Assembly (NCBI RefSeq): GCF_018069705.1
Contig: NZ_CP072943.1
Location: forward strand, 2,543,453 to 2,607,452
Length of the DNA stretch: 64,000 nucleotides
Direction of reading: 5' to 3'
Source: Aminithiophilus ramosus
Lineage (GTDB): Bacteria > Synergistota > Synergistia > Synergistales > Aminithiophilaceae
A program made the translations under genes and the position numbers. The notes under the pieces were generated by a model. That model saw only the letters and a list, made by a program, of their open reading frames with translations. It searched no databases and was not told the DNA's origin. Below are positions 1 to 64,000 of this stretch, piece by piece (position 1 is the first letter of the stretch; the number at the start of each line of letters is the position of its first letter).

Positions 1-1057
1 GGATGCTGTCGGCCTCGACGAAGGCGTCGAGGATCGTCTTCCAGTTCCTCTCCGGGACCTCGCCCAGGCGCCGTTCGGCGACGTGCTGAAAGGCCCTCGG
101 GGACAGGAGGAGGGGAAAACGCCCTTTGCCCCGCAGGGCCCAACGGCAGAGCCCCAGAAGTTCCCTGTTTTCGGCCGGACCGTCGGCCTCGACGAGGTAG
201 AGAAGGTAGAAGAGGAAGAAGAGATCACAGGGGAAGCCCTGGCGCTTCCCCTGCTCCTTGCGCCAACGGAGCAGGACCTCCCTGAAGACGGCCCCGTTTT
301 TCTCCCCCTTCAGGTAGGCTACGGCGGGCTCGAGGAAGGGGCTGGAGGGGACCTTGCCACACAGGGAGTGGAGGGCCTCCACGTCGCCCGACAGGAGGGC
401 GGCCATGGCCGTCCAGGTCATGAGACGCTCTTTGAGGGCCGCATTGGCGCCGATCTTCAGCGAAAGCTCGGTCAGGGTCCGGGCCGTCAGGGGCAGGGCC
501 GTGCCCTCTCCCCTGAAAAACAGAAGCAGCCAGGCCCGAAGGACGATGGAGCGCCCCGCCTCGGTGAGTCCGTCGAGGAGGTCGACTCCGTCGAGGCGCG
601 AGGCGAGGGGAAGGACCGGAGAGATTCCGGCCAGATCGATCTGTTCCCAGACGAGGCTGTCCTGGCCCGTCAGGAGGGCCCTCTGGACGATTCCCTGCGG
701 CAGGGGAGCCCAGGAGGATTGCGACGGCAGAGGGAGGGCCGCCGCGAGCCGCGCCTCGACCTCGAGCAGGCGACCGTCGCGGATGAGGTGACACAGGACG
801 GGCGATTTGACTCCCTCGGCGGCGGCGAAGACGTCGTTTTTCCTCTCCATGCGGGTCTCGACGAAACGGGCCCTCTCGAGCGCTCCGCAGAGAGCCTTCA
901 CGTCGGCCGCCGAGACGACGCGCCATTCCCGCCCGTATCGGGCGAGACACTTACCGAGAAGAGTGGCGGTGAGAGGGTCGTCGGCGAGGACGAGACTGTC
1001 GACGACAGCCCGCTCGGCGGGCACAAGGGCAAGGTAGCGGGAAAGATCGAAGGGCAA
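1..1057 (-). CDS. Unknown protein, N-terminal part, cut by the window edge
   Basis: The minus strand is open from about position 1129 to the left edge with no stop, so this is the N-terminal ~350 residues of a longer protein. I place the start at a TTG at 1057 (protein begins MPFDLSRYLAL) because a GAGGAGGAAAA ribosome site precedes it; an in-frame ATG at 1129 lacks such a site. The visible part is soluble, leucine-rich and probably helical, with no catalytic motif, signal peptide or membrane segment that I recognise. It is transcribed divergently from the mrfA-like helicase gene, with under 180 bases between the starts. A helical N-terminal region of a large nucleic-acid enzyme (for example a SNF2-type helicase) is possible, but that is only a guess from context. 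Confidence 0.7.
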   Translation of the reverse strand, partial: MPFDLSRYLALVPAERAVVDSLVLADDPLTATLLGKCLARYGREWRVVSAADVKALCGALERARFVETRMERKNDVFAAAEGVKSPVLCHLIRDGRLLEVEARLAAALPLPSQSSWAPLPQGIVQRALLTGQDSLVWEQIDLAGISPVLPLASRLDGVDLLDGLTEAGRSIVLRAWLLLFFRGEGTALPLTARTLTELSLKIGANAALKERLMTWTAMAALLSGDVEALHSLCGKVPSSPFLEPAVAYLKGEKNGAVFREVLLRWRKEQGKRQGFPCDLFFLFYLLYLVEADGPAENRELLGLCRWALRGKGRFPLLLSPRAFQHVAERRLGEVPERNWKTILDAFVEADSI

Positions 1058-1231
1058 GGGATTTTCCTCCTCAAGACAGGGCGGAACCGGAGTGCCGGAT
1101 GAAGGCGACCGGTCTCTTTCGCGCTCCATAATACGACACTTCGCCCGAAAGGGGACAAGGTTCCCTCGATTGCCGCCGCCGGAGAAGGGCGCTACCATAG
1201 AACCCGGCCAAAGGCCGAAGGAGGCTGGACG

Positions 1232-3493
1232 ATGCTGCTCGAGGGGAAAAAAAGTCTGCCCCAGTTTCTGCACTGGGTGACGACGCTGCCCGGCGAAGTG
1301 ACGGCGCGGCGGCACTTCGCCGCCTCGGAGCCCCGGTTCGGCCCCTGGCCCGAACTGGACGGGCGGCTTCGCGCCTTTTTCGCCGCCCGGGGAATGAAGG
1401 GGCTTTACAGCCATCAGAGCGAGGCCGCCTCTCTCGCCCTGGCCGGAAAGGATGTCGTCGTCGTGACGCCGACGGCCTCGGGGAAGACGCTCTGCTACAC
1501 CCTGCCCGTTCTGGAGTCGATCGCCCGCGACGGGGCCTCCCGGGCCCTCTTTCTTTTCCCCACCAAGGCCCTGAGCCAGGACCAGCTGGCCTCCCTCTAC
1601 GAGACGGTGACGGCCTGCGGCCTCGACGTGAGCACCTTCACCTACGACGGAGACACGCCGCCCGCGGCGCGGAGCAAGGTCCGCACGGCGGGCCAGGTGG
1701 TGATCACCAACCCCGACATGCTCCACACGGCGATCCTCCCCCACCACACCAAGTGGGTCAAGCTTTTCGAGAACCTGCGCTACATCGTCATCGACGAGCT
1801 CCACAGCTACCGCGGCATCTTCGGTTCCCACATGGCCAACGTCCTGCGCCGTCTCATGCGGATCTGCGCCTTCTACGGCTCGAGGCCCACCTTCATCTGC
1901 ACGTCGGCGACGATCGCCAACCCCGCGGAGCTGGCCGAAAGGCTTCTGGGGCGGCCCGTCGCCGTCGTGGCCCGCAGCGGGGCCCCGCAGGGCGAGAGGG
2001 AGATCCTCCTTTACAACCCGCCCGTCGTGAACCGTCAGCTCGGCATCCGCCGCTCGTCGCTGCTGGAGACGAGCCGCATCGCCGGAGAGGCGCTGGCCGA
2101 CGGAATCGGCACCATCGTCTTCACCCGGAGCCGGATCAACGTCGAGATCCTCCTGACCTACCTGCGCCAGGAGCTGACGCGGAGGAAGATGGACCCGAGC
2201 CGCATCGCCGGCTACAGAGGCGGCTATCTGCCCAACGAACGGCGGGCCATCGAAGAGGGGCTCCGCAGCGGAAGGATAAGGGGCGTCGTGAGCACCAACG
2301 CCCTCGAGCTGGGCGTCGACATCGGCTCCCTCGATCTGGCCGTCCTCCACGGCTACCCGGGAAGCATCGCCTCGGCGCGGCAGCAGATGGGCCGGGCCGG
2401 ACGGCGCCAGGGGCTCTCGGCGGCGATCCTCGTCGCCTCCTCCTTCGCCCTGGATCAGTTCCTGGCCCACCAGCCCGACTACTTCTTCGGCGGCTCGCCC
2501 GAGCGGGCCCGGATCGGCCCCGACAACCTCTACATCCTCGTCAACCACGTCAAGTGCGGCGCCTTCGAGCTGCCCTTCTCCGAGGGGGAACCCTTCGGAG
2601 AGAGGGCGCCGGCGGAGATCCTGACCTATCTGGAACAGCAGGAGGTCCTCCACCGCGCCGGAGGACGCTACCACTGGCAGGCCGATTCCTTCCCCGCCGA
2701 GGCCTTCTCCCTCCGGAGCGCCACGAGCGAGAACTACGTCATCATCGACCGCACCGAGACGGGGCGGCCCGTCGTCATCGGCGAGGTGGACCGCCCCAGC
2801 GCCCCCATGCTGATCCACCCCGAGGCGATCTACTTCCACGGGGGGAGGACCTATCAGGTGACGGAGCTGGACGGCGAGGGGATGCGCTGCTACGTCAAGG
2901 AGGTGGAGGTGGATTACTACACCGACGCCGACCTGGCCGTGAGGCTCGAGGTGCTCGACGAGTTCGAGAGCGGCCCCGACTGGGGCTGGGGCGAGGTGCT
3001 CCTGGCGGCCCGCCCCACGGTCTACAAGAAGATCCGCCTCAACACGCACGAGAACATCGGCTACGGCCACATCCATCTCGGCGAGGAGCAGATGCACACC
3101 ACGGCCTGCCGCCTCTGCCTTCCCGAAGGACTCTTCGAGGCCTGGAGCGAGGACGAGCGGAGCACGGCCCTCACGGGGCTGGCCCACCTGCTGCGCATCA
3201 CGGCCCCTCTCTTCCTCATGTGCGACCGGAGCGACATCCAGGTCCACAGCCTCGTCAAGGACCCTCATTTCGGACGCCCCACGATCTACCTCGTCGACAA
3301 CTTCCCCGGAGGCGTGGGGCTGGCCGAGGGGGCCTGGCAGAGCCGGGAGGCGCTCCTCGATTCGGCCCGCGAGGCCCTCCTCTCCTGCCCCTGCGACGGG
3401 GGCTGTCCCGCCTGCGTCGGCGCCCTGGGCCGGGAGATGAGGGCCAAGGAGAGGACGCGGCGCCTCGTCGAAGGCCTGAGTCGCCGAAGATGA
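1232..3493 (+). CDS. mrfA: DEAD/DEAH-box helicase with C-terminal cysteine cluster, MrfA (YprA)-like
   Basis: A 753-aa superfamily 2 helicase. Visible motifs: Walker A TASGKT at 81-86, DELH (motif II) at 188-191, SAT at 225-227, then ELGVDIG and QMGRAGRRQ in the second RecA-like domain near 360-390. The C-terminus carries the four-cysteine cluster CPCDGGCPAC from residue 719, typical of the DUF1998/Hrq1-like family. In Bacillus subtilis the homologue MrfA acts with the exonuclease MrfB in repair of mitomycin-type DNA damage. The next gene here is an MrfB-like nuclease overlapping by ATGA, which strongly supports this assignment. The ATG at 1232 follows an AAGGAGG site. Length and motif order match the family. 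Confidence 0.9.
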   Translation: MLLEGKKSLPQFLHWVTTLPGEVTARRHFAASEPRFGPWPELDGRLRAFFAARGMKGLYSHQSEAASLALAGKDVVVVTPTASGKTLCYTLPVLESIARDGASRALFLFPTKALSQDQLASLYETVTACGLDVSTFTYDGDTPPAARSKVRTAGQVVITNPDMLHTAILPHHTKWVKLFENLRYIVIDELHSYRGIFGSHMANVLRRLMRICAFYGSRPTFICTSATIANPAELAERLLGRPVAVVARSGAPQGEREILLYNPPVVNRQLGIRRSSLLETSRIAGEALADGIGTIVFTRSRINVEILLTYLRQELTRRKMDPSRIAGYRGGYLPNERRAIEEGLRSGRIRGVVSTNALELGVDIGSLDLAVLHGYPGSIASARQQMGRAGRRQGLSAAILVASSFALDQFLAHQPDYFFGGSPERARIGPDNLYILVNHVKCGAFELPFSEGEPFGERAPAEILTYLEQQEVLHRAGGRYHWQADSFPAEAFSLRSATSENYVIIDRTETGRPVVIGEVDRPSAPMLIHPEAIYFHGGRTYQVTELDGEGMRCYVKEVEVDYYTDADLAVRLEVLDEFESGPDWGWGEVLLAARPTVYKKIRLNTHENIGYGHIHLGEEQMHTTACRLCLPEGLFEAWSEDERSTALTGLAHLLRITAPLFLMCDRSDIQVHSLVKDPHFGRPTIYLVDNFPGGVGLAEGAWQSREALLDSAREALLSCPCDGGCPACVGALGREMRAKERTRRLVEGLSRRR

Positions 3494-4626
3494 GCCTCCT
3501 CTCCCGTCTCGAGGCGATGCTGGGCCCCTCCAGGGCTCCCGTCGAACGCCCGAGGGCTCCGAGGTCCCTGCCGCCGGGACGATGGATCGACGAGGGGGTC
3601 TATCTCATGGAGACAACGATCCCCCTCGAACGGGACGAGGCCCCGCTCCTGGCCCTCTGGGGAGACCGCGACGGGGCCCTCTGCTTCGATCTCGAGACGA
3701 CGGGGCTGGCCGGAGGGACGGGGACCTACGCCTTCCTGGCCGGGGTGGGGCGGATCGGGGCCCGGTCGATCGAGACGGGACAGCTCTTCCTGACGTCGCC
3801 CGCCTTCGAGGAGGCCTGGCTGGCGGCCCTGGAGACCCTCCTGCCCCCGCCCTCCCCCCTGGTGACCTACAACGGCAAGCGCTTCGACGTTCCCCTCCTC
3901 CAGACGCGGCGCACCCTTCACAGGAAGGCGCCTCTGGAACCCGAAGGACATCTGGATCTGCTCCACCTGGCCCGGGCCCTCTGGAGCGCCCGTCTTCCCA
4001 GCTGCCGCCTCGGCGAGGTGGAGCGCTCCGTCCTGGGACTGCGGCGCAGCGGCGACGACGTGCCGGGAAGCCTCGTCCCCGACCTTTACCGCGACTTCCT
4101 CCGCAGCGGCGACGCGGCCCCTCTCGAGGGGGTCTTCTACCACAACCGGATGGATCTCGTCGCCCTGGCCCTCCTGCGCGACCGCGTCGCCCTGGCGATG
4201 GCCGGGAGGCGCGGCGACGGCGCCGAACTCGTCGCCGCCGGTCGGGCCTGGCAGAGGGCGGGAGGGAGGGACGAGGCCCTGGAGCTCTGGCGAAAAGCCC
4301 GGGAGAAAGGGGCCGAAGGGGCGCTGGAGTGCCTGGCCCGATCGGCCAAGATCGACCACCGCTGGGAGGAGGCCCTGACGCTCTGGGAGGAGGCCCTGTC
4401 CGCAAGCGGGGACCCCTCCGTCGCCGTCGAGCTGGCCAAGGCCTGCGAACACCGGTTGGGCGACATCGCCCGGGCCCGGCTCTGGGCCGAAGAGGCCCGA
4501 AGACTTCTCGACGGTCGCCGCCCCCTCATGGAGGGCCCCGAGTGGCGCCGCCTGCGGGGGGAGATCGACCATCGGCTGAGACGGCTGGCCCGCAAGGAGA
4601 GCGGACTTCCACGGGAACGGGTATAA
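3490..4626 (+). CDS. mrfB: RNase H-fold exonuclease with C-terminal TPR-like region, MrfB (YprB)-like
   Basis: A 378-aa protein starting at an ATG that overlaps the helicase stop (ATGA), so the two are translationally coupled. FDLETTG at 66-72 is the first acidic motif of DEDD exonucleases; later come VTYNGKRFDVPLL, a HLDLLH segment and YHNRMDLVAL (the H...D of motif III). The last ~130 residues hold helical A/E/W-rich repeats that look like TPRs, as in MrfB of Bacillus. The known partner relation (MrfA helicase, MrfB exonuclease, repair of mitomycin lesions) is transferred from the family; the residues and overlap are seen directly. An earlier in-frame ATG lies inside the helicase gene and is not the start. 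Confidence 0.85.
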   Translation: MSLLSRLEAMLGPSRAPVERPRAPRSLPPGRWIDEGVYLMETTIPLERDEAPLLALWGDRDGALCFDLETTGLAGGTGTYAFLAGVGRIGARSIETGQLFLTSPAFEEAWLAALETLLPPPSPLVTYNGKRFDVPLLQTRRTLHRKAPLEPEGHLDLLHLARALWSARLPSCRLGEVERSVLGLRRSGDDVPGSLVPDLYRDFLRSGDAAPLEGVFYHNRMDLVALALLRDRVALAMAGRRGDGAELVAAGRAWQRAGGRDEALELWRKAREKGAEGALECLARSAKIDHRWEEALTLWEEALSASGDPSVAVELAKACEHRLGDIARARLWAEEARRLLDGRRPLMEGPEWRRLRGEIDHRLRRLARKESGLPRERV

Positions 4627-4627
4627 T
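4622..4627 (+). promoter_or_regulatory. Perfect -10 box (TATAAT) before the phosphohexomutase gene
   Basis: TATAAT lies at the very end of mrfB and overlaps its stop codon, about 60 bases before the mutase start. No convincing -35 hexamer sits 16-18 bases upstream, so this is a candidate only. It could give the mutase-nadE-lspA genes their own promoter. Confidence 0.4.
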
Positions 4628-4683
4628 GTGGCTGATAGCGATTTCACGTTACGAAGGCTCCCATCAAAGAGGAGGGTGAAAGG

Positions 4684-6066
4684 ATGGCGACGGTACCGGC
4701 ACACATCTTTCGCGAATACGACATCCGCGGTCTCGCCGACGAGGAGCTGACGCCTCGAACGGTGACGCTCATCGGTCGGGCCCTGGGGACGCGCCTGGTG
4801 CGCCGCGGCGTCACGACAGCCACCGTCGGCGGCGACGTGAGGCTCTCGACGGAGCGGATCCGCGGCGACCTCATCGAAGGCCTGACGGCGACGGGGCTGG
4901 ACGTCATCGACATCGGCCGGGTGACGACGCCCCTTTTCTACTGGAGCCTCTATCACTTCGAGGCCGGCGGCGGCGTCATGATCACGGGCAGCCACAACCC
5001 CAAGGAGTTCAACGGCCTCAAGCTGGCCGAGGGGAAATCGACGCTCTACGGCGCCCAGATCCAGGAGATCCTGGCCATGATCGAGTCGGGCGACCTCGAC
5101 GAGGCGCCCCGTCCCGGCACGGTGACGAAGGCCGATATCGCCTCGGCCTACGTGGAGATGCTCCTGTCGAAGCTGAAGCTGGCCCGTCCCCTCAAGGTCG
5201 TGGCCGACGCCGGGAACGGCACGGCCTCTCTGATGATCGAGACCTTCCTCAGGGGGCTGGGCTGCGACGTGATCCCCCTCTTCTGCGAGGCCGACGGGAC
5301 CTTCCCCAACCACCATCCCGACCCGACGAAGCGGGAGAACCTCCAGGACCTCATCCGAGCCGTCGTCGAGAGCGGCGCCGACGTGGGCGTCGGCTTCGAC
5401 GGCGACTCGGACCGCATCGGCGTCGTCGACGACAGGGGACGGGTCATCTTCGGCGATACCCTCATGGCCCTCTACTGGAGGGAGATCCTCCCCCATCATC
5501 CGGGGACGCCGGCCATCGTCGAGGTCAAGTCCTCGCAGGCCCTCGTCGAGGAGATCGAACGCCTCGGCGGCGAGGTGATCTTCTACAAGTCGGGCCACTC
5601 CCTCATCAAGGCCAAGATGCGCGAGGTGGACGCCCTCTTCACGGGAGAGGTCTCGGGCCACATGTTCTTCGCCGACGAGTTCTACGGCTTCGACGACGCC
5701 TTCTACGCCGCCGGACGGCTGCTGCGCCTTCTGGCCGCCCAGGACCGGAAACTGTCGGAGATCCTCGACACGATCCCCTCCTACCCCAGCACGGCCGAGA
5801 CGCGCATCGCCTGCCCCGATTCGGTCAAGTTCGCCGTCATCGACGCCATCCGCGACGGCGCCCTGAAGGAGTACGAGGCCATCACCGTCGACGGCGTCCG
5901 CGTCCTCTACCCCGACGGCTGGGGACTGGTGCGGGCCTCCAACACGCAGCCCGTCATCGTCGCCCGCTGCGAGGGAACGACGGAAGAGGCCCTGAAACGG
6001 ATCGAGGCGGACATGAAGGGGCGCATCCTCGCCGCCGACGTGGCCGACTTCGACTGGGAGTATTAG
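4684..6066 (+). CDS. Phosphomannomutase/phosphoglucomutase
   Basis: A 460-aa enzyme of the alpha-D-phosphohexomutase family, interconverting hexose 1- and 6-phosphates for cell-envelope sugars or glycogen/trehalose precursors. The catalytic phosphoserine loop TGSHNP is at 101-106, the Mg2+ loop DGDSDR near 238, the sugar-specificity loop GEVSGH near 322, and the phosphate-binding loop RASNTQP near the C-terminus. The N-terminal FREYDIRG is the usual signature of the bifunctional PMM/PGM group. The ATG is preceded by GAGGAGG. All four family motifs are intact, so it should be active; mannose versus glucose preference cannot be read with certainty. Confidence 0.9.
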   Translation: MATVPAHIFREYDIRGLADEELTPRTVTLIGRALGTRLVRRGVTTATVGGDVRLSTERIRGDLIEGLTATGLDVIDIGRVTTPLFYWSLYHFEAGGGVMITGSHNPKEFNGLKLAEGKSTLYGAQIQEILAMIESGDLDEAPRPGTVTKADIASAYVEMLLSKLKLARPLKVVADAGNGTASLMIETFLRGLGCDVIPLFCEADGTFPNHHPDPTKRENLQDLIRAVVESGADVGVGFDGDSDRIGVVDDRGRVIFGDTLMALYWREILPHHPGTPAIVEVKSSQALVEEIERLGGEVIFYKSGHSLIKAKMREVDALFTGEVSGHMFFADEFYGFDDAFYAAGRLLRLLAAQDRKLSEILDTIPSYPSTAETRIACPDSVKFAVIDAIRDGALKEYEAITVDGVRVLYPDGWGLVRASNTQPVIVARCEGTTEEALKRIEADMKGRILAADVADFDWEY

Positions 6067-6073
6067 ACGCGGC

Positions 6074-6127
6074 GACCGCCGCGCCCCGGAAGAGGCGCGG
6101 CGGTCGGGGCTCGGGAGGCTCCCGAGC
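6074..6127 (+). terminator. Two consecutive perfect hairpins between the mutase gene and nadE
   Basis: A 12-bp inverted repeat (arms 6074-6085 and 6094-6105, 8-nt loop) is followed by an 8-bp one (6109-6116 and 6120-6127, 3-nt loop). Neither has a T tract, so they may act as partial terminators or mRNA-end stabilisers rather than classic intrinsic terminators. Confidence 0.5.
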
Positions 6128-6148
6128 GGTTCCGACGGGAGGTGTCCC

Positions 6149-7789
6149 ATGCGCATCGCGGCAGCTCAACTCAATCCCACCGTGGGCGACGTGGCGGGCA
6201 ACGTCGCCCTTCTGGCCCGGGCGATCGCCTCGATCCCTCCGGGCGAGGCCGATCTCGTCGTGGCGCCCGAGCTTTTCCTGACGGGCTACCCCCCGCTCGA
6301 TCTGCTGGAGAAGGGCTGGTTCCTCGAAAGCGTCGGGCGGGGCATCGCCGACGTGGCCGAACTCTCCCGCTCCCGGCCCGATCTGGCCGTCCTCTTCGGC
6401 GCCCCGCGCCCCACCGGCGGCGGCCGGGGCAAGCCCCTCCACAACGGGGCCCTTCTCGTCGAGGCGGGCCTCGTCGTCGGCGAACAGGCGAAGACGCTTC
6501 TGCCCACTTACGACGTCTTCGACGAGGCCCGCCACTTCGCCCCGGCGGCGCGCAACCGGACCCTCCCCTTCCGGGGAGAGAGGCTGGGCGTCACCGTCTG
6601 CGAGGACATCTGGAACGATGCCGGAACCTGGCCCGGCGCCTCCCTCTACGACAGAGACCCCGTCGCCGAGGCCGTCGCCGACGGCGCCACGATGATCGTC
6701 AATCTCTCGGCCTCGCCCTTCTCCATGGGGAAGGAACGGCTCCGGTTCCGCCTGGCCGAAAGGGCGAGGCAGCGCTTCGGGCTTCCCCTCCTCTACGTCA
6801 ACCAGGTGGGCGGCAACGACGAGCTCCTCTTCGACGGCCGGAGCTTCCTCCTCGACGGATCCGGCCGCGCCACGGTCCTTCCCGGGTTTCGGGAGACGAC
6901 GGCCGTCGTCGACACGGAGCGGGGCGAGGGAGAGTACGTCCCTCTCGACGACGTCGGTGCCGTCTACGAGGCCCTCGTCATGGGGCTGCGCGACTACTGC
7001 CGCAAGTGCGGCTTCTCCAGAGCCATTCTGGGCCTCTCGGGCGGCATCGACTCGGCGCTGACGGCCGTCATCGCCGCCCGCGCCCTGGGCCCCGAGGCGG
7101 TGACGGCCCTCGCCATGCCCTCGCCCTATTCGTCGCGGGGAAGCGTCGACGACTCGCGCCTCCTGGCCCGCAACCTGGGCATCGCCTTCAAGGTCCTGCC
7201 CATATCGGAGATCTTCCGGACCTGTCTCGCCGAGATGGCCCCCATCCTGGAGGGCAGGGGACGGGCCCTGGCCGAGGAGAACCTTCAGGCCCGCATCAGG
7301 GGAAACGCCCTCATGGCCCTCTCCAACGCCACGGGAGGTCTCGTCCTCTCGACGGGCAACAAGAGCGAGCTGGCCATGGGCTACTGCACCCTCTACGGCG
7401 ACATGGACGGGGGGCTGGCCCTGCTGGCCGACGTGCCCAAGACCCTCGTCTACGCCCTGGCGCGCCACGTCAACGGACCGGGCGAGATCATCCCCGGAGC
7501 CGTCATCGACAAGCCCCCCTCGGCGGAGCTCCGCCCCGACCAGAAAGACAGCGACAGCCTCCCTCCCTACGAGGTTCTCGACGCCATCCTGGAACGCCAC
7601 ATCGAAGAGGGCGCCTCGCTGAGCGCGATCGTCGCCGACGGCTTCGACGAGGCCACGGTCCGCTCCGTCCTCGCCACGGTGGCCCGCAACGAGTACAAGC
7701 GCCGCCAGGCCGCCCCAGGCCTGCGGGTGACGACGAAGGCCTTCGGCCTGGGCCGCCGCATGCCTCTGGCGGCCCGGTTCTCCTTTTAG
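6149..7789 (+). CDS. nadE: Glutamine-dependent NAD+ synthetase
   Basis: A 546-aa two-domain enzyme. The N-terminal nitrilase-like glutaminase domain (about 1-250) shows the Glu-Lys-Cys triad in APELFLTGYPP, GEQAKTLLP and TVCEDIW. The C-terminal synthetase domain begins near 290 with the P-loop-like LGLSGGIDSAL, and STGNKSELAMGY and DKPPSAELRP follow. It amidates deamido-NAD+ using ammonia from glutamine, the last step of NAD+ synthesis. GGGAGGTGTCCC precedes the ATG. Length is typical for the bacterial glutamine-dependent form. The lspA-like gene follows after three bases, implying co-transcription. Confidence 0.95.
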   Translation: MRIAAAQLNPTVGDVAGNVALLARAIASIPPGEADLVVAPELFLTGYPPLDLLEKGWFLESVGRGIADVAELSRSRPDLAVLFGAPRPTGGGRGKPLHNGALLVEAGLVVGEQAKTLLPTYDVFDEARHFAPAARNRTLPFRGERLGVTVCEDIWNDAGTWPGASLYDRDPVAEAVADGATMIVNLSASPFSMGKERLRFRLAERARQRFGLPLLYVNQVGGNDELLFDGRSFLLDGSGRATVLPGFRETTAVVDTERGEGEYVPLDDVGAVYEALVMGLRDYCRKCGFSRAILGLSGGIDSALTAVIAARALGPEAVTALAMPSPYSSRGSVDDSRLLARNLGIAFKVLPISEIFRTCLAEMAPILEGRGRALAEENLQARIRGNALMALSNATGGLVLSTGNKSELAMGYCTLYGDMDGGLALLADVPKTLVYALARHVNGPGEIIPGAVIDKPPSAELRPDQKDSDSLPPYEVLDAILERHIEEGASLSAIVADGFDEATVRSVLATVARNEYKRRQAAPGLRVTTKAFGLGRRMPLAARFSF

Positions 7790-7792
7790 CCC

Positions 7793-8215
7793 GTGAGGCG
7801 CCTCCTCCCCCCGCTCTGCCTGGCCGGAGCCCTTCAGCTTCTCTCGGCGGCGATCGGCGCCCTGGGCCTGCCCGTCACGTGGAACGACGGCGTGGCCCTC
7901 TCGGCCTTCGGCGCCTCTCCCGCCGCCGTCACCCTGGGACTGGCCGGCCTCGCGGCCGTCACGTTCCTCTTCCGCCGCCGCGATCGCCTCGCCGCGACGG
8001 GGCTGACCCTCCTCTGGGGAGGGGCCGCGAGCAACGTCGTCGACCGCCTCGTCCACGGCGCCGTCATGGATTACATCCCTCTGCCTCTGCCCCCCTTCCC
8101 GACCCTTCCTCCCCCCCTCCCCTCGCCGCCCGCGGTGATCCACCTCAACGGCGCCGACCTGGCCCTCCTGGCCGGCGCCCTTTGCCTCCTCCTCTCGACG
8201 CGACGGAAAGGGTGA
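7793..8215 (+). CDS. lspA: Signal peptidase II-like lipoprotein peptidase, short form
   Basis: A 140-aa membrane protein with about four hydrophobic segments and a GTG start three bases after the nadE stop. Both catalytic regions of the aspartyl protease LspA are visible: NVVDR with D84 followed by GAVMDYI, and LNGAD with D122. LspA removes signal peptides from prolipoproteins at the inner membrane. It is shorter than the usual ~160 aa and lacks the DQ..K element normally in the first helix; a Pro-rich stretch (95-113) fills the periplasmic loop. A divergent LspA is most likely; a second, standard copy may exist elsewhere. Confidence 0.7.
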   Translation: MRRLLPPLCLAGALQLLSAAIGALGLPVTWNDGVALSAFGASPAAVTLGLAGLAAVTFLFRRRDRLAATGLTLLWGGAASNVVDRLVHGAVMDYIPLPLPPFPTLPPPLPSPPAVIHLNGADLALLAGALCLLLSTRRKG

Positions 8216-8260
8216 CAAGGGAGAAGGACGATCGCCGTCACCCGGAGGGAAACGAGAACC

Positions 8261-8307
8261 GCAAGCGGAAGGAGGAGGGGCCGACGGCCCCTCCTCCTTC
8301 CGCTTGC
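8261..8307. terminator. 22-bp perfect dyad between convergent lspA and lipoprotein genes
   Basis: Arms 8261-8282 and 8286-8307 are exact complements with a GAC loop. It sits between two converging genes and should work in both directions, although no T tract flanks it. Confidence 0.75.
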
Positions 8308-8366
8308 GCTGCCGTTTCCGCTGTCGGCTCGGCCGATCGGGACGGGATCGTCTCCGAAAGGGTCTC

Positions 8367-11300
8367 CTAGCGGGGCTCGCCCCAGTAGGGCCAGTTGCCG
8401 TTGAGGACGCGCAGGGCCGACGCGTTCGGATCCTGGCCGTTGAGCACGAGGCTCATGAGGGAATCGAAGCCCGAGAGGTTGTCGTAGTCGACGACGGAGA
8501 GGGAGAGGGTGGGCCCCCAGTCGAGATCGGCGAGCCAGGCCGCCAGCTCGGCGGGCAGGGCGGGGAAGGTGTAGCTCCCGTCGCCCTTCTCCCTGTCGAC
8601 GAGGACGTTCCAGTTCACCGTCGTGTAGCTGTAGACGGAGGGCTCGGAGACGCTCTTGGAGCCTTCGAGGCCGACGAAGAAGGCGTCGACGGCGTTCGTC
8701 GTCTCGAGCCGCCAGGAGGCCTGGGGGGTCGCTCCGCTCCTGTCGAGGCTGGCCGAGGTGAAGAGGTAGTCGGGCAGAGAGACGGTCATGCTCGACGGCA
8801 GAGAGGAGCCGAGGCGCTTCTCCTCCTCGACGGCGGTGTAATCCCGCTCCTCGGCGTCGTTGACGTTGGCCCCCGAGGCGGACTGGGCGTAGAAGTCGGC
8901 CTCGAAAGCGGCGATCTGGGCCGTGCCGGCCTTGGCGGCCTTCTCCAGCAGGGCCTCCTTGCGGGCCCGCAGCTCGTCCCGGTCGGGAGCCGTTCTCCTC
9001 GCCCCGCTTCCGGCGACGCTGTAGTCGTAGAGGTCGGACAGGGTGTACTCGACGCCACGACGCTCGGCCGTGAGGAAGAGCCAGGTGACGTCGACGTTGG
9101 AGGTCCAGGGGACGTTGACGGGGTTTCCGGTCAGATCGACGGTGTAGAGATCGCCCGATACCGGCGTCTGGTCGTAGAGGACGCCCCAGGAGTGAAGCGT
9201 CTGGGCCTCGCTTCCTTCGTTCCAAGTCCTGGCCAGGGCCAGCAGCGTCAGCTTGCCGTCCTCCTGGAGATGGCTTTGATAGACGGAGACGCCGTCCTGG
9301 CGGGGATACTCCCGATACAGGTAGGCGTAGGCGGGCTGGAAGGTCACGTAGCCCTCCTCGGGGATATCGGGCGAGGCGACGGCCAGAGAGACGGAATAGA
9401 GAGGCCCGTCCCCGTCGTCCTCGGCGGCGAACAGGTGGGGCTGTTCGCCCTCGTCGTCGTCGTCGTCCTCGACGAGGATCTTCAGCTCCGCCACGGGGAT
9501 GTCGACGGCCGTGTAGATGTGACGGTAGGTGTGGAGGGTTCCCGGATAGGTCTTCTTCTGCTCGTAGGCGTAGCTCACGGTGGCGGTGTTGCGCCCGATG
9601 TCGCCGAAGTCGGCCTTGCCCAGGGCGTTGGTCTTCTTCGTCGCCTCGACGGAGCCGTCCGCCCTGTGGAGGATGACCCAGGCTCCGACGACGGGATCGC
9701 CCTCGTCATCGAGAAGGTTGACGACGAGCCGTCCCGCCAGGGGAAGAGGTCCCCAGGCGACGGGAACGGTCATGGAGCTGGCCTTGCCCTCCCCGTCGGT
9801 GGCGGTGAAGGTGATCTGGGCCGATCCGGAAAGGGAGTTGGGCGCCGTCCAGACCGTCGAGCTCCCCGTAGCCGTCGAGAAGGTCCCGTCCGTGGCGGTC
9901 CAGGCATAGGTCACCGCTCCGCCCTCGGGATCGCGGGCCTCGCCGGTGAAGGTCACCGAGCCGAGGGTGCCGAGCTGTCCCTCGGGCGTCCGGACCAGCC
10001 GGGTGATGACGGGGGCCTGGTTGGCGACGGTGAAATCGACGGTGACGGGAACGTCTTTGTCGTTGACCTTGGCCGCCTTGGCCTCGACGCCGGCGACGTA
10101 GATCATGACGTCGGCGTTGACGGGGACGTTCAGGCTGTATCGGCCGGAGGAATCGGTCTCGGCGACGCCTCCCGTGCTGGAGTAGACCTTGATGCCGGCC
10201 AGCGCCGCGCCGGTCTCGCCTTTAACGGTGCCCTCGACGACGCCCTCGAAGCTGACGGTGATGACGTTGTTCAGCTCGATGGAGGGTCTGCCGTCGGGTC
10301 GCTCGCATTCGTTTTCGTCGAAGGGCGTGTAGATGTCGTCGGAGTCGACGATTCCCTCGGCCGCCTCGGTCACGTCGTAGAAGAACCGGACGTTCCCGGC
10401 CAGGGCGTAGACCTGGGCCCTCTCGCGCTCTTCGGCCACGTCGGAAGTCGATTTCTTGACGACGATGCCCCGGGCCCAACCGTTCTCGTCGGTCCTCACG
10501 GGCCGGGAGGTGTTCTTGTAGGAGACGCCCGTCGAGTAGACGGGGATATTCTCCAGCGGGTTGCCGTCGCCGTCGACGACCTGGACGCAGAAATAGGCGA
10601 ACTCCTGGGGATAGTCGGCATTCCACCAGCTGAAGTGCGTCGCCTTGGCCGTGACGTAGAGGCGCCCGTCGGCGCCCTCGACGATGACGGCCTTGTCGCG
10701 CTCGGGCGTCGAGGGGTCGGCGTCCTCTTCGACCCACAGGGCCAGATCGGTGTCGTAGGACCACCAGTCGATGACGTCGCCCGAGACGTAGGCGAGACCG
10801 GTGTCGGGGTTGAGAAGCGTTCCGTCCTGATACGCCTCGGGCAGGAGAAGCGTGACCTCGATGGGAGGATCGAAGGCGGTGACCGCCTCGTCTCCGCTGG
10901 CGAGCGTCGCCTCGAAGAAGGCCATGCTCACGAGGGGGACGTCGCCGCTGGCCGCCGTGGCGGCCATGTAGTCGCCGGGAAAGGCGGCGGCCCCGACGGG
11001 ATCGGTTGGATCGCCCACGAAGAGGGTGAAGTCGCCGTCAGGCAGGTTCTCGAAACGGAAGGCGTCTCCCGAGGCGACGCCGTCCGTGACCGTCGGCGTC
11101 TCGACCCGGGGCAGCACGACGTGGACGGAGTGGCTCTCTCCGGCCTTGACGGTGAGGGCTCTCTGGTAGGTGATGTATCCGTTTCTGCGGAAGGTCAGGA
11201 CGAGGCGGCTCTCCTCGGAGGGAACGGGAACCTCGAAGGCGTAGAAGCCGTCCTCTCCCGGCGTGGAGGTCCGGGCCAGCTCCCATCCGTCCAGAGTGGC

Positions 11301-11570
11301 CGTGATCTCCACATCGGCGACGCCGGCGCCGGCCTGAAGACGGGCCGCCCTGAGGGCGCCCTGACGGTCCGTGGCCGCCACGGGAATCTCGGCGGGAACG
11401 GCGTTGGAGACCTGTCCCGAAAGGGTGACGAGGCCCGCCCCTTCCGGTCCCGGGACAGGGCCGTCGCTGCTGCTGCCGCAGCCTCCAAGCAGGAAGACCG
11501 AAAAAACGAGGACTACCGGCAGCAGAGGTACTTGACGATGGAGGGCTCTCAGATGACTCAGGATTCTCAA
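8367..11570 (-). CDS. Large Ig-like/carboxypeptidase-regulatory-domain lipoprotein
   Basis: A 1067-aa surface or periplasmic lipoprotein when started at the TTG at 11570, which has an AGGAGAGGAG site 6 bases upstream. The N-terminus then reads as a short basic head, a hydrophobic core and the lipobox LLGGC, followed by a Gly/Ser/Asp linker. An upstream in-frame ATG at 11819 would add a non-signal-like extension and lies outside the candidate promoter. The body has repeated beta-sandwich features: V...G.V.G..G..LAG..V and GRYSLNVP (carboxypeptidase regulatory-like), and a PKD/Ig-like block (NQAPVI...DPEGGAVTYAW...TFTATDGEGK). An acidic DDDDDEGE run lies in the middle third. It may bind polymer or mediate adhesion; no enzymatic motif is seen. 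Confidence 0.8.
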   Translation of the reverse strand: MRILSHLRALHRQVPLLPVVLVFSVFLLGGCGSSSDGPVPGPEGAGLVTLSGQVSNAVPAEIPVAATDRQGALRAARLQAGAGVADVEITATLDGWELARTSTPGEDGFYAFEVPVPSEESRLVLTFRRNGYITYQRALTVKAGESHSVHVVLPRVETPTVTDGVASGDAFRFENLPDGDFTLFVGDPTDPVGAAAFPGDYMAATAASGDVPLVSMAFFEATLASGDEAVTAFDPPIEVTLLLPEAYQDGTLLNPDTGLAYVSGDVIDWWSYDTDLALWVEEDADPSTPERDKAVIVEGADGRLYVTAKATHFSWWNADYPQEFAYFCVQVVDGDGNPLENIPVYSTGVSYKNTSRPVRTDENGWARGIVVKKSTSDVAEERERAQVYALAGNVRFFYDVTEAAEGIVDSDDIYTPFDENECERPDGRPSIELNNVITVSFEGVVEGTVKGETGAALAGIKVYSSTGGVAETDSSGRYSLNVPVNADVMIYVAGVEAKAAKVNDKDVPVTVDFTVANQAPVITRLVRTPEGQLGTLGSVTFTGEARDPEGGAVTYAWTATDGTFSTATGSSTVWTAPNSLSGSAQITFTATDGEGKASSMTVPVAWGPLPLAGRLVVNLLDDEGDPVVGAWVILHRADGSVEATKKTNALGKADFGDIGRNTATVSYAYEQKKTYPGTLHTYRHIYTAVDIPVAELKILVEDDDDDEGEQPHLFAAEDDGDGPLYSVSLAVASPDIPEEGYVTFQPAYAYLYREYPRQDGVSVYQSHLQEDGKLTLLALARTWNEGSEAQTLHSWGVLYDQTPVSGDLYTVDLTGNPVNVPWTSNVDVTWLFLTAERRGVEYTLSDLYDYSVAGSGARRTAPDRDELRARKEALLEKAAKAGTAQIAAFEADFYAQSASGANVNDAEERDYTAVEEEKRLGSSLPSSMTVSLPDYLFTSASLDRSGATPQASWRLETTNAVDAFFVGLEGSKSVSEPSVYSYTTVNWNVLVDREKGDGSYTFPALPAELAAWLADLDWGPTLSLSVVDYDNLSGFDSLMSLVLNGQDPNASALRVLNGNWPYWGEPR

Positions 11571-11737
11571 TTCGTACTCCTCTCCTCTCCTCTTGTCGTC
11601 GCGGCGGATCGGAAAAAGCCCTTCCGCCGTGATTCGCTCTCGACGGTGTGACGGGGACGACCGACAGAAAGAGTTCCCTGCCGCACCTCCTTCCCCCCCG
11701 GTCTCCGGGAACTTAATCTGTTTACGTTCCTTTACAC

Positions 11738-11766
11738 AACTTACCGCGAATCGTCTTTCATGACAA
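11738..11766 (-). promoter_or_regulatory. Candidate sigma70 promoter of the lipoprotein gene
   Basis: On the minus strand TTGTCA (11761-11766) and TAAGTT (11738-11743) are 17 bases apart, in an AT-richer patch of the 355-base gap 11571-11925. The transcript would carry a ~160-base leader before the TTG start. The rest of this gap shows nothing else I can support. Confidence 0.5.
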
Positions 11767-11925
11767 TGGTTTCGTTTCAAAAAACTTCTTCTTTTGCCCG
11801 TCCGAAGCTGATATTTCAATCTATCGTCTTCAGAGGCCGGCCTCTTTCCTCTCGCGGGTCCGTCCTCTCCCGGCGGTTAGCCCTCTGTCGCGCCGAGGAA
11901 CGGGGCGGATCGACCCCGATCAGGC

Positions 11926-12903
11926 TCAGCCGTGGAGAAAGCAGGCGACGAAGTGGTCGCCGCCGACGTCGACGAAGGGGGGAACCTCGACGCGGCACCG
12001 CTCCATGGCCCTGGGGCAGCGGGTATGGAAACGGCAGCCCGGAGGGGGATTGATGGGCGAGGGGACATCGCCTTCGAGGAGGATCCTTTCCCTCTTTTTC
12101 GTCGGATCGGGCAGGGGAATGGCCGAGAGAAGGGCCTGCGTGTAGGGGTGAAGCGGGTTGGAGAAGAAATCGGCCTTGGCGGCCAGCTCGACGAGGCGCC
12201 CCAGGTACATGACGGCGATGCGGTCCGAGATGTGACGGACGACGGAGAGGTCGTGGGAGATGAAGAGGTAGGTGAGTTTCATCTCTCTCTGGAGGTCCTT
12301 CAGGAGGTTCAGGACCTGGCTCTGGATGGAGACGTCCAGGGCCGAAACGGGCTCGTCGCAGACGACGAAGCGGGGCTTGAGGGCCAGGGCCCGGGCGATC
12401 CCGATCCGCTGGCGCTGACCGCCGGAGAACTCGTGGGGATAGCGGAAGCGGTGTTCGGGCCTGAGGCCGCACTTGGCCAGGATGTCGCAGACATAGTCGT
12501 CCAGATCGGCCTGTCCGGCGAGGCCGTGGTAGCGGACGGCCTCGCCGACGATGTTATGGACCGTCATGCGGGGATTGAGGCTGCCGTAGGGGTCCTGAAA
12601 GATGATCTGCATCTGGCGCCGCAGCTCTTTGGGGTCTTTTTTGAGGATCTGGCCGACGTTGCGTCCATCGAAGAAGACCTCGCCCGCCGTCGGCTCCAGC
12701 AGGTGGAGCAGAGTCCGGCCCGTCGTCGACTTGCCGCAGCCCGATTCGCCGACGAGGCCCAGCGTCTCCCTTTCGTTGACGAAGAAGGAGACGTCGTCGA
12801 CGGCCTGGACGTGACCGACGGCGCGGCGGAAGACGCCCTTGCGCAGGGGGAAGTATTTTTTGAGGCCCCTCACGGTGAGGTAGTGCGATCCGGACTCAAT
12901 CAT
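11926..12903 (-). CDS. oppF: Oligopeptide/dipeptide ABC transporter ATPase, OppF/DppF type
   Basis: A 325-aa ABC ATPase of the peptide/nickel family. Walker A is GESGCGKST near 54-62, the signature is LSGGQRQR with S replaced in context by FSGGQRQR, Walker B ends in CDEP, and the switch is ISHDLS. The C-terminal extension has the family Cys pattern ([13 protein letters not shown].....FVACF), which in this family can hold an Fe-S cluster. It energises peptide uptake together with the OppD-like ATPase. Its start overlaps the 3' end of the OppD-like gene by 8 bases, and it is the last gene of the five-gene operon. Confidence 0.9.
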
Positions 12904-13897
12904 CGCGGGAACCCTCCTTCCGGCCGTCGTCTTCGTAGAGCCAGCACCGGACGGAACGGCCGCCGAGAAGATAAAGAGGCGGCTCTTCGCGGCGGCATCG
13001 GTCGAAGGCCTTGTCGCAGCGGTTGTGGAAGCGGCATCCCGGCGGGAATTCGAGGGGATTGGGAACGACGCCGGGAATGACGTCGAGGCGCTCCCTGTCG
13101 CAGTCGAGGCGGGGAATGGAGCGCAGCAGTCCCTGCGTGTAGGGATGAAGCGGCTCGGCGAAGAGGGGTTCGACGTCGGCCTCTTCGACGACGCGGCCGG
13201 CGTACATGACGACGACGCGCTGGGCCGTCTCGGCGATGACGCCCAGGGCGTGGGTGATGAGCATGACCGACGAGCCGAACCTGTCTTTGAGGTCGTTCAT
13301 GAGGTCGAGGATCTGGGCCTGAACGGTCACGTCGAGAGCCGTCGTCGGTTCGTCGGCGATGAGCAGGGCGGGGCGGCAGGCCAGAGCCATGGCGATCATG
13401 GCCCTCTGACGCTGACCGCCGGAGAGCTGATGGGGATATTCGGCGACGCGTCGCTCGGCGTTGGGAATGCCCACGACCTGGAGCATTTCGACGGCCCGGT
13501 CCATGGCCCGGCGACGGTTCATCTGCTGATGGAGCATGAGGGGCTCGGCGATCTGGTCGCCGACGGTGAAGACGGGGTTGAGGCTCGTCATGGGCTCCTG
13601 AAAGATCATGGAGATGTCGTTGCCCCTGACGGAGCGCATCTCCCGCTCCGACAAAGCCAGAAGATCGCGGTCCCGGAGGCGGATCGATCCGGCCGCGATC
13701 CGCCCGACGGGCTTGGGAAGAAGGCGCAGGATGGAGAGGGCCGTCACGCTCTTGCCGCAGCCCGATTCGCCGACGACGCCCAGAGTCCTGCCGGGCTTGA
13801 TGGAGAAGGAGACGCCGTCGACGGCCCGGACCACTCCCCTGTCGGTGTCGAAGCAGGTTTTCAGACCCTTGATTTCGAGAAGGCTCACGGGAAGCAC
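12896..13897 (-). CDS. oppD: Oligopeptide/dipeptide ABC transporter ATPase, OppD/DppD type
   Basis: A 333-aa ABC ATPase with GESGCGKSV (Walker A, near 42-50), LSGGQRQR signature, IADEPT (Walker B) and the H-loop in ITHALGV. In most OppD proteins the residue after the H-loop histidine is Asp (ITHDLGV); here it is Ala, a small departure that leaves the histidine intact. The C-terminal Cys cluster [15 protein letters not shown] is present. It pairs with OppF to drive peptide import through the OppBC channel. The gene starts one base from the end of the OppC-like gene. Confidence 0.9.
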
Positions 13898-14809
13898 CTA
13901 CCTTTTGAGGCGGACGTCGAGGGCGTCCCTGAGACCGTCGCCGAGGAAATTGAAGGAGAGCACCGTGTAGGTGATGGCCAGACCGGGGAAGATGGCCCAC
14001 CACCACTTGCCCATCCCCAGGTACTTCTGTCCCTCGGAGATCATGAGGCCCCAGCTCGGCGTGGGCGGCTGGGCGCCGAAGCCGAGGAAGGCCAGCCCCG
14101 CCTCGATCATGATGATGCTCCCCATGCCGAGGGTGGCCTGGACGATGACGGGAGCCAGGGCGTTGGGAAGGATGTGGACGAAGATGATGCGCCACGACGG
14201 CAGGCCCAGGGCCCGGGCCGCCTCGACGAATTCCCTCTCGCGGAGGGAGATGAACTGGGCCCGGACGACGCGGGCGATGGAGACCCAGTTGACGAGGCCG
14301 ATGGCCACGTAGATGACGATCATGCTCGGGTTCTGGAAGACGGCGACGACGGCGAGAACGAAGAGGAAGAAGGGAAAGGCGAAGATGACGTTGATGATCC
14401 AGGAGATGAAATCGTCGGTGAAGCCGCCTCTGTAGCCGGCCAGGGCCCCGAGAGGAACGCCGACGACGAGGGAGACGAGGGTGGCGAAGATGCCGATCTG
14501 GAGGGAGATGCGCGCCCCGTAGAGGACGCGGCTCAGGATGTCCCGGCCGTAGAGGTCGGTCCCCATGACGTGCTTGGCCGAAGGGGCGGCGAGCCTCACC
14601 TCGCGGCCTTCCGTCCAGATGAGCTGCTTGAAGGGATCGTAGGGGGCCAAAGAGGAGGCGAAGATCGCGGACAGAATGACGGAGAGGGCCATGACGAGAC
14701 CGGCCATGGCCAGGCGGTTGCGGCGGAAGCGGAGCCAGGCCTCGTAGCCCAGTCCCGTTCCCTTTTTGGGCTCTTTCGCGCCATCGCGCATGGAAGGGCT
14801 CCTAGTCAT
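13898..14809 (-). CDS. oppC: Oligopeptide/dipeptide ABC transporter permease, OppC/DppC type
   Basis: A 303-aa inner-membrane permease with about six hydrophobic segments. An N-terminal region typical of OppC (RFRRNRLAMAGLVM) is followed by the GTDLYGRDILSR motif, and the EAA loop that docks the ATPase reads EAARALGLPSWRIIFVHILPN. It forms the translocation channel with OppB. Its start overlaps the OppB-like gene by 8 bases. Confidence 0.9.
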   Translation of the reverse strand: MTRSPSMRDGAKEPKKGTGLGYEAWLRFRRNRLAMAGLVMALSVILSAIFASSLAPYDPFKQLIWTEGREVRLAAPSAKHVMGTDLYGRDILSRVLYGARISLQIGIFATLVSLVVGVPLGALAGYRGGFTDDFISWIINVIFAFPFFLFVLAVVAVFQNPSMIVIYVAIGLVNWVSIARVVRAQFISLREREFVEAARALGLPSWRIIFVHILPNALAPVIVQATLGMGSIIMIEAGLAFLGFGAQPPTPSWGLMISEGQKYLGMGKWWWAIFPGLAITYTVLSFNFLGDGLRDALDVRLKR

Positions 14810-15728
14810 AGCGGATCCGGGGGTCGATGAACCCGTAGGAGAGATCGACGAGCAGATTGGCCACGAGGAAGAGGAGGGCCATGAAGATGACGGTGCCGCG
14901 GATCATGGGGAAATCGCGGGCCACCAGGGCCTCGACGGCCAGCCGCCCCACTCCGGGCCAGGCGAAGATCGTCTCCGTCAGGACCGCTCCCGAGAGGAGT
15001 TCGGCCACCTGCGTTCCGATGATGGTGACGACGGGGATGAGGGCGTTCTTGAAGGCGTGCTTGAGGATGACGACCCTCTCGGCCAGTCCCTTGGCCCGGG
15101 CCGTGCGGATGTAGTCCTGGCTCATCACCTCGAGCATGCAGGATCGGGTGAGGCGGGCGATGAGGGCGGCGGGCCTCACTCCGAGGGTGATGACGGGAAG
15201 GACGAGGTAGCGCCAGTCTCCGTCGCCGTAGCCGACGCCGGGAATGATGTGGAAGCCGTAGGCGAAGACGAGAAGAAGCAGGAGCCCCACCCAGAAGACG
15301 GGAGCGCTCACCCCCGATATGGCGATGAACATGGCCGAGTAGTCGAAGAGAGAGTACTGTTTGACGGCCGAGAGGATCCCGGCGGCGACGCCGATGACGG
15401 CGGCGACGACCATGGCCCAGAAGGCCAGGCGAAGGGTGGCGCCGAACCGGCTTGCCAGGGCCGTCGTGACCCGCTCGTTGTTGCGGTACGACGTCCCCAG
15501 GTCGCCTCGGGCCATGTCGCCGAGGAAGCGGAAATACTGCCGGTGAAGGGGCAGATCGAGGCCCAGATCGGCCCGGATGCGGGCCAGCGTGGCCGGATCG
15601 CCTCTTTGGCCCATCATGAGACGGGCCGGGTCGCCGGGAACGACGGCCATGAGGATGAAGACGACGGTGACGACGCCCCAGATGACGGGGACGGAGTAGA
15701 GAATCTTGCGGATGACATAGGAAAACAC
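14802..15728 (-). CDS. oppB: Oligopeptide/dipeptide ABC transporter permease, OppB/DppB type
   Basis: A 308-aa permease beginning MFSYVIRKILYSVPVIWGVV, the standard OppB first helix. GDPARLMMGQ follows, as does the EAA-type docking loop YIRTARAKGLAERVVILKHAFKNALIP. Six hydrophobic segments are visible. It forms the second half of the membrane channel. A hairpin separates it from the upstream binding-protein gene, likely lowering its expression relative to the binding protein. Confidence 0.9.
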   Translation of the reverse strand: MFSYVIRKILYSVPVIWGVVTVVFILMAVVPGDPARLMMGQRGDPATLARIRADLGLDLPLHRQYFRFLGDMARGDLGTSYRNNERVTTALASRFGATLRLAFWAMVVAAVIGVAAGILSAVKQYSLFDYSAMFIAISGVSAPVFWVGLLLLLVFAYGFHIIPGVGYGDGDWRYLVLPVITLGVRPAALIARLTRSCMLEVMSQDYIRTARAKGLAERVVILKHAFKNALIPVVTIIGTQVAELLSGAVLTETIFAWPGVGRLAVEALVARDFPMIRGTVIFMALLFLVANLLVDLSYGFIDPRIRYD

Positions 15729-15757
15729 GAGAAGACCTCCCCTCCCGAGGGACAGAA

Positions 15758-15787
15758 GGGGCGGGAGATCGCAGAAACTCCCGCCCC
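15758..15787 (-). terminator. Intra-operon hairpin after the binding-protein gene
   Basis: A 10-bp perfect stem (15758-15767 with 15778-15787) lies in the 67-base gap between the binding protein and the first permease. No T tract follows. Such hairpins commonly give partial termination or protect the upstream mRNA, so more binding protein than permease is made. Confidence 0.55.
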
Positions 15788-15795
15788 CACGGACG

Positions 15796-17427
15796 CTACT
15801 TCGTGACCCAGACGACTTCGAGAGGCGTCGTGTAGTCGCCGAAGGCGGGGAGGTTGAGGTTTTTGACGCGCTCCTGTCCCAGGAGGCTCGTGGTGTAGTG
15901 GAAGAGGAAGATCCAGGGGGCGTCGTCGACGATGATCTTCTCGGCCTCGCGGTAGAGGGAGATGCGCTTGTCGTAGTCCGTCTCGACGCGGGCGGCGGCC
16001 AGCAGCTTGTCGACTTCGGCGTTGCCGTAGAAGGAGTAGTTGCCCTTGGAGCCGTGGTTGGAGGAGTGGAGCAGGACGTAGAGGAAGTTGTCGGGGTCGG
16101 CGTAGTCGACGACCCAGCCCATGCGGAACATCTCCGTCTCGGCCCGCTCGCAGAGATCGAGGTGGACGCCCCAGTCGAGGACCTTGACTCTGAGCTTGAT
16201 GCCCAGTTCGGCGAGCTGGGCCTGGATGGCCTCGGCTACGGCCGTGTGACGGGGGTTGTTGTTGACGTTGAGCTCGACTTCGATGCCGTCGGGGTAGCCC
16301 GCCTCGGCCATCATCTTCTTGGCCAGCTCGGGGTTGTACTCGTAGCCCTTGAGGTCGGGGTCGTAGCCGGGCATGCCCGGAGGGAGAACGCCGTGGCCCG
16401 GGAAGTAGCGCCCCTCGAGGACGAGGTCGTTGATGCGCTTGCGGTCGACGGCGTAGTTCATGGCCTGACGGAGGGTCTTGTTGTCCTTGAAGGGTGCCTT
16501 CGTGTTGTTGAAGCCGTAGTAGTAGGTCCCCAGCCAGGGGCGCTCCTGAAGGAGATCGCCGAAGCGGACCTTGGCCTCGAGATAGAACTCGTCGGGGAAG
16601 TCGGGGAAGGCGTCGATGTTGCCCTTCTTGATCTCCTCGTAGGCGATGGTGTTGTCGGGGATGACGACGATCTCGACGCCGTCCAGGTAGGGAAGCTGCC
16701 GTCCCTGATCGTCATGCTTCCAGTAGTCGGGGTTGCGCTTGTAGACCGTCTTCTGGTCGTGCTCCCAGCGATCGAGGATGAAGGCCCCCGTGCCGACGGG
16801 ATGGAAGTTGAATTCGGCGCCCCACTTCTCGGCGTCCTCTTTGGGGACGACCATGAAGGAGTTGTAGGCCAGGACGCTGACGAAGGGGGCGAAGGAGTAG
16901 TCGAGCTCGAACCGGAGGGTGTAGTCGTCGACGACCTTGATGCCGACCCATTCGGTTGTCTTGCCGTCGACGAAGTCCTGGTAGCCCTTGACCATGTCGA
17001 TGAAGTAGGCCCGGGGGGAATTGATCTTGACGAGGCGTTCCATGGAGTATTTCCAGTCGGCGGCCTTCACCTCGCGGCCGCCGTTTTCCGTGGGCTGGCC
17101 CAGGCTTTCCTTGTGGAAATGGACGCCCTTGCGGAGGTGGAAGGTCCAGACCTTGCCTCCGTCGCTGCCCTCCCAGCTCTCGGCGAGACGGGGAACGAGG
17201 CCCTGACCGTCGGGATGGTTGTCGACGAGCATGTCGAACATGAGGTAGATGTTGCGGCTCGAGACGGTGTCGGTGGCCATGGCCGGGTCCAGCTTGGGAG
17301 GATCGTTGATCTCGCGCCAGCGAAGGATGCCGCCGTAGACGGGTTCCTCGGCCATCGCCACCGAGACCGTCAGACACAGCAGAAGACCGGCCAGGAGAAG
17401 ACAGAACAGACGGGAACTTTTTCTCAT
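15796..17427 (-). CDS. oppA: Peptide ABC transporter substrate-binding protein (SBP family 5)
   Basis: A 543-aa secreted protein with a clear signal peptide: MRKSSR, a hydrophobic core, then AMA-EEPVYGG as the likely cleavage region. Family 5 hallmarks include the early GGILRWREINDPPKLDPA, LAESWEGSDGGKVWTFHLRKGV and PTENGGREVKAADW. No lipobox cysteine is present, so it is either soluble in the periplasm, fitting a diderm cell, or tethered some other way. It captures peptides for the OppBCDF machine encoded downstream. Exact ligand (di-, oligopeptide, or even nickel) cannot be fixed from sequence alone; the surrounding peptidases favour peptides. Confidence 0.9.
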   Translation of the reverse strand: MRKSSRLFCLLLAGLLLCLTVSVAMAEEPVYGGILRWREINDPPKLDPAMATDTVSSRNIYLMFDMLVDNHPDGQGLVPRLAESWEGSDGGKVWTFHLRKGVHFHKESLGQPTENGGREVKAADWKYSMERLVKINSPRAYFIDMVKGYQDFVDGKTTEWVGIKVVDDYTLRFELDYSFAPFVSVLAYNSFMVVPKEDAEKWGAEFNFHPVGTGAFILDRWEHDQKTVYKRNPDYWKHDDQGRQLPYLDGVEIVVIPDNTIAYEEIKKGNIDAFPDFPDEFYLEAKVRFGDLLQERPWLGTYYYGFNNTKAPFKDNKTLRQAMNYAVDRKRINDLVLEGRYFPGHGVLPPGMPGYDPDLKGYEYNPELAKKMMAEAGYPDGIEVELNVNNNPRHTAVAEAIQAQLAELGIKLRVKVLDWGVHLDLCERAETEMFRMGWVVDYADPDNFLYVLLHSSNHGSKGNYSFYGNAEVDKLLAAARVETDYDKRISLYREAEKIIVDDAPWIFLFHYTTSLLGQERVKNLNLPAFGDYTTPLEVVWVTK

Positions 17428-17519
17428 CGTTGCTTCGCCACCTTCCTCGATCTTAACTCCTCCTTGACGGGAGGAGCTCCAAGGGATAAAAACGCCGCCT
17501 GATTTTTCCCGCTGTTGCC

Positions 17520-17525
17520 ATTATA
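17520..17525 (-). promoter_or_regulatory. -10 box (TATAAT) of the peptide ABC operon
   Basis: A perfect TATAAT on the minus strand lies ~90 bases upstream of the oppA start. The hexamer 17 bases further up (TTTCAA) is a weak -35, so an activator may assist. It sits just downstream of the terminator at 17585-17618, as expected for the start of a new transcription unit. Confidence 0.5.
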
Positions 17526-17584
17526 TGGCCTTGGCGTTAAACTTGAAACCCCCAGAACTTTTAATTTAATAGCTCAGAGGGAGA

Positions 17585-17618
17585 CAAAAAAGTTCCCCCT
17601 CCGAGAAGAGGGGGAACT
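17585..17618 (-). terminator. Intrinsic terminator retained behind a dead dipeptidase fragment
   Basis: On the minus strand an 11-bp stem (17608-17618 with 17591-17601) and a 6-nt loop are followed by a run of six T. This is the classic form of an intrinsic terminator. It lies 17 bases after the stop codon of the pseudogene at 17635-17823, so the fragment kept its transcription end. Confidence 0.8.
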
Positions 17619-17634
17619 CCGGGACCAGGACCCC

Positions 17635-17823
17635 TCAGCGGGCCCGTCCGATGAGGGCGTGGGGCACGATGCGGGCATCAATCATCACGTCGGCGACGGC
17701 CCGGTATCCCTCGGCCTCGTGAACCTCGAACTCCTGGCCGGGAAAGACGGATCCGAAGGCGACGACGTCGGGCATCGACGTGGCGCAGTGCCTCCGACGA
17801 TGGCAGGGAGCGCCGGCTCCCTG
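17635..17823 (-). pseudogene. Decayed 3' fragment of a PepV-like M20 dipeptidase gene
   Basis: The last ~47 codons (SMPDVVAFGSVFPGQEF... to the stop) closely match the C-terminus of the intact dipeptidase encoded at 18187-19572 (SMPNVVAFGPVFPGQEF...). Upstream of these the similarity continues in another frame (REPALPAIVGGT against REPALLAIGGGT), showing a one-base deletion near 17783-17793. Similarity stops abruptly near 17823. The two DNAs are still roughly 80% identical by eye. No 5' part of the gene remains in the ~360 bases before the intact copy. This is the remnant of a tandem or older paralogous dipeptidase gene. Confidence 0.85.
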
Positions 17824-18006
17824 CGGGGTCGGGGATGCGGACGACAGACGCGTCCTGCCCGATCGATCCCCTCCTCGTGTTTCACCTCGTTTTTCGTCCG
17901 GGAACGCCCCTCTCCGAATCAAGGGACGTTTCCGCGACGCGAAGGGACCCTCACGTCTTTCAGAACAACCGATCTCACACTCCCACAGAAACGTTGGATT
18001 CCATGC

Positions 18007-18041
18007 GGCAGGAGGGCCCCGATTTTCGGGGCCCTCCTGCC
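18007..18041 (-). terminator. 16-bp perfect hairpin downstream of the intact dipeptidase gene
   Basis: Arms 18007-18022 and 18026-18041 pair exactly around a TTT loop, about 145 bases after the dipeptidase stop. No T tract follows. The rest of the gap 17824-18186 contains nothing else recognisable. Confidence 0.65.
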
Positions 18042-18186
18042 GGGAGTCCGTCGGACGGAGCCTGACGGCCGTCGCTTTCTCCCCTTCTGCGTCCTTTCGG
18101 AAGACCTGCCCGGGGCGCGAAGGCCCCTTTCCGCCTGGATCCCCTTCTCCTTGCCCCGAGAGAGCGGACCGACTCCGGGAGAGGAC

Positions 18187-19572
18187 TCAGCGGGCCAGTT
18201 CGATGATGGCGTGGGCCATGATGCGGGCGTTGACCATCATGTCGTCGACGGTCCAGTATTCGTCGGCCTCGTGGACCTTGAACTCCTGGCCGGGAAAGAC
18301 GGGGCCGAAGGCGACGACGTTGGGCATCGACTTGGCGTAGGTGCCTCCGCCGATGGCCAGGAGCGCCGGCTCCCTGTGGGTGATCTCGAGGTAGACCTTC
18401 TGGAGCTTGCCGATCAGCTCCGACTGGGGCGACACGTAGAGGGGGTCGTGATGGAACTCCGATGCCAGGGCGATTCCGCCCTTCGAGAGCCCCTTCCCGA
18501 GGGAGGCCACCACGTCGGGAGCCGCGAAGGTGACGGGAAATCGGATGTTGAGGACGAAGGCGATCTTCCCCCCTCCGGCGAGAGCGGTGCCGACGTTGAC
18601 GGTCAGGGCCCCCGAAAGGGCGTCGGAGAGGGCCAGCCCCAGGGAGGCGCCGTCCGTCTCCCGGCCGATGAGGGCGTTGAAGGCCTCGACGAGGCTTTCC
18701 TGTTCTCCCGAAAGAGGCAGCCCTCCGAGGAGATCGAAGAGGCAGGCGATGGCGTTGACGCCCTTTTCGGGCATGCTGCCGTGGGCCGGGAGGCCCTTCG
18801 CGACGAGGAGGAGCCCCTCCTCCCGGGAAAGGGCCTCGACGGAGCTTCCCTCGGGGCCTTTCCAGCGCCGGACGACGTCGAGGACCTCGTCCAGAAGGGC
18901 GGCGCCGCCGCACAGAAGGGCTTCGGCGCGGGAGGGAACGATGTTGGGCGCCGTCCCCCCCTTGAGGGAGACGACGGAGAGGGGACCGTCGCCGCCGAAG
19001 GGGGCCTCACAGAAGGCGTTGATCATCCCCTTCTCGGCGTTGATGATCGGGTAGGCGCCGTCGGGCGTGAAGCCGGCCACGGGAAGCTCTTCCGTCCTGA
19101 CGTAGCGCTCCATGCAGCGGCAGCCCGACTCCTCGTTGCAGCCGAAGAGGATGCGCACGCGCCGCCTCAGGGGCCATCCCGCCTCGACGACGGCCTTGAG
19201 GGCGAAGAGAGCCGTCAGGATGGGGCCCTTGTTGTCGAGGACGCCGCGGCCGTAGAAGCGGTTCCCCTCCCGCGTCATGCCGAAGGGGTCCCGCGTCCAC
19301 CCCTCGCCGGCGGGGACGACGTCGAGATGGCCCAGGACGGCCACCATCTCCGGGCCCTCTCCGTATTCGGCGTATCCGGCCATATCGCCGACGTTGACGG
19401 CCCGGAAACCCAGTCGGCGGGAGAGATCGAGGGCGTGGTCCAGGGCCTGCCGGACGGGCCTGCCGAAGGGAGCTCCCTCCTCTTCTGCCTCCTGAACGCT
19501 GGCGATGGCGACGCTGCGGCCGATTTCCGCCAAGAGATCTTCCTGAAGGGATTGCAGCTGCGAAAGGACCAT
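18187..19572 (-). CDS. pepV: M20 family dipeptidase, PepV-like
   Basis: A 461-aa metallopeptidase of the PepV/Sapep group, cutting dipeptides in the cytoplasm. The metal site is intact: HLDVVPAG with H82 and D84, bridging D113 in GVLDNKGP, the catalytic Glu pair in NEESG (147-148), and FTPDGAYPII, a PepV signature. Length matches PepV (~460-470). It lies upstream of a decayed copy of its own 3' end and of the peptide ABC operon, and has a paralogue at 53826. The ATG follows a GGAGG-type site. Dipeptide substrates fit the context; exact preference is unknown. Confidence 0.9.
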   Translation of the reverse strand: MVLSQLQSLQEDLLAEIGRSVAIASVQEAEEEGAPFGRPVRQALDHALDLSRRLGFRAVNVGDMAGYAEYGEGPEMVAVLGHLDVVPAGEGWTRDPFGMTREGNRFYGRGVLDNKGPILTALFALKAVVEAGWPLRRRVRILFGCNEESGCRCMERYVRTEELPVAGFTPDGAYPIINAEKGMINAFCEAPFGGDGPLSVVSLKGGTAPNIVPSRAEALLCGGAALLDEVLDVVRRWKGPEGSSVEALSREEGLLLVAKGLPAHGSMPEKGVNAIACLFDLLGGLPLSGEQESLVEAFNALIGRETDGASLGLALSDALSGALTVNVGTALAGGGKIAFVLNIRFPVTFAAPDVVASLGKGLSKGGIALASEFHHDPLYVSPQSELIGKLQKVYLEITHREPALLAIGGGTYAKSMPNVVAFGPVFPGQEFKVHEADEYWTVDDMMVNARIMAHAIIELAR

Positions 19573-19590
19573 TCTTCTACCTCCTGAGTC

Positions 19591-21978
19591 CTATAGGTGG
19601 ACGATGTTTTTCCCCGACTGCTTGGCCCGACAGAGGGCCTCGTCGGCACGGGCCGCCAGACTCTCGACGCTGTCGCCGTCGCGACAGGCGACGACGCCGA
19701 AGCTGGCCGTGATCTTCCGATCGGAGAGGAACTCCTCTTCCTCGATGAGTTTGCGCAGTTTTTCCGAGAGCTGGAGGGCGCCGTCGATCGAGTCGGGCGT
19801 GAGGAGCATGAAGGTTTTCCCCCCCCAGCGGCCCAGGACGTCGCCGGCGCGGACGTGAAGCCGGACGAGGTCGCAGACGGAGGCGAGGACGGCATCGCCT
19901 CGCAGGTGACCGTAGCGGCCGTTGACGGCCTTGAAGTCGTCGAGATCGAAGAGGATCAGGGAGAGAGGTCCTCCGCCGCCGAGGCTTCGCCTGATCTGGA
20001 GGGAGAGAAGGTCCTCGAAGTACTTGCGCGTCAGGGCTCCCGTCAGGCGGTCGGTCATGACGGCCCGGCGCAGCTCCCGCTCGGCCTCCTGGCGGCGGAA
20101 CTCGATCTCCTTCTTGTCGCCGATATCGAGGAGCGTCCCCGTCAGGCGCAGCGGCCGCCCCCCCTCGTCGCGAGAGAGGACCTTCCCTCGCATGAGGATC
20201 CAGACCGATCCCCCGTCGGTCCGGAAACGGCATTCGCAGGAAAAGGAAGCGGAAAGCCCCTGGAGATGCTCCTCGAGGGCCCTGTCGAAGGCGGGAACAT
20301 CCTGAGGATGAAGGCGACGGCGCCAGTCGTCAAGGGTCATGCCTCCTTCTTCGTCGACGGCGGTCGTCACCCCCTCGAGACGGCAATGAAGCCTGTCGGC
20401 GGCCACATCCCAGTCCCAGACGCCCTCGGCGGCCCCCTCCAGGGCCTTGAGAAGACGTTCCTCCTGGCAGAGAAGGGTCTCCTCCCTTTCCTTGTGATCC
20501 GAGAGGTCGACGACGACGCTGACGATGCCCCGAAGCCGCCCCTCTCCGTCCCGGTGGGGACGGCAGGCGACGAGGGCGTAGCGGGAGCGGCCCAGGTGAT
20601 CCTGACAGGCCATCTCGCAGGTCCAGCTCTCGGCCCCGCTGTTTTCTCCCTGCTCCTCCCGGACCCTGAACCTGTCGATCAACTCCTGCATATCGGCAGG
20701 GGCGAGCTCCTCCGGCCTCTTTCCGATGAGCGTCCTCTTGTCGCAGCCCATGAGATCGGCGAAGGCCTTGTTGACGTAAAGGTAACGTTTCTCCTCGTCG
20801 CGGTAGAAGACGGGCAGGGGAAAGAGATCGATGAAACGCTCGAGGAAACGGCGCTGATCGAGAATCGCCGACTCGGCCCTCCTCCTGCGCAGGAGCGGAA
20901 AGCCAAGGAGGGAGAGTCCTCCCAGAAGGACGAGCAGGAGAGGAAGGGCGTGGGGGTAGCGCCCATAGAGAGGCTCCCTGTCGCCGACGACGAGGCTTCC
21001 CCGCGGCAGGTTCTTCTGGGAGATGCCGAAACGGGCCAGTCCCTCGCGGTGAAAAAGGTCGACCTTGGGGCTGGACCAGCGGATGGGGATCGACGAGACC
21101 GGATCACCTCTCAGGATTTTCAGCGCCGTCTCGGCGGCGAATCGGCCCTCTCCGGCGGGAAGGATGACGCGACCGCCGACGGCCGCGCCCGATTCGACGA
21201 GGAAAGACCAGGCGGCGTACAGGGGAAGGTCGGGCCTCCATCGGCCGATCTCCCTCGCCACGTCCTGCGGGCGGTAGAACCGGCTCTCGCTGTCGACGGA
21301 GAGATAGAGGAGGATCGTCGCCTTGGGGAGGGCCATGATCGCCTCGCGCAGCTCGTCGAAGGAGAGGCCCACGAGGGGAACCCTGTCGGCCCGCCAGGCG
21401 AAGCGGGACTCGATGTCGCGGAGGCGGTTCAGGGCCCGGCGGCCGACGTCGCTGAGGTCGCCGATGACGGCGATGTGGTGTCTGTCGGGGTGAAGATCGA
21501 GGGCGAGGTTGATCGTCCCCTCCAGGTCGTAGTCGCTGACGGCGCCGGTGAGATCGGGCGGCGTCTCGTGAAAGAGATCTCGGGGATGGGTGACGCCGCA
21601 GAAGACGACGGGAACGTCGGGAAAGAAATCGCCCCGGCCCCTCAGGGCGAAACCGAGGGCCTCGTCGCCGCCGGCGATGATGAGGTCGATGCCGCTGTCG
21701 CGATAGCGGGAACGCATCAGATCGGAGAAGGCGCTGCGCCGGAAAAGCTGAGGGTCCCGCCTGGCGTCAAGGTAGTCGACGGTGAGGAGCGTGTCCGCCC
21801 CGGAGGCTTTCAGCGTCTCGGCGACGACGTCGGAGACCCTGTCGACCCAGGCGTTCCCCTGGTGATAGGAGTGAAGCAGAAGGATCTGATCGCCGGCCAG
21901 GGCCGGAAGAGGGAGCAGCACGAGAAGGAGGACGACGAGGACCTCGAGGCGTTCGGCGATCCCGCATGTTCTTCTCAT
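19591..21978 (-). CDS. Membrane sensor: ABC-type periplasmic domain, two PAS regions, degenerate GGDEF
   Basis: A 795-aa protein started at the ATG at 21978, preceded by AGAGGGGGG; this gives a good signal anchor (basic MRRTCG, long Leu/Val core, PALA). A periplasmic domain like the ABC_sub_bind family (residues ~35-310, ILLLHSYHQGNAWVD) is followed by a membrane helix near 340, two PAS/PAC-like segments (~375-500 and ~510-630) and a GGDEF-fold domain. The signature GGDEF is replaced by GGKTF (719-723), so both acidic catalytic residues are lost, while FDLDDFK and NGRYGH remain. It is probably a c-di-GMP or nucleotide receptor, or a dead cyclase, rather than an active one. It is co-directional with pepV, 18 bases away. 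Confidence 0.85.
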   Translation of the reverse strand: MRRTCGIAERLEVLVVLLLVLLPLPALAGDQILLLHSYHQGNAWVDRVSDVVAETLKASGADTLLTVDYLDARRDPQLFRRSAFSDLMRSRYRDSGIDLIIAGGDEALGFALRGRGDFFPDVPVVFCGVTHPRDLFHETPPDLTGAVSDYDLEGTINLALDLHPDRHHIAVIGDLSDVGRRALNRLRDIESRFAWRADRVPLVGLSFDELREAIMALPKATILLYLSVDSESRFYRPQDVAREIGRWRPDLPLYAAWSFLVESGAAVGGRVILPAGEGRFAAETALKILRGDPVSSIPIRWSSPKVDLFHREGLARFGISQKNLPRGSLVVGDREPLYGRYPHALPLLLVLLGGLSLLGFPLLRRRRAESAILDQRRFLERFIDLFPLPVFYRDEEKRYLYVNKAFADLMGCDKRTLIGKRPEELAPADMQELIDRFRVREEQGENSGAESWTCEMACQDHLGRSRYALVACRPHRDGEGRLRGIVSVVVDLSDHKEREETLLCQEERLLKALEGAAEGVWDWDVAADRLHCRLEGVTTAVDEEGGMTLDDWRRRLHPQDVPAFDRALEEHLQGLSASFSCECRFRTDGGSVWILMRGKVLSRDEGGRPLRLTGTLLDIGDKKEIEFRRQEAERELRRAVMTDRLTGALTRKYFEDLLSLQIRRSLGGGGPLSLILFDLDDFKAVNGRYGHLRGDAVLASVCDLVRLHVRAGDVLGRWGGKTFMLLTPDSIDGALQLSEKLRKLIEEEEFLSDRKITASFGVVACRDGDSVESLAARADEALCRAKQSGKNIVHL

Positions 21979-22051
21979 GAGCTGCCTACCCCCCTCTAAG
22001 GCCCTGATCATTGACTATCAGTTTAAATCAATTTCTGCCGAAATCAAGGGC

Positions 22052-23698
22052 TCATTCGTCGATTGTCGCAGATCCGAGCCCGTCCAGAAGCGTCTCGAGG
22101 AGCCGAGGCGCCCGCTCCAGAGAGAAGGAGAGCTCGAGGCGTTCCGTCGTCTTGTGGGCGTCTTTGCCCGAGGGGCCGAAATTGACGATGGGCATGTCCA
22201 GGGAGGCCAGGGCCGCCAGGGGAAGGTCGTAGACCCGTCCCCAGCCGGGCGTGTTGGCGGCGAGGGCCTCCAGGGCGGCCGCGTCGCCGTCGAAACCGAA
22301 ATAGCTCAGGTCGCAGATGCCCGAAAAGTACTCGACGAGGCGGATCTCTTCTCCGAATTCCTTCCGGGCCCGCTCCCGAACCTTCCGGGCGGCCGAGAGG
22401 AGACGGCGTTCCTTCGCCGTCGATCTTCCGTTGCCCCGATGAGGGTAGTAGCAGGGAAGGAAGCCGACGACGACGAGGGGGCCCGGAAGCCCCGAGGCAT
22501 CGAGAAGGGCTTCGGCCAGGGCGATCGACGCCTCCCTCTCGTCTCCGCCCGAGGGCAGCGAGGCGAGCCGCTCTTCCAGGATCGATCGGGCGGCGTCGAA
22601 GCCGAGCTTCCCGATCAGATCGGCCACGGTGAGAACGTCGGGGCTCCAGTCGGGAGCCGGCCAGGTCTCCCCCCGGAGGGCGAAGAAGGCCCGGGCCGAG
22701 GCCGAGTGACGGTCCAGGGCCGTAGAGAGGGCGCGGCGGGCCGAGGCGACCATGAGGTCCAGCACTTCCCGGGGCGTCCGGGTCACGGTGAGGACGTTGT
22801 AATAGGCCAGGGCCCGCTCGGAGACGGTCACCGAATAGGTCCTGCGGAGATCGCGCTCCATGAGGCAGACGGGAGGGGTGAAACGCTCGCCTCGGGCCCC
22901 GTCGGCCAGGTCGACGTTGCCCTCCAGCTCCAGATTGAGGCAGGAGGCGATGAGGTCGGCGCTGATCCCGTCGTAGCAGGTGCCGACGTGGGCGGCCTTC
23001 CCGGCGCAGAGGAAGAAGGGCATGATCTTGCCCACCGTGCCCAGGAAGAGGTTGCGGCTGGGCCTCTCGCCCCCGCCCAGGTCCGAGGGCTCCGTGTCGA
23101 CGGCGGCGACGAAATCGAGGCCCTCCTCCTGGAGACGGGCCAGGTGGGCGATGGCCCCCCTCATGCCCGCCGAGCCGTTCTCCTCGTCGAAGACGGCCAG
23201 GAAGGCGACGTTGACGGGAAAACGCCCCCTGTCGGCGGCGGCCTCGGCCAGAAGGCCCATTTCGAGGGCCAGGCCGCACTTCATGTCCATCGTCCCCCGG
23301 CCGAAGAGGTAGTCGCCCGAGTCGAGATCGGCCCGCACGGAAGGAGCCAGCTCCCGGCCGGCCAGGGCCCGCGTGAGCCCTTCGGCGTCGAAGGCCCGAT
23401 CCCTCAGGGGACCGTAGGCGTCGACGTCGACGACATCCATGTGGCCCATGAGGAGGACCGTGCGCGCCGTCGGCGGCTCGGCCCGAACCAGGGCCCAGAC
23501 GTTGGATCGGCCCAGGGCGTCGCCCTCGACGGGAAGAAGGCGGAGATCCTCTCGATGGCCTGCGAAATAGGGCAGCTCGGCGAGGCGGTCGAAGACGAGG
23601 CGGGCCGCCGCCTTTTCGCCCTCCGTCGCGGAGACGCTGGGGACGGCGACGAGGTCGAGGAGCAGAGGGTAGAGATTTTTTCTTTCGTTCGAGAGCAT
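22052..23698 (-). CDS. M20 family hydrolase, RocB-like
   Basis: A 548-aa M20/M28-fold metallohydrolase. GHMDVVDVDAYG supplies the metal His and Asp, GRGTMDMKCG the bridging Asp, and FDEENGSAGMRG the catalytic Glu pair. The long insert and SGICDLSYFGFDGD near the C-terminus resemble RocB, a protein of arginine-use operons of unknown exact reaction. I chose the ATG at 23698 because GGAGG lies 8 bases upstream; a GTG at 23707 would overlap that site. It is divergent from the ACT/UPF0210 genes. A peptidase or amino-acid deacylase role fits the region. Confidence 0.85.
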   Translation of the reverse strand: MLSNERKNLYPLLLDLVAVPSVSATEGEKAAARLVFDRLAELPYFAGHREDLRLLPVEGDALGRSNVWALVRAEPPTARTVLLMGHMDVVDVDAYGPLRDRAFDAEGLTRALAGRELAPSVRADLDSGDYLFGRGTMDMKCGLALEMGLLAEAAADRGRFPVNVAFLAVFDEENGSAGMRGAIAHLARLQEEGLDFVAAVDTEPSDLGGGERPSRNLFLGTVGKIMPFFLCAGKAAHVGTCYDGISADLIASCLNLELEGNVDLADGARGERFTPPVCLMERDLRRTYSVTVSERALAYYNVLTVTRTPREVLDLMVASARRALSTALDRHSASARAFFALRGETWPAPDWSPDVLTVADLIGKLGFDAARSILEERLASLPSGGDEREASIALAEALLDASGLPGPLVVVGFLPCYYPHRGNGRSTAKERRLLSAARKVRERARKEFGEEIRLVEYFSGICDLSYFGFDGDAAALEALAANTPGWGRVYDLPLAALASLDMPIVNFGPSGKDAHKTTERLELSFSLERAPRLLETLLDGLGSATIDE

Positions 23699-23797
23699 GA
23701 CGGACACCTCCGGAGGATGATCTTTGGCCGAAGTCGCGCTAGAATGTTAGCTTCCATTATCTGCCTTGCGGGGACGATTTTGAAGGGAGGCTCCATC

Positions 23798-24082
23798 ATG
23801 GACGAACAGGGAACCAGGGCCGTCATCACCGTCGTGGGTCAGGACCGGGTCGGGATCATCGCCGGAATCACGGCCGTTCTGGCCGAGAGGGGCGTCAACA
23901 TCCTCGACATCAGCCAGACCATCGTCAGCGGTTTTTTCAGCATGATCACCGTGGCCGACATCTCGGGCTGCGCCGTCGGCTTCTCCGAGCTGAAAGAGAC
24001 GCTCCGGTCCAGAGGGCTTGAGCTGGGCGTCCAGGTGACAATCCAGCACGAGGACGTCTTTCGCTACATGCACCGCATTTAA
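23798..24082 (+). CDS. ACT-domain protein (UPF0237)
   Basis: A 94-aa single ACT domain. The N-terminal RAVITVVGQDRVGIIAGIT and RGVNILDISQTIV are the usual ACT signature for small-molecule (often amino-acid) binding. The ATG follows AAGGGAGG. It is 12 bases upstream of a UPF0210 gene, a pairing widely conserved in Firmicutes and related bacteria, which suggests that the ACT protein regulates or partners the UPF0210 protein. The ligand is unknown. Confidence 0.9.
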   Translation: MDEQGTRAVITVVGQDRVGIIAGITAVLAERGVNILDISQTIVSGFFSMITVADISGCAVGFSELKETLRSRGLELGVQVTIQHEDVFRYMHRI

Positions 24083-24094
24083 GGGGGACTGTCC

Positions 24095-25462
24095 ATGTCC
24101 ATTCAGTTTCAGCCGTCGGAGATCCTCGAGACGATCCGCATGGTGGCCGACGAGAAGTTCGACATCAGGACGATCACCCTGGGGATCTCCCTCCTCGACT
24201 GCGCCCACGAGGAGATGGGGCCCTTGTGCGAGCGCGTCTACGAGAAGGTGGTCCGCTCGGCGGAGAATCTCGTCGCCACCGGCGAGGCTCTGGAAGAGGC
24301 CTACGGCATTCCCATCGTCAACAAGCGCATCTCCGTCACCCCCATGGCCCTCGTGACGGCGCCCTGTCGGGGAGGCAACCCGGCCGAGGCGGCACGGGCC
24401 CTCGACAGGGCCGCTGCGGCCGTCGGCGTCAACTTCATCGGCGGCTTTTCGGCCCTCGTCCAGAAGGGGATGACCGACTCGGACCGGCGCCTCATCGAAT
24501 CGATCCCCGAGGCCCTGGCGACGACGGAGCGGGTCTGCTCCTCCGTCAACGTGGGCTCCACCAAGGCAGGGATCAACATGGACGCCGTGGCCCTCATGGG
24601 GAGGATCATCAAGGAAACGGCCCATCGCACCGCCGACCGGGACGGTCTGGGCTGCGCCAAACTCGTCGTCTTCTGCAACGCCCCCGAGGACAATCCCTTC
24701 ATGGCCGGCGCCTTCCACGGCACGGGGGAACCGGAGCGCGTCATCAACGTGGGCATCAGCGGCCCCGGCGTCATCCTCAACACGGTGCGCCGCAACCCCG
24801 AGATCCGCCTGGGCCTGCTGGCCGACCAGATCAAGCGGACGACTTTCAAGATCACCCGCATGGGCGAGCTCGTCGGACGGGAGGCGGCGCGGCGTCTGCA
24901 CGTCCCCTTCGGCATCGTCGATCTCTCCCTGGCCCCCACTCCGGCCTGGGGCGACTCGGTGGCCGAGATCCTCGAGGCCATGGGCCTCGATCGGTGCGGC
25001 ACCCACGGCACGACGGCCGCCCTGGCCCTCCTCAACGACGCCGTCAAGAAGGGCGGCGCCATGGCCACCTCCTACGTGGGAGGCCTGACGGGAGCCTTCA
25101 TCCCCGTCAGCGAAGACGCCGGCATGATCCGCGCCGTCGAAGAGGGGACTCTCTGTCTCGACAAGCTCGAGGCCATGACCTGCGTCTGCTCCGTGGGACT
25201 CGACATGATCGCCGTCCCCGGCGACACGCCGACCTCGACGCTGAGCGCCATCATCGCCGACGAGGCGGCCATCGGCATGATCAACCGCAAGACGACGGCG
25301 GTGCGCGTCATTCCCGCCCCGGGGCGGAAAGTGGGCGACCGCGTCGTCTTCGGCGGCCTTCTGGGAAGCGCCCCCGTCATGGCCGTCCACCACGAGAGCT
25401 CCGAGGCCTTCATCGCCCGGGGAGGCCGCATCCCCGCGCCGATCCAGTCGATGACGAACTGA
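24095..25462 (+). CDS. UPF0210 (DUF711) family protein
   Basis: A 455-aa cytoplasmic protein matching the UPF0210 family in length and landmarks: ETIRMV near the start, [18 protein letters not shown] and the C-terminal [17 protein letters not shown]. The family has a structure related to pyruvate formate-lyase-like folds, but its function has not been firmly established. It forms a two-gene unit with the ACT protein and is closed by an intrinsic terminator. GGGGGA precedes the ATG. It looks intact. Confidence 0.9.
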
Positions 25463-25480
25463 TCGGCCCTCTTTTGCGTC

Positions 25481-25503
25481 GGCCCCCTTCGGGGGGCCTT
25501 TTT
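25481..25503 (+). terminator. Intrinsic terminator after the UPF0210 gene
   Basis: A 7-bp GC stem (GGCCCCC with GGGGGCC) around TTCG is followed by five T. It ends the ACT/UPF0210 unit and separates it from the GntR operon. Confidence 0.85.
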
Positions 25504-25520
25504 CATGGCCGGGATCTGGC

Positions 25521-25545
25521 GTATCCCTTGGATACGAGGTATACT
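25521..25545 (+). promoter_or_regulatory. Promoter -10 with adjoining inverted repeat, likely GntR operator
   Basis: GTATCC (25521-25526) and GGATAC (25530-25535) form a perfect dyad with a 3-base centre. A TATACT -10 box follows at 25540-25545, 26 bases before the GntR start codon. The dyad fills the -35/-10 spacer. GntR regulators typically bind short dyads of this kind, so autoregulation of the GntR-YjiH-LarA-aminotransferase genes is a reasonable inference. Confidence 0.55.
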
Positions 25546-25570
25546 ATCGAAAAATCGAGGGAGGCAGAGC

Positions 25571-26254
25571 ATGACGACGGTTCCCTACGAGACATCGGCT
25601 CAGATCGTCTACCGTCAGATCCTCGAAAGCATCCTGACCGGCGAGCTGGCCCCCGGCGACCGCCTGGCCGAATCGGCCCTGGCCGACCGATGGGGGGTGA
25701 GCCGAACGCCCGTCCGGGAGGCCCTCCGCCGGATGGCCCAGGAAGGCTTCGTCCTTTTCGTGCCCGGCCTGGGAGCGCGCCTTGCCGATCCCGACCCCGA
25801 CGAGGTCGTCGACGCCTTCGACATCAGGACGCGCCTGGAGTGTCTGGCCCTGGAGATGGCCCTTCCCCGTCTCACCGGCGGCGATCTCTGGCGCCTCGAC
25901 GAGTGCCTCGAAGGCGACCGCGACGCGACGGCCTTCCCCGGACCGGACGTCCGGTTCCACCTGGAGCTTGTCCGCTGCAGCGGGAGCTCCACTCTCACGG
26001 GGATCCTCCGGGGGCTTCTGCCCCGCATCTACGTCTTCCGCACCTTCTACGTCGACAGCCGCTCGGCCTGGTCCGAGATCGTCGGCGAACACGGAGAGCT
26101 CGTCGAGGCCCTTCGGAGGGGAGAGGGAGAGAGGGCCTGCCTCCTCCTGCGCCGCCACCTCGAGTTCAGCCTCGACGAGACGCGCGAGGGGCTGCAGCGG
26201 AGAGGCCGCCGCCCGCTCCTGGATCGCTCGAAACCTCGAAGTCCGGCGCCCTGA
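25571..26254 (+). CDS. GntR family transcriptional regulator (FadR/FCD type)
   Basis: A 227-aa regulator. The N-terminal winged helix (residues ~8-70) has the GntR pattern IVYRQILESILTGELAPGDRL, then WGVSRTPVREALRRM as recognition helix. The C-terminal ~140 residues are helical with the FCD-like DIRTRLECLALEMA and a metal-site-like D..H and H pattern (RFHLELV, EHGELVEAL, RRHLE). Such proteins sense small organic acids. It starts at ATG 25571 after GGGAGG and heads a gene set for a YjiH membrane protein, LarA-family enzyme and aminotransferase, so a hydroxy or amino acid is the probable effector. Confidence 0.9.
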   Translation: MTTVPYETSAQIVYRQILESILTGELAPGDRLAESALADRWGVSRTPVREALRRMAQEGFVLFVPGLGARLADPDPDEVVDAFDIRTRLECLALEMALPRLTGGDLWRLDECLEGDRDATAFPGPDVRFHLELVRCSGSSTLTGILRGLLPRIYVFRTFYVDSRSAWSEIVGEHGELVEALRRGEGERACLLLRRHLEFSLDETREGLQRRGRRPLLDRSKPRSPAP

Positions 26255-26508
26255 AGCTGCCGGGCTCCCTTTTCGGAGAAAGCGGCGGAGCCTGGTCGGT
26301 GAGACCGAAAGGGAGGCTTTGAAGCCGAAGAACGTCTCGGGGACGCCCTGAAAGGGGCGGGATCAACGGACAGGCCAGGTCCGACAGGGCACCCGAGGCC
26401 GAAGGAAGTCCCTCTCACGGAGGACAGGAGCCGCGTCCCCTGCGGAAAGGGGGCGGGCACCGAGATCGTCTTCATCATATCTTCATCACCCGAGGAGGCC
26501 CTGCGAAC

Positions 26509-27861
26509 ATGGACAAAAAGAGCTCCACCTTCAGCCGCGCCGACGTGAACCGTTTCCTCATTCCCTCTCTCCTGGGAGCCGTCGCCTTTCTCCTGCCCAT
26601 CCCCGTGAAGGGGACGCTCAACACGCCCCTGGGGCTCGCCATCGACTGGGGCAAGGCCGTTCTGAAGGGTCAGCTTCCCTTCATGGCCATGGTCCTCGTC
26701 TGCATCGGGGCGGCCGTCACGGTCTGGGCGAGCCTGGCCCGGCCCAAGGCGATCACGGAGAGGCCCTTTCTCCGCGATCTTTTCATCGTCACCCCCTTCT
26801 GGAACCTCTCCCGCCTGGCCGGCGCCCTTCTCTACATCGTGATCTACTACAAGATGGGCCCCGAGGTCATCTGGAACATGGACAACGGCGGGACGCCGGC
26901 CATGATCCTGGCTCCGGCCCTGCTCATCGTCTTCATCGTCCTCGCCGGAGCCGTGCCCCTTCTGACCGATTTCGGCCTCATGGAATACGTCGGCACCATG
27001 GCCCGCCCCGTCATGAAACCCCTCTTCACCCTGCCCGGAAGGGCCGCCGTCGACTGCCTGGCCTCCTGGGTGGGGTCGAGCTCCGTCGGCGTCGTCATCA
27101 CCACCAAGGTCCACGACGAGGGCTACTACTCGGACCGGGAGGCAGCCATCATCTCGACGACCTTCTCCGTCATCAGCGTGGCCTACATCTACGTCATGGC
27201 CGATTTCGTCGGCCTTCCCCACAAGTACTTCCAGATCCTCCTTTCCGTCTACGCCGTCACCTTCCTCCTGGCCCTCGTCATGCCCCGGCTCTGGCCGCTG
27301 AAGACCATCCCCGACACCTATTCGGGACGGGCCGGCCGACAGGCCCAGGAAGACCTTCCCGAGGGATACAGCCTCTCCGAGTGGGCCCTCAAGACGGCCG
27401 TCGAGAAGGCCCGCAGGGAGGGGCTGAGCACGGTCCTCGCGACGTGCGTCAAGACCTTCGTCTCCCTCGTCGTGAGCACCATGCCTCTCGTCGTCTCCTG
27501 GGGAACGGTGGTCCTCCTCGTCGCCAACAACACGCCCCTCTTCCAGTGGATCTCGGCTCCCTTCGCCTGGATGCTGGCTTTGGTCCACATTCCCGAGGCG
27601 GCCCAGGTCGCCCCGGCCTTCGTCCTCTCCTACGCCGACCAGTTCCTCGCCGCCGTCGTCGGATCGGCGCGGGAGGCCGAGGCGGCCAAGTTCATGTGCG
27701 CCGGCATTTCGGCGACGGGCCTGATCTACATGACCGAGGTGGGCGTCCTGATCCTCAACTCCTCCATCCCCCTCGGCATCGGCAAACTGACTTTCATCTA
27801 CTTCGTCCGGGCCATCCTCTCCGTCTTCCTTCTGGCCCCCTTCGCCCTCTGGCTCTGCTGA
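26509..27861 (+). CDS. YjiH family membrane protein (nucleoside-recognition/Gate domain)
   Basis: A 450-aa polytopic membrane protein with about ten hydrophobic segments. LVIPSLL-like entry, PLLTDFGLMEYVGTMARPVMKPLF and the Gate-domain stretch ASWVGSSSVGVVITTKVHDEGYYS are typical of the YjiH group. The substrate is not established for the family. Context (GntR regulator before it, LarA-family enzyme and aminotransferase after it) suggests import or export of an organic or amino acid. The 254-base gap before it contains no clear promoter; a purine-rich GAGGAGG site precedes the ATG. Confidence 0.85.
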   Translation: MDKKSSTFSRADVNRFLIPSLLGAVAFLLPIPVKGTLNTPLGLAIDWGKAVLKGQLPFMAMVLVCIGAAVTVWASLARPKAITERPFLRDLFIVTPFWNLSRLAGALLYIVIYYKMGPEVIWNMDNGGTPAMILAPALLIVFIVLAGAVPLLTDFGLMEYVGTMARPVMKPLFTLPGRAAVDCLASWVGSSSVGVVITTKVHDEGYYSDREAAIISTTFSVISVAYIYVMADFVGLPHKYFQILLSVYAVTFLLALVMPRLWPLKTIPDTYSGRAGRQAQEDLPEGYSLSEWALKTAVEKARREGLSTVLATCVKTFVSLVVSTMPLVVSWGTVVLLVANNTPLFQWISAPFAWMLALVHIPEAAQVAPAFVLSYADQFLAAVVGSAREAEAAKFMCAGISATGLIYMTEVGVLILNSSIPLGIGKLTFIYFVRAILSVFLLAPFALWLC

Positions 27862-27867
27862 CCGAAG

Positions 27868-27891
27868 AGGCCGCCCCGACGAGGGCGGCCT
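27868..27891 (+). other. Intercistronic hairpin before the LarA-like gene
   Basis: A 9-bp perfect stem (27868-27876 with 27883-27891, loop CGACGA) ends a few bases before the ribosome site of the next gene. It may tune expression or mRNA stability between the two genes. Confidence 0.45.
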
Positions 27892-27909
27892 GAAGGAAGG
27901 GACTCGAAC

Positions 27910-29187
27910 ATGAAGAAGACCTTCGAAATCCCCTGGGGAAGATCGACCCTGCCGTGGCAGACGTCTCTTTCCCTCGTCCACCCTTCGGCCGATCCCGACA
28001 AGTCTCCGGCCCGATCTCCCTCGGCGGCTCTCGACGAGCCGCTGGGCTCCCCTCCTTTGGAAGAGCTCGCCGAGGGGGCTCGGAGGGTCGCCGTCGTCCT
28101 GCCCGACGCGACAAGGGCCTGGCAGGAGATCCCCCTCATGGTCGAAGCCGTCGCGAAGCGGCTCCGAAGGGCCCGATGCGGCAAGATCGAGTGGATCCTG
28201 GGACTGGGCCAGCACCGCCCCTCGACGGAGGAGGAAATGGCCCATATCGTGGGGCCTTTCGCCGGGCCCGATGACGCCGTCTTCTGTCACGACGCGTCGG
28301 CGACGGACGATCTGGGCAGGCGGACCTCGCGGGGAACGGTCCTCTCCGTCCAGCCCGAGGTGGCCGACGCCGATCTCGTCGTCTTCGTCGGCGGCATCTG
28401 CTACCACGATCTGGCCGGCTTTTCCGGGGGACGCAAGGCCCTCCTGCCCGGAGTCAGCGCCAGGACGAGCATCCAGGCCAACCACCGTCTGGGGATGACC
28501 GACAGGGGGTTCAACCCCTGCGTCGCCTCGGGCGTCCTCGAGGGCAATCCCGTCCACGAGGACATGGCCGAATATCTCGATCTCTTTCTCCAGGGAAGGA
28601 GGGCCTTTCTCCTCAACGTCGTCCCCGACGGGAAGGGCAGGCCCTACGACTACGTGGCCGGCGACCCCGTCCGGGCCTGGCGGAAGGGCGTGGAACGGGC
28701 CGTCGAGCTCCAGACCCTCTGGACGGAGAGGGAGTGCGATGCCGCCGTCGTCTCCTCCGGCGGCTACCCCTACGACATCGATCTCTACCAGGCCACGAAG
28801 GCCCTGGCCTCCGTCTACGGAGCCCTCTGTCCCCGGGGAGGGATCGTCCTCGTCGCCGACCTCGAAGAGGGAATGGGGACGGACGTCTTCGACAGGACGA
28901 TGCGGCTGGCCCTCGTCGATTTCGAGGGGGCCATGGAGGCCCTTCGGCACGATTTCACCATACCGGCCTACATCGCCGTCAAGATCGCCTGGGAGCTCTC
29001 GACCCGTCCCGCCGCCCTGGTCACCTCGGCGGGAGACCGCGTCGCCTTTCCGGGCCTCGTCACGGACGACATGGAGGCGGCCCTGGCCCACGCGACGAGA
29101 GGGGTCGCGCCGGGCGCGACCCTCTTCGTCCCCTCGGGGAACACCGTCCTCGTCCGGAAGAGGCAGGCCCCGCAGCAGTCCAGATAG
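27910..29187 (+). CDS. LarA-family (DUF2088) nickel-pincer-type 2-hydroxyacid racemase/epimerase
   Basis: A 425-aa homologue of lactate racemase LarA. All cofactor and catalytic positions known for Lactobacillus LarA (D72, R75, H108, H174, K184, H200) have matches at the same or nearly the same spacing: D66 and R69 in PDATR, H102 in GQHRP, H166 in CYHDL, K176 in GGRKALLPG, H192 in NHRLG. It should therefore bind the nickel-pincer nucleotide, which needs LarB/C/E from elsewhere. Family members racemise or epimerise various 2-hydroxyacids, so lactate is not assured. It lies between YjiH and a class V aminotransferase. Confidence 0.85.
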   Translation: MKKTFEIPWGRSTLPWQTSLSLVHPSADPDKSPARSPSAALDEPLGSPPLEELAEGARRVAVVLPDATRAWQEIPLMVEAVAKRLRRARCGKIEWILGLGQHRPSTEEEMAHIVGPFAGPDDAVFCHDASATDDLGRRTSRGTVLSVQPEVADADLVVFVGGICYHDLAGFSGGRKALLPGVSARTSIQANHRLGMTDRGFNPCVASGVLEGNPVHEDMAEYLDLFLQGRRAFLLNVVPDGKGRPYDYVAGDPVRAWRKGVERAVELQTLWTERECDAAVVSSGGYPYDIDLYQATKALASVYGALCPRGGIVLVADLEEGMGTDVFDRTMRLALVDFEGAMEALRHDFTIPAYIAVKIAWELSTRPAALVTSAGDRVAFPGLVTDDMEAALAHATRGVAPGATLFVPSGNTVLVRKRQAPQQSR

Positions 29188-29226
29188 GGCGGATAAAAGC
29201 CTTTGCGAGGACCGGGACGGAAGGGG

Positions 29227-29281
29227 CGGAAGGGACTACTCTCTGTGGGGAAGCCGGAAGGCTTCCCCACTCGCCCTTCCG
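29227..29281 (+). other. Two-tier hairpin between LarA-like and aminotransferase genes
   Basis: An inner perfect 11-bp stem (29245-29255 with 29260-29270, loop GGAA) is enclosed by an outer 8-bp pairing (CGGAAGGG with CCCTTCCG). No T tract follows. Partial termination or mRNA protection is likely. Confidence 0.5.
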
Positions 29282-29314
29282 GCCCCGGCCGGGAGAAACC
29301 AAGGAGGAATGACC

Positions 29315-30400
29315 GTGAAAGGCTACCCGATTCCCCTCGTCCCCGGCCCCGTCTCCGTACCCGAGGCGATCCGCGCCGCCTACGGAATCGATTTCGGCAG
29401 CTCCGACATGGAAGGCGATTTCTTCGATCTCTACGGCGACGTCGAAGGGAAGCTCCAGGATCTGCTCGACACGAAAAACGACGTCGTCATCCAGTCCGGC
29501 GAAGGGATGCTGGCCCTCTGGGGCGCCCTGAAAAGCGCCCTGGCGCCGAGAAGCCGCGTCCTGGCCGTCGCCGCCGGCGTCTTCGGCTACGGATTCGCCG
29601 AAATGGCCCGAAGCCTGGGACACGACGTGGCGATCGTCGGCTTCGAGTACGACGAGATCCCCGACGTGGAACGCGTCGTCGAACGGATCGAGGCCTACCG
29701 TCCCGATCTGGTGACGGCCGTCCACTGCGAGACGCCCAGCGGAACCCTGGCCCGCCTCGACGGGATCGGGCACGCCGCCCGCGAGGCGGGAGCCCTCTTC
29801 TGCGTCGATTTCGTCTCCAGCGGAGGCGGAGTCCCCCTCTCCGTCGACGGCGAGGCCATCGACCTGGGGCTGCTGGGAAGCCAGAAGGTCCTGAGCCTGC
29901 CGCCCGATCTGGCCGTGACGACGGTGAGCGATCGGGCCTGGGAGGCCATCGGGAGGGTGGGCTACGTCGGCTACGACGCCCTGGCCCCCTGGAAGGAGGT
30001 CCCCGCCTGCCGTCTGCTCCCCTACACCCACAACTGGCAGGCGCTGGAGGCCCTCCGCCTCTCGCTGGAGGCCCTCGCGGCCGAGGGGAAGGAAGCCGTC
30101 TTCGAGCGCCACCGCTCCGTCGCCGCCCGCTGCCGGGAGGGCCTCCGGGCCCTGGGCGTCGAGCTCCATCCCCGTGAGGAGGCTTTCTGCTCGCCGACGG
30201 TGACGGCCGCCAGGGTGCCCCAGGGCTGGAGCTGGAGCGACCTCGACGGGGCCCTCAGAGAAGAGGGGCTCGTCTGCGGAGGCAGCTACGGCCCCCTGGA
30301 GGGAAAGGTCTTCCGCCTGGGCCATATGGGGAGCCAGGCACGGCCGGAGCTCGTCGACAAAGCCCTCGAGGTCCTGGGAAAACGGCTTCGTCGCCTCTGA
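29315..30400 (+). CDS. Class V PLP aminotransferase (alanine-glyoxylate / PucG-like)
   Basis: A 361-aa fold-type I aminotransferase. The start is set at a GTG at 29315, seven bases after AAGGAGG; an ATG at 29309 is too close to that site. LVPGPVSVPE near the N-terminus, CETPSGTLARLDGIG and DFVSSGGGVPLSV (PLP-binding Asp), and the lysine in LGSQKVLSLPP (Schiff base) mark the alanine-glyoxylate/serine-pyruvate/PucG group. Such enzymes use small 2-oxo acids as acceptors. Beside a 2-hydroxyacid racemase it may finish conversion of a hydroxy acid, via its keto acid, to an amino acid or the reverse. It lies 12 bases from the convergent amidohydrolase gene. Confidence 0.85.
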   Translation: MKGYPIPLVPGPVSVPEAIRAAYGIDFGSSDMEGDFFDLYGDVEGKLQDLLDTKNDVVIQSGEGMLALWGALKSALAPRSRVLAVAAGVFGYGFAEMARSLGHDVAIVGFEYDEIPDVERVVERIEAYRPDLVTAVHCETPSGTLARLDGIGHAAREAGALFCVDFVSSGGGVPLSVDGEAIDLGLLGSQKVLSLPPDLAVTTVSDRAWEAIGRVGYVGYDALAPWKEVPACRLLPYTHNWQALEALRLSLEALAAEGKEAVFERHRSVAARCREGLRALGVELHPREEAFCSPTVTAARVPQGWSWSDLDGALREEGLVCGGSYGPLEGKVFRLGHMGSQARPELVDKALEVLGKRLRRL

Positions 30401-30412
30401 AGGGGCTCGATT

Positions 30413-32017
30413 CTACCTTCCGCCCGGAGAGGGAAGGCACTCCCAGCCGGGGAGAGATCCGTGGCTGAGGCGCCCTCCCACGAAGGTGAGGCGGGGACGG
30501 ACCTCTTTCAGCGCCTCCTCGGGAGCGCGGTGAATGTCCCTGTCGAGAAGGACCAGATCGGCAGCCATGCCGGGCCGCAGGGAACCCAGACGATGGTGGA
30601 GGCCGACAGCCCTGGCCGGGTTGACGGTGAAAAGCTCCAGGGCCTCGTCGAGGTCGAGTTTCTGCTCGGGCAGCCATCCACCCCGGGGAAGGCCTTCGTC
30701 GTCGACGCGGGCGACGGCGGCCCAGATCCCCCTCCAGGGGTTCGTCGGCTCGACGGGAGCATCGCTGGAGCCCGTCAGGAGAAGCCCCCGACGGAGAAGG
30801 GACTTCCAGCCGTAGGCCCAGGGGAGACGGCTCTCGCCGATGCGGGAGGCCGTGATGGCCAGGTCGCTGGGGACGAAGACGGGCTGGACATCGCAGACGA
30901 CGTCGAGACGCCGCAGACGCTCCCTCTGGTCCTCCCTGCAGATCTGAACGTGAACGAGCCTGTGGCGAAGGCCGCCGGGAAGGGCTCCCTCGGGACCCAG
31001 TGCCTCGAGAGCGGAGAGGAACTGATCGATGGCGGCGTCGCCGATGGCGTGAACCTGGGCCTGAAGCCCCGCCGCGGAGGCCTCTCCCAGTGCCGCGCGA
31101 AAGGCCTCGTCGTCCCAGTTGAGACGGCCTCGGGCGGCTTTGTCGTCTTCGTACGGGAAGGTCATGGCCGCCGTGCGGGCCCCCAGCGAACCGTCGAGGA
31201 AAAACTTTCGCCCTCCGTAACGGAGCCATTCGTCGCCGTCGCCGCTTTTCGACCATCCCCTGGGGGGCTCGTCGCTGTAGTAGCAGATTCGCAGGGGGAG
31301 GGCCCGACGGCTCCGGAGGAGCCGGTAGGCCTCGAGATTCTCCTCCAGGCCGTAGGAGGCGGCGTTGCAGCTGTGGACGGAGGTGATCCCCTCGGCGGCC
31401 AGGGCCGCCATCGTCTCGCCGATCGCCTTCGCCTCGGCCTTTCCCCCCGGATTCGCCCGCTTCATGGCCTCCACGACGGGGCGGGCCTGATCTTCGAGCA
31501 GCAGGCCGTCGTCGAATCGCCCCGGGGCCCCGAGGCCGCCCTCCTCGAGGGCCCTGCCGTTGGCGACGTGGATATGAGCACAGACGCGAAGGAGAAGAAC
31601 GGGGTTGGGCAGACGAAGGGCATCCAGCTCTTCCCTCGTCGGCAAACGGCTGTCGGGCCACCGGGCGTTGTCGAAACGGACGCCGTAGATCCACTCTCCG
31701 GGACCGATCTCCCGGGCCCTCTCCCTCACTTTTTCGAGAAGGGATTCCCTGGAGGGAGCTTCGAAAAGGGAGAGGGCCCGTCTCTGCCGGGAAAGAGCCG
31801 TCAGGTGGAGATGGGCGTCCGTCAATCCCGGAAGGAGGGTGGCACCTCCCCCGTCGACCCACAGGGCCCGTCGTGACGCGGCGTGACGCCGCACCTCCTC
31901 CAGGCTGCCGACGGCGGCTACCGTTCCCTCTTCGATGAGGATGGCCTCTCCCCGGGGTCGAGCTCGATCGCCCGTCCAGAGGGCGACAGGAGCTATGACA
32001 AGACTCGATCGTTCCAT
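30413..32017 (-). CDS. YtcJ-like metal-dependent amidohydrolase
   Basis: A 534-aa amidohydrolase-superfamily enzyme. The start is the ATG at 32017 after GAGGAGGTGCTTC. LLPGLTDAHLHL gives the first metal HxH motif; VHAIGDAAIDQF and HRLVHVQI supply later histidines, and GSSDAPVEPTNPW the catalytic Asp. The N- and C-terminal beta strands (GEAILIEEGTVAAVGS; GMAADLVLLDRDI) complete the usual composite domain. YtcJ-like enzymes hydrolyse amide or imidazolone-type bonds, but substrates are mostly unknown. It is transcribed convergently to the aminotransferase gene. Confidence 0.85.
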   Translation of the reverse strand: MERSSLVIAPVALWTGDRARPRGEAILIEEGTVAAVGSLEEVRRHAASRRALWVDGGGATLLPGLTDAHLHLTALSRQRRALSLFEAPSRESLLEKVRERAREIGPGEWIYGVRFDNARWPDSRLPTREELDALRLPNPVLLLRVCAHIHVANGRALEEGGLGAPGRFDDGLLLEDQARPVVEAMKRANPGGKAEAKAIGETMAALAAEGITSVHSCNAASYGLEENLEAYRLLRSRRALPLRICYYSDEPPRGWSKSGDGDEWLRYGGRKFFLDGSLGARTAAMTFPYEDDKAARGRLNWDDEAFRAALGEASAAGLQAQVHAIGDAAIDQFLSALEALGPEGALPGGLRHRLVHVQICREDQRERLRRLDVVCDVQPVFVPSDLAITASRIGESRLPWAYGWKSLLRRGLLLTGSSDAPVEPTNPWRGIWAAVARVDDEGLPRGGWLPEQKLDLDEALELFTVNPARAVGLHHRLGSLRPGMAADLVLLDRDIHRAPEEALKEVRPRLTFVGGRLSHGSLPGWECLPSPGGR

Positions 32018-32140
32018 GAAGCACCTCCTCGGCAAGACTTGTACGCGCTCCTCATTCTAACCCCACGAGACCGACAGGAAGTGAAATGCATGGAATGTTG
32101 CCCTCCAAGCGCTCCCGCCCCCCTTTGCACACACTTCGGA

Positions 32141-32168
32141 TTGACAAATCACGCATTTTAGGTAAAGT
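32141..32168 (+). promoter_or_regulatory. Sigma70-type promoter upstream of kamA
   Basis: A perfect TTGACA (32141-32146) and TAAAGT (32163-32168) are 16 bases apart in an AT-rich patch. Transcription would start about 32175. Confidence 0.6.
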
Positions 32169-32174
32169 GTCACT

Positions 32175-32420
32175 ATATTCACCTTTTAGAACATCGTGAA
32201 ATCGCCTTAACGACACCCCTCCGACGCTGACGGAACTGACACCGAACTCCCACGACGCCTTTCGGGCCTCTCTTCCCTTCCTTTTTTTCGATGACCCTCC
32301 CGACGCTCTCAGCAAAAGACAAGGGGCAGAACCGTCGAATCGGCAACAGGCCGTGACGGTCCCGTTGCGTTTTCCCCTCTATTCCCGGCGACGTTCGTCG
32401 CTTCAAAGGAGGCTGCAATC
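32175..32420 (+). other. Long untranslated leader of kamA
   Basis: About 245 bases separate the predicted start of transcription from the kamA ATG. I find no riboswitch consensus (lysine or other) and no long perfect hairpin. A small GCCTTTCGGGCC-type hairpin near 32255 lies ahead of a T-rich run, which could serve as an attenuator. An AAAGGAGG site precedes the gene. Confidence 0.4.
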
Positions 32421-33701
32421 ATGATCGATTTTCGCGCCATCCCCCTCTGGAAGGATGTCACCGACACCCAGTGGAACGACTGGCACTGGCAGGTGGCCAA
32501 CAGAATCACCACCGTCGACGCCCTCCGTCAGGTCATCGATATCGACGACGACGAGGCCGATCAGATCGAGAGAAGTCTGTCCCATCTCCGCATGGCCATC
32601 ACGCCCTACTACGCCTCTCTCATGGACCGGGAGGATCGGACCTGCCCCATCCGGAGACAGGCCGTGCCGACCCTCCACGAGATCGAACGGGGCAAGGCCG
32701 ATCTCCACGATCCCCTTCACGAAGACATCGACTCCCCCGTTCCCGGCCTGACGCACCGCTACCCCGACCGAGGGCTGCTCCTCATCACCGACCAGTGCAG
32801 CATGTACTGCCGCCACTGCACGCGGCGACGCAAGGCCGGAGAGACCGATCGGGCCTACGGCCAGGCCCAGATTCAGAAGGGAATCGACTACATCCGCGAG
32901 ACGCCTTCCTTCCGCGACGTCCTCCTCTCCGGCGGCGACCCCCTGACGGTGGACGAGGACTTCCTCGAGTGGGTCATCGCCGAGCTGAAGGCCATTCCTC
33001 ACGTCGATTTCGTCCGCCTCGGATCGAGGACACCCGTCGTCTGCCCTCAACGGATCACCGACAGTCTCTGCGCCATGTTGCGCAAATACCACCCCATCTG
33101 GCTCAACACCCATTTCAACCATCCCAAGGAGATCACGGAGGAATCGTCGCGGGCCTGCGCCCGTCTGGCCGACGCGGGAATCCCTCTCGGGAACCAGTCC
33201 GTCCTTCTCCGAGGCATCAACGATTGCCCCTATCTGATCCGGGAACTCAACCAACAGCTCCTCAAGATCCGCGTCAACCCCTACTACATCTACCAGTGCG
33301 ATCTTTCCGAGGGGATCGAGCACTTCCGGACGAGCATCGGCAAGGGGATCGAGATCATCGAGTATCTCCGGGGCCACACGACGGGAATGGCCCAGCCCCT
33401 TTTCATCGTCGACGCCCCGGGCGGCGGCGGCAAGATCCCCGTCGGCCCCAATTACGTGGTGAGCCGATCGGACCGCAAGGTCATCCTCCGCAACTACGAG
33501 GGCGTCCTGACGGTCTACACCGAGCCGGACGATGACAGAAGCCACCCGGAAGAGCTCTATCGCTGGGAGGAGTACACGAGGCGCCAGCGTTCTCTCTCCC
33601 GCGAGGGGTTGATCAAGCTCTTCGAGGGCGACGCGATCTCCCTGGAACCGGCCGACCTGGACCGCCGCAGACGGGGGGCAAAAAGCGGGAGAGCCCTGTG
33701 A
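32421..33701 (+). CDS. kamA: L-lysine 2,3-aminomutase (radical SAM, PLP)
   Basis: A 426-aa enzyme converting L-lysine to beta-lysine. The radical SAM cluster cysteines are C126, C130 and C133 (CSMYCRHC). The residues that bind the lysine side chain in KAM are both kept: Asp in YQCDLSEGIEHF and Asp in VDAPGGGGK. In glutamate 2,3-aminomutase they are Lys and Asn, so lysine is favoured. The Lys in GGGGKIPVG is the PLP anchor. Length matches clostridial KamA. No kamDE, kdd, kce or ablB gene is next to it; an M20 hydrolase and a Na+ symporter follow instead. Confidence 0.92.
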   Translation: MIDFRAIPLWKDVTDTQWNDWHWQVANRITTVDALRQVIDIDDDEADQIERSLSHLRMAITPYYASLMDREDRTCPIRRQAVPTLHEIERGKADLHDPLHEDIDSPVPGLTHRYPDRGLLLITDQCSMYCRHCTRRRKAGETDRAYGQAQIQKGIDYIRETPSFRDVLLSGGDPLTVDEDFLEWVIAELKAIPHVDFVRLGSRTPVVCPQRITDSLCAMLRKYHPIWLNTHFNHPKEITEESSRACARLADAGIPLGNQSVLLRGINDCPYLIRELNQQLLKIRVNPYYIYQCDLSEGIEHFRTSIGKGIEIIEYLRGHTTGMAQPLFIVDAPGGGGKIPVGPNYVVSRSDRKVILRNYEGVLTVYTEPDDDRSHPEELYRWEEYTRRQRSLSREGLIKLFEGDAISLEPADLDRRRRGAKSGRAL

Positions 33702-34900
33702 TGGCGACGTTCGACTCGGAAGAGGCCCGAGAGCTGCTGACCTCTCTGGTCCGGATCCCGAGTCCCTATTTCGAGGAAGAGGAGATCATGCGTTTCGCCC
33801 TCGACTGGCTTCGTCGCGGCGACGTCCCCGCCTGGCCGCACCGCTTCCACGAGGAGAAACTGTTCGACTACCGTGGCGTCAACGTCGTCGGCATCGTCGA
33901 AGGGACCGTTCCCGGGCCGACGATCATCCTCAACGGCCATCTGGACACGGTAAAACTCTGCGCGGGATGGACGAGAGATCCCTTCGGCGCCGCCGTCGAG
34001 GGCGACAGGCTTTACGGCCTCGGCGCCTGCGACATGAAGGGCGGCGTCGTCGCCATCATGATGGCCCTCCGGGAGTTCTGCCGCAGGGAGAAGGCCTTCG
34101 CCGGCAAGATCCTCTACAGCTTCGTCTGCGATGAAGAAGGGCCTTTCGGCCTGGGGACGGATGCCCTCATCCTCGACGGCTTCCTCGACGGAAACGCCGA
34201 CGTGGCCGTCATCACCGAACCGAGCAGCGCCTTCGCCTGCAGCGACTTTCCCTGCCTCTGCCTCGGAGCCCGAGGGGGGTGGAATTATTCCGTCGACGTC
34301 AGGGGCAAGTCGGCCCACGGCGCCCAGCCGGAGTTGGGAATCAACGCCGTCAGCGAAGCGGCGAAAATCTTGCTGGAACTGGAGAGAACCCCTCTGCCCT
34401 CGCACGAAAAGTTGGGACCGGCGGCACTCTGCTGCATCGATTTCCACGGCGGAGGAGCGGCCCTATCCGTGCCTGACGAGGCCCATTTCAGCGTCTTCCG
34501 CCACGTCGTCGTCGGCGAGACGAAGGATTCGATCCGCCGTGAGGCGGAGGCCGCCATCGGGCGCGCGGCCATAAGAGGCCTGGCGACGATCCGTTTCAGG
34601 GATGCGCCCCACGAGGCCTGCGACGGCTTCCCCGCCTACGTTCTCGACGAAAGGCATGCCATGGTCGGCGAAATGATCGCCGCCACCGAGGCCGTGACGG
34701 GGAGGAGACCGTCGATCAACTACTTCTCCAGCGTCGGCGATTTCTGCTACACCGGAGGCCGCCTCAAGGTCCCCACCCTCGTCATCGGACCCAAAGGTGA
34801 TAATTTTCACGGAGCCGACGAATATGTGGAACTGAAGAGCGTCGTCTCCTGTGCGGAGATTCTTCTCCACTTCCTCCGACGCCTGACGACGGCACCGTGA
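33701..34900 (+). CDS. M20 family deacylase/peptidase (ArgE/DapE/YgeY-like)
   Basis: A 399-aa metallohydrolase starting at an ATG that overlaps the last base of the kamA stop, with GGGAG nine bases upstream. GHLDTVKLCAGW gives the metal His and Asp, GACDMKGG the bridging Asp, CDEEGPFG the catalytic Glu pair, and RGKSAHGAQPELG the dimerisation-domain His. It resembles YgeY and acetylornithine/succinyl-diaminopimelate deacylases. Coupling to kamA and a following SSS symporter suggests it works on a lysine or beta-lysine derivative, perhaps an N-acyl form, but that is inferred from position alone. Confidence 0.85.
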   Translation: MATFDSEEARELLTSLVRIPSPYFEEEEIMRFALDWLRRGDVPAWPHRFHEEKLFDYRGVNVVGIVEGTVPGPTIILNGHLDTVKLCAGWTRDPFGAAVEGDRLYGLGACDMKGGVVAIMMALREFCRREKAFAGKILYSFVCDEEGPFGLGTDALILDGFLDGNADVAVITEPSSAFACSDFPCLCLGARGGWNYSVDVRGKSAHGAQPELGINAVSEAAKILLELERTPLPSHEKLGPAALCCIDFHGGGAALSVPDEAHFSVFRHVVVGETKDSIRREAEAAIGRAAIRGLATIRFRDAPHEACDGFPAYVLDERHAMVGEMIAATEAVTGRRPSINYFSSVGDFCYTGGRLKVPTLVIGPKGDNFHGADEYVELKSVVSCAEILLHFLRRLTTAP

Positions 34901-34921
34901 GACGATTCCCGTCAAGGAAGG

Positions 34922-34953
34922 GGTCCTCTGTCCACAGGGTCGGGCAGAGGACC
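34922..34953 (+). other. Hairpin between the M20 gene and the symporter gene
   Basis: GGTCCTCTG (34922-34930) pairs with CAGAGGACC (34945-34953) around a 14-base loop. No T tract follows, so partial termination or mRNA processing is more likely than a full stop. Confidence 0.4.
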
Positions 34954-35032
34954 GGGAAAGGAGGAATGAGCCGGGAAAGACTTCGTCGGAGACCTGAAAA
35001 AGGATCGACAGAAAAAAGGAGGCGAAACAGAC

Positions 35033-36487
35033 ATGCAACTTCACGCTCTGGACATGGTCGTCGTCGCTCTTTATTTCATATCGCTCATCTCCATCGGCTA
35101 CTTCATCATGAAACAGGCCCAGAAGGGGAAGGAAAACGAGTCCTTCCTGGCCGCCGACAGGAACATGGGCCTGATCCGAACGGCAGGATCGGCGGCGGCG
35201 ACGGACCTCGGCGGCGGCTTCAGCATCGCCATGGGCGGCCTGGGCTTCAGCATCGGGATATCGGGTTCCTGGCTCATCGGCGTCTCGGGCCTCAGCGCCG
35301 TCCTTGCGGCCCTGTTGATGGCGCCCAAGATCAAGCGCTGGTCCGACAAGGTCAAGGGGCTGACGACAGGCGACCTCTTCGAATCCCGATTCGACAAGAA
35401 GACGGGGCTCGTGGCGGCCCTTCTCATCGGCCTCGCCTGGTGGACGTTCGTCGGCGGCCAGGTCATCGCCGGGGCCAAGCTCGTGGCGGGGACGATCGGC
35501 CTGGACGTGACGACGACGATCATCATCGCCGGCATCATCATTCTGGCCTATACGGCCATGGGCGGTCTCAAGGCCGTCATGACCCTCGACGTATACCAGC
35601 TCGTCGTCCTCTTCGTCGGCGTCGTTTTCGTCCTCGTCCCCATGGGACTGAAACACGTCGGCGGCTACGGATCCCTCATGGAACAGCTCGCCGCCAACCC
35701 CGAGACGGTCACGTTGACCCGTTGGGGAGCCGTCGACATGAAGACGGCCGTGGGGTGGTTCCTCTCCATCTTCCCCGTCTGGTTCATCTCCATCGCAACC
35801 TTCCAGCGCGTCATCGCCGCCAAGGACGAGAACACGGCCAAATGGGGCATCTTCCTGACCGGATTCCCCATCGAGTGGCCCCTTTTCGCCATCGGCATGA
35901 CTCTCGTCGGCCTTCTGGCCCATCTCGTCGCCCCCGGTCTCTCCGACCCCGAGCTGGCGACGCCGACGATGATCGTCACCATTCTCCCCATCGGGCTCTC
36001 GGGCCTCGTCGTGGCGGCCTACATGGCCGCCGTCCTCTCGACGGCCGACTCCTGCCTCATGGGCTCCGTCGCCATCTTCACCAACGACATCTATCGCAAG
36101 CTCCTCAATCCCGAAGCCTCGGACAAACAGCTCATGAAGGTCAACCGCCTGGCCGTCGTCATCATGGGAGCCTTCGCCATCGGGCTGGCCTACAAAATCC
36201 CCCGCGTCATCGACCTCGTCATGTACGCCTACACCTTCGGAGCCGCGGGGCTCTTCTTCCCCATGCTGGCCCTCCTCTTCTGGCCGCGGGCCACGGCGAC
36301 GGGGGCCTTCTGGAGCATCCTCCTCGGCGGCGGCTCGGCCCTCATCTGGTCCCTCATGGGCGACCCCGGCGGCTTTTCCGGCTCCTACATCGGATGGGCC
36401 GTCTCCTTCGTCGCCATCGTGGCCATCTCCCTCGCCACAGGGCACAGCCCCGAAGAGAATCTCGCCCTTTTCGGCGCCGAAAGCTGA
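35033..36487 (+). CDS. Sodium:solute symporter (SSS family)
   Basis: A 484-aa inner-membrane transporter with about 13 hydrophobic segments. ESFLAADRNMG, SAAATDLGGGFSIAMGGLGF, YTAMGGLKAVMTLDVYQ and AAVLSTADSCLMG are SSS landmarks, the last two lining the Na+ sites. It imports a solute with Na+. Position after kamA and an M20 deacylase suggests lysine, beta-lysine or an acylated relative as substrate. An AAAGGAGG site precedes the ATG, and a strong dyad follows the gene. Confidence 0.88.
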   Translation: MQLHALDMVVVALYFISLISIGYFIMKQAQKGKENESFLAADRNMGLIRTAGSAAATDLGGGFSIAMGGLGFSIGISGSWLIGVSGLSAVLAALLMAPKIKRWSDKVKGLTTGDLFESRFDKKTGLVAALLIGLAWWTFVGGQVIAGAKLVAGTIGLDVTTTIIIAGIIILAYTAMGGLKAVMTLDVYQLVVLFVGVVFVLVPMGLKHVGGYGSLMEQLAANPETVTLTRWGAVDMKTAVGWFLSIFPVWFISIATFQRVIAAKDENTAKWGIFLTGFPIEWPLFAIGMTLVGLLAHLVAPGLSDPELATPTMIVTILPIGLSGLVVAAYMAAVLSTADSCLMGSVAIFTNDIYRKLLNPEASDKQLMKVNRLAVVIMGAFAIGLAYKIPRVIDLVMYAYTFGAAGLFFPMLALLFWPRATATGAFWSILLGGGSALIWSLMGDPGGFSGSYIGWAVSFVAIVAISLATGHSPEENLALFGAES

Positions 36488-36569
36488 ACGCGGAAGAAAA
36501 AGAGGAGAGGACAGGGAACTCCGCCTCTTTCCTTCGGAGGCCTCCCCGAAGCCTCGGCCTTCCGCAAAT

Positions 36570-36607
36570 CGAGAGGGGCTCTTCCGCAAACGGAAGAGCC
36601 CCTCTCG
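36570..36607. terminator. 17-bp perfect dyad between convergent symporter and small secreted protein genes
   Basis: Arms 36570-36586 and 36591-36607 pair exactly around CAAA. It lies between converging genes and should terminate both ways. Confidence 0.75.
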
Positions 36608-36628
36608 ACGGAAGGTGGAGAAAAAACG

Positions 36629-37006
36629 TTACTCGAGGTCGGCCCAGGCCCGCTCCCCGTCGAAGTGCAGCGTGATGCGGCCGTACTTCAGCAGATTGAT
36701 GTCCTCGAAGGTGAGGGAGTCCTCGTTCTCGTCGGTGACCATGATGTCCCAGTGCGACCGGGACTTGTCGAAACCGGAGAAGTTGATCTCGATGGAGTCG
36801 CCGTCGGAGAGGACGGAGCCCTCGATCATGTTCTCCTCCCAATCCTCGCTGCTGGAGAGGGAAATGTAGAGGCCGTGAATGTCGGAACCCGTCCTGTTGA
36901 CGATAACGCAATCCTGAGCTCCGGCATGGGCCATCGGGCCCCCCAGGAACACACAAAGAACCAACGCGGCGACGGCAGCTCCGAAACGACCGATAAAACG
37001 CCTCAT
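36629..37006 (-). CDS. Small secreted protein of unknown function
   Basis: A 125-aa protein with a clear signal peptide: MRRFIGRFG, a hydrophobic Ala/Val/Leu core and AHAGA as the cleavage region. The ~100-residue mature part is acidic and beta-rich (CVIVNRTGSDIHGLYISLSSSEDWEEN, WDIMVTDENEDSLTFEDINL). This pattern of a short periplasmic beta domain with an NRTG...LYIS..SSEDW motif recurs in uncharacterised bacterial proteins. The ATG at 37006 has GGAGG upstream. An overlapping frame from 37013 has no family features and was rejected. It is the last gene before the shared terminator; ridA lies upstream on the same strand. Confidence 0.75.
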   Translation of the reverse strand: MRRFIGRFGAAVAALVLCVFLGGPMAHAGAQDCVIVNRTGSDIHGLYISLSSSEDWEENMIEGSVLSDGDSIEINFSGFDKSRSHWDIMVTDENEDSLTFEDINLLKYGRITLHFDGERAWADLE

Positions 37007-37125
37007 CACACATCTCTCCTCCCGGCTTGTGCGCCCGAAAAGGGCGATGGATCCCGCATAAGGCGACATGGGAAATCGCTTCCGGCGATAACGCTTTCGC
37101 GCCACAGGCTCCGGCGACGCCTTCT

Positions 37126-37156
37126 CCGTCGTCGAGAGGGCTCGCCCTCCCGACGG
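37126..37156 (-). terminator. Hairpin after ridA
   Basis: CCGTCG (37126-37131) pairs with CGACGG (37151-37156) and encloses a second 6-bp GAGGGC/GCCCTC stem. No T tract. It lies just downstream of ridA on the minus strand. Confidence 0.45.
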
Positions 37157-37168
37157 ACGGCGCTTTCT

Positions 37169-37543
37169 TCAGCGCCGGGCCAGCACTTCGATCTCGACGA
37201 GCCCCCCGGCGGGAAGGGCCGCCACCTGAACGCAGGAGCGGGCCGGGAAGGGCTCGGCGAAGAAGGAACCGTAGACGGCGTTGACGACGGCGAAGTCCTT
37301 CATGTCGGCCAGGAAGATCGTCGTCTTGACCACGTTCTCCAGAGTCAGCCCCGCCGCGTCGAGGACGTTGCCGATGTTCTCCAGGGCCTGACGGGCCTGG
37401 GCCTCGACGCCGTCGACGAGCTTGCCCGCCGCGGGATCGATGCCGAGCTGGCCCGAGAGGAAGACCGTGTCGCCTCCGTCGATGGCCGGGGAGTAGGGGC
37501 CGAGAGCCTTCGGTGCCTTGTCGGTGTGGATTGCCTTCTTCAC
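37169..37543 (-). CDS. ridA: RidA family enamine/imine deaminase
   Basis: A 124-aa protein of the YjgF/YER057c/UK114 family. GPYSPAI near residue 15, VFLSGQLGIDP, and the C-terminal FPARSCVQVAALPAGGLVEIEVLA contain the conserved Arg that binds the carboxylate of 2-aminoacrylate-type intermediates. RidA hydrolyses reactive enamines/imines released by PLP enzymes, suitable for a cell with much PLP-based amino-acid breakdown. The GTG start follows AAGGAG. It is 24 bases downstream of the NSS symporter gene and likely co-transcribed. Confidence 0.95.
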   Translation of the reverse strand: MKKAIHTDKAPKALGPYSPAIDGGDTVFLSGQLGIDPAAGKLVDGVEAQARQALENIGNVLDAAGLTLENVVKTTIFLADMKDFAVVNAVYGSFFAEPFPARSCVQVAALPAGGLVEIEVLARR

Positions 37544-37567
37544 TGTCAGATCACTCCTTGAACGAGA

Positions 37568-38959
37568 TTAGAGATCGAGGCCCACCAGGGCCGCCAGAGG
37601 TTTGAGGAGGCCGACGCTCTCGAGCCAGATGATGCCGATGGCCCAGGGGGAGACGTAACGGACGGTCCAGAACCAGAAGGGCACGTAGGCGCTGCGGATG
37701 GTGCCGCCGTTGGAAAGCTCCTCCATGGCTCCCTTTTTCCAGACCCAGCCGACGAGAAGGGCGCACATGAGGGCCGAAAGGGAAAGGGCGATGTTGGAGA
37801 CGAAGTAATCGTAGCAGTCGAAGAAGGTTTTGCCCAGGAAGGTCACCTCTTTCCAGACCCCGAAGCTGAGGGAGGCCGGAACGGCGATGACGAAGCAGAC
37901 GGAGCCGTAGGCCGTCGCCACCTTCTTGCGGTCCGCGGAGAACCGCTCCGAGAAGAAGGAGACGGCCACCTCCATCATGTTGATCGACGACGTGAGGGCG
38001 GCGATGACGAGAAGGATGAAGAAGGCCCCGGCGAAGAGGGTGCCGGCCGGCATGGCGCCGAAGACGGCCGGGAGGGTGATGAAGACCAGCCCCGGACCGG
38101 CGGCGGGCTCCATGGAGAAGGCGAAGACGGCGGGGAAGATGACCAGTCCGGCCATGCAGGCGATGGCCGTGTCGCAGAGGGCGACCCAGAAGGCCGACTG
38201 GATCAGATTCTCCTCCCTGTCGAGATAGCTGGCGTAGGTGGTCATGCTCGAAATGCCGACGCTGAGGGAGAAGAAGCTCTGGGCCAGGGCCGCCACGACG
38301 ACGCCCAGGGTGATCTTGGAGAAGTCGGGCCGGAGAAACCACCGAAGGCCCTCGCGGGCTCCGGGAAGGGTGACGGAACGGAGGACGAGGGCGACGAGGA
38401 GAACGAAGAGAACGGGCATGAGGATCTTGCTGTAGCGCTCGATGCCCGCGGCGACGCCTTGGGCGATGATGAAGGCCGTGGCTCCCATGAAGAGGAAGAG
38501 GTAGGCGATTGGGGCGCCGACGCCGCCGATGAAGCTCCCGAAGAAGGCCCCGGCCCCGTCGGGCGTGATGCCGCCGAAACGGCCAAGACAGGCCTGGAGG
38601 GCATAGCGGATCGTCCAGCCTCCGACGACGGAGTAGAAGGCCAGGAGGAGGAAGGAGGTGAGAACGCCGAGGTAACCGACCCAGGCGAAGCGGGCGGAGA
38701 GCTTGCGGTAGCACTCGACGGCGTTGGAGCGGCCGTGGCGCCCGATGACGAACTCGACGAGGAGAAGGGCCGTGGCGACGAAGATGACGAAGAAGAGATA
38801 GACGAAGACGAAGGCGCCGCCGCCGTTCACCCCCGCCATGTAGGGAAAACGCCAGATGTTGCCGAGCCCGATGGCGGAACCGGCCGAGGCCAGGATAAAA
38901 CCGACGCGCGAGGTGAACCGGTCGCGCTGAGGCGTCCTTGTGTCATCCTGCAGGGACAT
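37568..38959 (-). CDS. Neurotransmitter:sodium symporter (NSS) family amino-acid transporter
   Basis: A 463-aa LeuT-fold transporter with about 12 hydrophobic segments. The ATG at 38959 follows AAAGGAG. SRVGFILASAGSAIGLGNIWRFPY and NGGGAFVFVYLFFV form TM1-TM2 with the Na+ and substrate-site unwinding; later SFFSLSVGISSMTTYASYL corresponds to TM6. Bacterial NSS members carry amino acids such as tryptophan, tyrosine, leucine or methionine. The gene shares a ridA operon and has a leader element like that of the tryptophanase gene, pointing to an aromatic amino acid, though this is inferred. Confidence 0.9.
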   Translation of the reverse strand: MSLQDDTRTPQRDRFTSRVGFILASAGSAIGLGNIWRFPYMAGVNGGGAFVFVYLFFVIFVATALLLVEFVIGRHGRSNAVECYRKLSARFAWVGYLGVLTSFLLLAFYSVVGGWTIRYALQACLGRFGGITPDGAGAFFGSFIGGVGAPIAYLFLFMGATAFIIAQGVAAGIERYSKILMPVLFVLLVALVLRSVTLPGAREGLRWFLRPDFSKITLGVVVAALAQSFFSLSVGISSMTTYASYLDREENLIQSAFWVALCDTAIACMAGLVIFPAVFAFSMEPAAGPGLVFITLPAVFGAMPAGTLFAGAFFILLVIAALTSSINMMEVAVSFFSERFSADRKKVATAYGSVCFVIAVPASLSFGVWKEVTFLGKTFFDCYDYFVSNIALSLSALMCALLVGWVWKKGAMEELSNGGTIRSAYVPFWFWTVRYVSPWAIGIIWLESVGLLKPLAALVGLDL

Positions 38960-38973
38960 CGCGAGTTCTCCTT

Positions 38974-39039
38974 TCAAGCGGGAAGAAGAGGCAGATGACC
39001 GGGCCAGGTCTTGCGGACCTCGGGCCCGGAAAACTCCAT
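38974..39039 (-). CDS. Possible leader peptide of the NSS symporter operon
   Basis: A 21-codon frame (MEFSGPEVRKTWPGHLPLLPA) starts at 39039, contains one Trp codon (codon 12, followed by Pro) and ends with a TGA that overlaps the ribosome site of the symporter gene. It spans the hairpin at 38999-39029. This layout is like that of attenuation or coupling peptides such as TnaC. No good ribosome site precedes the ATG, so translation is uncertain. Confidence 0.3.
   Translation of the reverse strand: MEFSGPEVRKTWPGHLPLLPA
38999..39029 (-). promoter_or_regulatory. Leader hairpin of the NSS symporter operon
   Basis: CCGGGCC..AGGTC pairs with GACCTGGCCCGG: 12 bp with a 2-base bulge and a 5-base loop, ending about 25 bases before the ribosome site of the symporter gene. 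It is inside the putative leader frame. Confidence 0.5.
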
Positions 39040-39074
39040 CTCGGCTGCTCTCGGCTCGGTTGGAGACCTCTGTC
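39034..39074 (-). promoter_or_regulatory. Leader element shared with the tryptophanase gene (NSS copy)
   Basis: Read on the minus strand it contains, in order, CAGAGGTCTC, CCGAGCCGA, CAGCCGA and GGAG. The same blocks in the same order and nearly the same spacing are at 41868-41909 before tnaA. A further CAGCCGAGA lies upstream at 39082-39090. The element lies ~80 bases after the predicted transcription start. Confidence 0.6.
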
Positions 39075-39158
39075 TGACTCGTCTCGGCTGGCGGGGAGGA
39101 AGCTGTCGGGCTAGGTCACGCCATCACCTCCGGGGCGTTGCGACGAGTAATCGCGGCC

Positions 39159-39187
39159 ATTGTACCACCAAAGCGACGAAATTCACA
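39159..39187 (-). promoter_or_regulatory. Candidate promoter of the NSS symporter-ridA operon
   Basis: TACAAT at 39159-39164 (minus) with TGTGAA 17 bases upstream, a weak -35. It predicts a leader of about 190 bases. Between it and the DUF3795 gene (39188-39267) nothing is seen. Confidence 0.4.
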
Positions 39188-39267
39188 TAAAGGCCCTCGC
39201 GGCCGAAACGAAGCCGGGCGCAGGCCAGGCGGGACTCGAGAACGTGCCTATCGTCGGCAAAAACAGA

Positions 39268-39744
39268 TCATCTCTTCAATAGAGAAATATTTCTTCTTAT
39301 GAATTTATTTCCTGGATCATTGCCACATTTCTTGCATATTATATAATACGGCGAATTTATGAATCCGCAGGACTCACATGAATAATCTTCCTTCATCTTC
39401 TCCAGCCATTGTGTAACCCCTTTTTCTTTTCTGAATCGCGCTGATTCGAACAATTCAGCACGATGAGGCATTTGTCCTTGAAATTCCCTGAGTTCATCAC
39501 ATGGAAAATCATGACATTCCTCACAGTTATCTATTTCTTTATTCTGAGCACACTCTCTGTATCTGCAACTTCTACAATGCAGACTCAAAATCTTTGATCG
39601 ACATCCCTCGCAGGGGATGTCCTCCTTCTTTGTTTTCATTTTTTGGGCAATTCTTTCAAGTTCTTTGTCATCCTTGTTTTGAGTCGCTATATACACACCG
39701 CAGGACTCGCAAAAAAGGCCACAATACGCCACCGAATCTTTCAT
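39268..39744 (-). CDS. DUF3795 cysteine-rich protein, low-GC gene
   Basis: A 158-aa cytoplasmic protein with about 17 cysteines in CxxC and CxxxC pairs: YCGLFCESCGVY at the N-terminus, CEGCRS, HCRSCRYREC, CEECHDFPC and a C-terminal CESCGF...ICKKCG zinc-ribbon-like pair. The first half matches DUF3795, whose function is unknown; metal or Fe-S binding is likely. The ATG at 39744 follows AAAGGAG. Base composition is far lower in GC than all neighbours (from about 39255 to 39790), pointing to recent transfer. No mobile-element gene is beside it. Confidence 0.8.
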   Translation of the reverse strand: MKDSVAYCGLFCESCGVYIATQNKDDKELERIAQKMKTKKEDIPCEGCRSKILSLHCRSCRYRECAQNKEIDNCEECHDFPCDELREFQGQMPHRAELFESARFRKEKGVTQWLEKMKEDYSCESCGFINSPYYIICKKCGNDPGNKFIRRNISLLKR

Positions 39745-40008
39745 TTCGCTTTCTCCTTTACTCACCGGAGATGCTGCATAGCTTCTTCGTAACGCCTTTA
39801 TGACGCCGAATCGCGCCGCAAACGCCCTCCAGAGGTGGATCCCCCCGTCAAAACCCGAGGACCCCGAAGGCCATCGGAGCCAGACCGCCATCGGTCCCTC
39901 CCGGTTCGAGAAGCGAGCCTCTCTCGGCGTGCTGCAGGCCATGTCGTCCGCCACAAGAAGCGGCCCACCCGCCTGAGGGACAGCACCGCCATCGGGAACG
40001 GCGACGCC

Positions 40009-40755
40009 TCACCGCGCCATCAGGGCGAACACGCCCCAACCCAGGTATTCGCGCGTGTAGGCGGCGTAGCGCTCCGGTTCCGACGTCAGCCTGGCCCGAA
40101 CCTCTTGCGCGAAATCGTCGTCGGCGTTGGCCTCGAGCCACCGGCGCATGGTGAGCCACTTGGCCGCCTCGTATCGGTCCCAGCCCTCCTGGTCGGCCAG
40201 GACCATTTCGACGACGTCGTAGCCGAGGCGGCCGAAAGACGCGAGGAGTTCCGGAAGGCCGAGAAAGTCGGAGACCGATCGGGCAAGACAGCCCTTGGCA
40301 ACCTCTTCCGTCGGCGGCATCCGGCGCCAGTAGGGCTCGCCGATGAGGATGATCCCTCCGAAGGCCAGGCTCCGGGCCAGAAGCTCCACCGTGCCGGCGA
40401 CGCCCCCGCCGATCCACGTGGCGCCGACGCAGGCCGCCACGCCGACCTTCTCGTCCGAGACATAGCCGGCGGCGTCGCCGTGGATGAACGTGACCTGGTC
40501 GGCGACGCCGAGTTCCTCGGCACGGCGTTTCGCCTGCTCGGTGAAGAGGGGGCTCATGTCGACGCCGGTGCCGGTGATGCCGTGATCGCGCGCCCAGGTG
40601 CAGAGCATCTCCCCCGAACCGCTGCCGAGATCGAGGACGCTCGTCCCCCGCTCCAGACGCAGCGCCGCGCCGAGAGTGGCGAACTTTTCGGGCGTGAAGG
40701 GGTTGTGGATGCGGTGACCGCTCTCCGTGACGGTGAAGATCCGTGGAATATCCAA
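40009..40755 (-). CDS. SAM-dependent methyltransferase, class I
   Basis: A 248-aa protein from a TTG at 40755 preceded by GAAAGGGGA. Motif I VLDLGSGSGEML (near 45-55) binds SAM, followed by GTGVDMSPLF and FIHGDAAGY, the usual class I order. The rest (WIGGGVAGTVELLARSLAFGGIILIGEPYW) is like ubiE/SmtA-type small-molecule methyltransferases. The substrate is unknown. An in-frame ATG at 40947 would add a low-complexity extension with no family match. The 264-base gap between it and the DUF3795 gene carries nothing supported. Confidence 0.8.
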   Translation of the reverse strand: MDIPRIFTVTESGHRIHNPFTPEKFATLGAALRLERGTSVLDLGSGSGEMLCTWARDHGITGTGVDMSPLFTEQAKRRAEELGVADQVTFIHGDAAGYVSDEKVGVAACVGATWIGGGVAGTVELLARSLAFGGIILIGEPYWRRMPPTEEVAKGCLARSVSDFLGLPELLASFGRLGYDVVEMVLADQEGWDRYEAAKWLTMRRWLEANADDDFAQEVRARLTSEPERYAAYTREYLGWGVFALMAR

Positions 40756-41047
40756 TGCAGAAAATCCCCTTTCGGACGTGAACAGATTCGGTCGGGGCCC
40801 GACCGGAGGACAGGGCCTTCCCGGCTTTTCCGCGGCCATGCCCGCCCCGCCGGAACCCGGTCCAGCGACAGGGCCCGCTCGGAAGCGCCGACCGGCCGCC
40901 GCGTTCCGAGTCACGGCGGCCCCGGAAGACGGGACGACCGCCTTCAAGGGCAGCTTGGCTCGTGATTCCGTTTGCGGGGGAACTATAGAGGCACGAAAAT
41001 AAAAAAAGCTGTCGAAAAAAACTGCGACGGCTACGACAAGAAAGGAT

Positions 41048-41326
41048 TCACCGACACCTCCTCTTTAGAGGAGAACCTGGCCTACGTGTCATTGAGACCA
41101 ATGCCCAACCTGTTCCATTACAGGCCGTGCATGACGTTTCATCGCCGATAACCTTGGTTTTAGCTCGTCCAGTCCCTCGGCAGGATGCACACTTTCGTGC
41201 CGGTTGGGCGACCAACACGCTGCCTTGCCCATTACAGGAAGTGCAAGACGTTTCATCGCCAAGAACCTTGGTTTTGACTCGTCCAGTCCCTCGGCAGAAT
41301 GCGCAGGTTTCAGGTCTAGTCGCCAT
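41048..41326 (-). CDS. Mini protein of two DnaJ-type zinc motifs
   Basis: A 92-aa protein built almost wholly of two copies (residues 8-35 and 46-73, period 38) of C..C.GTGR.KTKV.GDETSC..CNG.G. Each copy has the CxxCxGxG pairs of the DnaJ central zinc domain, so each should hold one Zn2+. There is no J-domain, signal peptide or membrane segment. The ATG follows GAGGAGG. It could be a stand-alone disulfide/chaperone-type or RNA-binding zinc module; the function is unknown. The tail is basic (RRPGSPLKRRC). Confidence 0.75.
   Translation of the reverse strand: MATRPETCAFCRGTGRVKTKVLGDETSCTSCNGQGSVLVAQPARKCASCRGTGRAKTKVIGDETSCTACNGTGWALVSMTRRPGSPLKRRCR
41116..41304. repeat. Internal tandem duplication, 114-base period, in the zinc mini gene
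   Basis: Bases 41116-41190 and 41230-41304 match at 66 of 75 positions by direct count. The high DNA identity (synonymous sites included) suggests a recent duplication of a 38-codon unit rather than old protein convergence. Confidence 0.8.
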
Positions 41327-41816
41327 ACTCTAGCCTCCTCTTTGATCGAATAAATTTTCACCCACTTTCTTCCCTATCCCATAAATAAACCGTTTCTGCA
41401 AGCCCGAAAGCCTCACGCGGACCTGCGGATACAAACCTGGGCTCCCTGCAAGACAGGACGATGCCAGCGAGCTTGCGGAAAGAAGACATCAAAGCCATGG
41501 GGTTCCACCTCAAGGACTATAAAGGCTTCATCCTCGTCCTCAGAGGAACGTAGTACAAGCGGAGCGGCCTTGTCAAGCGTTGATTTCATTTTTCCTACAT
41601 ACGCATGAAACAGTCTCTTCCGGCCCTTCCCGAGCCTCTCGGCCCGATCGAGGCGTTTGCCCGGGACGCGGGCCGGCCGTTCGGCGGCACCGGAGGAAGG
41701 GCTCGGCCCTTTCCGGGAAATCTCTGGAAAAAGGCAGCAAGGCCCCGACAGGCCTCCTGAGGGGGACGTCGGCGGGCCGGCTCCGTCGGACCTGGGCTTG
41801 GAAAAGGGATTGTTCG
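41327..41816. other. Gap before the tryptophanase gene with no supported gene
   Basis: Nearly 500 bases carry no convincing gene. A 30-codon frame at 41461-41553 (plus; MPASLRKEDIKAMGF...) has only a weak AGGA site and may be a remnant. A small imperfect hairpin lies near 41693-41715. GC falls below the local level between about 41327 and 41400. Confidence 0.5.
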
Positions 41817-41845
41817 TTGCTCTTCCGTGAAAGATATGCTATATC
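41817..41845 (+). promoter_or_regulatory. Candidate tryptophanase promoter
   Basis: TTGCTC (41817-41822) and TATATC (41840-41845) at 17-base spacing. The -35 is weak, consistent with an activated promoter. The transcript would begin near 41852 and carry the shared leader element. Confidence 0.4.
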
Positions 41846-41867
41846 GGTAGATAAGTTTAGCTTAGGT

Positions 41868-41909
41868 GCCAGAGGGTCTCTCAGCCGAGCCGAAGACCAG
41901 CCGAAGGAG
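41868..41909 (+). promoter_or_regulatory. Leader element shared with the NSS symporter operon (tnaA copy)
   Basis: Contains CAGAGGGTCTC, CCGAGCCGA, CAGCCGA and GGAG in the same order as the minus-strand element at 39034-39074. Here its last block is the ribosome-binding site of tnaA (AGGAG, 8 bases before the ATG), so a factor or structure on it could block translation. Confidence 0.6.
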
Positions 41910-41917
41910 TCTTTGAA

Positions 41918-43309
41918 ATGGTTGAACGCATCATGCCCGAGCCCTACCGCATCAAGATGGTGGAACCCGTCAAGGTCCCCGACAGGGACGAGAGGGAGGA
42001 GGCCCTGAAGAGGGCCCATTACAACATGTTCGGCCTCCGCTCCCAGGACGTCTACATCGATCTGCTGACCGACTCGGGGACGGGAGCCATGAGCAAGTAC
42101 CAGTGGGGTGCCCTCATGATCGGCGACGAGGCCTACGCCGGAGCGGACAGCTTCTTCAGCCTCAAGAAGGCCGTCAAGGAGATTCTGGGCTTCGACTACG
42201 TCGTCCCCACCCACCAGGGCCGGGCCGCCGAAAACGTCGTCTTCGGAACCCTCGTCAAAAAGGGCGACGTCGTCCCCTTCAACATGCCCTTCGACACGAC
42301 GCGGGCCCACATTTTCAACAACGGCGGCGAGCCGCTGGACTGCGTCATCGACGAGGCCTACCACCCCGAGGTGCAGCACCCCTTCAAGGGCAACGTGGAC
42401 ATCAAAAAGCTCGAGGCGGCCGTCGCCAAATACGGCAAGGACCGCATTCCCTTCGTCATGGTCACCATCACCAACAACTCCGGCGGCGGCCAGCCCGTGA
42501 GCCTCGAGAACCTCCGCCAGGTCTCGGACGTCTGCCGCAGCCACGGCATTCTCCTTCTCCTCGACGGCGCCCGCATGGCCGAGAACGCCTACTTCATCAA
42601 GACCCGCGAAGAGGCCTGCCGCGGCATGTCCGTCGCCGAGATCCTCAAGGAGACGATGAACACGGCCGACGCCATCACCGTCTCCTGCAAGAAGGATCCT
42701 CTCGTCAACATCGGCGGCATGGTCTGCAGCCGCACCGAGGAGCTCCACAATTCCTTCCTCCCCCGGGTCATCCTCTTCGAGGGCTACGCCACCTACGGCG
42801 GCCTGGCCGGGAGGGACCTGGAGGCCCTCGCCCTGGGACTGAGGGAGATGGTCGACGAGCAGTATCTGGCCCACCGCGTCGCCCAGGTCCGCTACCTCGG
42901 CGATCTGCTGGGCGAGGGGGGCGTTCCCTGCGTGACCCCCGCCGGCGGACATGCCATCTTCATCGACGCCGCCGCCTTCCTGCCCCACATCCCCCAGAGC
43001 GCCTACCCCGCCGACGTGCTGGGCATCGAGATCTATAGGGAAGGGGCCATCCGCGGCATCGGACTGGGCGCTCTCGCCTTCGCCACGCCCGACGAGACGG
43101 GCCGGATCGTCTACCCCAAGCTGGAGCTTTTCCGTCTTGCCATCAACCGCAGGACCTACACGAACCACCACATCGAGTTCATCGCCCAGACGATTCTGGA
43201 CGTCTACGGGCGGCGCGACGCGATCCGCTACGGCCTCAAGGAAGGCTACGCCCCGGCCGTCAAGGGGATGAAGCACTTCCTCGTCCACCTCGAACCCTAC
43301 GCCCTCTAA
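41918..43309 (+). CDS. tnaA: Tryptophanase (tryptophan indole-lyase)
   Basis: A 463-aa PLP enzyme of the beta-eliminating lyase family, splitting tryptophan to indole, pyruvate and ammonia. IDLLTDSGTGAMS, PTHQGRAAEN and the SCKKDPLVNIGG Schiff-base region (Lys pair 258-259) are intact. The close relative tyrosine phenol-lyase has Thr in the FTTT stretch and Arg (R381) in the phenol pocket. Here the stretch is FDTT (D126) and the Arg position is Leu in IRGIGLG, as in tryptophanase. Substrate choice therefore favours tryptophan. It stands alone, followed by a hairpin terminator; a leader element is shared with the NSS symporter operon. Confidence 0.88.
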   Translation: MVERIMPEPYRIKMVEPVKVPDRDEREEALKRAHYNMFGLRSQDVYIDLLTDSGTGAMSKYQWGALMIGDEAYAGADSFFSLKKAVKEILGFDYVVPTHQGRAAENVVFGTLVKKGDVVPFNMPFDTTRAHIFNNGGEPLDCVIDEAYHPEVQHPFKGNVDIKKLEAAVAKYGKDRIPFVMVTITNNSGGGQPVSLENLRQVSDVCRSHGILLLLDGARMAENAYFIKTREEACRGMSVAEILKETMNTADAITVSCKKDPLVNIGGMVCSRTEELHNSFLPRVILFEGYATYGGLAGRDLEALALGLREMVDEQYLAHRVAQVRYLGDLLGEGGVPCVTPAGGHAIFIDAAAFLPHIPQSAYPADVLGIEIYREGAIRGIGLGALAFATPDETGRIVYPKLELFRLAINRRTYTNHHIEFIAQTILDVYGRRDAIRYGLKEGYAPAVKGMKHFLVHLEPYAL

Positions 43310-43343
43310 AGCGCTGAAGCAAAAGAGGGTCGGAAGACGCATC

Positions 43344-43376
43344 GGGGCCGCCGGAGGTGACGCCTCCGGCGGCCCC
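43344..43376 (+). terminator. 14-bp perfect hairpin after tnaA
   Basis: Arms 43344-43357 and 43363-43376 pair exactly around TGACG. It lies between tnaA and the CsaA-like gene; a T tract is lacking. Confidence 0.65.
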
Positions 43377-43413
43377 CTGTCCTTCAGGAAGCGTCATCGA
43401 AAGGAGCCCTGTC

Positions 43414-43779
43414 ATGTCCGAAGACAAACCGTCCCTGTCCGCCCAGAACCTCGACTACGAGACTTTCCTCGCCGTCGACATGCGCGTCGGCCGCATCATC
43501 GCCGTCGAGCCCAACGCCAAGGCCCGCAAACCCAGCTACTGCCTCAAGGTCGACTTCGGGCCCGAGATCGGCGTCAAGGCCAGCAGCGCCCAGATCGTCG
43601 ATCTCTACGACAGAGGGGACCTCATCGGCCGCCGCGTCATCGCCGTCGTCAACTTCCCGCCCAAGCGCATCGCCGGTTTCCTTTCGGAGGTGCTCGTCAT
43701 GGGCGCCCCCGACGCGAAGGGGCGGGTGGCCCTTCTCTCCGTCGACGGCGACGTCCCCCTGGGAGCGCGGATCTTCTAG
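43414..43779 (+). CDS. csaA: tRNA-binding-domain protein, CsaA-like
   Basis: A 121-aa OB-fold protein. YETFLAVDMRVGRIIAVEPN and KPSYCLKVDFGPEIGVKASSAQI, then VVNFPPKRIAGFLSEVLVMGA, follow the CsaA/MetG-C tRNA-binding pattern. CsaA is described as a secretion-linked chaperone in Bacillus and is homologous to the C-terminal domain of MetRS. The ATG at 43414 follows AAAGGAG; an earlier in-frame start lies inside the tnaA terminator. It converges with the ComB-like gene, four bases away. Confidence 0.9.
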   Translation: MSEDKPSLSAQNLDYETFLAVDMRVGRIIAVEPNAKARKPSYCLKVDFGPEIGVKASSAQIVDLYDRGDLIGRRVIAVVNFPPKRIAGFLSEVLVMGAPDAKGRVALLSVDGDVPLGARIF

Positions 43780-43782
43780 GGC

Positions 43783-44505
43783 CTAGCAGCGCCCGTCGAC
43801 GAGGACCGGTCGTCCTCCCTCGAAGACGAGTCGGGGCCGCCCTTCGGAGCGGTCCCTTTCGCAGCAGTAGGCCAGGTCGGCCGCGAGGCCCAGGGCGGCC
43901 AGCCTTCGACCGTGACGGGACTGGCCGACGAGGTCGGCGAAGGGAGCGCTGCGAAAGAGAGCCAGGGCCATCCGGGCCCCGTCGGAAAGATCCCGCGGTC
44001 GCAGGGCCAGGAGCCTTTCGACGAGAAGGCCGGCGCAGGCCGTGTCGTCCAGGGCCGGCCGCCCCTCCAGGCCGGCGCAGAGGATGGCTATTCTGTCGTG
44101 GGCCGCGACGGCCTCGGCCACGGCCCGGGCGTTGCGGGCACAGGCCGCGTGAAGGGCGCCGCCCCTTCCGGCGGCGGCCAGGAGGGCCGCCGTGCCGTTC
44201 GTCGTCGTCATGACGGCGCCGTCGAAGGCGCCCAGATCGAAGGCGGCCAGATCGAGGGGCGAATTGCCCAGATCGAAACCCGGAGGGGGAAGGGCCTGAC
44301 GCTCTCCCATGAGAAGCCACCGTCCGGGAAGACGGTCCCGCAGGGACCGGGCCTCGTCGAGATCGACCACGGGCAGGAGACGGCGGCCGCCGAGCTCGAA
44401 AAAGGCGACGATCGTCGTCGTCGCCCGCAGCAGGTCGACGACGAGCCAGCAGTCGGCCTCGGGCAGGATCTCCAGAGGCGAAAAGACGACGTCGAGACAG
44501 GCCAT
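43783..44505 (-). CDS. comB: ComB-like 2-phosphosulfolactate phosphatase family protein
   Basis: A 240-aa protein with the ComB pattern: VVDLLRATTTIVAFFELG near residue 20-40, and MTTTNGTAALLAA near 95-110, and RDLSDGARMAL later. ComB removes phosphate from 2-phosphosulfolactate in coenzyme M synthesis, but many bacteria without coenzyme M carry homologues of unknown substrate. The ATG at 44505 follows GGAGG. It is divergent from the AlkD-like gene, 84 bases away. No comA or comC is in the window. Confidence 0.8.
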   Translation of the reverse strand: MACLDVVFSPLEILPEADCWLVVDLLRATTTIVAFFELGGRRLLPVVDLDEARSLRDRLPGRWLLMGERQALPPPGFDLGNSPLDLAAFDLGAFDGAVMTTTNGTAALLAAAGRGGALHAACARNARAVAEAVAAHDRIAILCAGLEGRPALDDTACAGLLVERLLALRPRDLSDGARMALALFRSAPFADLVGQSRHGRRLAALGLAADLAYCCERDRSEGRPRLVFEGGRPVLVDGRC

Positions 44506-44589
44506 GGCTCTCAAACCTCCCTTCTTTCTCTCTTCCCGGCCCTTTCGGGCCACAGGGCCAGGGTCACCCCCCTGCAAGGAGGCCTCCCC

Positions 44590-45297
44590 TTGGAAGAGCT
44601 TCTGTCGAATCTGCGCGCAGCCATCAGGGAAAAAGCCGACGAAGGGACCGCCGAGGGCGCCCGGCGCTACTTCAAGGAGGCCATCCGCCTCTACGGCGTC
44701 AAGACGGCCGACGTTTCGGCCATCGCCAGAACATTCTTCCGAAGCATCGAGTCCAGGACGAAGGAGGAGATCTTCTCCCTCTGCGACGAGCTGTGGCGAT
44801 CGGGCTTCATGGAAGAGTCCTTCGTCGCCTGCCACTGGGCCTACGCCCTGAGGGAGCGCTACGTCGAAGGCGACCTGGACCTTTTCGAAAGATGGCTTGA
44901 AAACCACGTCAGCAATTGGGCCTCCTGCGATACCCTCTGCAACCACACCCTCGGCGCCTACTTCACGGCCTTTCCCCACCGGACGGAGACCCTGCTGGAC
45001 TGGACGCGATCGCCCAATCGATGGGTCCGGAGGGCTTCGGCCGTCTCCCTCATCATCCCCGCCAGAAAAGGGCAGTTCGAAAAAGAGGTCTTCGCCGTAG
45101 CCGAAAGGCTCCTTCTCGACGAGGACGATCTGGTCCGCAAGGGCTACGGCTGGCTCCTCAAGGTCACCTGCGCCGAACACGAAGACGACGTCTTCCGCTA
45201 CGTCCTGGCAAGAAAGGACGTCATGCCCCGCACGGCCCTCCGCTACGCCATCGAGAAGATGTCCCCCGAGCGGCGCCGGGAGGCCATGGGCAAATAG
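44590..45297 (+). CDS. DNA alkylation repair protein, AlkD-like glycosylase
   Basis: A 235-aa all-helical HEAT-like protein, from a TTG at 44590 with AAGGAGG seven bases before it. The residues essential in Bacillus cereus AlkD (W109, D113, R148) have counterparts at W110 and D114 in NWASCDTLC and at R147/R148 in RWVRRAS. AlkD removes cationic 3-methyladenine and 7-methylguanine bases. It stands alone. The protein is complete in length. It is followed by a GC-rich stretch and a run of seven T (45352-45358) that may end transcription. Confidence 0.88.
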   Translation: MEELLSNLRAAIREKADEGTAEGARRYFKEAIRLYGVKTADVSAIARTFFRSIESRTKEEIFSLCDELWRSGFMEESFVACHWAYALRERYVEGDLDLFERWLENHVSNWASCDTLCNHTLGAYFTAFPHRTETLLDWTRSPNRWVRRASAVSLIIPARKGQFEKEVFAVAERLLLDEDDLVRKGYGWLLKVTCAEHEDDVFRYVLARKDVMPRTALRYAIEKMSPERRREAMGK

Positions 45298-45373
45298 GGC
45301 GGCGGAAAACCCCGCCGGAGTTCCCGCGGCGCCGCCCCGACCGGGCCCCGCTTTTTTTGCGTCTTCGCCTCCT

Positions 45374-45865
45374 TCAGGCCAGGGAGAAGGCGACTTCCGT
45401 CCGCCACGCCTCCACGGGAAGCCTGTCGGGATCGGTGAGGTAGACTTCGATCCCCGGCGTTCCGGCCACGAGTCCCTCCTCTTTCATCTTGGCCTCGAGG
45501 GCCTTCCACGTCTCGTGGAGGCGCCCGTAGTCCCCGACGTGGATCGTGGCGAAGACGCGCAGGGCCGGAACGAGGCGGGAGAGAATCTCTTCGTCGCCTC
45601 TCACGACTCCGTCCGTGGGGCAGCAGACTTCGACGTCCATCGCCTCGGGATTGCAGGACGGGCAGTGGTAGAGGGTGAAGGGCGGTCCCGCCGGACGGGC
45701 CCCCTCCCGTTCGAGGCAGGCGAAAAGCCTCTCGTAGGCCTCGCCGTGGAAGGAGGCGACGGCCTCCAGAGAGGTGATGCCCCGAAGGCTGATCACCTGG
45801 ACAGGAGGATACTCTTTCGTCTCGAACGGGACCGACAGGGCTACCCTCTCCTTTCTCGCGGCCAT
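45374..45865 (-). CDS. GyrI-like small-molecule-binding (effector-binding) domain protein
   Basis: About 160 aa of stand-alone GyrI/effector-binding domain, usually fused to AraC or MerR activators. FETKEYPPVQVISLRGI starts the domain, then GEAYERLFACLEREG, CPSCNPEAMDVEVCCP, and GDYGRLHETWKALEAKMKEEG. The start is unclear: ATG 45865 lacks a ribosome site, ATG 45925 lies only about 7 bases after the predicted transcription start, and an AAAGGAG site points to a CTG inside. Such proteins bind cationic or toxic small molecules. Two CxxC-like pairs near 80-95 are unusual. Confidence 0.65.
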   Translation of the reverse strand: MAARKERVALSVPFETKEYPPVQVISLRGITSLEAVASFHGEAYERLFACLEREGARPAGPPFTLYHCPSCNPEAMDVEVCCPTDGVVRGDEEILSRLVPALRVFATIHVGDYGRLHETWKALEAKMKEEGLVAGTPGIEVYLTDPDRLPVEAWRTEVAFSLA

Positions 45866-45938
45866 CGGGGAAAGAGGACCGTACGTCCCCCCTCCGGCAG
45901 AAGAAGAGGGGGCTCGGCAGGACATTGTCTATATGTCA

Positions 45939-45968
45939 ACATTACCGCGAACGACTACTTCATGTCAA
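45939..45968 (-). promoter_or_regulatory. Promoter of the GyrI-like gene
   Basis: TTGACA (45963-45968) and TAATGT (45939-45944) on the minus strand, 18 bases apart. A second TTGACA lies just downstream, within an imperfect TTG..CAA dyad near 45922-45938. The rest of the 45926-46268 gap holds only the hairpin at 46167-46214. Confidence 0.55.
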
Positions 45969-46166
45969 ATCATCGCCGACGGAAAGCTGCGCTCAGACGT
46001 CTTGCCCCTCCCCCCCGGAAGACTTCATCCTGAGGGAACGTCCGAACCGGGCAGGGCGACTCCGGGCCGAAGCTATGGTCAGGAAAGGTCATGGCCTTCC
46101 GACGCTCTTTTTACCGAAGACGGGGGACAAGGGGCTCGGGACCGAAAGAGGGGACGTCTCTTTGGC

Positions 46167-46214
46167 GCCTTTCCTCCCGGAGAGGATCTCTCGGTCCTCG
46201 CCGGGAGGAAAGGC
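46167..46214 (-). terminator. 14-bp perfect stem after metF
   Basis: Arms 46167-46180 and 46201-46214 enclose a 20-base loop that itself can pair (GAGGA with TCCTC). It is about 55 bases downstream of the metF stop; no T tract is present. Confidence 0.6.
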
Positions 46215-46268
46215 CCGAGGAGATCCCGACGGAGACTCCCGCGGCGTCCGCCCAAACCCCTGCCCGCC

Positions 46269-47144
46269 TCATCGGACGGAGCGCAGGCGGCCGATGTTGG
46301 CCATGATGCGCCGCGTCGTCTCGGGCCGGTTCATGGTGTAGAGGTGAATGCCGTCGACGCCCGAAGCGAGGAGATCGACGATCTGCTCCGTGGCGTAGGC
46401 GACGCCCGCCTCGGCCAGAGCCTCGGGGTGGTTGGCGTAACGGGCCATCATGCGGGTGAACTTGGGCGGCAGCGAGGCGCCGCAGAGGGAGACGATGCGC
46501 TGGACCTGCCTCACGTTGAGGACGGGAAAGACGCCGGCGACGAGGGGGACGTCGATGGCACGCCCGGCGAGACGGTCGCGGAAGCGATGGAAACGCTCGT
46601 TGTCGAAGAAGAGCTGGGAGATGAGGAGATCGGCTCCGGCCTCGACTTTCTCCTTGAGGTGGTCCAGATCCTCCTCGCCGTCGGCGCACTCGACGTGCCC
46701 TTCGGGGTAGGCGGCGGCGGCGATGCAGAAGCGTCCCGGGAAGGCGCTCCGGATGTGGGCGATGAGTTCCGAGGCGTAGGGATAGCCTTTCACGACATCG
46801 GGCCCTTCGAGGGGACGATCGCCTCGAAGGGCGAGGATGTTGGTGACGCCCCGATCCAGCAGGGAAGTGCAGATGGCGTCCAGCTCGGCGACGTCGTGGC
46901 TCATTCCCGTCAGGTGGGCCACGGCGTTCAGGCCGTAGACGCGATGGAGCCTCGAGGCGATTTCGACCGTCCTGTCCCGGCTCGAGCCTCCGGCGCCGTA
47001 GGTGACGCTGACGTAGCCCGGCTCCAGGTCGGCTATGGCCTCGATGGTGTCGTAGACTTTTTCGACGGGGACGTCGGCCTTGGGGGGAAAGATTTCGAAG
47101 GAGACGACGGGTCCGGTCCTGCGGAAGAGGTCGACGATGAACAG
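46269..47144 (-). CDS. metF: 5,10-methylenetetrahydrofolate reductase
   Basis: A 291-aa TIM-barrel flavoprotein reducing methylene-THF to methyl-THF, the methyl donor for MetH encoded upstream. VSFEIFPPK, VSVTYGAGGSS, HLTGMSHD, LALRGDRP and GADLLISQLFFDN are MetF landmarks. The match to the family begins directly after the metH stop. The only plausible start there is CTG at 47144, four bases after GGGAGGGGAG; no ATG, GTG or TTG is near. The next upstream start would lie deep inside metH. Non-canonical initiation or coupling to metH is implied. Confidence 0.88.
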   Translation of the reverse strand: MFIVDLFRRTGPVVSFEIFPPKADVPVEKVYDTIEAIADLEPGYVSVTYGAGGSSRDRTVEIASRLHRVYGLNAVAHLTGMSHDVAELDAICTSLLDRGVTNILALRGDRPLEGPDVVKGYPYASELIAHIRSAFPGRFCIAAAAYPEGHVECADGEEDLDHLKEKVEAGADLLISQLFFDNERFHRFRDRLAGRAIDVPLVAGVFPVLNVRQVQRIVSLCGASLPPKFTRMMARYANHPEALAEAGVAYATEQIVDLLASGVDGIHLYTMNRPETTRRIMANIGRLRSVR

Positions 47145-47145
47145 G

Positions 47146-49677
47146 CTACTCCCCTCCCTTCCTTGCCGCCATGAGGCGGTCGACGAGGCGGGCGGCCTCG
47201 ATGGCGTCGGCGGCATAGCCGTCGGCGCCGATCGTGTCGGCAAAGGCGGCGTTGACGGCCGCTCCGCCGACGATGAAGAAGGGCTCGGGGCCTCCCTCTC
47301 TCCCCTGGGCGATGACGTCTTTCATGTGCTCCACCGTCGTCGTCATGAGGGCCGAAAGGCCGACGACATCGGCTCGGGCCTCCCGGGCTGCGGCGAGAAT
47401 GCGATCGGCGGGAACGTCGACGCCGACGTCGACGATGCGGTAGCCTCGGCTTTTGAGGACCATGGCGACGACCTTCTTTCCCAGATCGTGAAGATCGCCC
47501 TCGACGGTGGCGAGCAGGACCGTCCCCCGTTTTTCCAGGCTCTCGCCTCTTTCTGCCATACGCCTTTCGGCCAGGTCGCAGAGGGCCTGGGCGGCCTGAG
47601 AGGACTGAAGGAGCTCGGGGAGGAAGAAGTCGCCGCAGTCGTAGAGGCGCCCCACCTCCTCGAGGGCGGGGATGACCGCGTCGGCGATGAGGGCCATCGG
47701 CGGAAGTCCGGCGGCCAGGAGAGCCTCGCCCGCTGCCAGGGCCGCCTCTCTGTCGCCCTCGACGACGGCCGGGCCGAGGGAGGGCCTCTCCGGAACCTTC
47801 GCTTCGACCTGGCCCGTGACGTCACGGGCCTTGGCCGAGGCGATGTAGCGTTTCAGGGCCGGGTCTCGGCCGACGAGAGCCTCTCCGGCGGCGACGGTCT
47901 CCATGAAGGCCCTGTCCAGGGGATTGGCGATGACGGCGTCGAGGCCCGAGGCGAGGGCCATGGCGAGAAAGGTTCTGTTGAGCAGGCCCCGATCGGGGAG
48001 CCCGAAGGAGACGTTGCTGATGCCCAGGATGGAACGGGCCCCCAACTCGCGGAGTCCACGAAGGCTTTCGAGGGTCACGGCGGGACCGGAGGCGTCCGAT
48101 CCGGCCGTCAGGGTGAGGGGGTCGATGAACAGGTAACGCCGGGGAAGCCCCATGGCATCGGCCGCCTCGACGGCCTTCCGTGCCAGGGCCAGCCGCCTTT
48201 CGACGGTGGCGGGAATGCCCGCCCCGTCGAGGGTGAGGACGACGAGAGCCGACCCGGTCTTTCTGGCGAGGGCCAGTCCTCGGGCGAGGGGCTCGTCGTC
48301 ACAGGTGACGGAGTTGACGAGAGGAACGCCGCCGTAGGAGCGGGCCGCCTCGTCAAGGAGGGACAGGTCGTCGCTGTCGAGGGAGAGAGGCAGGGGGGAG
48401 GCCGTCAGAACGGCCTCGACGGCCCGGCGGAAAAGAACCTGCCGATCCTGACCGGCGATGCCCGTGTTGACGTCGAGGAGGGAGGCCCCGGCCTCGGTCT
48501 GAAGCCGGGCCTCGTCTCGGACGACGGACCACTTTCCCTCGATCATGGCCTCCTTCAGGGGGCCTTTGCGGGAGGGGTTGATCCTCTCTCCGACGATGAG
48601 GAGAGGCTCGCCGCGGCCGCAGGCGAAGACGTGACTCCTACTGGCCAGGGCCGTCGAAGCGGGGGCTCCGGGAAGGGGCCGAGGCAGGGGCAGCCCGGCC
48701 AGAGCGGCGATGTGGTCCGGTCCGGTTCCGCAGCAGCCTCCGACGACGGAGGCTCCCGCCTCGACGAGGGAACGGCAGGCCCCGGCGAAGCTCTCGGGAT
48801 CGAGGGTCAGGCCCCGGGCGGGGAGGCCGGCGTTGGCGTAGACGAAAAGGGGCAGATCGCAGCTCCGGCCCATTCGGGCCACGACGTCGACGTAGGCGTC
48901 GGGACCGACGCCGCAGTTGGCGCCCAGAGCCGAGGCCCCGACGGCCATGGCCCAGGCCGCCGCCACTTCCGGCGTCGTCCCCGTCATCGTGGCGCCGTTG
49001 CGGTCGAAGGTGAAGCTGACGACGAAGGGAGCGGACGCGTCTTCCTCCTTGAGGGCCATGACGGCGGCCTTGGCCTCGCGGAGATCGAGCATGGTCTCGA
49101 TGAGGATGAAATCGGCCCCTCCCGCCAGAAGCCCTTTTATCTGAGGGCGAAAGGCCGCCAGGGCCTCGTCGAAGGAGACGTCGCCCAGAGGCTCGACGAG
49201 ACGGCCCAGAGGGCCGACGGAACCGGCCACGAGGGCTCTGTCGCCCAGGGCCTCCCGGGCTGTGCGGGCCGCCAGAAAGCCGATCTCCTCGGCCCGCCCC
49301 TGGAGACCGCGGTGGGACAGTTTGATCGTCGAGGCGCCGAAGCTGTTCGTCTCGACGATGTCCGCCCCGGCCTCCAGGTAGGCCTCGTGAATGGAGCGGA
49401 CGGCCTCGGGAGAGGAAAAGAGCATCTCCTCCGGCAGAGAGGGGGAACGCCATCCCTTTTCCGCCAGCAAGGTCCCCATGGCGCCGTCGAGGAGGACGAC
49501 TCTCCTCTTCTTTTCTATCCAGCTTTTGAGGTCTATGGCGATCGCCGTCCCTTCCCTGTCGTTTTGTCCGTACGAGATCCATTTTAGCCCATGGCGACTC
49601 CGCCGACAGAGGGTGCGAATCCCCGGCGGCGACGGTTTTCCGAGCTTTTCCGGGAGAGAAAGATTGCGGGGACGCAT
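47146..49677 (-). CDS. metH: Cobalamin-dependent methionine synthase, short form
   Basis: Up to 843 aa. Homocysteine domain (LLDGAMGTLL near 65; zinc ligands in ANCGVG and GGCCGTGPDH), pterin-binding domain (IVGERINPSRK onward), then cap and B12 domain with the DxHxxG motif in EGDLHDLGKKV. The C-terminal SAM-binding reactivation domain of E. coli MetH is absent, as in Thermotoga-type enzymes, so a separate reactivator is expected. The ATG at 49677 has AGGA upstream but adds ~50 residues of non-family sequence; no usual start codon lies nearer the domain. metF follows at the stop codon. Confidence 0.9.
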   Translation of the reverse strand: MRPRNLSLPEKLGKPSPPGIRTLCRRSRHGLKWISYGQNDREGTAIAIDLKSWIEKKRRVVLLDGAMGTLLAEKGWRSPSLPEEMLFSSPEAVRSIHEAYLEAGADIVETNSFGASTIKLSHRGLQGRAEEIGFLAARTAREALGDRALVAGSVGPLGRLVEPLGDVSFDEALAAFRPQIKGLLAGGADFILIETMLDLREAKAAVMALKEEDASAPFVVSFTFDRNGATMTGTTPEVAAAWAMAVGASALGANCGVGPDAYVDVVARMGRSCDLPLFVYANAGLPARGLTLDPESFAGACRSLVEAGASVVGGCCGTGPDHIAALAGLPLPRPLPGAPASTALASRSHVFACGRGEPLLIVGERINPSRKGPLKEAMIEGKWSVVRDEARLQTEAGASLLDVNTGIAGQDRQVLFRRAVEAVLTASPLPLSLDSDDLSLLDEAARSYGGVPLVNSVTCDDEPLARGLALARKTGSALVVLTLDGAGIPATVERRLALARKAVEAADAMGLPRRYLFIDPLTLTAGSDASGPAVTLESLRGLRELGARSILGISNVSFGLPDRGLLNRTFLAMALASGLDAVIANPLDRAFMETVAAGEALVGRDPALKRYIASAKARDVTGQVEAKVPERPSLGPAVVEGDREAALAAGEALLAAGLPPMALIADAVIPALEEVGRLYDCGDFFLPELLQSSQAAQALCDLAERRMAERGESLEKRGTVLLATVEGDLHDLGKKVVAMVLKSRGYRIVDVGVDVPADRILAAAREARADVVGLSALMTTTVEHMKDVIAQGREGGPEPFFIVGGAAVNAAFADTIGADGYAADAIEAARLVDRLMAARKGGE

Positions 49678-49709
49678 GCTTCATCCTATCCATTGCGTTA
49701 CATGCAAGG

Positions 49710-49715
49710 TATAAT
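49710..49715 (+). promoter_or_regulatory. -10 box (TATAAT) of the Fsr-like exporter gene
   Basis: A perfect TATAAT 34 bases before the ATG, in the 71-base space between divergent metH and the exporter. No strong -35 at 16-18 bases. Confidence 0.45.
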
Positions 49716-49748
49716 CGCTCAAACTGACCAGAAAGAAGGGTATCGCCC

Positions 49749-50909
49749 ATGACTCGCCGACCTCTTTCGCCGAGGGGAAAAATCGCCCTCCTCTGCTCGA
49801 GCCACTTTATCAACGACATCCACTCGGCCTTCCTCAACACCTTCATCCCCGTCATCATCGCCAACCTGGGCATCTCCGTCGCCCGGGCGGGAGGGCTCCA
49901 GGCCCTCTCGGGAGCGATCCACATCTGCTGCCAGCCCCTGCTGGGCTTTCTGGCCGACCGGTCGTCGCGGCCCATCCCCGTCATCGTCGGCCCCCTCCTG
50001 GCCGCCCTGGGCTCTTCCATGCTCCCCCTGGCCCCCAGCTACGGCGCGGCCCTCCTCCTCACGGGACTCTGGGGTCTGGGAAGCGCCACCTTCCATCCTC
50101 AGGGACACGGCGCCGTGGGGCTCGTCTCGCCGTCGGGCCGTCTTGCCTTCAACATCTCCCTCTTCAGCGTCGCCGGAATGCTGGGAGGAACGCTGAGCCC
50201 CCTTTACGCCCTGAGCCTGAAAAAACTCGTCGGCTACCGTCTCCTGCCCCTGGCGGCCCTCGTCCCCGTGACTCTCCTGGGGCTCCTGACCTGGCGTTTC
50301 CTGGCCCGTTTCGACGACGACGAGAAGCCGGCGGGGACGTTCCGCCTGGGCGACGTCGGCCGGAGCCTCTCCGTCGTCTTCAGAAAGATCTACCGGGTCT
50401 GGGCCATCTCGGTCACGCGCGATACGGCCTTTCAGGCCACGCGCTTCTTCCTTCCCCTCGTCGTCACCGCCTCGGGCGGAGGCCTGGGCCAGATCGGGAC
50501 GATCCTCTTTTTCATGATGGCCGCCGGGACGCTCTCGCCCCTCATCGGGGGGCACCTCTCCGACGCCTTCGGCAAGGAGCGGGTCCTTTTCGTCATCCTC
50601 CTGGCCACGCCCCTCTGCCTCGTTCCGGCGGCCCTCCTCTCGGGCCTGCCCTCCTACGTCCTCTTCATCGTCGGGACGGCCCTCATCAACGCCACTCAGC
50701 CCATCACGGCGGCCATGGGCCAGGAGGCCGCCCCCGAGGCGCGCAGCACGGCCAGCTCCATTGTCATGGGTCTCTCCTGGGGACTGGGCGGTTTCGCCAT
50801 GGCTCCCCTGGGTTACCTGGCCGACAGGGCAGGCCTGACGACGACCCTCGTCGTCATCGGCCTCCTCCCCCTGCTCTCCCTGCCCTTCCTGCGGAGGAGG
50901 ACCGCCTGA
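49749..50909 (+). CDS. MFS transporter, Fsr (fosmidomycin resistance)-like
   Basis: A 386-aa MFS protein with 12 hydrophobic segments. LLCSSHFINDIHSAFLNTF at the start, DRSSRPIPVIVGP loop and GSATFHPQGHGAVG are specific to the Fsr subgroup; GGHLSDAFGKERV is the second-half loop. In E. coli, Fsr exports fosmidomycin; natural substrates are unclear. AGAAGGG precedes the ATG. Divergent from metH. The 132-base gap after it has a 7-bp GCGGGAGC-type hairpin near 50938-50967. Confidence 0.88.
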   Translation: MTRRPLSPRGKIALLCSSHFINDIHSAFLNTFIPVIIANLGISVARAGGLQALSGAIHICCQPLLGFLADRSSRPIPVIVGPLLAALGSSMLPLAPSYGAALLLTGLWGLGSATFHPQGHGAVGLVSPSGRLAFNISLFSVAGMLGGTLSPLYALSLKKLVGYRLLPLAALVPVTLLGLLTWRFLARFDDDEKPAGTFRLGDVGRSLSVVFRKIYRVWAISVTRDTAFQATRFFLPLVVTASGGGLGQIGTILFFMMAAGTLSPLIGGHLSDAFGKERVLFVILLATPLCLVPAALLSGLPSYVLFIVGTALINATQPITAAMGQEAAPEARSTASSIVMGLSWGLGGFAMAPLGYLADRAGLTTTLVVIGLLPLLSLPFLRRRTA

Positions 50910-51041
50910 ACGAACTCGACGACAGCTCTCTCCGCAGGCGGGAGCAGGTAGGAGACCGCTCCCGTCCGGGTCGCGGTTTCCCCGTCGTCGATGGCGGCAC
51001 GACGGGGGAGGGAGTTTTCAGGGGAAAGGAGGATCATCGGC

Positions 51042-52586
51042 ATGGCCCTCACCGTGTCTGAAATGCTCCGGATCGGATCCTTGAAAGGGCTGACCCTGCT
51101 GGCCGGGGAGAAGGGCACACGGGAGAGGACGGTAAGCACCGTCGTCGTCATCGATACGCCCGAAGCCCATCAATGGCTGCGCGGCGGAGAGTTCCTGATC
51201 ACGTCCGGCTACATCTTCTGCGAGAGGCCTCTGGAACTTCTCGCCTTCGTAGAGGGAGCGGGGAGGTCCAAAGCCGCCGCTTTCGGGGTAAAGATAGGCA
51301 GATATCTCGGGAAAATCCCCAACGACGTTCTCGAATCCGCCAACAGGCTCCACTTTCCCATAATAGGGATACCCGAACATTTCAACCACGTAGACATCAT
51401 CCACCCCGTCATCGCAACCATCACCCATGATGATTATAACCAGGCGATCTCAAGGGATAAAATAAACAATTTATACACCAACTTAATCCTAAATGGAGCC
51501 TCTGTTGACGATATTATCCAAAAAACTGCCGAACTCATTGATACAGACATAGCCTTCCTAGACATACGAACAGGATGCTTTTTTGCCACTAAATACTCAA
51601 ATATCACGCTAAATAACACGAATAATTTCAATAAAATTCCTATTTTACTAGAAGAAAAACCAAGGGCTTATCTATTCATGGAAAAATCTATAGAAAAAAT
51701 CGACAACCCCGAATTTTCAACAACTTTAGATATAGCAAAAAAGCATATCGCTATATTAATGCAACGGGAAGATGCCGAAATACGAATTGAAAACTACCAT
51801 ATTGAAGATTTTTTAAAAAATCTACTCTATAATAAAAACATAAACGAAAATGACGTAAAAAGAAAAGCCAAATTCTATAAATGGGATTTATCTTGGAACC
51901 TTGCCATCGCCATCATCAAGGATGGCCCAAATGTGTCGGAAGACAGGGGGAACAAACCCCTATTTGAATCTTTGTTGCTAAAAATAAGATTAAAATTTAT
52001 TGGCTCCCTAGGACTTGCATCCGATCATAACCTTGTCTTGTTTGTTCCATTAAAAACAAAAAATGATTCAAATGTGCTATTTGAATACATGCAAGGAATG
52101 ATAGCACATGAAAATCACGAAAATAGTTTTTACCTAACATGCGGTCTGAGCTCCATAAAAAATGGACTATGTTTAGCGAGAGAAGCCTTCTCTGAAGCCC
52201 AGAAAGCTTTAGATGTCGTCATGAGAACATCCAACAACCCGCCTATAAGGGTTTTCGATGAAATAGGTCTGGATGGAATTCTAAGCATATTAAAAGACAC
52301 GGAAATGGGACAAAATTTCATCGACAAGCAACTGGGACCCCTTTTACTCAAACATAATTCCCCAAAAAGATTTAATCTCATGGAAACGCTGGAGGCCCTC
52401 GTCCGCCACGACTGGCAGATCGGTCCTGCCGCCGCGGATCTCAAAATACATTACAATACAATGAAATACAGGATCCGCTGTCTGGAGGAGGCACTCGATC
52501 TGACCGATCACGACGGCAGACGTCGGACGGAACTCGCTCTGGCCGTGCTTTTGTACCAAATCGACAAAAAAGCCTCTGCTTCTTAG
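51042..52586 (+). CDS. PucR family transcriptional regulator, mosaic base composition
   Basis: A 514-aa regulator. The PucR N-terminal domain (1-125: LTVSEMLRIGSLKGLTLLAGEKGTRERTVSTVVVIDTPEAHQWLRGGEFLITSGYI) senses a ligand; a middle GGDEF-like/linker region (128-446) follows; the C-terminal HTH (LMETLEALVRHDWQIGPAAADLKIHYNTMKYRIR) binds DNA. The ATG follows AAAGGAGG. The two ends are GC-rich like the neighbours, but the middle is strikingly AT-rich with AAA, AAT and ATA codons. It heads a set of peptide-use genes (M29-like peptidase, dipeptidase, OPT transporter) it likely controls. Confidence 0.88.
   Translation: MALTVSEMLRIGSLKGLTLLAGEKGTRERTVSTVVVIDTPEAHQWLRGGEFLITSGYIFCERPLELLAFVEGAGRSKAAAFGVKIGRYLGKIPNDVLESANRLHFPIIGIPEHFNHVDIIHPVIATITHDDYNQAISRDKINNLYTNLILNGASVDDIIQKTAELIDTDIAFLDIRTGCFFATKYSNITLNNTNNFNKIPILLEEKPRAYLFMEKSIEKIDNPEFSTTLDIAKKHIAILMQREDAEIRIENYHIEDFLKNLLYNKNINENDVKRKAKFYKWDLSWNLAIAIIKDGPNVSEDRGNKPLFESLLLKIRLKFIGSLGLASDHNLVLFVPLKTKNDSNVLFEYMQGMIAHENHENSFYLTCGLSSIKNGLCLAREAFSEAQKALDVVMRTSNNPPIRVFDEIGLDGILSILKDTEMGQNFIDKQLGPLLLKHNSPKRFNLMETLEALVRHDWQIGPAAADLKIHYNTMKYRIRCLEEALDLTDHDGRRRTELALAVLLYQIDKKASAS
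51425..52380. other. AT-rich core inside the PucR-family gene
   Basis: Within this stretch GC falls sharply: for example 51601-51660 holds 14 G/C of 60 by count, while flanking coding lines are about two-thirds GC. The reading frame continues across both edges. The edges coincide with domain borders (residues ~128 and ~446). Confidence 0.8.
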
Positions 52587-52741
52587 TTCCTCCTGAACAA
52601 TAAGCCACGAGTCCTGTCCTTTATTCTCACTTTTCTGTCCCGCTCGTCGCCCCTCCTCTCCGTCGCCGACGATGTTCCCCTTCCCCCGAAAACCTACACT
52701 TCACTCCATGGAACCGACATCCATTCAAGGGAGGTCCTATC

Positions 52742-53809
52742 ATGGAGTTCAAAAGCGGCATCGAACCTACGGCGACCTATCGGTCGATGGAGCTCGCCAA
52801 GGGGGCGCTCACCCTCGTCCGCGACGTCATGCTCGCCCAGAAGGGAGAGACCGTCGTCATCACCTGCGACAGCTCGGGAGACAGGCGCGTGGCCGAGGCG
52901 ACCGCCGAAGCGGCCCACGCCGTCGGGGCCCGTCCTCTCCTCCTCTACTACCCCACGCCACGCCAGACCTTCGCGAGCGAAATGAGCGCGCCCATGGCGG
53001 AAGCCACCGCCCATGCCGACGTCTGGATCGAGTTCGCCTACGCGACGGTGATGCACTCCCAATCGTGGAGAAACGCCCTTGAACGCGGCTGCCGCTACAT
53101 CAATCTCACCGGCATGGATGTCGCCATGGCCGTCAACTGCATCGCCAACGTCGATTACGATCTGATGATCGAAATGGGACGGTATTTCCAGAAGCGCCTC
53201 GGGGCGGCCGACAAGGTCGAAATCCGCAGCGCGGCGGGGACGAATCTCGTCGCCTTCAATCGGGGACGCAAGATCCGTCTTTCCGGGGAAAAGGCCACTC
53301 AGAAGGGCTACCCCATCATGCTCGGAGGACAGGTCAGCTGGTGCCCCATCGAGGAGACCATCAACGGGACGCTGGTCTTCGACGGGGCCGTCTTCCCTCC
53401 CGAGGAGCTGGGAATCCTCCGGGAACCCATCAGGCTGGACCTCGTCGACGGCGTCGCCGTCAAGATTTCGGGAGGCCGGGAAGCCGACGTCTTCCGCTCC
53501 TGGCTGGAGTCCTTCCGTGATCCCGCCATGTTCCGTCTGGCCCACTATTCGTTGGGCTTCAATCCCGGGGTGACGGCTCCGACGGGCAGAATCGTCGAGG
53601 ACGAGCGCGTCTTCGGCTGCATCGAGTTCGGGTTCGGCAGCCAGGGCAAGCAAATCATGGGGCGCTGCTGGTCCGCCGCCTCTCACACCGACGGGATCAC
53701 CCTCTCTCCGACGATCCTCCTCGATGACGACGTTTTCGAGGACGAGGGGATCTATCGCGACGCTCACGCCGGCGAACTGTGCCGGAAGATGGGCGTATCC
53801 GGTTACTGA
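52742..53809 (+). CDS. Peptidase M29/NicX-like family protein (aminopeptidase T-like)
   Basis: A 355-aa protein starting after AAGGGAGG. The N-terminal ELAKGALTLVRDVMLAQKGETVVITCDS and the C-terminal E..FG.G.......GRC...ASHTDGI pattern resemble M29 leucyl aminopeptidase-like and NicX-type proteins, whose metal ligands (Glu, His, Asp) lie near the C-terminus (IEFGFGS, ASHTDG, ILLDDDVFEDEG). Either an aminopeptidase or a metal-dependent ring-opening role is possible; the neighbours (dipeptidase, OPT transporter) favour peptides. The 155-base gap before it shows no promoter I can support. Confidence 0.7.
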   Translation: MEFKSGIEPTATYRSMELAKGALTLVRDVMLAQKGETVVITCDSSGDRRVAEATAEAAHAVGARPLLLYYPTPRQTFASEMSAPMAEATAHADVWIEFAYATVMHSQSWRNALERGCRYINLTGMDVAMAVNCIANVDYDLMIEMGRYFQKRLGAADKVEIRSAAGTNLVAFNRGRKIRLSGEKATQKGYPIMLGGQVSWCPIEETINGTLVFDGAVFPPEELGILREPIRLDLVDGVAVKISGGREADVFRSWLESFRDPAMFRLAHYSLGFNPGVTAPTGRIVEDERVFGCIEFGFGSQGKQIMGRCWSAASHTDGITLSPTILLDDDVFEDEGIYRDAHAGELCRKMGVSGY

Positions 53810-53825
53810 CGGCGCGGCCTCCCTC

Positions 53826-55220
53826 ATGGACCGCTTGGACCGTAAACTTCAGGAGCTCTTCCCGGAGATCCTTTCCTCCCTTCAGGCTTCCGTCAGGATC
53901 CCCTCCGTGCGCGCCTCGGCCGAAAAGCGAGCGCCTTTCGGCCGGGAGGTCGGGAGGGCCTTGGATCATGCCCTCCGCGAAGCCCGTCGCCTGGGGCTGC
54001 GGACGGGGGAGTGCGACGGCTATGTGGGCTGGGCCGAGATCGGCGACGGCGACGAGATGGTCGCCGTCCTCGCCCATCTCGACGTCGTTCCGGCCGGCGA
54101 CGGATGGAGCCTCCCTCCCTACGGGGCGGAGGTGAGGGAGGGGCGGCTCTACGGCCGAGGCGCCATGGACGACAAGGGGCCCGCCATCGGGGCCCTCTGG
54201 GCGCTTCACGCCATTCAATCGCTGGCCCTGCCCCTCCGTCGGCGCATTCGCCTCATCTTGGGGACGAACGAGGAGAGCGGGATGGCCGACATTCCCCATT
54301 ACCTTCAGGCCGGAGGCGAATCGCCCCGTTTCGGGTTCACGCCCGACGGCGATTTCCCCATCGTCGCCGCCGAAAAGGGTCAGCTCCACGTCGATTTGAG
54401 GGGGGCACTGCCGCCTCATCGGCGGATCGGCCTGAAAAAACTGACGGCGGGGACGGCCCGCAACGTCGTGCCCGACGAGGCGGGCGCCACCCTGTCCTGC
54501 CCCGACGAAACGGCGGCCGCAAGGATCGCGGATGTCCTGAACGAAGGCGCTTCGGCCGGAGGAATCCCCCTTTCCCTTCGAGGGAAGGGGACGGAGACCC
54601 TCGACGTTTCCCTCCGGGGGCGTTCGGCCCACGGCAGCACGCCGGAACGGGGCGTCAACGCGGCGCTGTTTCTTATGGACCTCCTCGGCGAGGTCGACGA
54701 AGACTGGGCCCGTCGCCTGCGAGAGGTGGCCCGTTGCTTCCTCGGCGACCCCGGGGGACGGAGTCTGGGACTGGCCGTCTCCGACGCGCCTTCGGGAGCC
54801 CTGACGTGCAACGTGGGCATCGTCGAGGGGGGAGAGGACTCTTTCCTGATGGGCCTCGACATCCGCCACCCCGTCACCGCCGATGCGGAGGAGCTGTTGG
54901 ACCGCCTCGGCGGCTGGGCTCGGGGGCAATCCCTCGGCATGGAGCTTCTGCGCCGCAAGCCGCCTCTCTGGATGCCTCCGGAAAGCGAGCTGATCCGGCG
55001 CCTTCAAAAGGTCTACCGGGAGAAGACCGGCCAGGAACCGTCGCTTCTCTCCATGGGAGGCGGAACCTACGCCAAGGCCCTGCCGAACACGGTGGCCTTC
55101 GGTCCCCGCTTCCCCGGCGATCCGGACGTCGTTCACAAGGCCGACGAATACATCGCCCTCGACTCTTTTTCGCGCACCGTCCGCATCATGGCTGCCGCCA
55201 TGGTGGAACTGGCAAGCTGA
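53826..55220 (+). CDS. M20 family dipeptidase, PepV-like, second copy
   Basis: A 464-aa paralogue of the enzyme at 18187. HLDVVPAGDGW gives metal His and Asp, GRGAMDDKGPAIG the bridging Asp, GTNEESGM the catalytic Glu pair, and FTPDGDFPIV, the PepV signature. The C-terminal SMGGGTYAKALPNTVAFGP is nearly the same as in the first copy. The ATG at 53826 has no strong ribosome site and lies 16 bases after the M29-like gene, so coupling is likely. It is followed by an OPT transporter, suggesting hydrolysis of peptides that OPT brings in. Confidence 0.88.
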   Translation: MDRLDRKLQELFPEILSSLQASVRIPSVRASAEKRAPFGREVGRALDHALREARRLGLRTGECDGYVGWAEIGDGDEMVAVLAHLDVVPAGDGWSLPPYGAEVREGRLYGRGAMDDKGPAIGALWALHAIQSLALPLRRRIRLILGTNEESGMADIPHYLQAGGESPRFGFTPDGDFPIVAAEKGQLHVDLRGALPPHRRIGLKKLTAGTARNVVPDEAGATLSCPDETAAARIADVLNEGASAGGIPLSLRGKGTETLDVSLRGRSAHGSTPERGVNAALFLMDLLGEVDEDWARRLREVARCFLGDPGGRSLGLAVSDAPSGALTCNVGIVEGGEDSFLMGLDIRHPVTADAEELLDRLGGWARGQSLGMELLRRKPPLWMPPESELIRRLQKVYREKTGQEPSLLSMGGGTYAKALPNTVAFGPRFPGDPDVVHKADEYIALDSFSRTVRIMAAAMVELAS

Positions 55221-55231
55221 GGAGTGATCCC

Positions 55232-56812
55232 ATGGACGTCAGGGAACGCGTCAAGGCGCTGGAACCGTCCACCCTGTTGCTGAGCGTCATCGTCTCCGTC
55301 CTGTCGGCCATCATCTGCATGCAGCTCATCGCCCGGATCGGCATTCCCGCCAACACCTCCATTCTGGGCGCCGTCATCGCCATGGCCCTGGCCCGGCTTC
55401 CCTTCTCTCACTGCAGGCGCTTTCGGTCCCTGGAACGGCAGAACCTGGTACAGACGATGGCCTCCGGGGCGGGGTTCGCCGCCTCCAACTGCGGCCTGCT
55501 GGCCATCGGCGTCGTCTACGCCCTGGGGGAGAGGACCTATGTCCTCCCCATGCTGATCGGATCGGGGATCGCCACGCTCATCGGCATTCATTTTGTCTAC
55601 CAGACGTTCGATTCGTCCATTTTCCCCGCCGCCGGAGCCTGGCCGCCCGGCGTCGCCACCGCTCAGGCCCTGATCGCCGGAGACGAGGGGGGACAAAAAG
55701 CCATCCGCCTCCTTCAGGGTGCCGCCACGGGCGCCATCGGGAGCCACTTCGGTCTGCCCATGGCCGCCATCGGCATCGTCTTCATCGCCAACACCTTCGC
55801 CATGTCCGCCCTCGGCCTGGGCCTCCTATTACGGGGCTACTCCTCCTCTCTTTTCGCCCTCGACCTGGGAAAGACCTACATCCCCCACGGCGTGATGATC
55901 GGAGCCGGAATCGTCTCGCTCTTTCAGGCCCTCCGGATCGTCACGGCCGGGGAAAAGGGACCGAAGGGAGAGGGGAACCCTTCCGATCCGTCAGAGGCCT
56001 TTCTCCGTCCCTCCGTCTCGAATCAAGAGCTTCGCCGCGCCATGGTGGTCCACATCGCTCTTTTCGCGGCAGGAGCGGCCCTTCTTTCCCTCATAGGGGG
56101 GCTCTCCCAGTCGATGTCCCTTCCCCGACTGGGCGCATGGATTCTCTGGACGACCTTCTCCGCCTCCGTCGCTCCCGTACTCGTCGGGCTCAGCGCCATG
56201 CATTCCGGCTGGTTTCCCGCCTTCGCCATAAGCATCATCTTCCTGAGTCTGGGGCTTTTCATGGGCTTTCCGGCGCTTCCGCTGGCGCTCATGGTCGGCT
56301 ATATCTCCTGCACCGGCCCCTGCTTCGCCGACATGGGCTACGACCTCAAGACAGGCTGGTGCATCCGGGGTTCGGGACGAAATCGGGAAGCAGAGGCGGC
56401 CGGGAAAAAGCAACAGTTTCTGGCCGAGGCCCTGGGCGGGGTCATCGCCATGGCAACCGTCTATTTCCTCATGGATATGCATTTCCGCCTCGACCTCCTC
56501 GCTCCCGTCAGCCGGGTCTTCGCCACGACCATCAAGGCCGGAAGCCATCCCGCGATCCTGCGGGAACTGCTCCTCTGGGCTCTCCCCGGAGCGCTGGTCC
56601 AATTCGCTGGAGGTCCGCAGCGAGCTCTGGGGATCCTTTTCGCCACGGGGCTGCTGATCAACAATCCCGTCTACGGGCTGGGCGTCGCCGCCGCCGTCGT
56701 CTTCAAGCTCCTGATGGGCAGGGAATGGATGGAAATCCGCGAAGCGGGCCTCATCGCCGGAGACGGCCTCTACGGATTCTTCTGGGCCCTGTTCAAGTCC
56801 TTCGGAGGGTGA
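55232..56812 (+). CDS. OPT family oligopeptide transporter
   Basis: A 526-aa membrane protein with about 14 hydrophobic segments, starting after GAGGAG. IPANTSILGAVIAMALARLP, NCGLLAIGVVYAL, HFGLPMAAIGIVF and SAMHSGWFPAFAISIIFLS fit the OPT family, which moves oligopeptides or metal-peptide chelates with protons. It closes the PucR-M29-PepV-OPT locus and starts 12 bases after the dipeptidase. Bacterial members' substrates are poorly known; the context favours peptides. Confidence 0.85.
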   Translation: MDVRERVKALEPSTLLLSVIVSVLSAIICMQLIARIGIPANTSILGAVIAMALARLPFSHCRRFRSLERQNLVQTMASGAGFAASNCGLLAIGVVYALGERTYVLPMLIGSGIATLIGIHFVYQTFDSSIFPAAGAWPPGVATAQALIAGDEGGQKAIRLLQGAATGAIGSHFGLPMAAIGIVFIANTFAMSALGLGLLLRGYSSSLFALDLGKTYIPHGVMIGAGIVSLFQALRIVTAGEKGPKGEGNPSDPSEAFLRPSVSNQELRRAMVVHIALFAAGAALLSLIGGLSQSMSLPRLGAWILWTTFSASVAPVLVGLSAMHSGWFPAFAISIIFLSLGLFMGFPALPLALMVGYISCTGPCFADMGYDLKTGWCIRGSGRNREAEAAGKKQQFLAEALGGVIAMATVYFLMDMHFRLDLLAPVSRVFATTIKAGSHPAILRELLLWALPGALVQFAGGPQRALGILFATGLLINNPVYGLGVAAAVVFKLLMGREWMEIREAGLIAGDGLYGFFWALFKSFGG

Positions 56813-56937
56813 TCCTTCTCCCGGGGGAGGGGGGCCTCCTCCGGGACGCCTCCTTCCGGGACTACCTCCCCTCGGCGAAATGACGTACAATAGGCGACAT
56901 TCACGGCATGCCCATAGCCCATGAGGAGATGATCGCG

Positions 56938-58131
56938 ATGAAACTGTCGGCACGAGCGATGGCCATGGAGGCCTCGGCTACCCTGGCCGTGACGGCCAAG
57001 GCCAAGGAGCTGAAGCGTTCCGGCAAACCCGTAATCTCTTTCGGCGCCGGAGAGCCCGATTTCGCCTCCCCTCCGGCCGCCCTCGAGGCGGCAAGGGCCG
57101 CCATGGAGCGCGGCGAGACGCACTACACGGCGGGAGCGGGCATTCCCGAGCTGCGCGAGGCGATCTGCCGCTACTACAGGGAGCGCTTCGGCCTCGACTA
57201 CGACCCCTCTCAGGCCCTCGTCGGCTCCGGGGCCAAGCCCCTCGTCTACACGGCCTTCGGCTGCATCCTCGATCCCGGCGACGAGGTCGTCGTCTTCGCT
57301 CCCGCCTGGGTGAGCTACGTCGAGCAGATCCGCCTCTGCGGCGGCAGGGAGGTCGTCGTCGACACGGCCGGGACGGATTTCATCCCCACCATGGAGGCCC
57401 TCCGAAAGGCCCTCACGCCCCGGACGGTGGCCCTCCTGATCAACACGCCCTGCAACCCCACGGGCGTCGTCTACGACGGAGCCCTTCTCAAGGAGCTGGC
57501 CGCCTTCGCCGAGGAACACGATCTCTGGATCGTCTTCGACGAGATCTACGAGCGTCTCACCTACGGCACGGCACGGCACGAGAATATCGTCGCCCTGGCC
57601 CCGGCGGCGAAGGAGCGGACGGTCCTCATCAACGGCGTCAGCAAGGCCTTCGCCATGACGGGATGGCGCATCGGCTACGCCCTGGCCCCCAAGCCCCTTC
57701 TCTCCAAGATGTCGGCCTTTCAGGGCCACCTGACGTCCAACGCCTGTTCCATCTCCCAGTGGGCCTCCGTGGGGGCCTTCAGAGGCGCCGAGGAGGACGT
57801 GAGAGCCATGCACGGCGCCTTCGAGGAGAGGCGTGACCTCATCGTCGAGCGCCTCAGGGCCATGCCCCACATCGCCTTCGCCGAGCCTGAAGGGGCCTTC
57901 TACGCCTTCGTCGACATCCGGGACTGCCTGGGGATGAAGCACGACGGCCTCTCCCTCGACGACGACGTCGCCTTCTGCAGCCGCCTTCTCGAGGCGGAGT
58001 ACGTCGCCGCCGTCCCGGGAAGCGCCTTCCTCGCCCCCGGGTACGTGCGCTTCTCCTACGCCAACGCGAAAGAGGAGATCGCCGAGGGAATGACGCGCTT
58101 CCACCGTTTTCTCGACGGCCTTCGGGCCTGA
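56938..58131 (+). CDS. Class I PLP aminotransferase (aspartate/aromatic type)
   Basis: A 397-aa fold-type I aminotransferase. The ATG at 56938 has GAGGAG nine bases upstream; the ATG at 56908 has none. ISFGAGEPDF, INTPCNPTG, DEIYERLTY and the Schiff-base lysine in NGVSKAFAMTGWRIGY, then VPGSAFLAPGYVRFSYA with the substrate Arg, place it with AspB/AspC subgroup I-gamma enzymes. It moves amino groups between aspartate (or another amino acid) and 2-oxoglutarate. It stands alone, followed by a strong terminator. Confidence 0.92.
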   Translation: MKLSARAMAMEASATLAVTAKAKELKRSGKPVISFGAGEPDFASPPAALEAARAAMERGETHYTAGAGIPELREAICRYYRERFGLDYDPSQALVGSGAKPLVYTAFGCILDPGDEVVVFAPAWVSYVEQIRLCGGREVVVDTAGTDFIPTMEALRKALTPRTVALLINTPCNPTGVVYDGALLKELAAFAEEHDLWIVFDEIYERLTYGTARHENIVALAPAAKERTVLINGVSKAFAMTGWRIGYALAPKPLLSKMSAFQGHLTSNACSISQWASVGAFRGAEEDVRAMHGAFEERRDLIVERLRAMPHIAFAEPEGAFYAFVDIRDCLGMKHDGLSLDDDVAFCSRLLEAEYVAAVPGSAFLAPGYVRFSYANAKEEIAEGMTRFHRFLDGLRA

Positions 58132-58182
58132 CGGTTTCCTCCGAGACGGAGACGCGAAGGATCAGAAAAAGCATTTTTAATG

Positions 58183-58216
58183 AAGAGCCCCGGGCTTTTG
58201 CCCCAGGGGCTCTTTT
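58183..58216 (+). terminator. Intrinsic terminator after the aminotransferase
   Basis: A 9-bp stem (58183-58191 with 58206-58214) with an inner GGGC/GCCC pair and TTTT loop runs into a T run. Its right half overlaps the -35 region of the next promoter. Confidence 0.85.
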
Positions 58217-58226
58217 ATGTTATACT
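58198..58226 (+). promoter_or_regulatory. Promoter of the trehalose operon
   Basis: TTGCCC (58198-58203) and TATACT (58221-58226), 17 bases apart. The -35 lies in the terminator of the previous gene. The leader to the DUF5752 start is about 140 bases with no clear structure. Confidence 0.6.
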
Positions 58227-58371
58227 TTTGGACATCCTTCAGGTTTGCTCTATTCCTTCCGTTACCCTTCCGACGATCGACCTCCTCCTTGGGAATAAGG
58301 CGAAGACCGGGCCCTCCAGGCCCGTCTCCCGCCCGTCCTTTCGCACCTCGCCCACGAAAGGAGATGACGCG

Positions 58372-59034
58372 ATGCGACAGATGACAGAACCTTTCCGATT
58401 CAAGAGCTGCGACCTCGTCCCCCTCAGCACGGGACTGCGGGCCCAGACTCTCGACGAGCTGGCCCAACGGCTCCAGGTCGCTCCCGAAGGGAGCCTCCAC
58501 TACCACTTCTGGGGACGGCTCCTCCGCCCCCAGATCGGAGAGAGCGAGTACGGCAACGACTTCGCCTCCTGGACCGAGTCGGAGCTTCACGACCGGACCC
58601 TGGCCGAGCGGTTTTCCGCCGCCAACCCCTCCGACTACGACGACCTGGAGGGCCTCAGGGAAGAGCTTCTCTCCCTCGTCGAGGGGCGCCTCGACGAGGA
58701 GGAGCGGCTCCACTGGTTCCGGACGGAGCGCCCCTTCTTCTTCACGCGGGGCCAGCTCCTCGTCTTCGACGGACAGATGACGGCCTCGACGCCGGAAGAG
58801 CTTCACCGCGCCTTCGGCGAAGCGGAACGCAGCAGTCTTTTCTACCATTTCATCGACGCCCGGAGGCGGACGGAAGGCCATGGGGACGACTTTTCCCTCT
58901 GGCTGGAGGCCTTCGAGGAGACGGAAGAGGCTCGGAGACACCTCCGCTATCTCGACCCCTATCTCCTTTCCCTCGAAGAGCTCCGATCGGGCCTCCGGCA
59001 GGCGATGGCGTTGGGAGAGGAGGCGGAAGCATGA
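58372..59034 (+). CDS. DUF5752 family protein of the trehalose operon
   Basis: A 220-aa acidic cytoplasmic protein. It has two similar halves around HYHFWGRLLRPQIGESEYGNDFASW and FYHFIDARRRTEGHGDDFSLW, an apparent internal repeat. The family commonly precedes trehalose glycosyltransferase genes, and so it does here, overlapping treT by 4 bases. Its role (partner or regulator of TreT) is not established. The ATG at 58372 follows AAAGGAG. Confidence 0.8.
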   Translation: MRQMTEPFRFKSCDLVPLSTGLRAQTLDELAQRLQVAPEGSLHYHFWGRLLRPQIGESEYGNDFASWTESELHDRTLAERFSAANPSDYDDLEGLREELLSLVEGRLDEEERLHWFRTERPFFFTRGQLLVFDGQMTASTPEELHRAFGEAERSSLFYHFIDARRRTEGHGDDFSLWLEAFEETEEARRHLRYLDPYLLSLEELRSGLRQAMALGEEAEA

Positions 59035-60281
59035 TGTCGGGACAGACACTCCTCGATCGCTACGAGGCCGTCGTCGGACCGCCCGTCATCCGCCATCTTC
59101 GCCAGCTCGGCGATCACCTGGCGGGCCTGCGCGTCGTTCACGTCAACTCGACGCGCAGCGGCGGCGGCGTGGCCGAGATCCTCAACCGCTTCGTCCCCCT
59201 CATGAGGGCCCTCGGCATCGACACGGTCTGGGAGGTCCTGACGGGAACGGAGGCGTTCTTCGACGCCACGAAGACGATCCACAACGCCCTTCAGGGCTCG
59301 TCGAAGGGACTCGCGACGGAGATGATGCGGGCCTTCGAGGCGACGAACGAGGCCAACGCGGAACGCCTCCGCCCTCTTCTGGAGGAGGCCGACTTCGTCT
59401 TCATCCACGATCCCCAGCCGGCACCTCTCCTGGCTTTCTGCCCGAACCGGAGGGGAAAGTGGATCTGGCGCTGTCATATCGACGTGAGCCGCCCCAACCG
59501 CAAGGTCTGGCGCTATCTGAGACGCTGGGTCGCCCCCTACGACGCCGACATCTTCTCCCTGGCCGACTTCGCCCAACCCCTCCCCCACCTCCAGTACCTC
59601 ATTCCCCCCAGCATCGACCCCCTGAGCGAGAAGAACACCGACCTCTCCGACGACGAGGTCCGATGGACGCTGGAACGCCACGGTATCGATCCCTCTCGGC
59701 CCCTCGTCGTCCAGGTCTCCCGCTTCGACCGATTCAAGGACCCCTTGGGCGTCATCGAGGCCTACCGTCTCTGCCGGCGCCATCAGGATCTCCAGCTGGT
59801 CCTCGCCGGAGGAGGGGCCTCCGACGATCCGGAAGGAGCCGTCGTTCTCGAGGAGGTCCTGGCCGCGGCGGCGGGCGACGCCGACATCCACGTCCTCGTC
59901 CTCCCCGACGACGCCCACAGGACGATCAACGCCCTCCAGAGGGGGGCCACGGCGGTCATGCAGAAATCGACGAAGGAGGGATTCGGCCTCACCGTCTCCG
60001 AAGGTCTATGGAAGCACAAACCCGTCATCGGCGGCGACACGGGGGGCATCCGCCTCCAGGTGATGGACCGGTTCAACGGCTACCGCGTCCGCACCCCGCA
60101 GGGAGCGGCCCTGCGACTCCGCCACCTCCTCCAGCACCCGAATCAGGCAAGACGGATGGGGGAAAACGCCCACCACCACGTCAGGGAGAATTTCCTCATC
60201 ACCCGTCAGCTTCGAAGCGTCCTGGCCCTCATGGCCGCCCTGCGGGCCGGCGATCCCGAAAGGCTGGAGGTCTCCTTCTGA
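59031..60281 (+). CDS. treT: Trehalose synthase, glycosyltransferring (TreT, GT4)
   Basis: A 416-aa GT-B glycosyltransferase. VHVNSTRSGGGVAEILNRFVPLM near residue 35-60 and HDPQPAPLL are TreT features; QVSRFDRFKDPLGVIEAY and KEGFGLTVSEGLWKHKPVIG carry the nucleotide-sugar site with E-x7-E. TreT makes trehalose directly and reversibly from NDP-glucose and glucose. It overlaps DUF5752 and the OtsB gene (TGATG), so the four genes form one unit. Having TreT with OtsAB gives two routes to trehalose. Confidence 0.9.
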   Translation: MMSGQTLLDRYEAVVGPPVIRHLRQLGDHLAGLRVVHVNSTRSGGGVAEILNRFVPLMRALGIDTVWEVLTGTEAFFDATKTIHNALQGSSKGLATEMMRAFEATNEANAERLRPLLEEADFVFIHDPQPAPLLAFCPNRRGKWIWRCHIDVSRPNRKVWRYLRRWVAPYDADIFSLADFAQPLPHLQYLIPPSIDPLSEKNTDLSDDEVRWTLERHGIDPSRPLVVQVSRFDRFKDPLGVIEAYRLCRRHQDLQLVLAGGGASDDPEGAVVLEEVLAAAAGDADIHVLVLPDDAHRTINALQRGATAVMQKSTKEGFGLTVSEGLWKHKPVIGGDTGGIRLQVMDRFNGYRVRTPQGAALRLRHLLQHPNQARRMGENAHHHVRENFLITRQLRSVLALMAALRAGDPERLEVSF

Positions 60282-61054
60282 TGCTCCTTCCCGAGGCCTT
60301 CCGGCACCGCCTCGCCCGGGCCCGGCACGCCCTCTTCATGATCGATTACGACGGCACTCTGGCCGCCTTCCGTGCCCGGCGCGATCTGGCCTACCCCGAC
60401 GGCGGCGTCCGAGAGGGGCTGGAGCGGGTCATCGCCTCGGGGACGCGCCTCGTCGTCATCTCCGGCCGGGAGGCCGCCGAGGTCTCACGCCTCCTCGGTA
60501 TCGCGGGGCTGGAAATATGGGGCTGCCACGGAGCGCAACGACGCACCGCCGACGGAGAGTCCTTCCTCCCTTCCCTGACGGCCGAGCAGCAGAACCTCCT
60601 CGCCGAAGCCGAGGCGAGAGCTCTTCCGGTCCTTCCCGAAGGGACGCTGGAAAGGAAACCCCTGTCCCTGGCGGGACACTTCCGCTCCCTTCCTCCGGGC
60701 GCGAGGGCGGAGGCTGCCAGGGATCTCAGGCAGGCCTGGGAACCCCTCGTCGGCGACGACGGAGAGCTGCGCCCCTTCGACGGAGGCCTCGAGTTCCGCT
60801 TCCGACGCCACCACAAGGGAAGGGCCGTGGCGACGCTCATCGACGAGGAGAGGGAAGCCGTCGCCGCCTACGCGGGCGACGACGAGACCGACGAGGACGC
60901 CTTCCGGGCCCTCCGGCCCTCCGATCTGGCCATTCTCGTCGCCGAAAGCGACCGCCCCACGGCGGCCTCTCTGAGGCTGAGGAGAAGGGACGTCCCCGCG
61001 CTCCTCGACGAGTGGGCCGCGATCGGCGAGAAGAGGCGGGAGGGCAAGAGATGA
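60281..61054 (+). CDS. otsB: Trehalose-6-phosphate phosphatase
   Basis: A 257-aa HAD phosphatase. Motif I is DYDGT (D22 nucleophile, D24 acid/base), then VISGRE (motif II), the cap region with CHGAQRR, RRHHKGRAVATL (motif III Lys), and GDDETDEDAFRAL (motif IV), as in OtsB. It dephosphorylates trehalose-6-phosphate made by OtsA. Its ATG shares a base with the treT stop, and its 3' end overlaps otsA by 4 bases. Confidence 0.93.
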   Translation: MLLPEAFRHRLARARHALFMIDYDGTLAAFRARRDLAYPDGGVREGLERVIASGTRLVVISGREAAEVSRLLGIAGLEIWGCHGAQRRTADGESFLPSLTAEQQNLLAEAEARALPVLPEGTLERKPLSLAGHFRSLPPGARAEAARDLRQAWEPLVGDDGELRPFDGGLEFRFRRHHKGRAVATLIDEEREAVAAYAGDDETDEDAFRALRPSDLAILVAESDRPTAASLRLRRRDVPALLDEWAAIGEKRREGKR

Positions 61055-62550
61055 GCCCTCTGTCGGCCCGCCTCATCGTCGTCTCCAACAGGCTGCCCCT
61101 GGCCCTCAAGAGGGAGGACGGGAAGTGGCGTTTCGAGGCCGGATCGGGAGGGCTGGTCACCGCCATGGGGCCGGTCCTCAAAAACAGGGGGGGCATCTGG
61201 ATCGGATGGCCCGGCAACCGGGAACCGATCGAACTCCCCCTCCTGCGCCAGATTCTCGGCCCCGTCTCGGAGGAGAGCGGCTACCGCCTCCTTCCCGTCA
61301 TCCTCGACGAGGGCGAGGTGGAAAACTACTACGAGGGTTTCGCCAACGCCGCCATCTGGCCCCTCTTCCACGACCTCCAGACGGAATGTCTCTTCCATCC
61401 CCGCCACTGGGAGGCCTACGGAAAGGTCAACGGCCGATTCGCCCGCGTCGCGGCCCGCCACAGCGACAGGGAGGACCTCATCTGGGTCCACGACTACCAC
61501 CTGATGCACCTGGCCCTGAAGCTGAAGGAGCGCGCCGTCGAACGACGGACCGCCTTTTTCCTCCACATCCCCTTCCCCCCGCCCGACATCTTCCTCAAGC
61601 TTCCCTGGCGCTACGAGGTCATGGAAGGGCTGACGGCCTACGATTTCGTCGCCTTTCAGACCATGAGGGACCGGCAGAACTTCCAGGCCTGCCTCCGCGC
61701 CTTCTGGCCCTCGTCGCGGGTGCGGGGTCGGGGGCCCGTCGTCACCGTCGGGCGCGACGAAGGCGACATCGTCGTCGGCGCCCTGCCCATCAGCATCGAT
61801 TTCGCCCATTTCGAGGCCCTGGCCCGCTCACCCAAAGCCGTCCAGACCTGCGAAGAGCTCCGCAAGGCTCATCGAGGGCGGAAGATCTTCCTCGGCGTCG
61901 ACCGTCTCGACTACACCAAGGGGATCCTCCAGCGTCTGGAGGCCTACGGAAGGCTTCTGGAAGGACAGGAAACGCTTCGGGAGAGCGTCGTCTTCATCCA
62001 GATCCTCGTTCCCAGCCGCGAAGGCGTCGAGGCCTACAGCCGCCTCCGCGACGAGATCGAGAGGGCCGTGAGCCGCATCAACGGACGATACGCCACGACG
62101 GGCTGGACGCCTCTTTCCTTTTTCTTCCGCTCCCTTCCCTCCGACGAGCTGGCCGGCTTCTACCGCGCCGCCGACGTGGCCGTCGTCACGCCCCTCCGCG
62201 ACGGCATGAACCTCGTCGCGAAGGAATACTGCGCCTGCAACACCGACGGAGACGGCGTCCTCGTCCTGAGCGAGTTCGCCGGAGCGGCCGGTCAGCTGGC
62301 AAAAGGAGCGCTCCTCGTCAACCCTCACGACGTGGAGGGGCTGGCCCGGACTCTCGTCGCGGCCTGCGACATGGCCCGGGAGGAACGGGAGAAACGCATG
62401 ATCCGGCTTCGCCGGGCCGTTCGAAGGCAAGACATCTTCTGGTGGGTCGACAACTTTCTCCGGGCCGCGGCGGGGAGGGCCCTCCGGGATTTCCCGCCCG
62501 ACGACCTGGCACCCCTTCTTCCACGGCCTCGGGAACGCCCTCTGGCCTGA
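61051..62550 (+). CDS. otsA: Trehalose-6-phosphate synthase
   Basis: A 499-aa GT20 enzyme joining UDP- (or other NDP-) glucose to glucose-6-phosphate. VSNRLPLAL near the start, [41 protein letters not shown] and [15 protein letters not shown] are all family marks. It is coupled to otsB by overlap. Trehalose serves as osmolyte, stress protectant or reserve. A strong two-way terminator follows. Confidence 0.95.
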
Positions 62551-62567
62551 CCGACCCCCCGGAAAAA

Positions 62568-62618
62568 GCGGGCGAAAAAAGAGGAGAGCCCTCGGGGCTC
62601 TCCTCTTTTTTCGCCCGC
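62568..62618. terminator. 24-bp perfect bidirectional terminator between otsA and dctM
   Basis: Arms 62568-62591 and 62595-62618 pair exactly around TCG. The arms hold A6 on the left and T6 on the right, so both strands offer a GC stem followed by a T run. Confidence 0.9.
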
Positions 62619-62632
62619 AAGGGGGAAAGGAT

Positions 62633-63916
62633 CTAGCGCATGAAGATCCTCACGAGGCCCATGCTCAGGGAGGGGACGAAGGCGAAAAGGAGAAGACAGC
62701 CCAGGAGGGCGGCGAAGAAGGGGACCATGTTGCGCGAGATCTTCTCCATCTTCACGCCCGAGACGGCCGAGGCGACGAAGAGATTGGCGCCGTAGGGAGG
62801 GGTGATGAATCCCGTGGCGAGGGCCACCGTCATGACGAGACCGAAGTGGACGGGCTCCATCCCCAGCTTCTGGACGACGGGAAGAAGGATAGGCGTGAGG
62901 ATGATCATGGAGGAGATGTTGTCGACGAAGCAGCCCACGACGAGGAGAAGGGCCAGGATGAGGAGGATGATGACGACGTAGTTGGAGGAGAGCCCCAACA
63001 GGGCCGTGGCGATCTTGATGGGGATCTGCTCCATCGTCAGATACTGGGCGAACCCCATGGAGAGGCCGATCATGAAGGTCGTGGCTCCGTTGACGAGGGC
63101 CGCGTCGCGGAAGGCCCGGTAGGTCGTCCTGCCGTCGAGCTCGTGATAGACGAAGCGACCGATGAAGAGGGAGTAGACGACGGCCACGACGGCGGCCTCG
63201 GTGGGCGTGAAGATGCCGCCGTAGATCCCCCCCAGGATGATCAGAGGGACGAGCAGGGCCCAGAAGGCCTCGCGAAAGGCCTTCCAGAGCCCGCCTGCCG
63301 TCGGGGGCGTATCGCTCTTGGGATAGCCCCGCCTCCTGGCGATGACGTAGGAGACGGTCATCAGGGCGAGGCCGATGATGACGCCCGGCACGATGCCGGC
63401 CATGAACATCTCGCCGATGGAGGCCCCGGAGACGACGCCGTAGATGACGAAGGGAATCGACGGCGGAATGATGACGCCGATGGAGCCCGCCGCCGCCGTC
63501 AGGGCCGCGGCGAAGCCCTCCTCGTATTTTTTCCTGCGCATGGCGGGGATCATGAAGGACCCGATGGCCGAGACCGTCGCCGGCCCCGATCCCGAGATGG
63601 CGCCGAAGAACATGCAGGCCGTGACGGTCACCATGGCCAGGCCGCCGGAGATGAAGCCCACGAGGCTGTCGGCCAGGGCGACGAGGCGCTTCGAGATGCC
63701 GCCGTAGCTCATGAGGGAACCGGCCAGCATGAAGAGGGGGATGGCCAGCAGGGGAAAGGAGTCGAGGGCGGCGAAGGCGTTCTGGCTGATCATGACGAGG
63801 GGGATGGAGCTGGTGAAATGGAGCACCAGAGCCGTCGCGATGCCCAGGGAGATGCCGATGGGGATGGAGAGGGCCAGACAGAGGGTGAGGAGGGCGAAGA
63901 GGAGGAGGACCGACAT
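62633..63916 (-). CDS. dctM: TRAP transporter large permease, DctM type
   Basis: A 427-aa membrane protein with about 12 hydrophobic segments. IPIGISLGIATALVL, LLAIPLFMLAGSLMS, GAISGSGPATVSAIGS, IPPSIPFVIYGVVSG and TPTEAAVVAVVYSLF are DctM landmarks. It is the ion-coupled channel of a tripartite system importing organic or N-acetylated sugar acids, with DctQ (upstream) and a DctP binding protein that should lie beyond the right edge. It starts one base after the DctQ stop. Confidence 0.93.
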   Translation of the reverse strand: MSVLLLFALLTLCLALSIPIGISLGIATALVLHFTSSIPLVMISQNAFAALDSFPLLAIPLFMLAGSLMSYGGISKRLVALADSLVGFISGGLAMVTVTACMFFGAISGSGPATVSAIGSFMIPAMRRKKYEEGFAAALTAAAGSIGVIIPPSIPFVIYGVVSGASIGEMFMAGIVPGVIIGLALMTVSYVIARRRGYPKSDTPPTAGGLWKAFREAFWALLVPLIILGGIYGGIFTPTEAAVVAVVYSLFIGRFVYHELDGRTTYRAFRDAALVNGATTFMIGLSMGFAQYLTMEQIPIKIATALLGLSSNYVVIILLILALLLVVGCFVDNISSMIILTPILLPVVQKLGMEPVHFGLVMTVALATGFITPPYGANLFVASAVSGVKMEKISRNMVPFFAALLGCLLLFAFVPSLSMGLVRIFMR

Positions 63917-64000
63917 CTACTTCACCTCCGTGAGGGGGGCGCGGAAGAAGCGGACCATCTCCTCGACGAGGCGGATGGACATGAGGGCCGATCCGACGGG
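63917..64000 (-). CDS. dctQ: TRAP transporter small permease, DctQ type, C-terminal end only
   Basis: The last 27 codons (ending FFRAPLTEVK, then TAG) of a frame that runs off the right edge and abuts the dctM ATG. Position and the cytoplasmic basic tail fit DctQ, but too little is seen for a family match. Confidence 0.6.
   Translation of the reverse strand, partial: PVGSALMSIRLVEEMVRFFRAPLTEVK

Follow-up and report, generated by a model that had tools for sequence, protein, structure and literature searches.

TRAP (MtrB), a ring-shaped RNA-binding protein activated by tryptophan, is a textbook regulator from the Bacilli that represses tryptophan synthesis and uptake, and in Bacillus subtilis its sites in trpG and trpP act as translation blocks. 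TRAP binding nucleates at the 5′ end of the target and wraps the RNA in the 5′ to 3′ direction, with residues E36, K37, K56, and R58 contacting each triplet (PMC4027176). A single repeat on the ribosome-binding site suffices for TRAP to block ribosomes, and the TRAP effects listed in a review of the field are all negative (PMC4347634). In the window analyzed here (the whole 64,000-nucleotide stretch of the Aminithiophilus ramosus chromosome), the leaders of a tryptophanase gene (tnaA) and of an operon of an NSS-family symporter and ridA carry a shared element. Like trpG and trpP, it comprises 9–11 NAG triplets ~5 nt apart in the leader of a tryptophan-metabolism gene, reaches the ribosome-binding site, and is accompanied by a TRAP (MtrB) with the RNA-contact residues. 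Unlike these sites, the tnaA target is catabolic, the host belongs to the Synergistota, the start is predicted to be closed in free RNA, and the array is weaker than in Bacillus, having many CAG/AAG triplets and being split by a 9–12 nt gap, which is an anti-Shine-Dalgarno in some families.

Further parallels are found in three other systems. The B. subtilis trp leader, which is controlled by TRAP attenuation, also has eleven triplets near the 5′ end and a TRAP site engaged in alternative pairing; however, the tnaA leader lacks a terminator, and the predicted effect is to open a start rather than to close it. In the Escherichia coli tna operon (tnaC, tnaA, and the permease tnaB), tryptophan controls tryptophanase and a tryptophan permease jointly, the same logic as proposed here, but the tnaA leader of A. 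ramosus lacks an ORF, the NSS upstream ORF does not keep its Trp codon, and the proposed control is by a tryptophan-binding protein, not a stalled ribosome. Finally, the symporter resembles MhsT/TnaT-type NSS tryptophan transporters (MhsT is its closest match among solved structures, and the gene adjoins tnaA in congeners), although here it lies with ridA behind a TRAP-type leader, and its substrate is inferred only.

The shared element in the tnaA and NSS-ridA leaders

The features of the two units, with the evidence for each, are as follows.

41848–41872, plus strand: 5′ half of the putative TRAP array at tnaA, five triplets, TAG-AAG-TAG-TAG-CAG (sequence, array scores, AG periodicity)
41873–41881, plus strand: gap AGGGTCTCT between the tnaA array halves (sequence)
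41882–41909, plus strand: 3′ half of the putative TRAP array at tnaA, six triplets, CAG-GAG-AAG-CAG-AAG-GAG (sequence)
41881–41926, plus strand: predicted hairpin closing the tnaA start (MFE and centroid fold, opening cost)
41918–43309, plus strand: tnaA, tryptophanase, 463 aa (NCBIfam and PDB matches)
39070–39090, minus strand: 5′ half of the putative TRAP array at NSS, CAG-GAG-GAG-CAG-CAG (sequence, genus comparison)
39058–39069, minus strand: gap AGGTCTCCAACC in the NSS array (genus comparison)
39034–39057, minus strand: 3′ half of the putative TRAP array at NSS, GAG-GAG-CAG-GAG-GAG (sequence, genus comparison)
38974–39039, minus strand: upstream ORF of 21 codons, start inside the array (ATGGAG...; genus comparison)
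37568–38959, minus strand: NSS-family sodium symporter, MhsT-like (best PDB match MhsT 4us3, E 6e-104)
37169–37543, minus strand: ridA, in an operon with NSS (NCBIfam Rid family TIGR00004, 168 bits)

The original prediction described an element shared by the plus-strand tnaA leader and the minus-strand NSS leader, and the position, order, and orientation of the two copies are as it stated. The two leader regions gave a local alignment score of 42, compared to a mean of 18.3 and a maximum of 36 among 2000 dinucleotide-shuffled pairs. The element is thus real, but the ~41 nt first assigned to it fall short of its extent, as the NAG array covers 41848–41909 (plus strand) at tnaA and 39034–39090 (minus strand) at NSS. 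The blocks noted at first are parts of this array: CAGAGG(G)TCTC joins the last triplet of the 5′ half to the gap, and the 3′ half contributes the triplets seen as CCGAGCCGA and CAGCCGA. Analysis beyond the window rested on searches and selected stretches of the genome. A sequence model trained on the three tnaA and three NSS leaders of the genus matched the 3.1-Mb genome strongly at just two places, the tnaA and NSS leaders (E 2e-13 and 2e-12), with a third-best match at E 0.17; given that both copies were in the training set, only the distance to this third match is informative. An exact word pattern built from the shared blocks was dropped in favor of this profile model; it matched without mismatches only at the tnaA copy, otherwise giving scattered two-mismatch sites, with a reversed control similar in number. 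The element would have been called into question by recurrence at many unrelated places in the genome or by absence upstream of orthologous genes in relatives, and neither was the case, with the limit that NSS orthologs of at least 90% identity occur only in the genus. The leaders of NSS relatives at 46–60% identity held no clear array.

The tnaA leader contains 11 NAG triplets and the NSS leader 10, mostly 5 nt apart and arranged as a 5′ half, a 9–12 nt gap, and a 3′ half; besides this gap, the spacer is in places 0, 1, or 4 nt instead of the 2–3 nt that, along with 7–11 triplets, is expected of a TRAP site. The CAG/AAG-rich tnaA array deviates from the usual TRAP site. Its last two triplets form the Shine-Dalgarno sequence AAGGAG (41904–41909), bearing out the earlier observation that the element runs into the ribosome-binding site. 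At the gap position, leaders of other families carry an anti-Shine-Dalgarno sequence such as CCTCC. Scanning with strict sigma-70 promoter criteria returned no match at either leader, and transcription starts were therefore inferred by eye; the 5′ half of the tnaA array begins approximately at the inferred start.

The NSS array ends at the ATG of the upstream ORF, ~80 nt 5′ of the NSS start. This ORF stops just 5′ of the NSS Shine-Dalgarno sequence, and its frame and stop are kept in all three genus genomes, with a Trp codon in only one of the three. In both congeners the NSS gap ends in CAG, forming an 11th triplet, and in 3/3 genus genomes the TCTCC of this gap is able to base-pair with a GGAGA at the ribosome-binding site of NSS.

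The suggestion that both units handle the same amino acid holds up for tryptophan. The tnaA product scores 628 bits against NF009709, the NCBIfam model of the tryptophanase subfamily (cut-off 285), with a tryptophanase as best PDB match (8sbg); among solved structures, MhsT is nearest to the transporter; and in both congeners tnaA and NSS lie close together in divergent orientation. The symporter is likely a tryptophan permease, its substrate being inferred.

TRAP and triplet arrays across the Synergistota

The genome encodes TRAP (MtrB; PF02081, 119 bits; NCBIfam equivalog NF009724, 122.6 bits, cut-off 117), with E36, K37, K56, and R58 conserved in this protein and in nine relatives. Around the pocket, positions 25, 27, 30, 47, 49, 52, and 53 agree with a solved TRAP used for comparison. 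At residue 51 the solved protein carries His and this TRAP carries Leu, so the tryptophan response may differ; in two families this residue is Leu, Phe, or Tyr.

We compared tnaA leaders of Synergistota genomes with (n = 25) and without (n = 17) TRAP. The median array score was 15.1 in the former versus 5.7 in the latter (Mann-Whitney p 1e-7), 23 of the 25 leaders from TRAP-encoding genomes being individually significant (p < 0.05). AG-AG distances of 5 were enriched in leaders accompanied by TRAP (111 observed versus 45 expected, z 10.9), with no enrichment in those without it (z −0.7). The arrays are retained in six families, overlapping the Shine-Dalgarno sequence in this genus and ending 3–9 nt short of it elsewhere. 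Genomes without TRAP lack them even where the tnaA ortholog is 75% identical, and 11 tnaA-bearing genomes of other phyla had neither TRAP nor tnaA-leader arrays. The main exception to this co-occurrence is G024, an 81% complete genome that is sister to the TRAP-encoding G007; one other TRAP-less leader, that of G076, gave an array signal (p 0.034).

Arrays of GAG triplets also mark the starts of trpD and the second trpB in this genome, the latter being the only place in the genome with a perfect run of six triplets at a 5-nt period, and further arrays lie at trpD and trpE in this genome or its relatives. Over the relatives, the GAG-array pattern gave many simple-repeat matches, and it reads identically backwards, which makes its reversed control uninformative; for both reasons it was used only for trp-gene sites in TRAP-encoding genomes. 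Triplets at the trp genes are mostly GAG, while weak types are frequent at tnaA (CAG/AAG in 137/248), as expected if breakdown needs more tryptophan than the shut-off of synthesis.

The tentative TRAP reading of the original prediction is well supported by the TRAP gene, the 5-nt periodicity, the co-occurrence, and the arrays at trp genes. We consider it highly likely that the tnaA and NSS elements are TRAP targets, though binding and tryptophan dependence are inferred in the absence of binding or expression data. Given the GAG arrays at trpD and the second trpB, synthesis, uptake, and breakdown of tryptophan are probably all under joint TRAP control, and the Synergistota very probably use it for tryptophan breakdown and uptake besides synthesis.

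Possible direction of control at tnaA

In the predicted hairpin, TCAGCCG pairs with bases 3′ of the ATG and GAAGAC with GTCTTT around the Shine-Dalgarno sequence. Opening this tnaA start was computed to cost 12.6 kcal/mol, compared to 7.1 in shuffles. Across genomes, the cost exceeded that of shuffles in 18 of 20 leaders accompanied by TRAP (Fisher p 3e-6) versus 4 of 9 without it (p 0.49), with the caution that the combined p counts related leaders as independent. In the former, the translation start pairs with the array or gap in the predicted fold; trp-gene TRAP sites are not closed likewise, except two trpE sites of family f2 that adjoin a terminator-like hairpin. A measure of Shine-Dalgarno pairing alone gave a weaker signal (combined p 0.005), the whole-leader fold of this tnaA copy was unremarkable (z −0.30), and the closing helix is family-dependent without covariation support. 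For the NSS leader, opening the upstream ORF start or the NSS start cost no more than in shuffles, and no sign of control can therefore be argued there.

On these closed starts, and on the physiological implausibility of tryptophan-dependent repression of tryptophanase, we favor activation, in which tryptophan-loaded TRAP would open the tnaA start, at a probability of roughly 0.55; the sign is inferred from predicted folds. Its strongest competitor, doubtful but by no means negligible, is a repressing site, with tryptophan-loaded TRAP covering the array and Shine-Dalgarno sequence and blocking the ribosome, the mode known from trpG and trpP of Bacillus. The array does overlap or adjoin the Shine-Dalgarno sequence, one repeat there would be enough, and described TRAP effects are negative (PMC4347634). 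Such a site would turn TnaA off at high tryptophan, which would be sensible if the enzyme mainly ran in reverse, making tryptophan from indole, or belonged to a tryptophan-acquisition set with NSS and trpB. However, a substrate repressing its own catabolic enzyme in a tryptophan-making species would be futile, whereas six families have retained the array, and repression leaves unexplained why array or gap pairing closes the start in free RNA, unlike at most trp-gene sites.

We regard it as improbable that TRAP acts otherwise on the tnaA mRNA, for instance by protecting its 5′ end against decay, or that its ligand response has changed, with apo-TRAP or a different ligand binding: arrays start near the inferred +1 in several leaders and residue 51 varies in two families, but the remaining pocket positions checked agree with the solved TRAP, and there is no direct evidence of decay control. 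A DNA operator bound by a transcription factor common to divergent tnaA and NSS promoters, initially held equally possible, now appears very unlikely. While the divergent adjacency and the presence of only two strong genomic copies would suit it, what is conserved across families is the recurrence of NAG every 5 nt rather than any fixed word, in leaders up to the Shine-Dalgarno sequence or upstream ORF start and tracking TRAP presence; an operator would predict neither the TRAP gene nor the periodicity, co-occurrence, and trp arrays. Chance or compositional purine repeats, to which the modest p values of single leaders (only 0.002–0.12) might point, are scarcely tenable against the periodicity (z 10.9), the contrast between genomes with and without TRAP, and two copies at E ~1e-12 with the next at 0.17. 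No Rfam covariance model for a riboswitch or T-box matched within the window, and a tnaC-type leader peptide was rejected, since tnaA has no leader ORF and the upstream ORF of NSS does not conserve its Trp codon.

A possible tryptophan homeostat

Under activation, the tnaA leader would be mostly TRAP site. In free RNA, its 3′ half or the gap between halves would pair with the Shine-Dalgarno sequence and start codon, keeping translation low. At high tryptophan, loaded TRAP would take the 5′ triplets first as they emerge from the polymerase and then wrap the 3′ triplets, removing the closing pairing so that tryptophanase is made, while TRAP on the trp genes would switch synthesis off. The NSS-ridA leader, with the same bipartite site, would be under the same protein without an assigned direction. 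TRAP would thereby act as a homeostat, turning synthesis down and breakdown up; we give about even odds to this two-sided scheme, with repression at strong GAG arrays and activation of tnaA at a weaker bipartite array through hairpin dissolution.

Consistent with the initial impression that no such element had been described for tryptophanase, a literature search that did not extend to subscription papers found no TRAP control of tryptophanase, nor anything on TRAP in Synergistetes. Members of the Synergistota are amino-acid-fermenting bacteria. The occurrence of TRAP across a distant phylum, very probably tied to tryptophanase, would widen its role to control of the whole pathway. The two-sided homeostat, if true, would be an activating TRAP switch, in which one ring gives opposite outputs set only by triplet location and pairing partners, and it suggests a route by which indole-forming fermenters may avoid making and degrading tryptophan simultaneously.

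TRAP-like arrays in the tnaA and NSS leaders

The leaders of the tryptophanase gene (tnaA) and of the operon combining a sodium symporter (NSS, likely a tryptophan permease) with ridA share an array of NAG triplets, and the original prediction's placement of both copies was borne out by the sequence, as follows:

41848-41909, plus strand: tnaA leader array, TAG-at-AAG-tt-TAG-ct-TAG-gtgc-CAG, 9-nt gap, CAG-cc-GAG-ccg-AAG-ac-CAG-ccg-AAG-GAG (read from the sequence)
39090-39034, minus strand: NSS leader array, CAG-cc-GAG-ac-GAG-t-CAG-a-CAG, gap, GAG-cc-GAG-ag-CAG-cc-GAG-atg-GAG (read from the sequence)

The likeness of the two leaders exceeds chance (alignment score of 42, whereas the best of 2000 shuffled pairs reached 36), and a profile of the element gave only two strong matches in the 3.1-Mb genome (E 2e-13 and 2e-12; third match 0.17), although both copies were within the training set, leaving only the drop to the third match informative. 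The arrays hold 11 (tnaA) and 10 (NSS) triplets in A. ramosus and 11 in both leaders of two congeners, with the final two tnaA triplets forming the Shine-Dalgarno sequence (AAGGAG). The Bacillus TRAP protein (MtrB), an 11-subunit ring activated by Trp, binds 9-11 NAG triplets (PMC4347634, PMC4027176).

The two genes are divergent neighbours, 364 nt apart in the congener G001 and about 1.5 kb apart in the congener G002, while about 3 kb with other ORFs separates them in A. ramosus. One of these, a small ORF (41048-41326, minus strand), carries repeated CxxCxGxG-type motifs and is DnaJ zinc-finger-like; the G001 interval leaves no room for it alongside two leaders. The tnaA product itself matches that of 'Synergistota bacterium strain L-13' (CP074691) at every residue, which places the genome in the Synergistota.

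Distribution of TRAP and its putative targets

A. ramosus encodes TRAP (PF02081, 119 bits; NCBIfam MtrB equivalog model passed), and the triplet-contacting residues E36, K37, K56, and R58 (PMC4027176) are kept in this protein and its counterparts from nine relatives. The solved TRAP used for comparison has His at position 51, where the A. ramosus protein has Leu. In families f1 (that of A. ramosus) and f10, this residue is Leu, Phe, or Tyr, not His (L008, L045, and L050, among others), which may change Trp affinity. In some relatives (L047, L057), the TRAP gene is directly followed by a pyruvate kinase-like reading frame, which differs from the mtrAB order in Bacillus.

Across the order, 47/163 genomes contain TRAP, and strong tnaA orthologs (at least 67% identity) occur in 24 of these 47 vs. 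13 of the 116 others. Many f5 genomes (G006, G023, G030, G043, G048, and G056, among others) encode TRAP with no tnaA ortholog at the threshold used, and hence probably retained it for other targets. Scoring NAG chains within the final 120 nt of each tnaA leader gave a median of 15.1 in genomes with TRAP (n=25, six families; two genomes represent one species) vs. 5.7 in those without (n=17), with p<0.05 reached by 23/25 and 2/17 leaders, respectively; one of the latter two belongs to an 81%-complete genome (G024) whose sister (G007) has TRAP. AG dinucleotides at 5-nt distance were enriched in leaders with TRAP (111 vs. 45 expected, z 10.9), with no such enrichment in tnaA leaders without it. 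In f3, tnaA is ~75% identical, yet TRAP and arrays are both absent, and neither accompanies 11 more divergent tnaA genes from outside the phylum. As the leaders are related by descent, their p-values are optimistic; the firm part of the association, at the level of sequence, is the contrast between families. The suggestion that the triplets are TRAP sites thereby gains genome-level support, without binding data.

An unbiased scan of the A. ramosus genome (six NAG, exact 5-nt period) returned a single perfect match, at a second trpB whose start codon it spans; judged from sequence alone, this gene is likely doubly TRAP-controlled. Lying outside the trp operon (G000:C1:3046000-3046240; L068 1300-1540; L124), it also has another GAG array upstream, along with a terminator-like hairpin. 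GAG arrays are further carried by the trpD Shine-Dalgarno sequence in A. ramosus and its congeners, the trpE start in the congeners, and both trpE and trpD in f2, and several trp-gene arrays are preceded by terminator-like hairpins (judged by eye). Given these arrays at trpB, trpD, and trpE, TRAP probably controls not only Trp synthesis, as it does in Bacillus, but also tryptophanase and the permease.

Direction of control at tnaA

Blocking of tnaA translation by Trp-TRAP would follow a known TRAP mode, in which one triplet at the ribosome site suffices (PMC4347634), and in this genus the final two tnaA triplets are that site. However, a Trp-dependent shut-off of tryptophanase would be self-defeating in a Trp-synthesising fermenter, and the predicted free-RNA fold shuts the tnaA start, unlike trp-gene sites, by pairing with the array or gap. 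For these reasons, and because the wrapping order of TRAP is suitable, we favour activation of tnaA by Trp-TRAP (probability roughly 0.55).

The closure takes several forms, including an anti-Shine-Dalgarno (CCTCC type) in the gap about 36-49 nt upstream of the start (f6 and most of f10), GGGAC paired by GTCCC (f7), and bases flanking the Shine-Dalgarno and ATG paired by the array (f1). The opening cost, the predicted energy to free the translation start from RNA pairing, exceeded that of shuffles in 18/20 tnaA leaders with TRAP (Fisher p 3e-6) and 4/9 without (p 0.49). It was not significantly above shuffles at 10/12 trp-gene TRAP sites, the two exceptions being f2 trpE starts downstream of a terminator-like hairpin. 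Masking the array, as TRAP would do, lowers the median cost by ~4 kcal/mol; the effect behind the activation reading was not shown in the G040 and G015 tnaA leaders. TRAP wraps RNA 5'-to-3' (PMC4027176), and activation would have it land on the free 5' half, the 3' half then being melted out. Covariation is untested, the helices differ between families, and TRAP may clash with the ribosome.

The permease operon and extent of TRAP control

Among solved structures, MhsT is closest to the NSS permease. The opening-cost test found no closed start in the NSS leader. A 21-codon upstream ORF (38974-39039, minus strand) begins within the TRAP array and stops at the NSS ribosome site, with frame and stop kept in 3/3 congeners, and may couple translation to NSS. 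TRAP could block this ORF and, through coupling, NSS, or could instead release the NSS site from TCTCC of the gap; we leave the sign open. Rid proteins hydrolyse aminoacrylate, a compound released by tryptophanase, and RidA therefore fits a tryptophanase regulon.

No description of TRAP control of tryptophanase was found in the open-access literature searched, although subscription literature is not excluded. Pending binding data, the evidence supports an extension of TRAP control to tryptophanase in Synergistota, where the bipartite tnaA site may serve to activate.

Follow-up and report, generated by a model that had tools for sequence, protein, structure and literature searches.

What could be the role of a gene that encodes the zinc-binding motifs of DnaJ and almost nothing else, and how did its two nearly identical halves arise? 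These questions are raised by a small gene in the stretch of 64,000 nucleotides of the Aminithiophilus ramosus genome that we analyzed (the window). The initial annotation described there an open reading frame with two tandem units of very similar DNA (66 of 75 bases alike), encoding a stand-alone DnaJ-type protein of 92 amino acids without a J-domain or a substrate-binding region. Both descriptions hold (Table 1), the 66 of 75 bases being those of codons 8-32 and codons 46-70. The explanation offered for the two units does not, as detailed below.

Table 1. Features at and around the gene, in positions of the window
Feature	Positions	Strand	Remarks
Two-unit zinc mini-protein gene	41048..41326	-	92 aa + stop; ORF with four CxxCxGxG motifs
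Shine-Dalgarno AGGAGG	41334..41339	-	read in the sequence
Unit 1, residues 8-35	41222..41305	-	motifs 1 and 2, with the 12-residue loop RVKTKVLGDETS between them
Junction SVLVAQPARK	41192..41221	-	10 residues
Unit 2, residues 46-73	41108..41191	-	motifs 3 and 4, with the loop RAKTKVIGDETS; followed by W74
C-terminal tail, about residues 81-92	41051..41086	-	antisense across the arginine-deiminase-like remnant
Stretch absent at the same site of the same-genus genome G002	40796..41404		approximate limits; contains the zinc gene
Remnant, 5' part of an arginine-deiminase-like gene	41003..41087	+	65/85 bases (76%) identical to an intact gene elsewhere in the genome

A stand-alone relative of the DnaJ zinc domain

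The gene starts with an ATG preceded by AGGAGG, and the four CxxCxGxG motifs of its product begin at residues 8, 28, 46, and 66, forming two units 38 residues apart. In the Pfam scan, the model of the DnaJ cysteine-rich domain (PF00684) matches the protein with 34.7 bits, for a cut-off of 32.7, and no J-domain match is found at E ≤ 10. A profile of the protein and its homologs searched against the PDB puts the cysteine domain of Escherichia coli DnaJ first (E = 1.1e-8), with the four motifs in register. The two kinds of protein share these four motifs (PDB 1exk for DnaJ), but DnaJ has a J-domain and differs in its spacing. The succession of loop, linker, and loop is 12-10-12 residues in the window protein, whereas it is 9-18-6 in 41 and 8-18-6 in one of the 42 distinct DnaJ domains counted in the fetched loci with a pattern requiring HPD and four motifs. 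Furthermore, a tryptophan follows the last motif in 9 of the 10 two-unit proteins described below and in none of these 42 DnaJ domains. Around the gene, a promoter scan found nothing, Rfam gave no match, and the two small ORFs upstream have no match in Pfam.

An old layout with recently homogenized cores

The initial annotation proposed that the protein was formed by a recent duplication. The comparison with other genomes tells otherwise. The closest homolog (L027) is an 80-residue protein from an Anaerolineales metagenome-assembled genome, which has the same two units, with the same C-terminal GW, and matches PF00684 with 42.9 bits. From the CNG of motif 2 to the first cysteine of motif 3, the junction CNGQGSVLVAQPARKC is identical in the two proteins at 16/16 residues, and the two genes differ there at 9 bases, all of them third codon positions. 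Searches among the Chloroflexota gave eight more two-unit proteins with the same layout. In the first search, 13 of 396 genomes had matches of any kind: eight with two-unit proteins, all of which were used, and five with six-motif proteins only, which were dropped. The second search had 15 such genomes out of 400: two were repeats (G155 and G359), one (G765) gave a further two-unit protein (L117, used), two were dropped for having only three motifs (G872) or degenerate motifs (G625), and the others had DnaJ (4) or six-motif proteins (6). The nine other two-unit proteins (L027, L075, and seven more) are 27-51% identical to the window protein. The junction is 10 residues long in 10/10 of them when the window protein is included, and the 16 motif cysteines and glycines are all invariant in the ten-row alignment (A3). 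Given the same layout in nine other proteins, the fixed junction, and the tryptophan, the two-unit layout belongs to the family and predates the gene. Hence, we rejected a recent duplication of the whole layout on the junction shared with L027: layout, junction, and the GW at the end of unit 2 are all found in a protein of another phylum. These homologs have open frames, so that the refuting condition named in the initial annotation, a lack of homologs with an open frame, does not apply. Its suggestion that copy number may vary between strains finds no echo, in the only two genomes of the species that can be compared: the DNA of the gene is the same in strain L-13 (CP074691.1, locus L026; 99.66% identity with the window across 5 kb), and the number of units is constant.

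What is recent in this gene is the homogenization of the unit cores, which came later than the layout. Given both protein sequences and the codon usage of the host, 58.3 ± 2.7 identical bases are expected between the cores, and 0.31% of 20,000 simulations reach the observed 66; with the gene's own codon usage the expectation is 53.9 ± 2.6, and 0/20,000 simulations reach it. A second simulation on 24 codons gave expectations of 51.1 and 51.6 for 63/72 identical bases observed (0/5,000 runs each). The two units use the same codon at 18 of their 21 identical residues. The base identity thus exceeds what the proteins alone would impose, which confirms the similarity first noticed and implies an event at the DNA level. 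This test could be extended to the 5 of the 10 two-unit proteins that have loops of equal lengths, and a large excess of DNA identity between cores was found in one gene, that of the window. In L075, L079, and L083, the cores are no more alike in nucleotides than expected, and the excess in L117 is slight (2-4% of simulations). As a case in point, the cores of L075 have 16 identical residues, yet just 6 identical codons.

Other members of the family and similar mini-proteins vary in organization. Five of the nine other two-unit proteins (L076, L079, L080, L081, and L083) have longer frames with an N-terminal stretch that is hydrophobic by eye. Two of these (L080 and L081), membrane-anchored as judged by eye, are encoded just upstream of two response-regulator-like genes, in two different genomes. 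Side-by-side arrays of three to five zinc mini-protein genes, mostly with six motifs (L078, L088, L094, L103, and L113), are found in the Chloroflexota genomes G231, G179, and G566; one of these proteins (L103) has a C-terminal extension resembling, by eye, a winged helix. Another type of cysteine-motif mini-protein, about 120 residues long, is encoded in other Synergistota (L006, L008, L012, L014, and L072). One such gene is on a Pyramidobacter plasmid, beside those of a LexA-family regulator and a DNA polymerase, and is annotated there as molecular chaperone DnaJ.

Signs of acquisition and genomic context

The gene stands out in its surroundings by its composition: its GC3 is 0.467, against 0.918, 0.833, and 0.893 in three neighbors. 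In G002, the methyltransferase and tryptophanase-family genes sit in the corresponding positions, but the match ends at position 40795 of the window and picks up again, diverged, near 41405. Among 185 Synergistota searched with the profile, 34 genomes have matches, and the match is a stand-alone protein in two of them, both of this species. The other 32 have open frames of 261-424 residues, the size of DnaJ, a class assigned by length, and by sequence too for those fetched ones that the pattern of HPD and four motifs fits. The low GC3, the absence in G002, and the absence from the 183 other Synergistota searched together indicate that the window gene is a horizontally acquired member of the older two-unit family. 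The donor was probably a relative of the Chloroflexota.

The last 12 or so residues of the protein are read antisense over the remnant of an arginine-deiminase-like gene, the intact copy of which has a Pfam ADI match of 89.9 bits; this tail is common to no homolog and cannot be aligned. Searches of mobile elements gave few leads. The window protein has no match in the phage collection and two weak ones in the plasmid collection (a 119-residue cysteine-motif protein of Pyramidobacter and a DnaJ open frame), and no match was found in viral contigs. L027 has seven weak matches in the phage collection; for two, the annotation of the record reads chaperone or heat-shock binding. No conserved neighbor or partner was found: L027 and L075 are surrounded by other genes than those in the window. 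Beyond the methyltransferase, seen from the zinc gene, is a DUF3795 gene (39221-39954; 64.2 bits) with a GC3 of 0.469 that is likewise missing at this site in G002. It seems that small foreign genes settle in the stretch that runs from the transporter to the tryptophanase-family gene.

Predicted fold and paired loops

AlphaFold models built on the ten-row alignment have a mean pLDDT of 79.6 for the window protein and 83.8 for L027. Both consist of strands only, without helices, and the tail of the window protein is of low confidence. The strands of the latter are predicted at residues 3-7, 16-18, 25-27, and 36-40, and in each model the first unit is framed by a strand before motif 1 and another after motif 2. 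Foldseek has no match at E ≤ 0.001; its top hit, the cysteine domain of DnaJ, has E = 0.055 and a probability of 0.99 (35 columns, rmsd 1.7). The Z scores given by VIA are 3.3 or less: 3.3 for DnaJA2 (52 residues, rmsd 4.4), 2.7 for BSD2 (36 residues, rmsd 1.5, one unit superposed), and 2.5 for anti-TRAP (43 residues, rmsd 4.8). One unit of the L027 model can be placed on anti-TRAP over 33 columns (rmsd 2.0, Foldseek probability 0.77). As far as models go, these weak and tied scores support zinc ribbons but no function. Two ways of pairing the motifs around zinc can be envisaged. A DnaJ-style pairing of motif 1 with motif 4 would fit the order and register of the motifs, the fixed linker, and the co-varying loops. 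A pairing within separate units, motif 1 with motif 2, would fit the strand pairs seen within one unit in both models.

In the ten proteins, a small set that we chose, loop 1 resembles loop 2 of the same protein more than loops across proteins (0.166 versus -0.195; 0/20,000 permutations, and 3/20,000 without the window gene). The lengths of the two loops are also correlated across these ten proteins (Spearman 0.80, p = 0.005). Gene conversion as a general cause of this likeness was considered and rejected for 4/5 genes on their nucleotide identity. Since these four genes lack a strong excess of DNA identity, a constraint at the protein level is likely there. In the window gene, we read conversion or a short internal duplication as having added to a likeness of the heads that exists at the protein level. 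The matching loops of the other members suggest a two-headed module whose symmetry selection maintains.

What the protein may do

Judged from its sequences, the family is one of stand-alone paired zinc ribbons, here mainly from Chloroflexota, related in its motifs to the cysteine-rich domain of DnaJ. The best explanation we can offer, tentatively, is that the window protein is a two-zinc protein-binding module, a holdase or adaptor resembling BSD2 and ZnJ2 and working without Hsp70. Each unit, made of a CxxCxGxG motif, a hairpin loop, and a second such motif, would hold one zinc and, in the predicted fold, display its hairpin. Since the units are joined by a junction of fixed length, two matching loops would be shown, and these could bind bivalently a protein partner or an unfolded client. 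The protein would then act as a holdase or adaptor lacking a J-domain, as BSD2 and ZnJ2 do, with no need for Hsp70. In the available text of PMC5818400 and PMC4428491, BSD2 and ZnJ2 are four-motif proteins without a J-domain, and in that of the former ZnJ2 holds denatured clients and has neither reductase nor oxidase activity. They are thus stand-alone zinc proteins of the same kind. They differ in their plastid location and in having Rubisco-related clients, of which no counterpart is known for the window protein, and the structural match with BSD2 spans only one of the two units.

The gene could also be a functionless passenger, acquired and now decaying, its 3' end cut by a rearrangement. 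We regard this as unlikely, though it deserves attention: the C-terminal tail is read from an antisense gene remnant, which may mean a decaying copy, and a single species holds the gene among the Synergistota searched, with two genomes that are identical over it and so uninformative on selection. The intact frame, the strong Shine-Dalgarno sequence, and the conservation of 16/16 motif cysteines and glycines speak against decay.

Three further possibilities seem improbable to a similar degree. The first is the redox role suggested by the initial annotation, in which the protein would be a thiol-disulfide oxidoreductase or isomerase. The available text of PMC4428491 mentions a weak thiol-reductase activity in the zinc domain of DnaJ. 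Yet ZnJ2, a stand-alone protein of a comparable kind, neither acts as a reductase nor forms disulfides according to the available text of PMC5818400, and in the window protein two zinc sites would occupy all eight motif cysteines. The second, equally doubtful, is a zinc ribbon that binds nucleic acids or regulates transcription in the manner of the phage Q antiterminators. The PHROG families of Q-like antitermination proteins match weakly (E = 3.4e-6 and 1.6e-4), PDB chains of Q match at E = 0.013-0.065, and the tail is basic. However, these matches are limited to the zinc motif, a protein of 92 residues is too short to include the remainder of Q, and the basic tail stems from the remnant and is lacking in the homologs. 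The third concerns the whole family, which could be a mobile two-headed scaffold of zinc hairpins that grips two copies of one target or two faces of a symmetric one, or else has both heads modified at the loop aspartate like the type II pamtides. We see this as rather a long shot. In such a scaffold, the loops would be the variable working part, and the heads would be kept alike by selection, here together with gene conversion, so that both can grip.

A doubled anti-TRAP is very unlikely, even if it was for a time our leading idea, owing to a Pfam match, a TRAP gene in the genome, and a tryptophanase-family neighbor. TRAP is a tryptophan-sensing RNA-binding protein best known from Bacillus. 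In this reading, the zinc ribbons would block its RNA-binding ring, relieving the repression of tryptophan genes, and one unit resembles the ribbon of anti-TRAP (RtpA, PF15777). TRAP is present in the genome (119 bits), PF15777 matches the protein with 32.8 bits (cut-off, 32), RtpA is the top NCBIfam match of the protein and of 5/5 homologs scanned, the L027 model has one unit that fits onto anti-TRAP, and the neighboring gene at 41918-43309, of the tryptophanase family, would fit a derepression of tryptophan genes. Controls, counts of co-occurrence, and a missing helix led us to reject it. Three true DnaJ cysteine domains score higher with RtpA (42-46 bits) than the window protein (37.2, for a cut-off of 65), and PF15777 is an unspecific model that also fires in the E. 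coli and T. maritima controls. TRAP is absent from 9/9 of the homolog-bearing Chloroflexota genomes searched and present in 48 of 149 Synergistota searched, while the zinc gene is in this species only among the 185 Synergistota searched for it. The tryptophanase-family gene is also found in G001 and G002, which lack the zinc gene, so its adjacency is of little weight. At the locus, there is no Rfam T-box, and the (G/T)AG triplets near the gene, at a spacing of 2-3 bases, form no run above two. Finally, the window protein has two units and no helix is predicted at its C terminus, where, in the available text of PMC11255114, a helix forms the anti-TRAP trimer.

Least probable is a doubled precursor of a type II pamtide (cysimiditide), in which zinc would fold the hairpin and a PIMT-type methyltransferase would turn its aspartate into aspartimide or isoAsp. 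The available texts of PMC10787088 and PMC13001092 describe these as zinc ribbons of the form CxxCxGxG-Asp-CxxCxGxG, which both units match. The loop Asp is in GDET here, L027 and L075 also carry Asp in each of their loops, and the same strand has a methyltransferase gene downstream. But the window protein has two hairpins, Asp is in both loops of just 3/10 family members, and the lack of an adjacent PIMT-type partner with the extra C-terminal domain disfavors this reading. The downstream methyltransferase is matched best by generic methyltransferase models and less well by PCMT, is 95% identical in G002 where the stretch with the zinc gene is absent, and lacks WxxxGxP, a weak test since the review, in its available text, attributes this motif to PIMT-modified RiPPs of other kinds without mentioning the cysimiditide enzymes among them (PMC13001092). 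No PIMT was recognized beside L027 or L075 among the ORFs read, two of which were scanned.

Our tentative preference thus goes to a paired zinc module that binds proteins. Our literature search, mostly of non-subscription papers, found no published description of the two-unit bacterial family. The window gene also shows how identical repeats can mislead, an old repeat layout carrying here a sequence identity of recent origin. J-domain-less stand-alone zinc proteins of the DnaJ type are known mostly from plastids. With its fixed junction, its paired and similar loops, and its signs of spread between phyla, this bacterial family could offer a small and testable system for studying what such a zinc domain does on its own.
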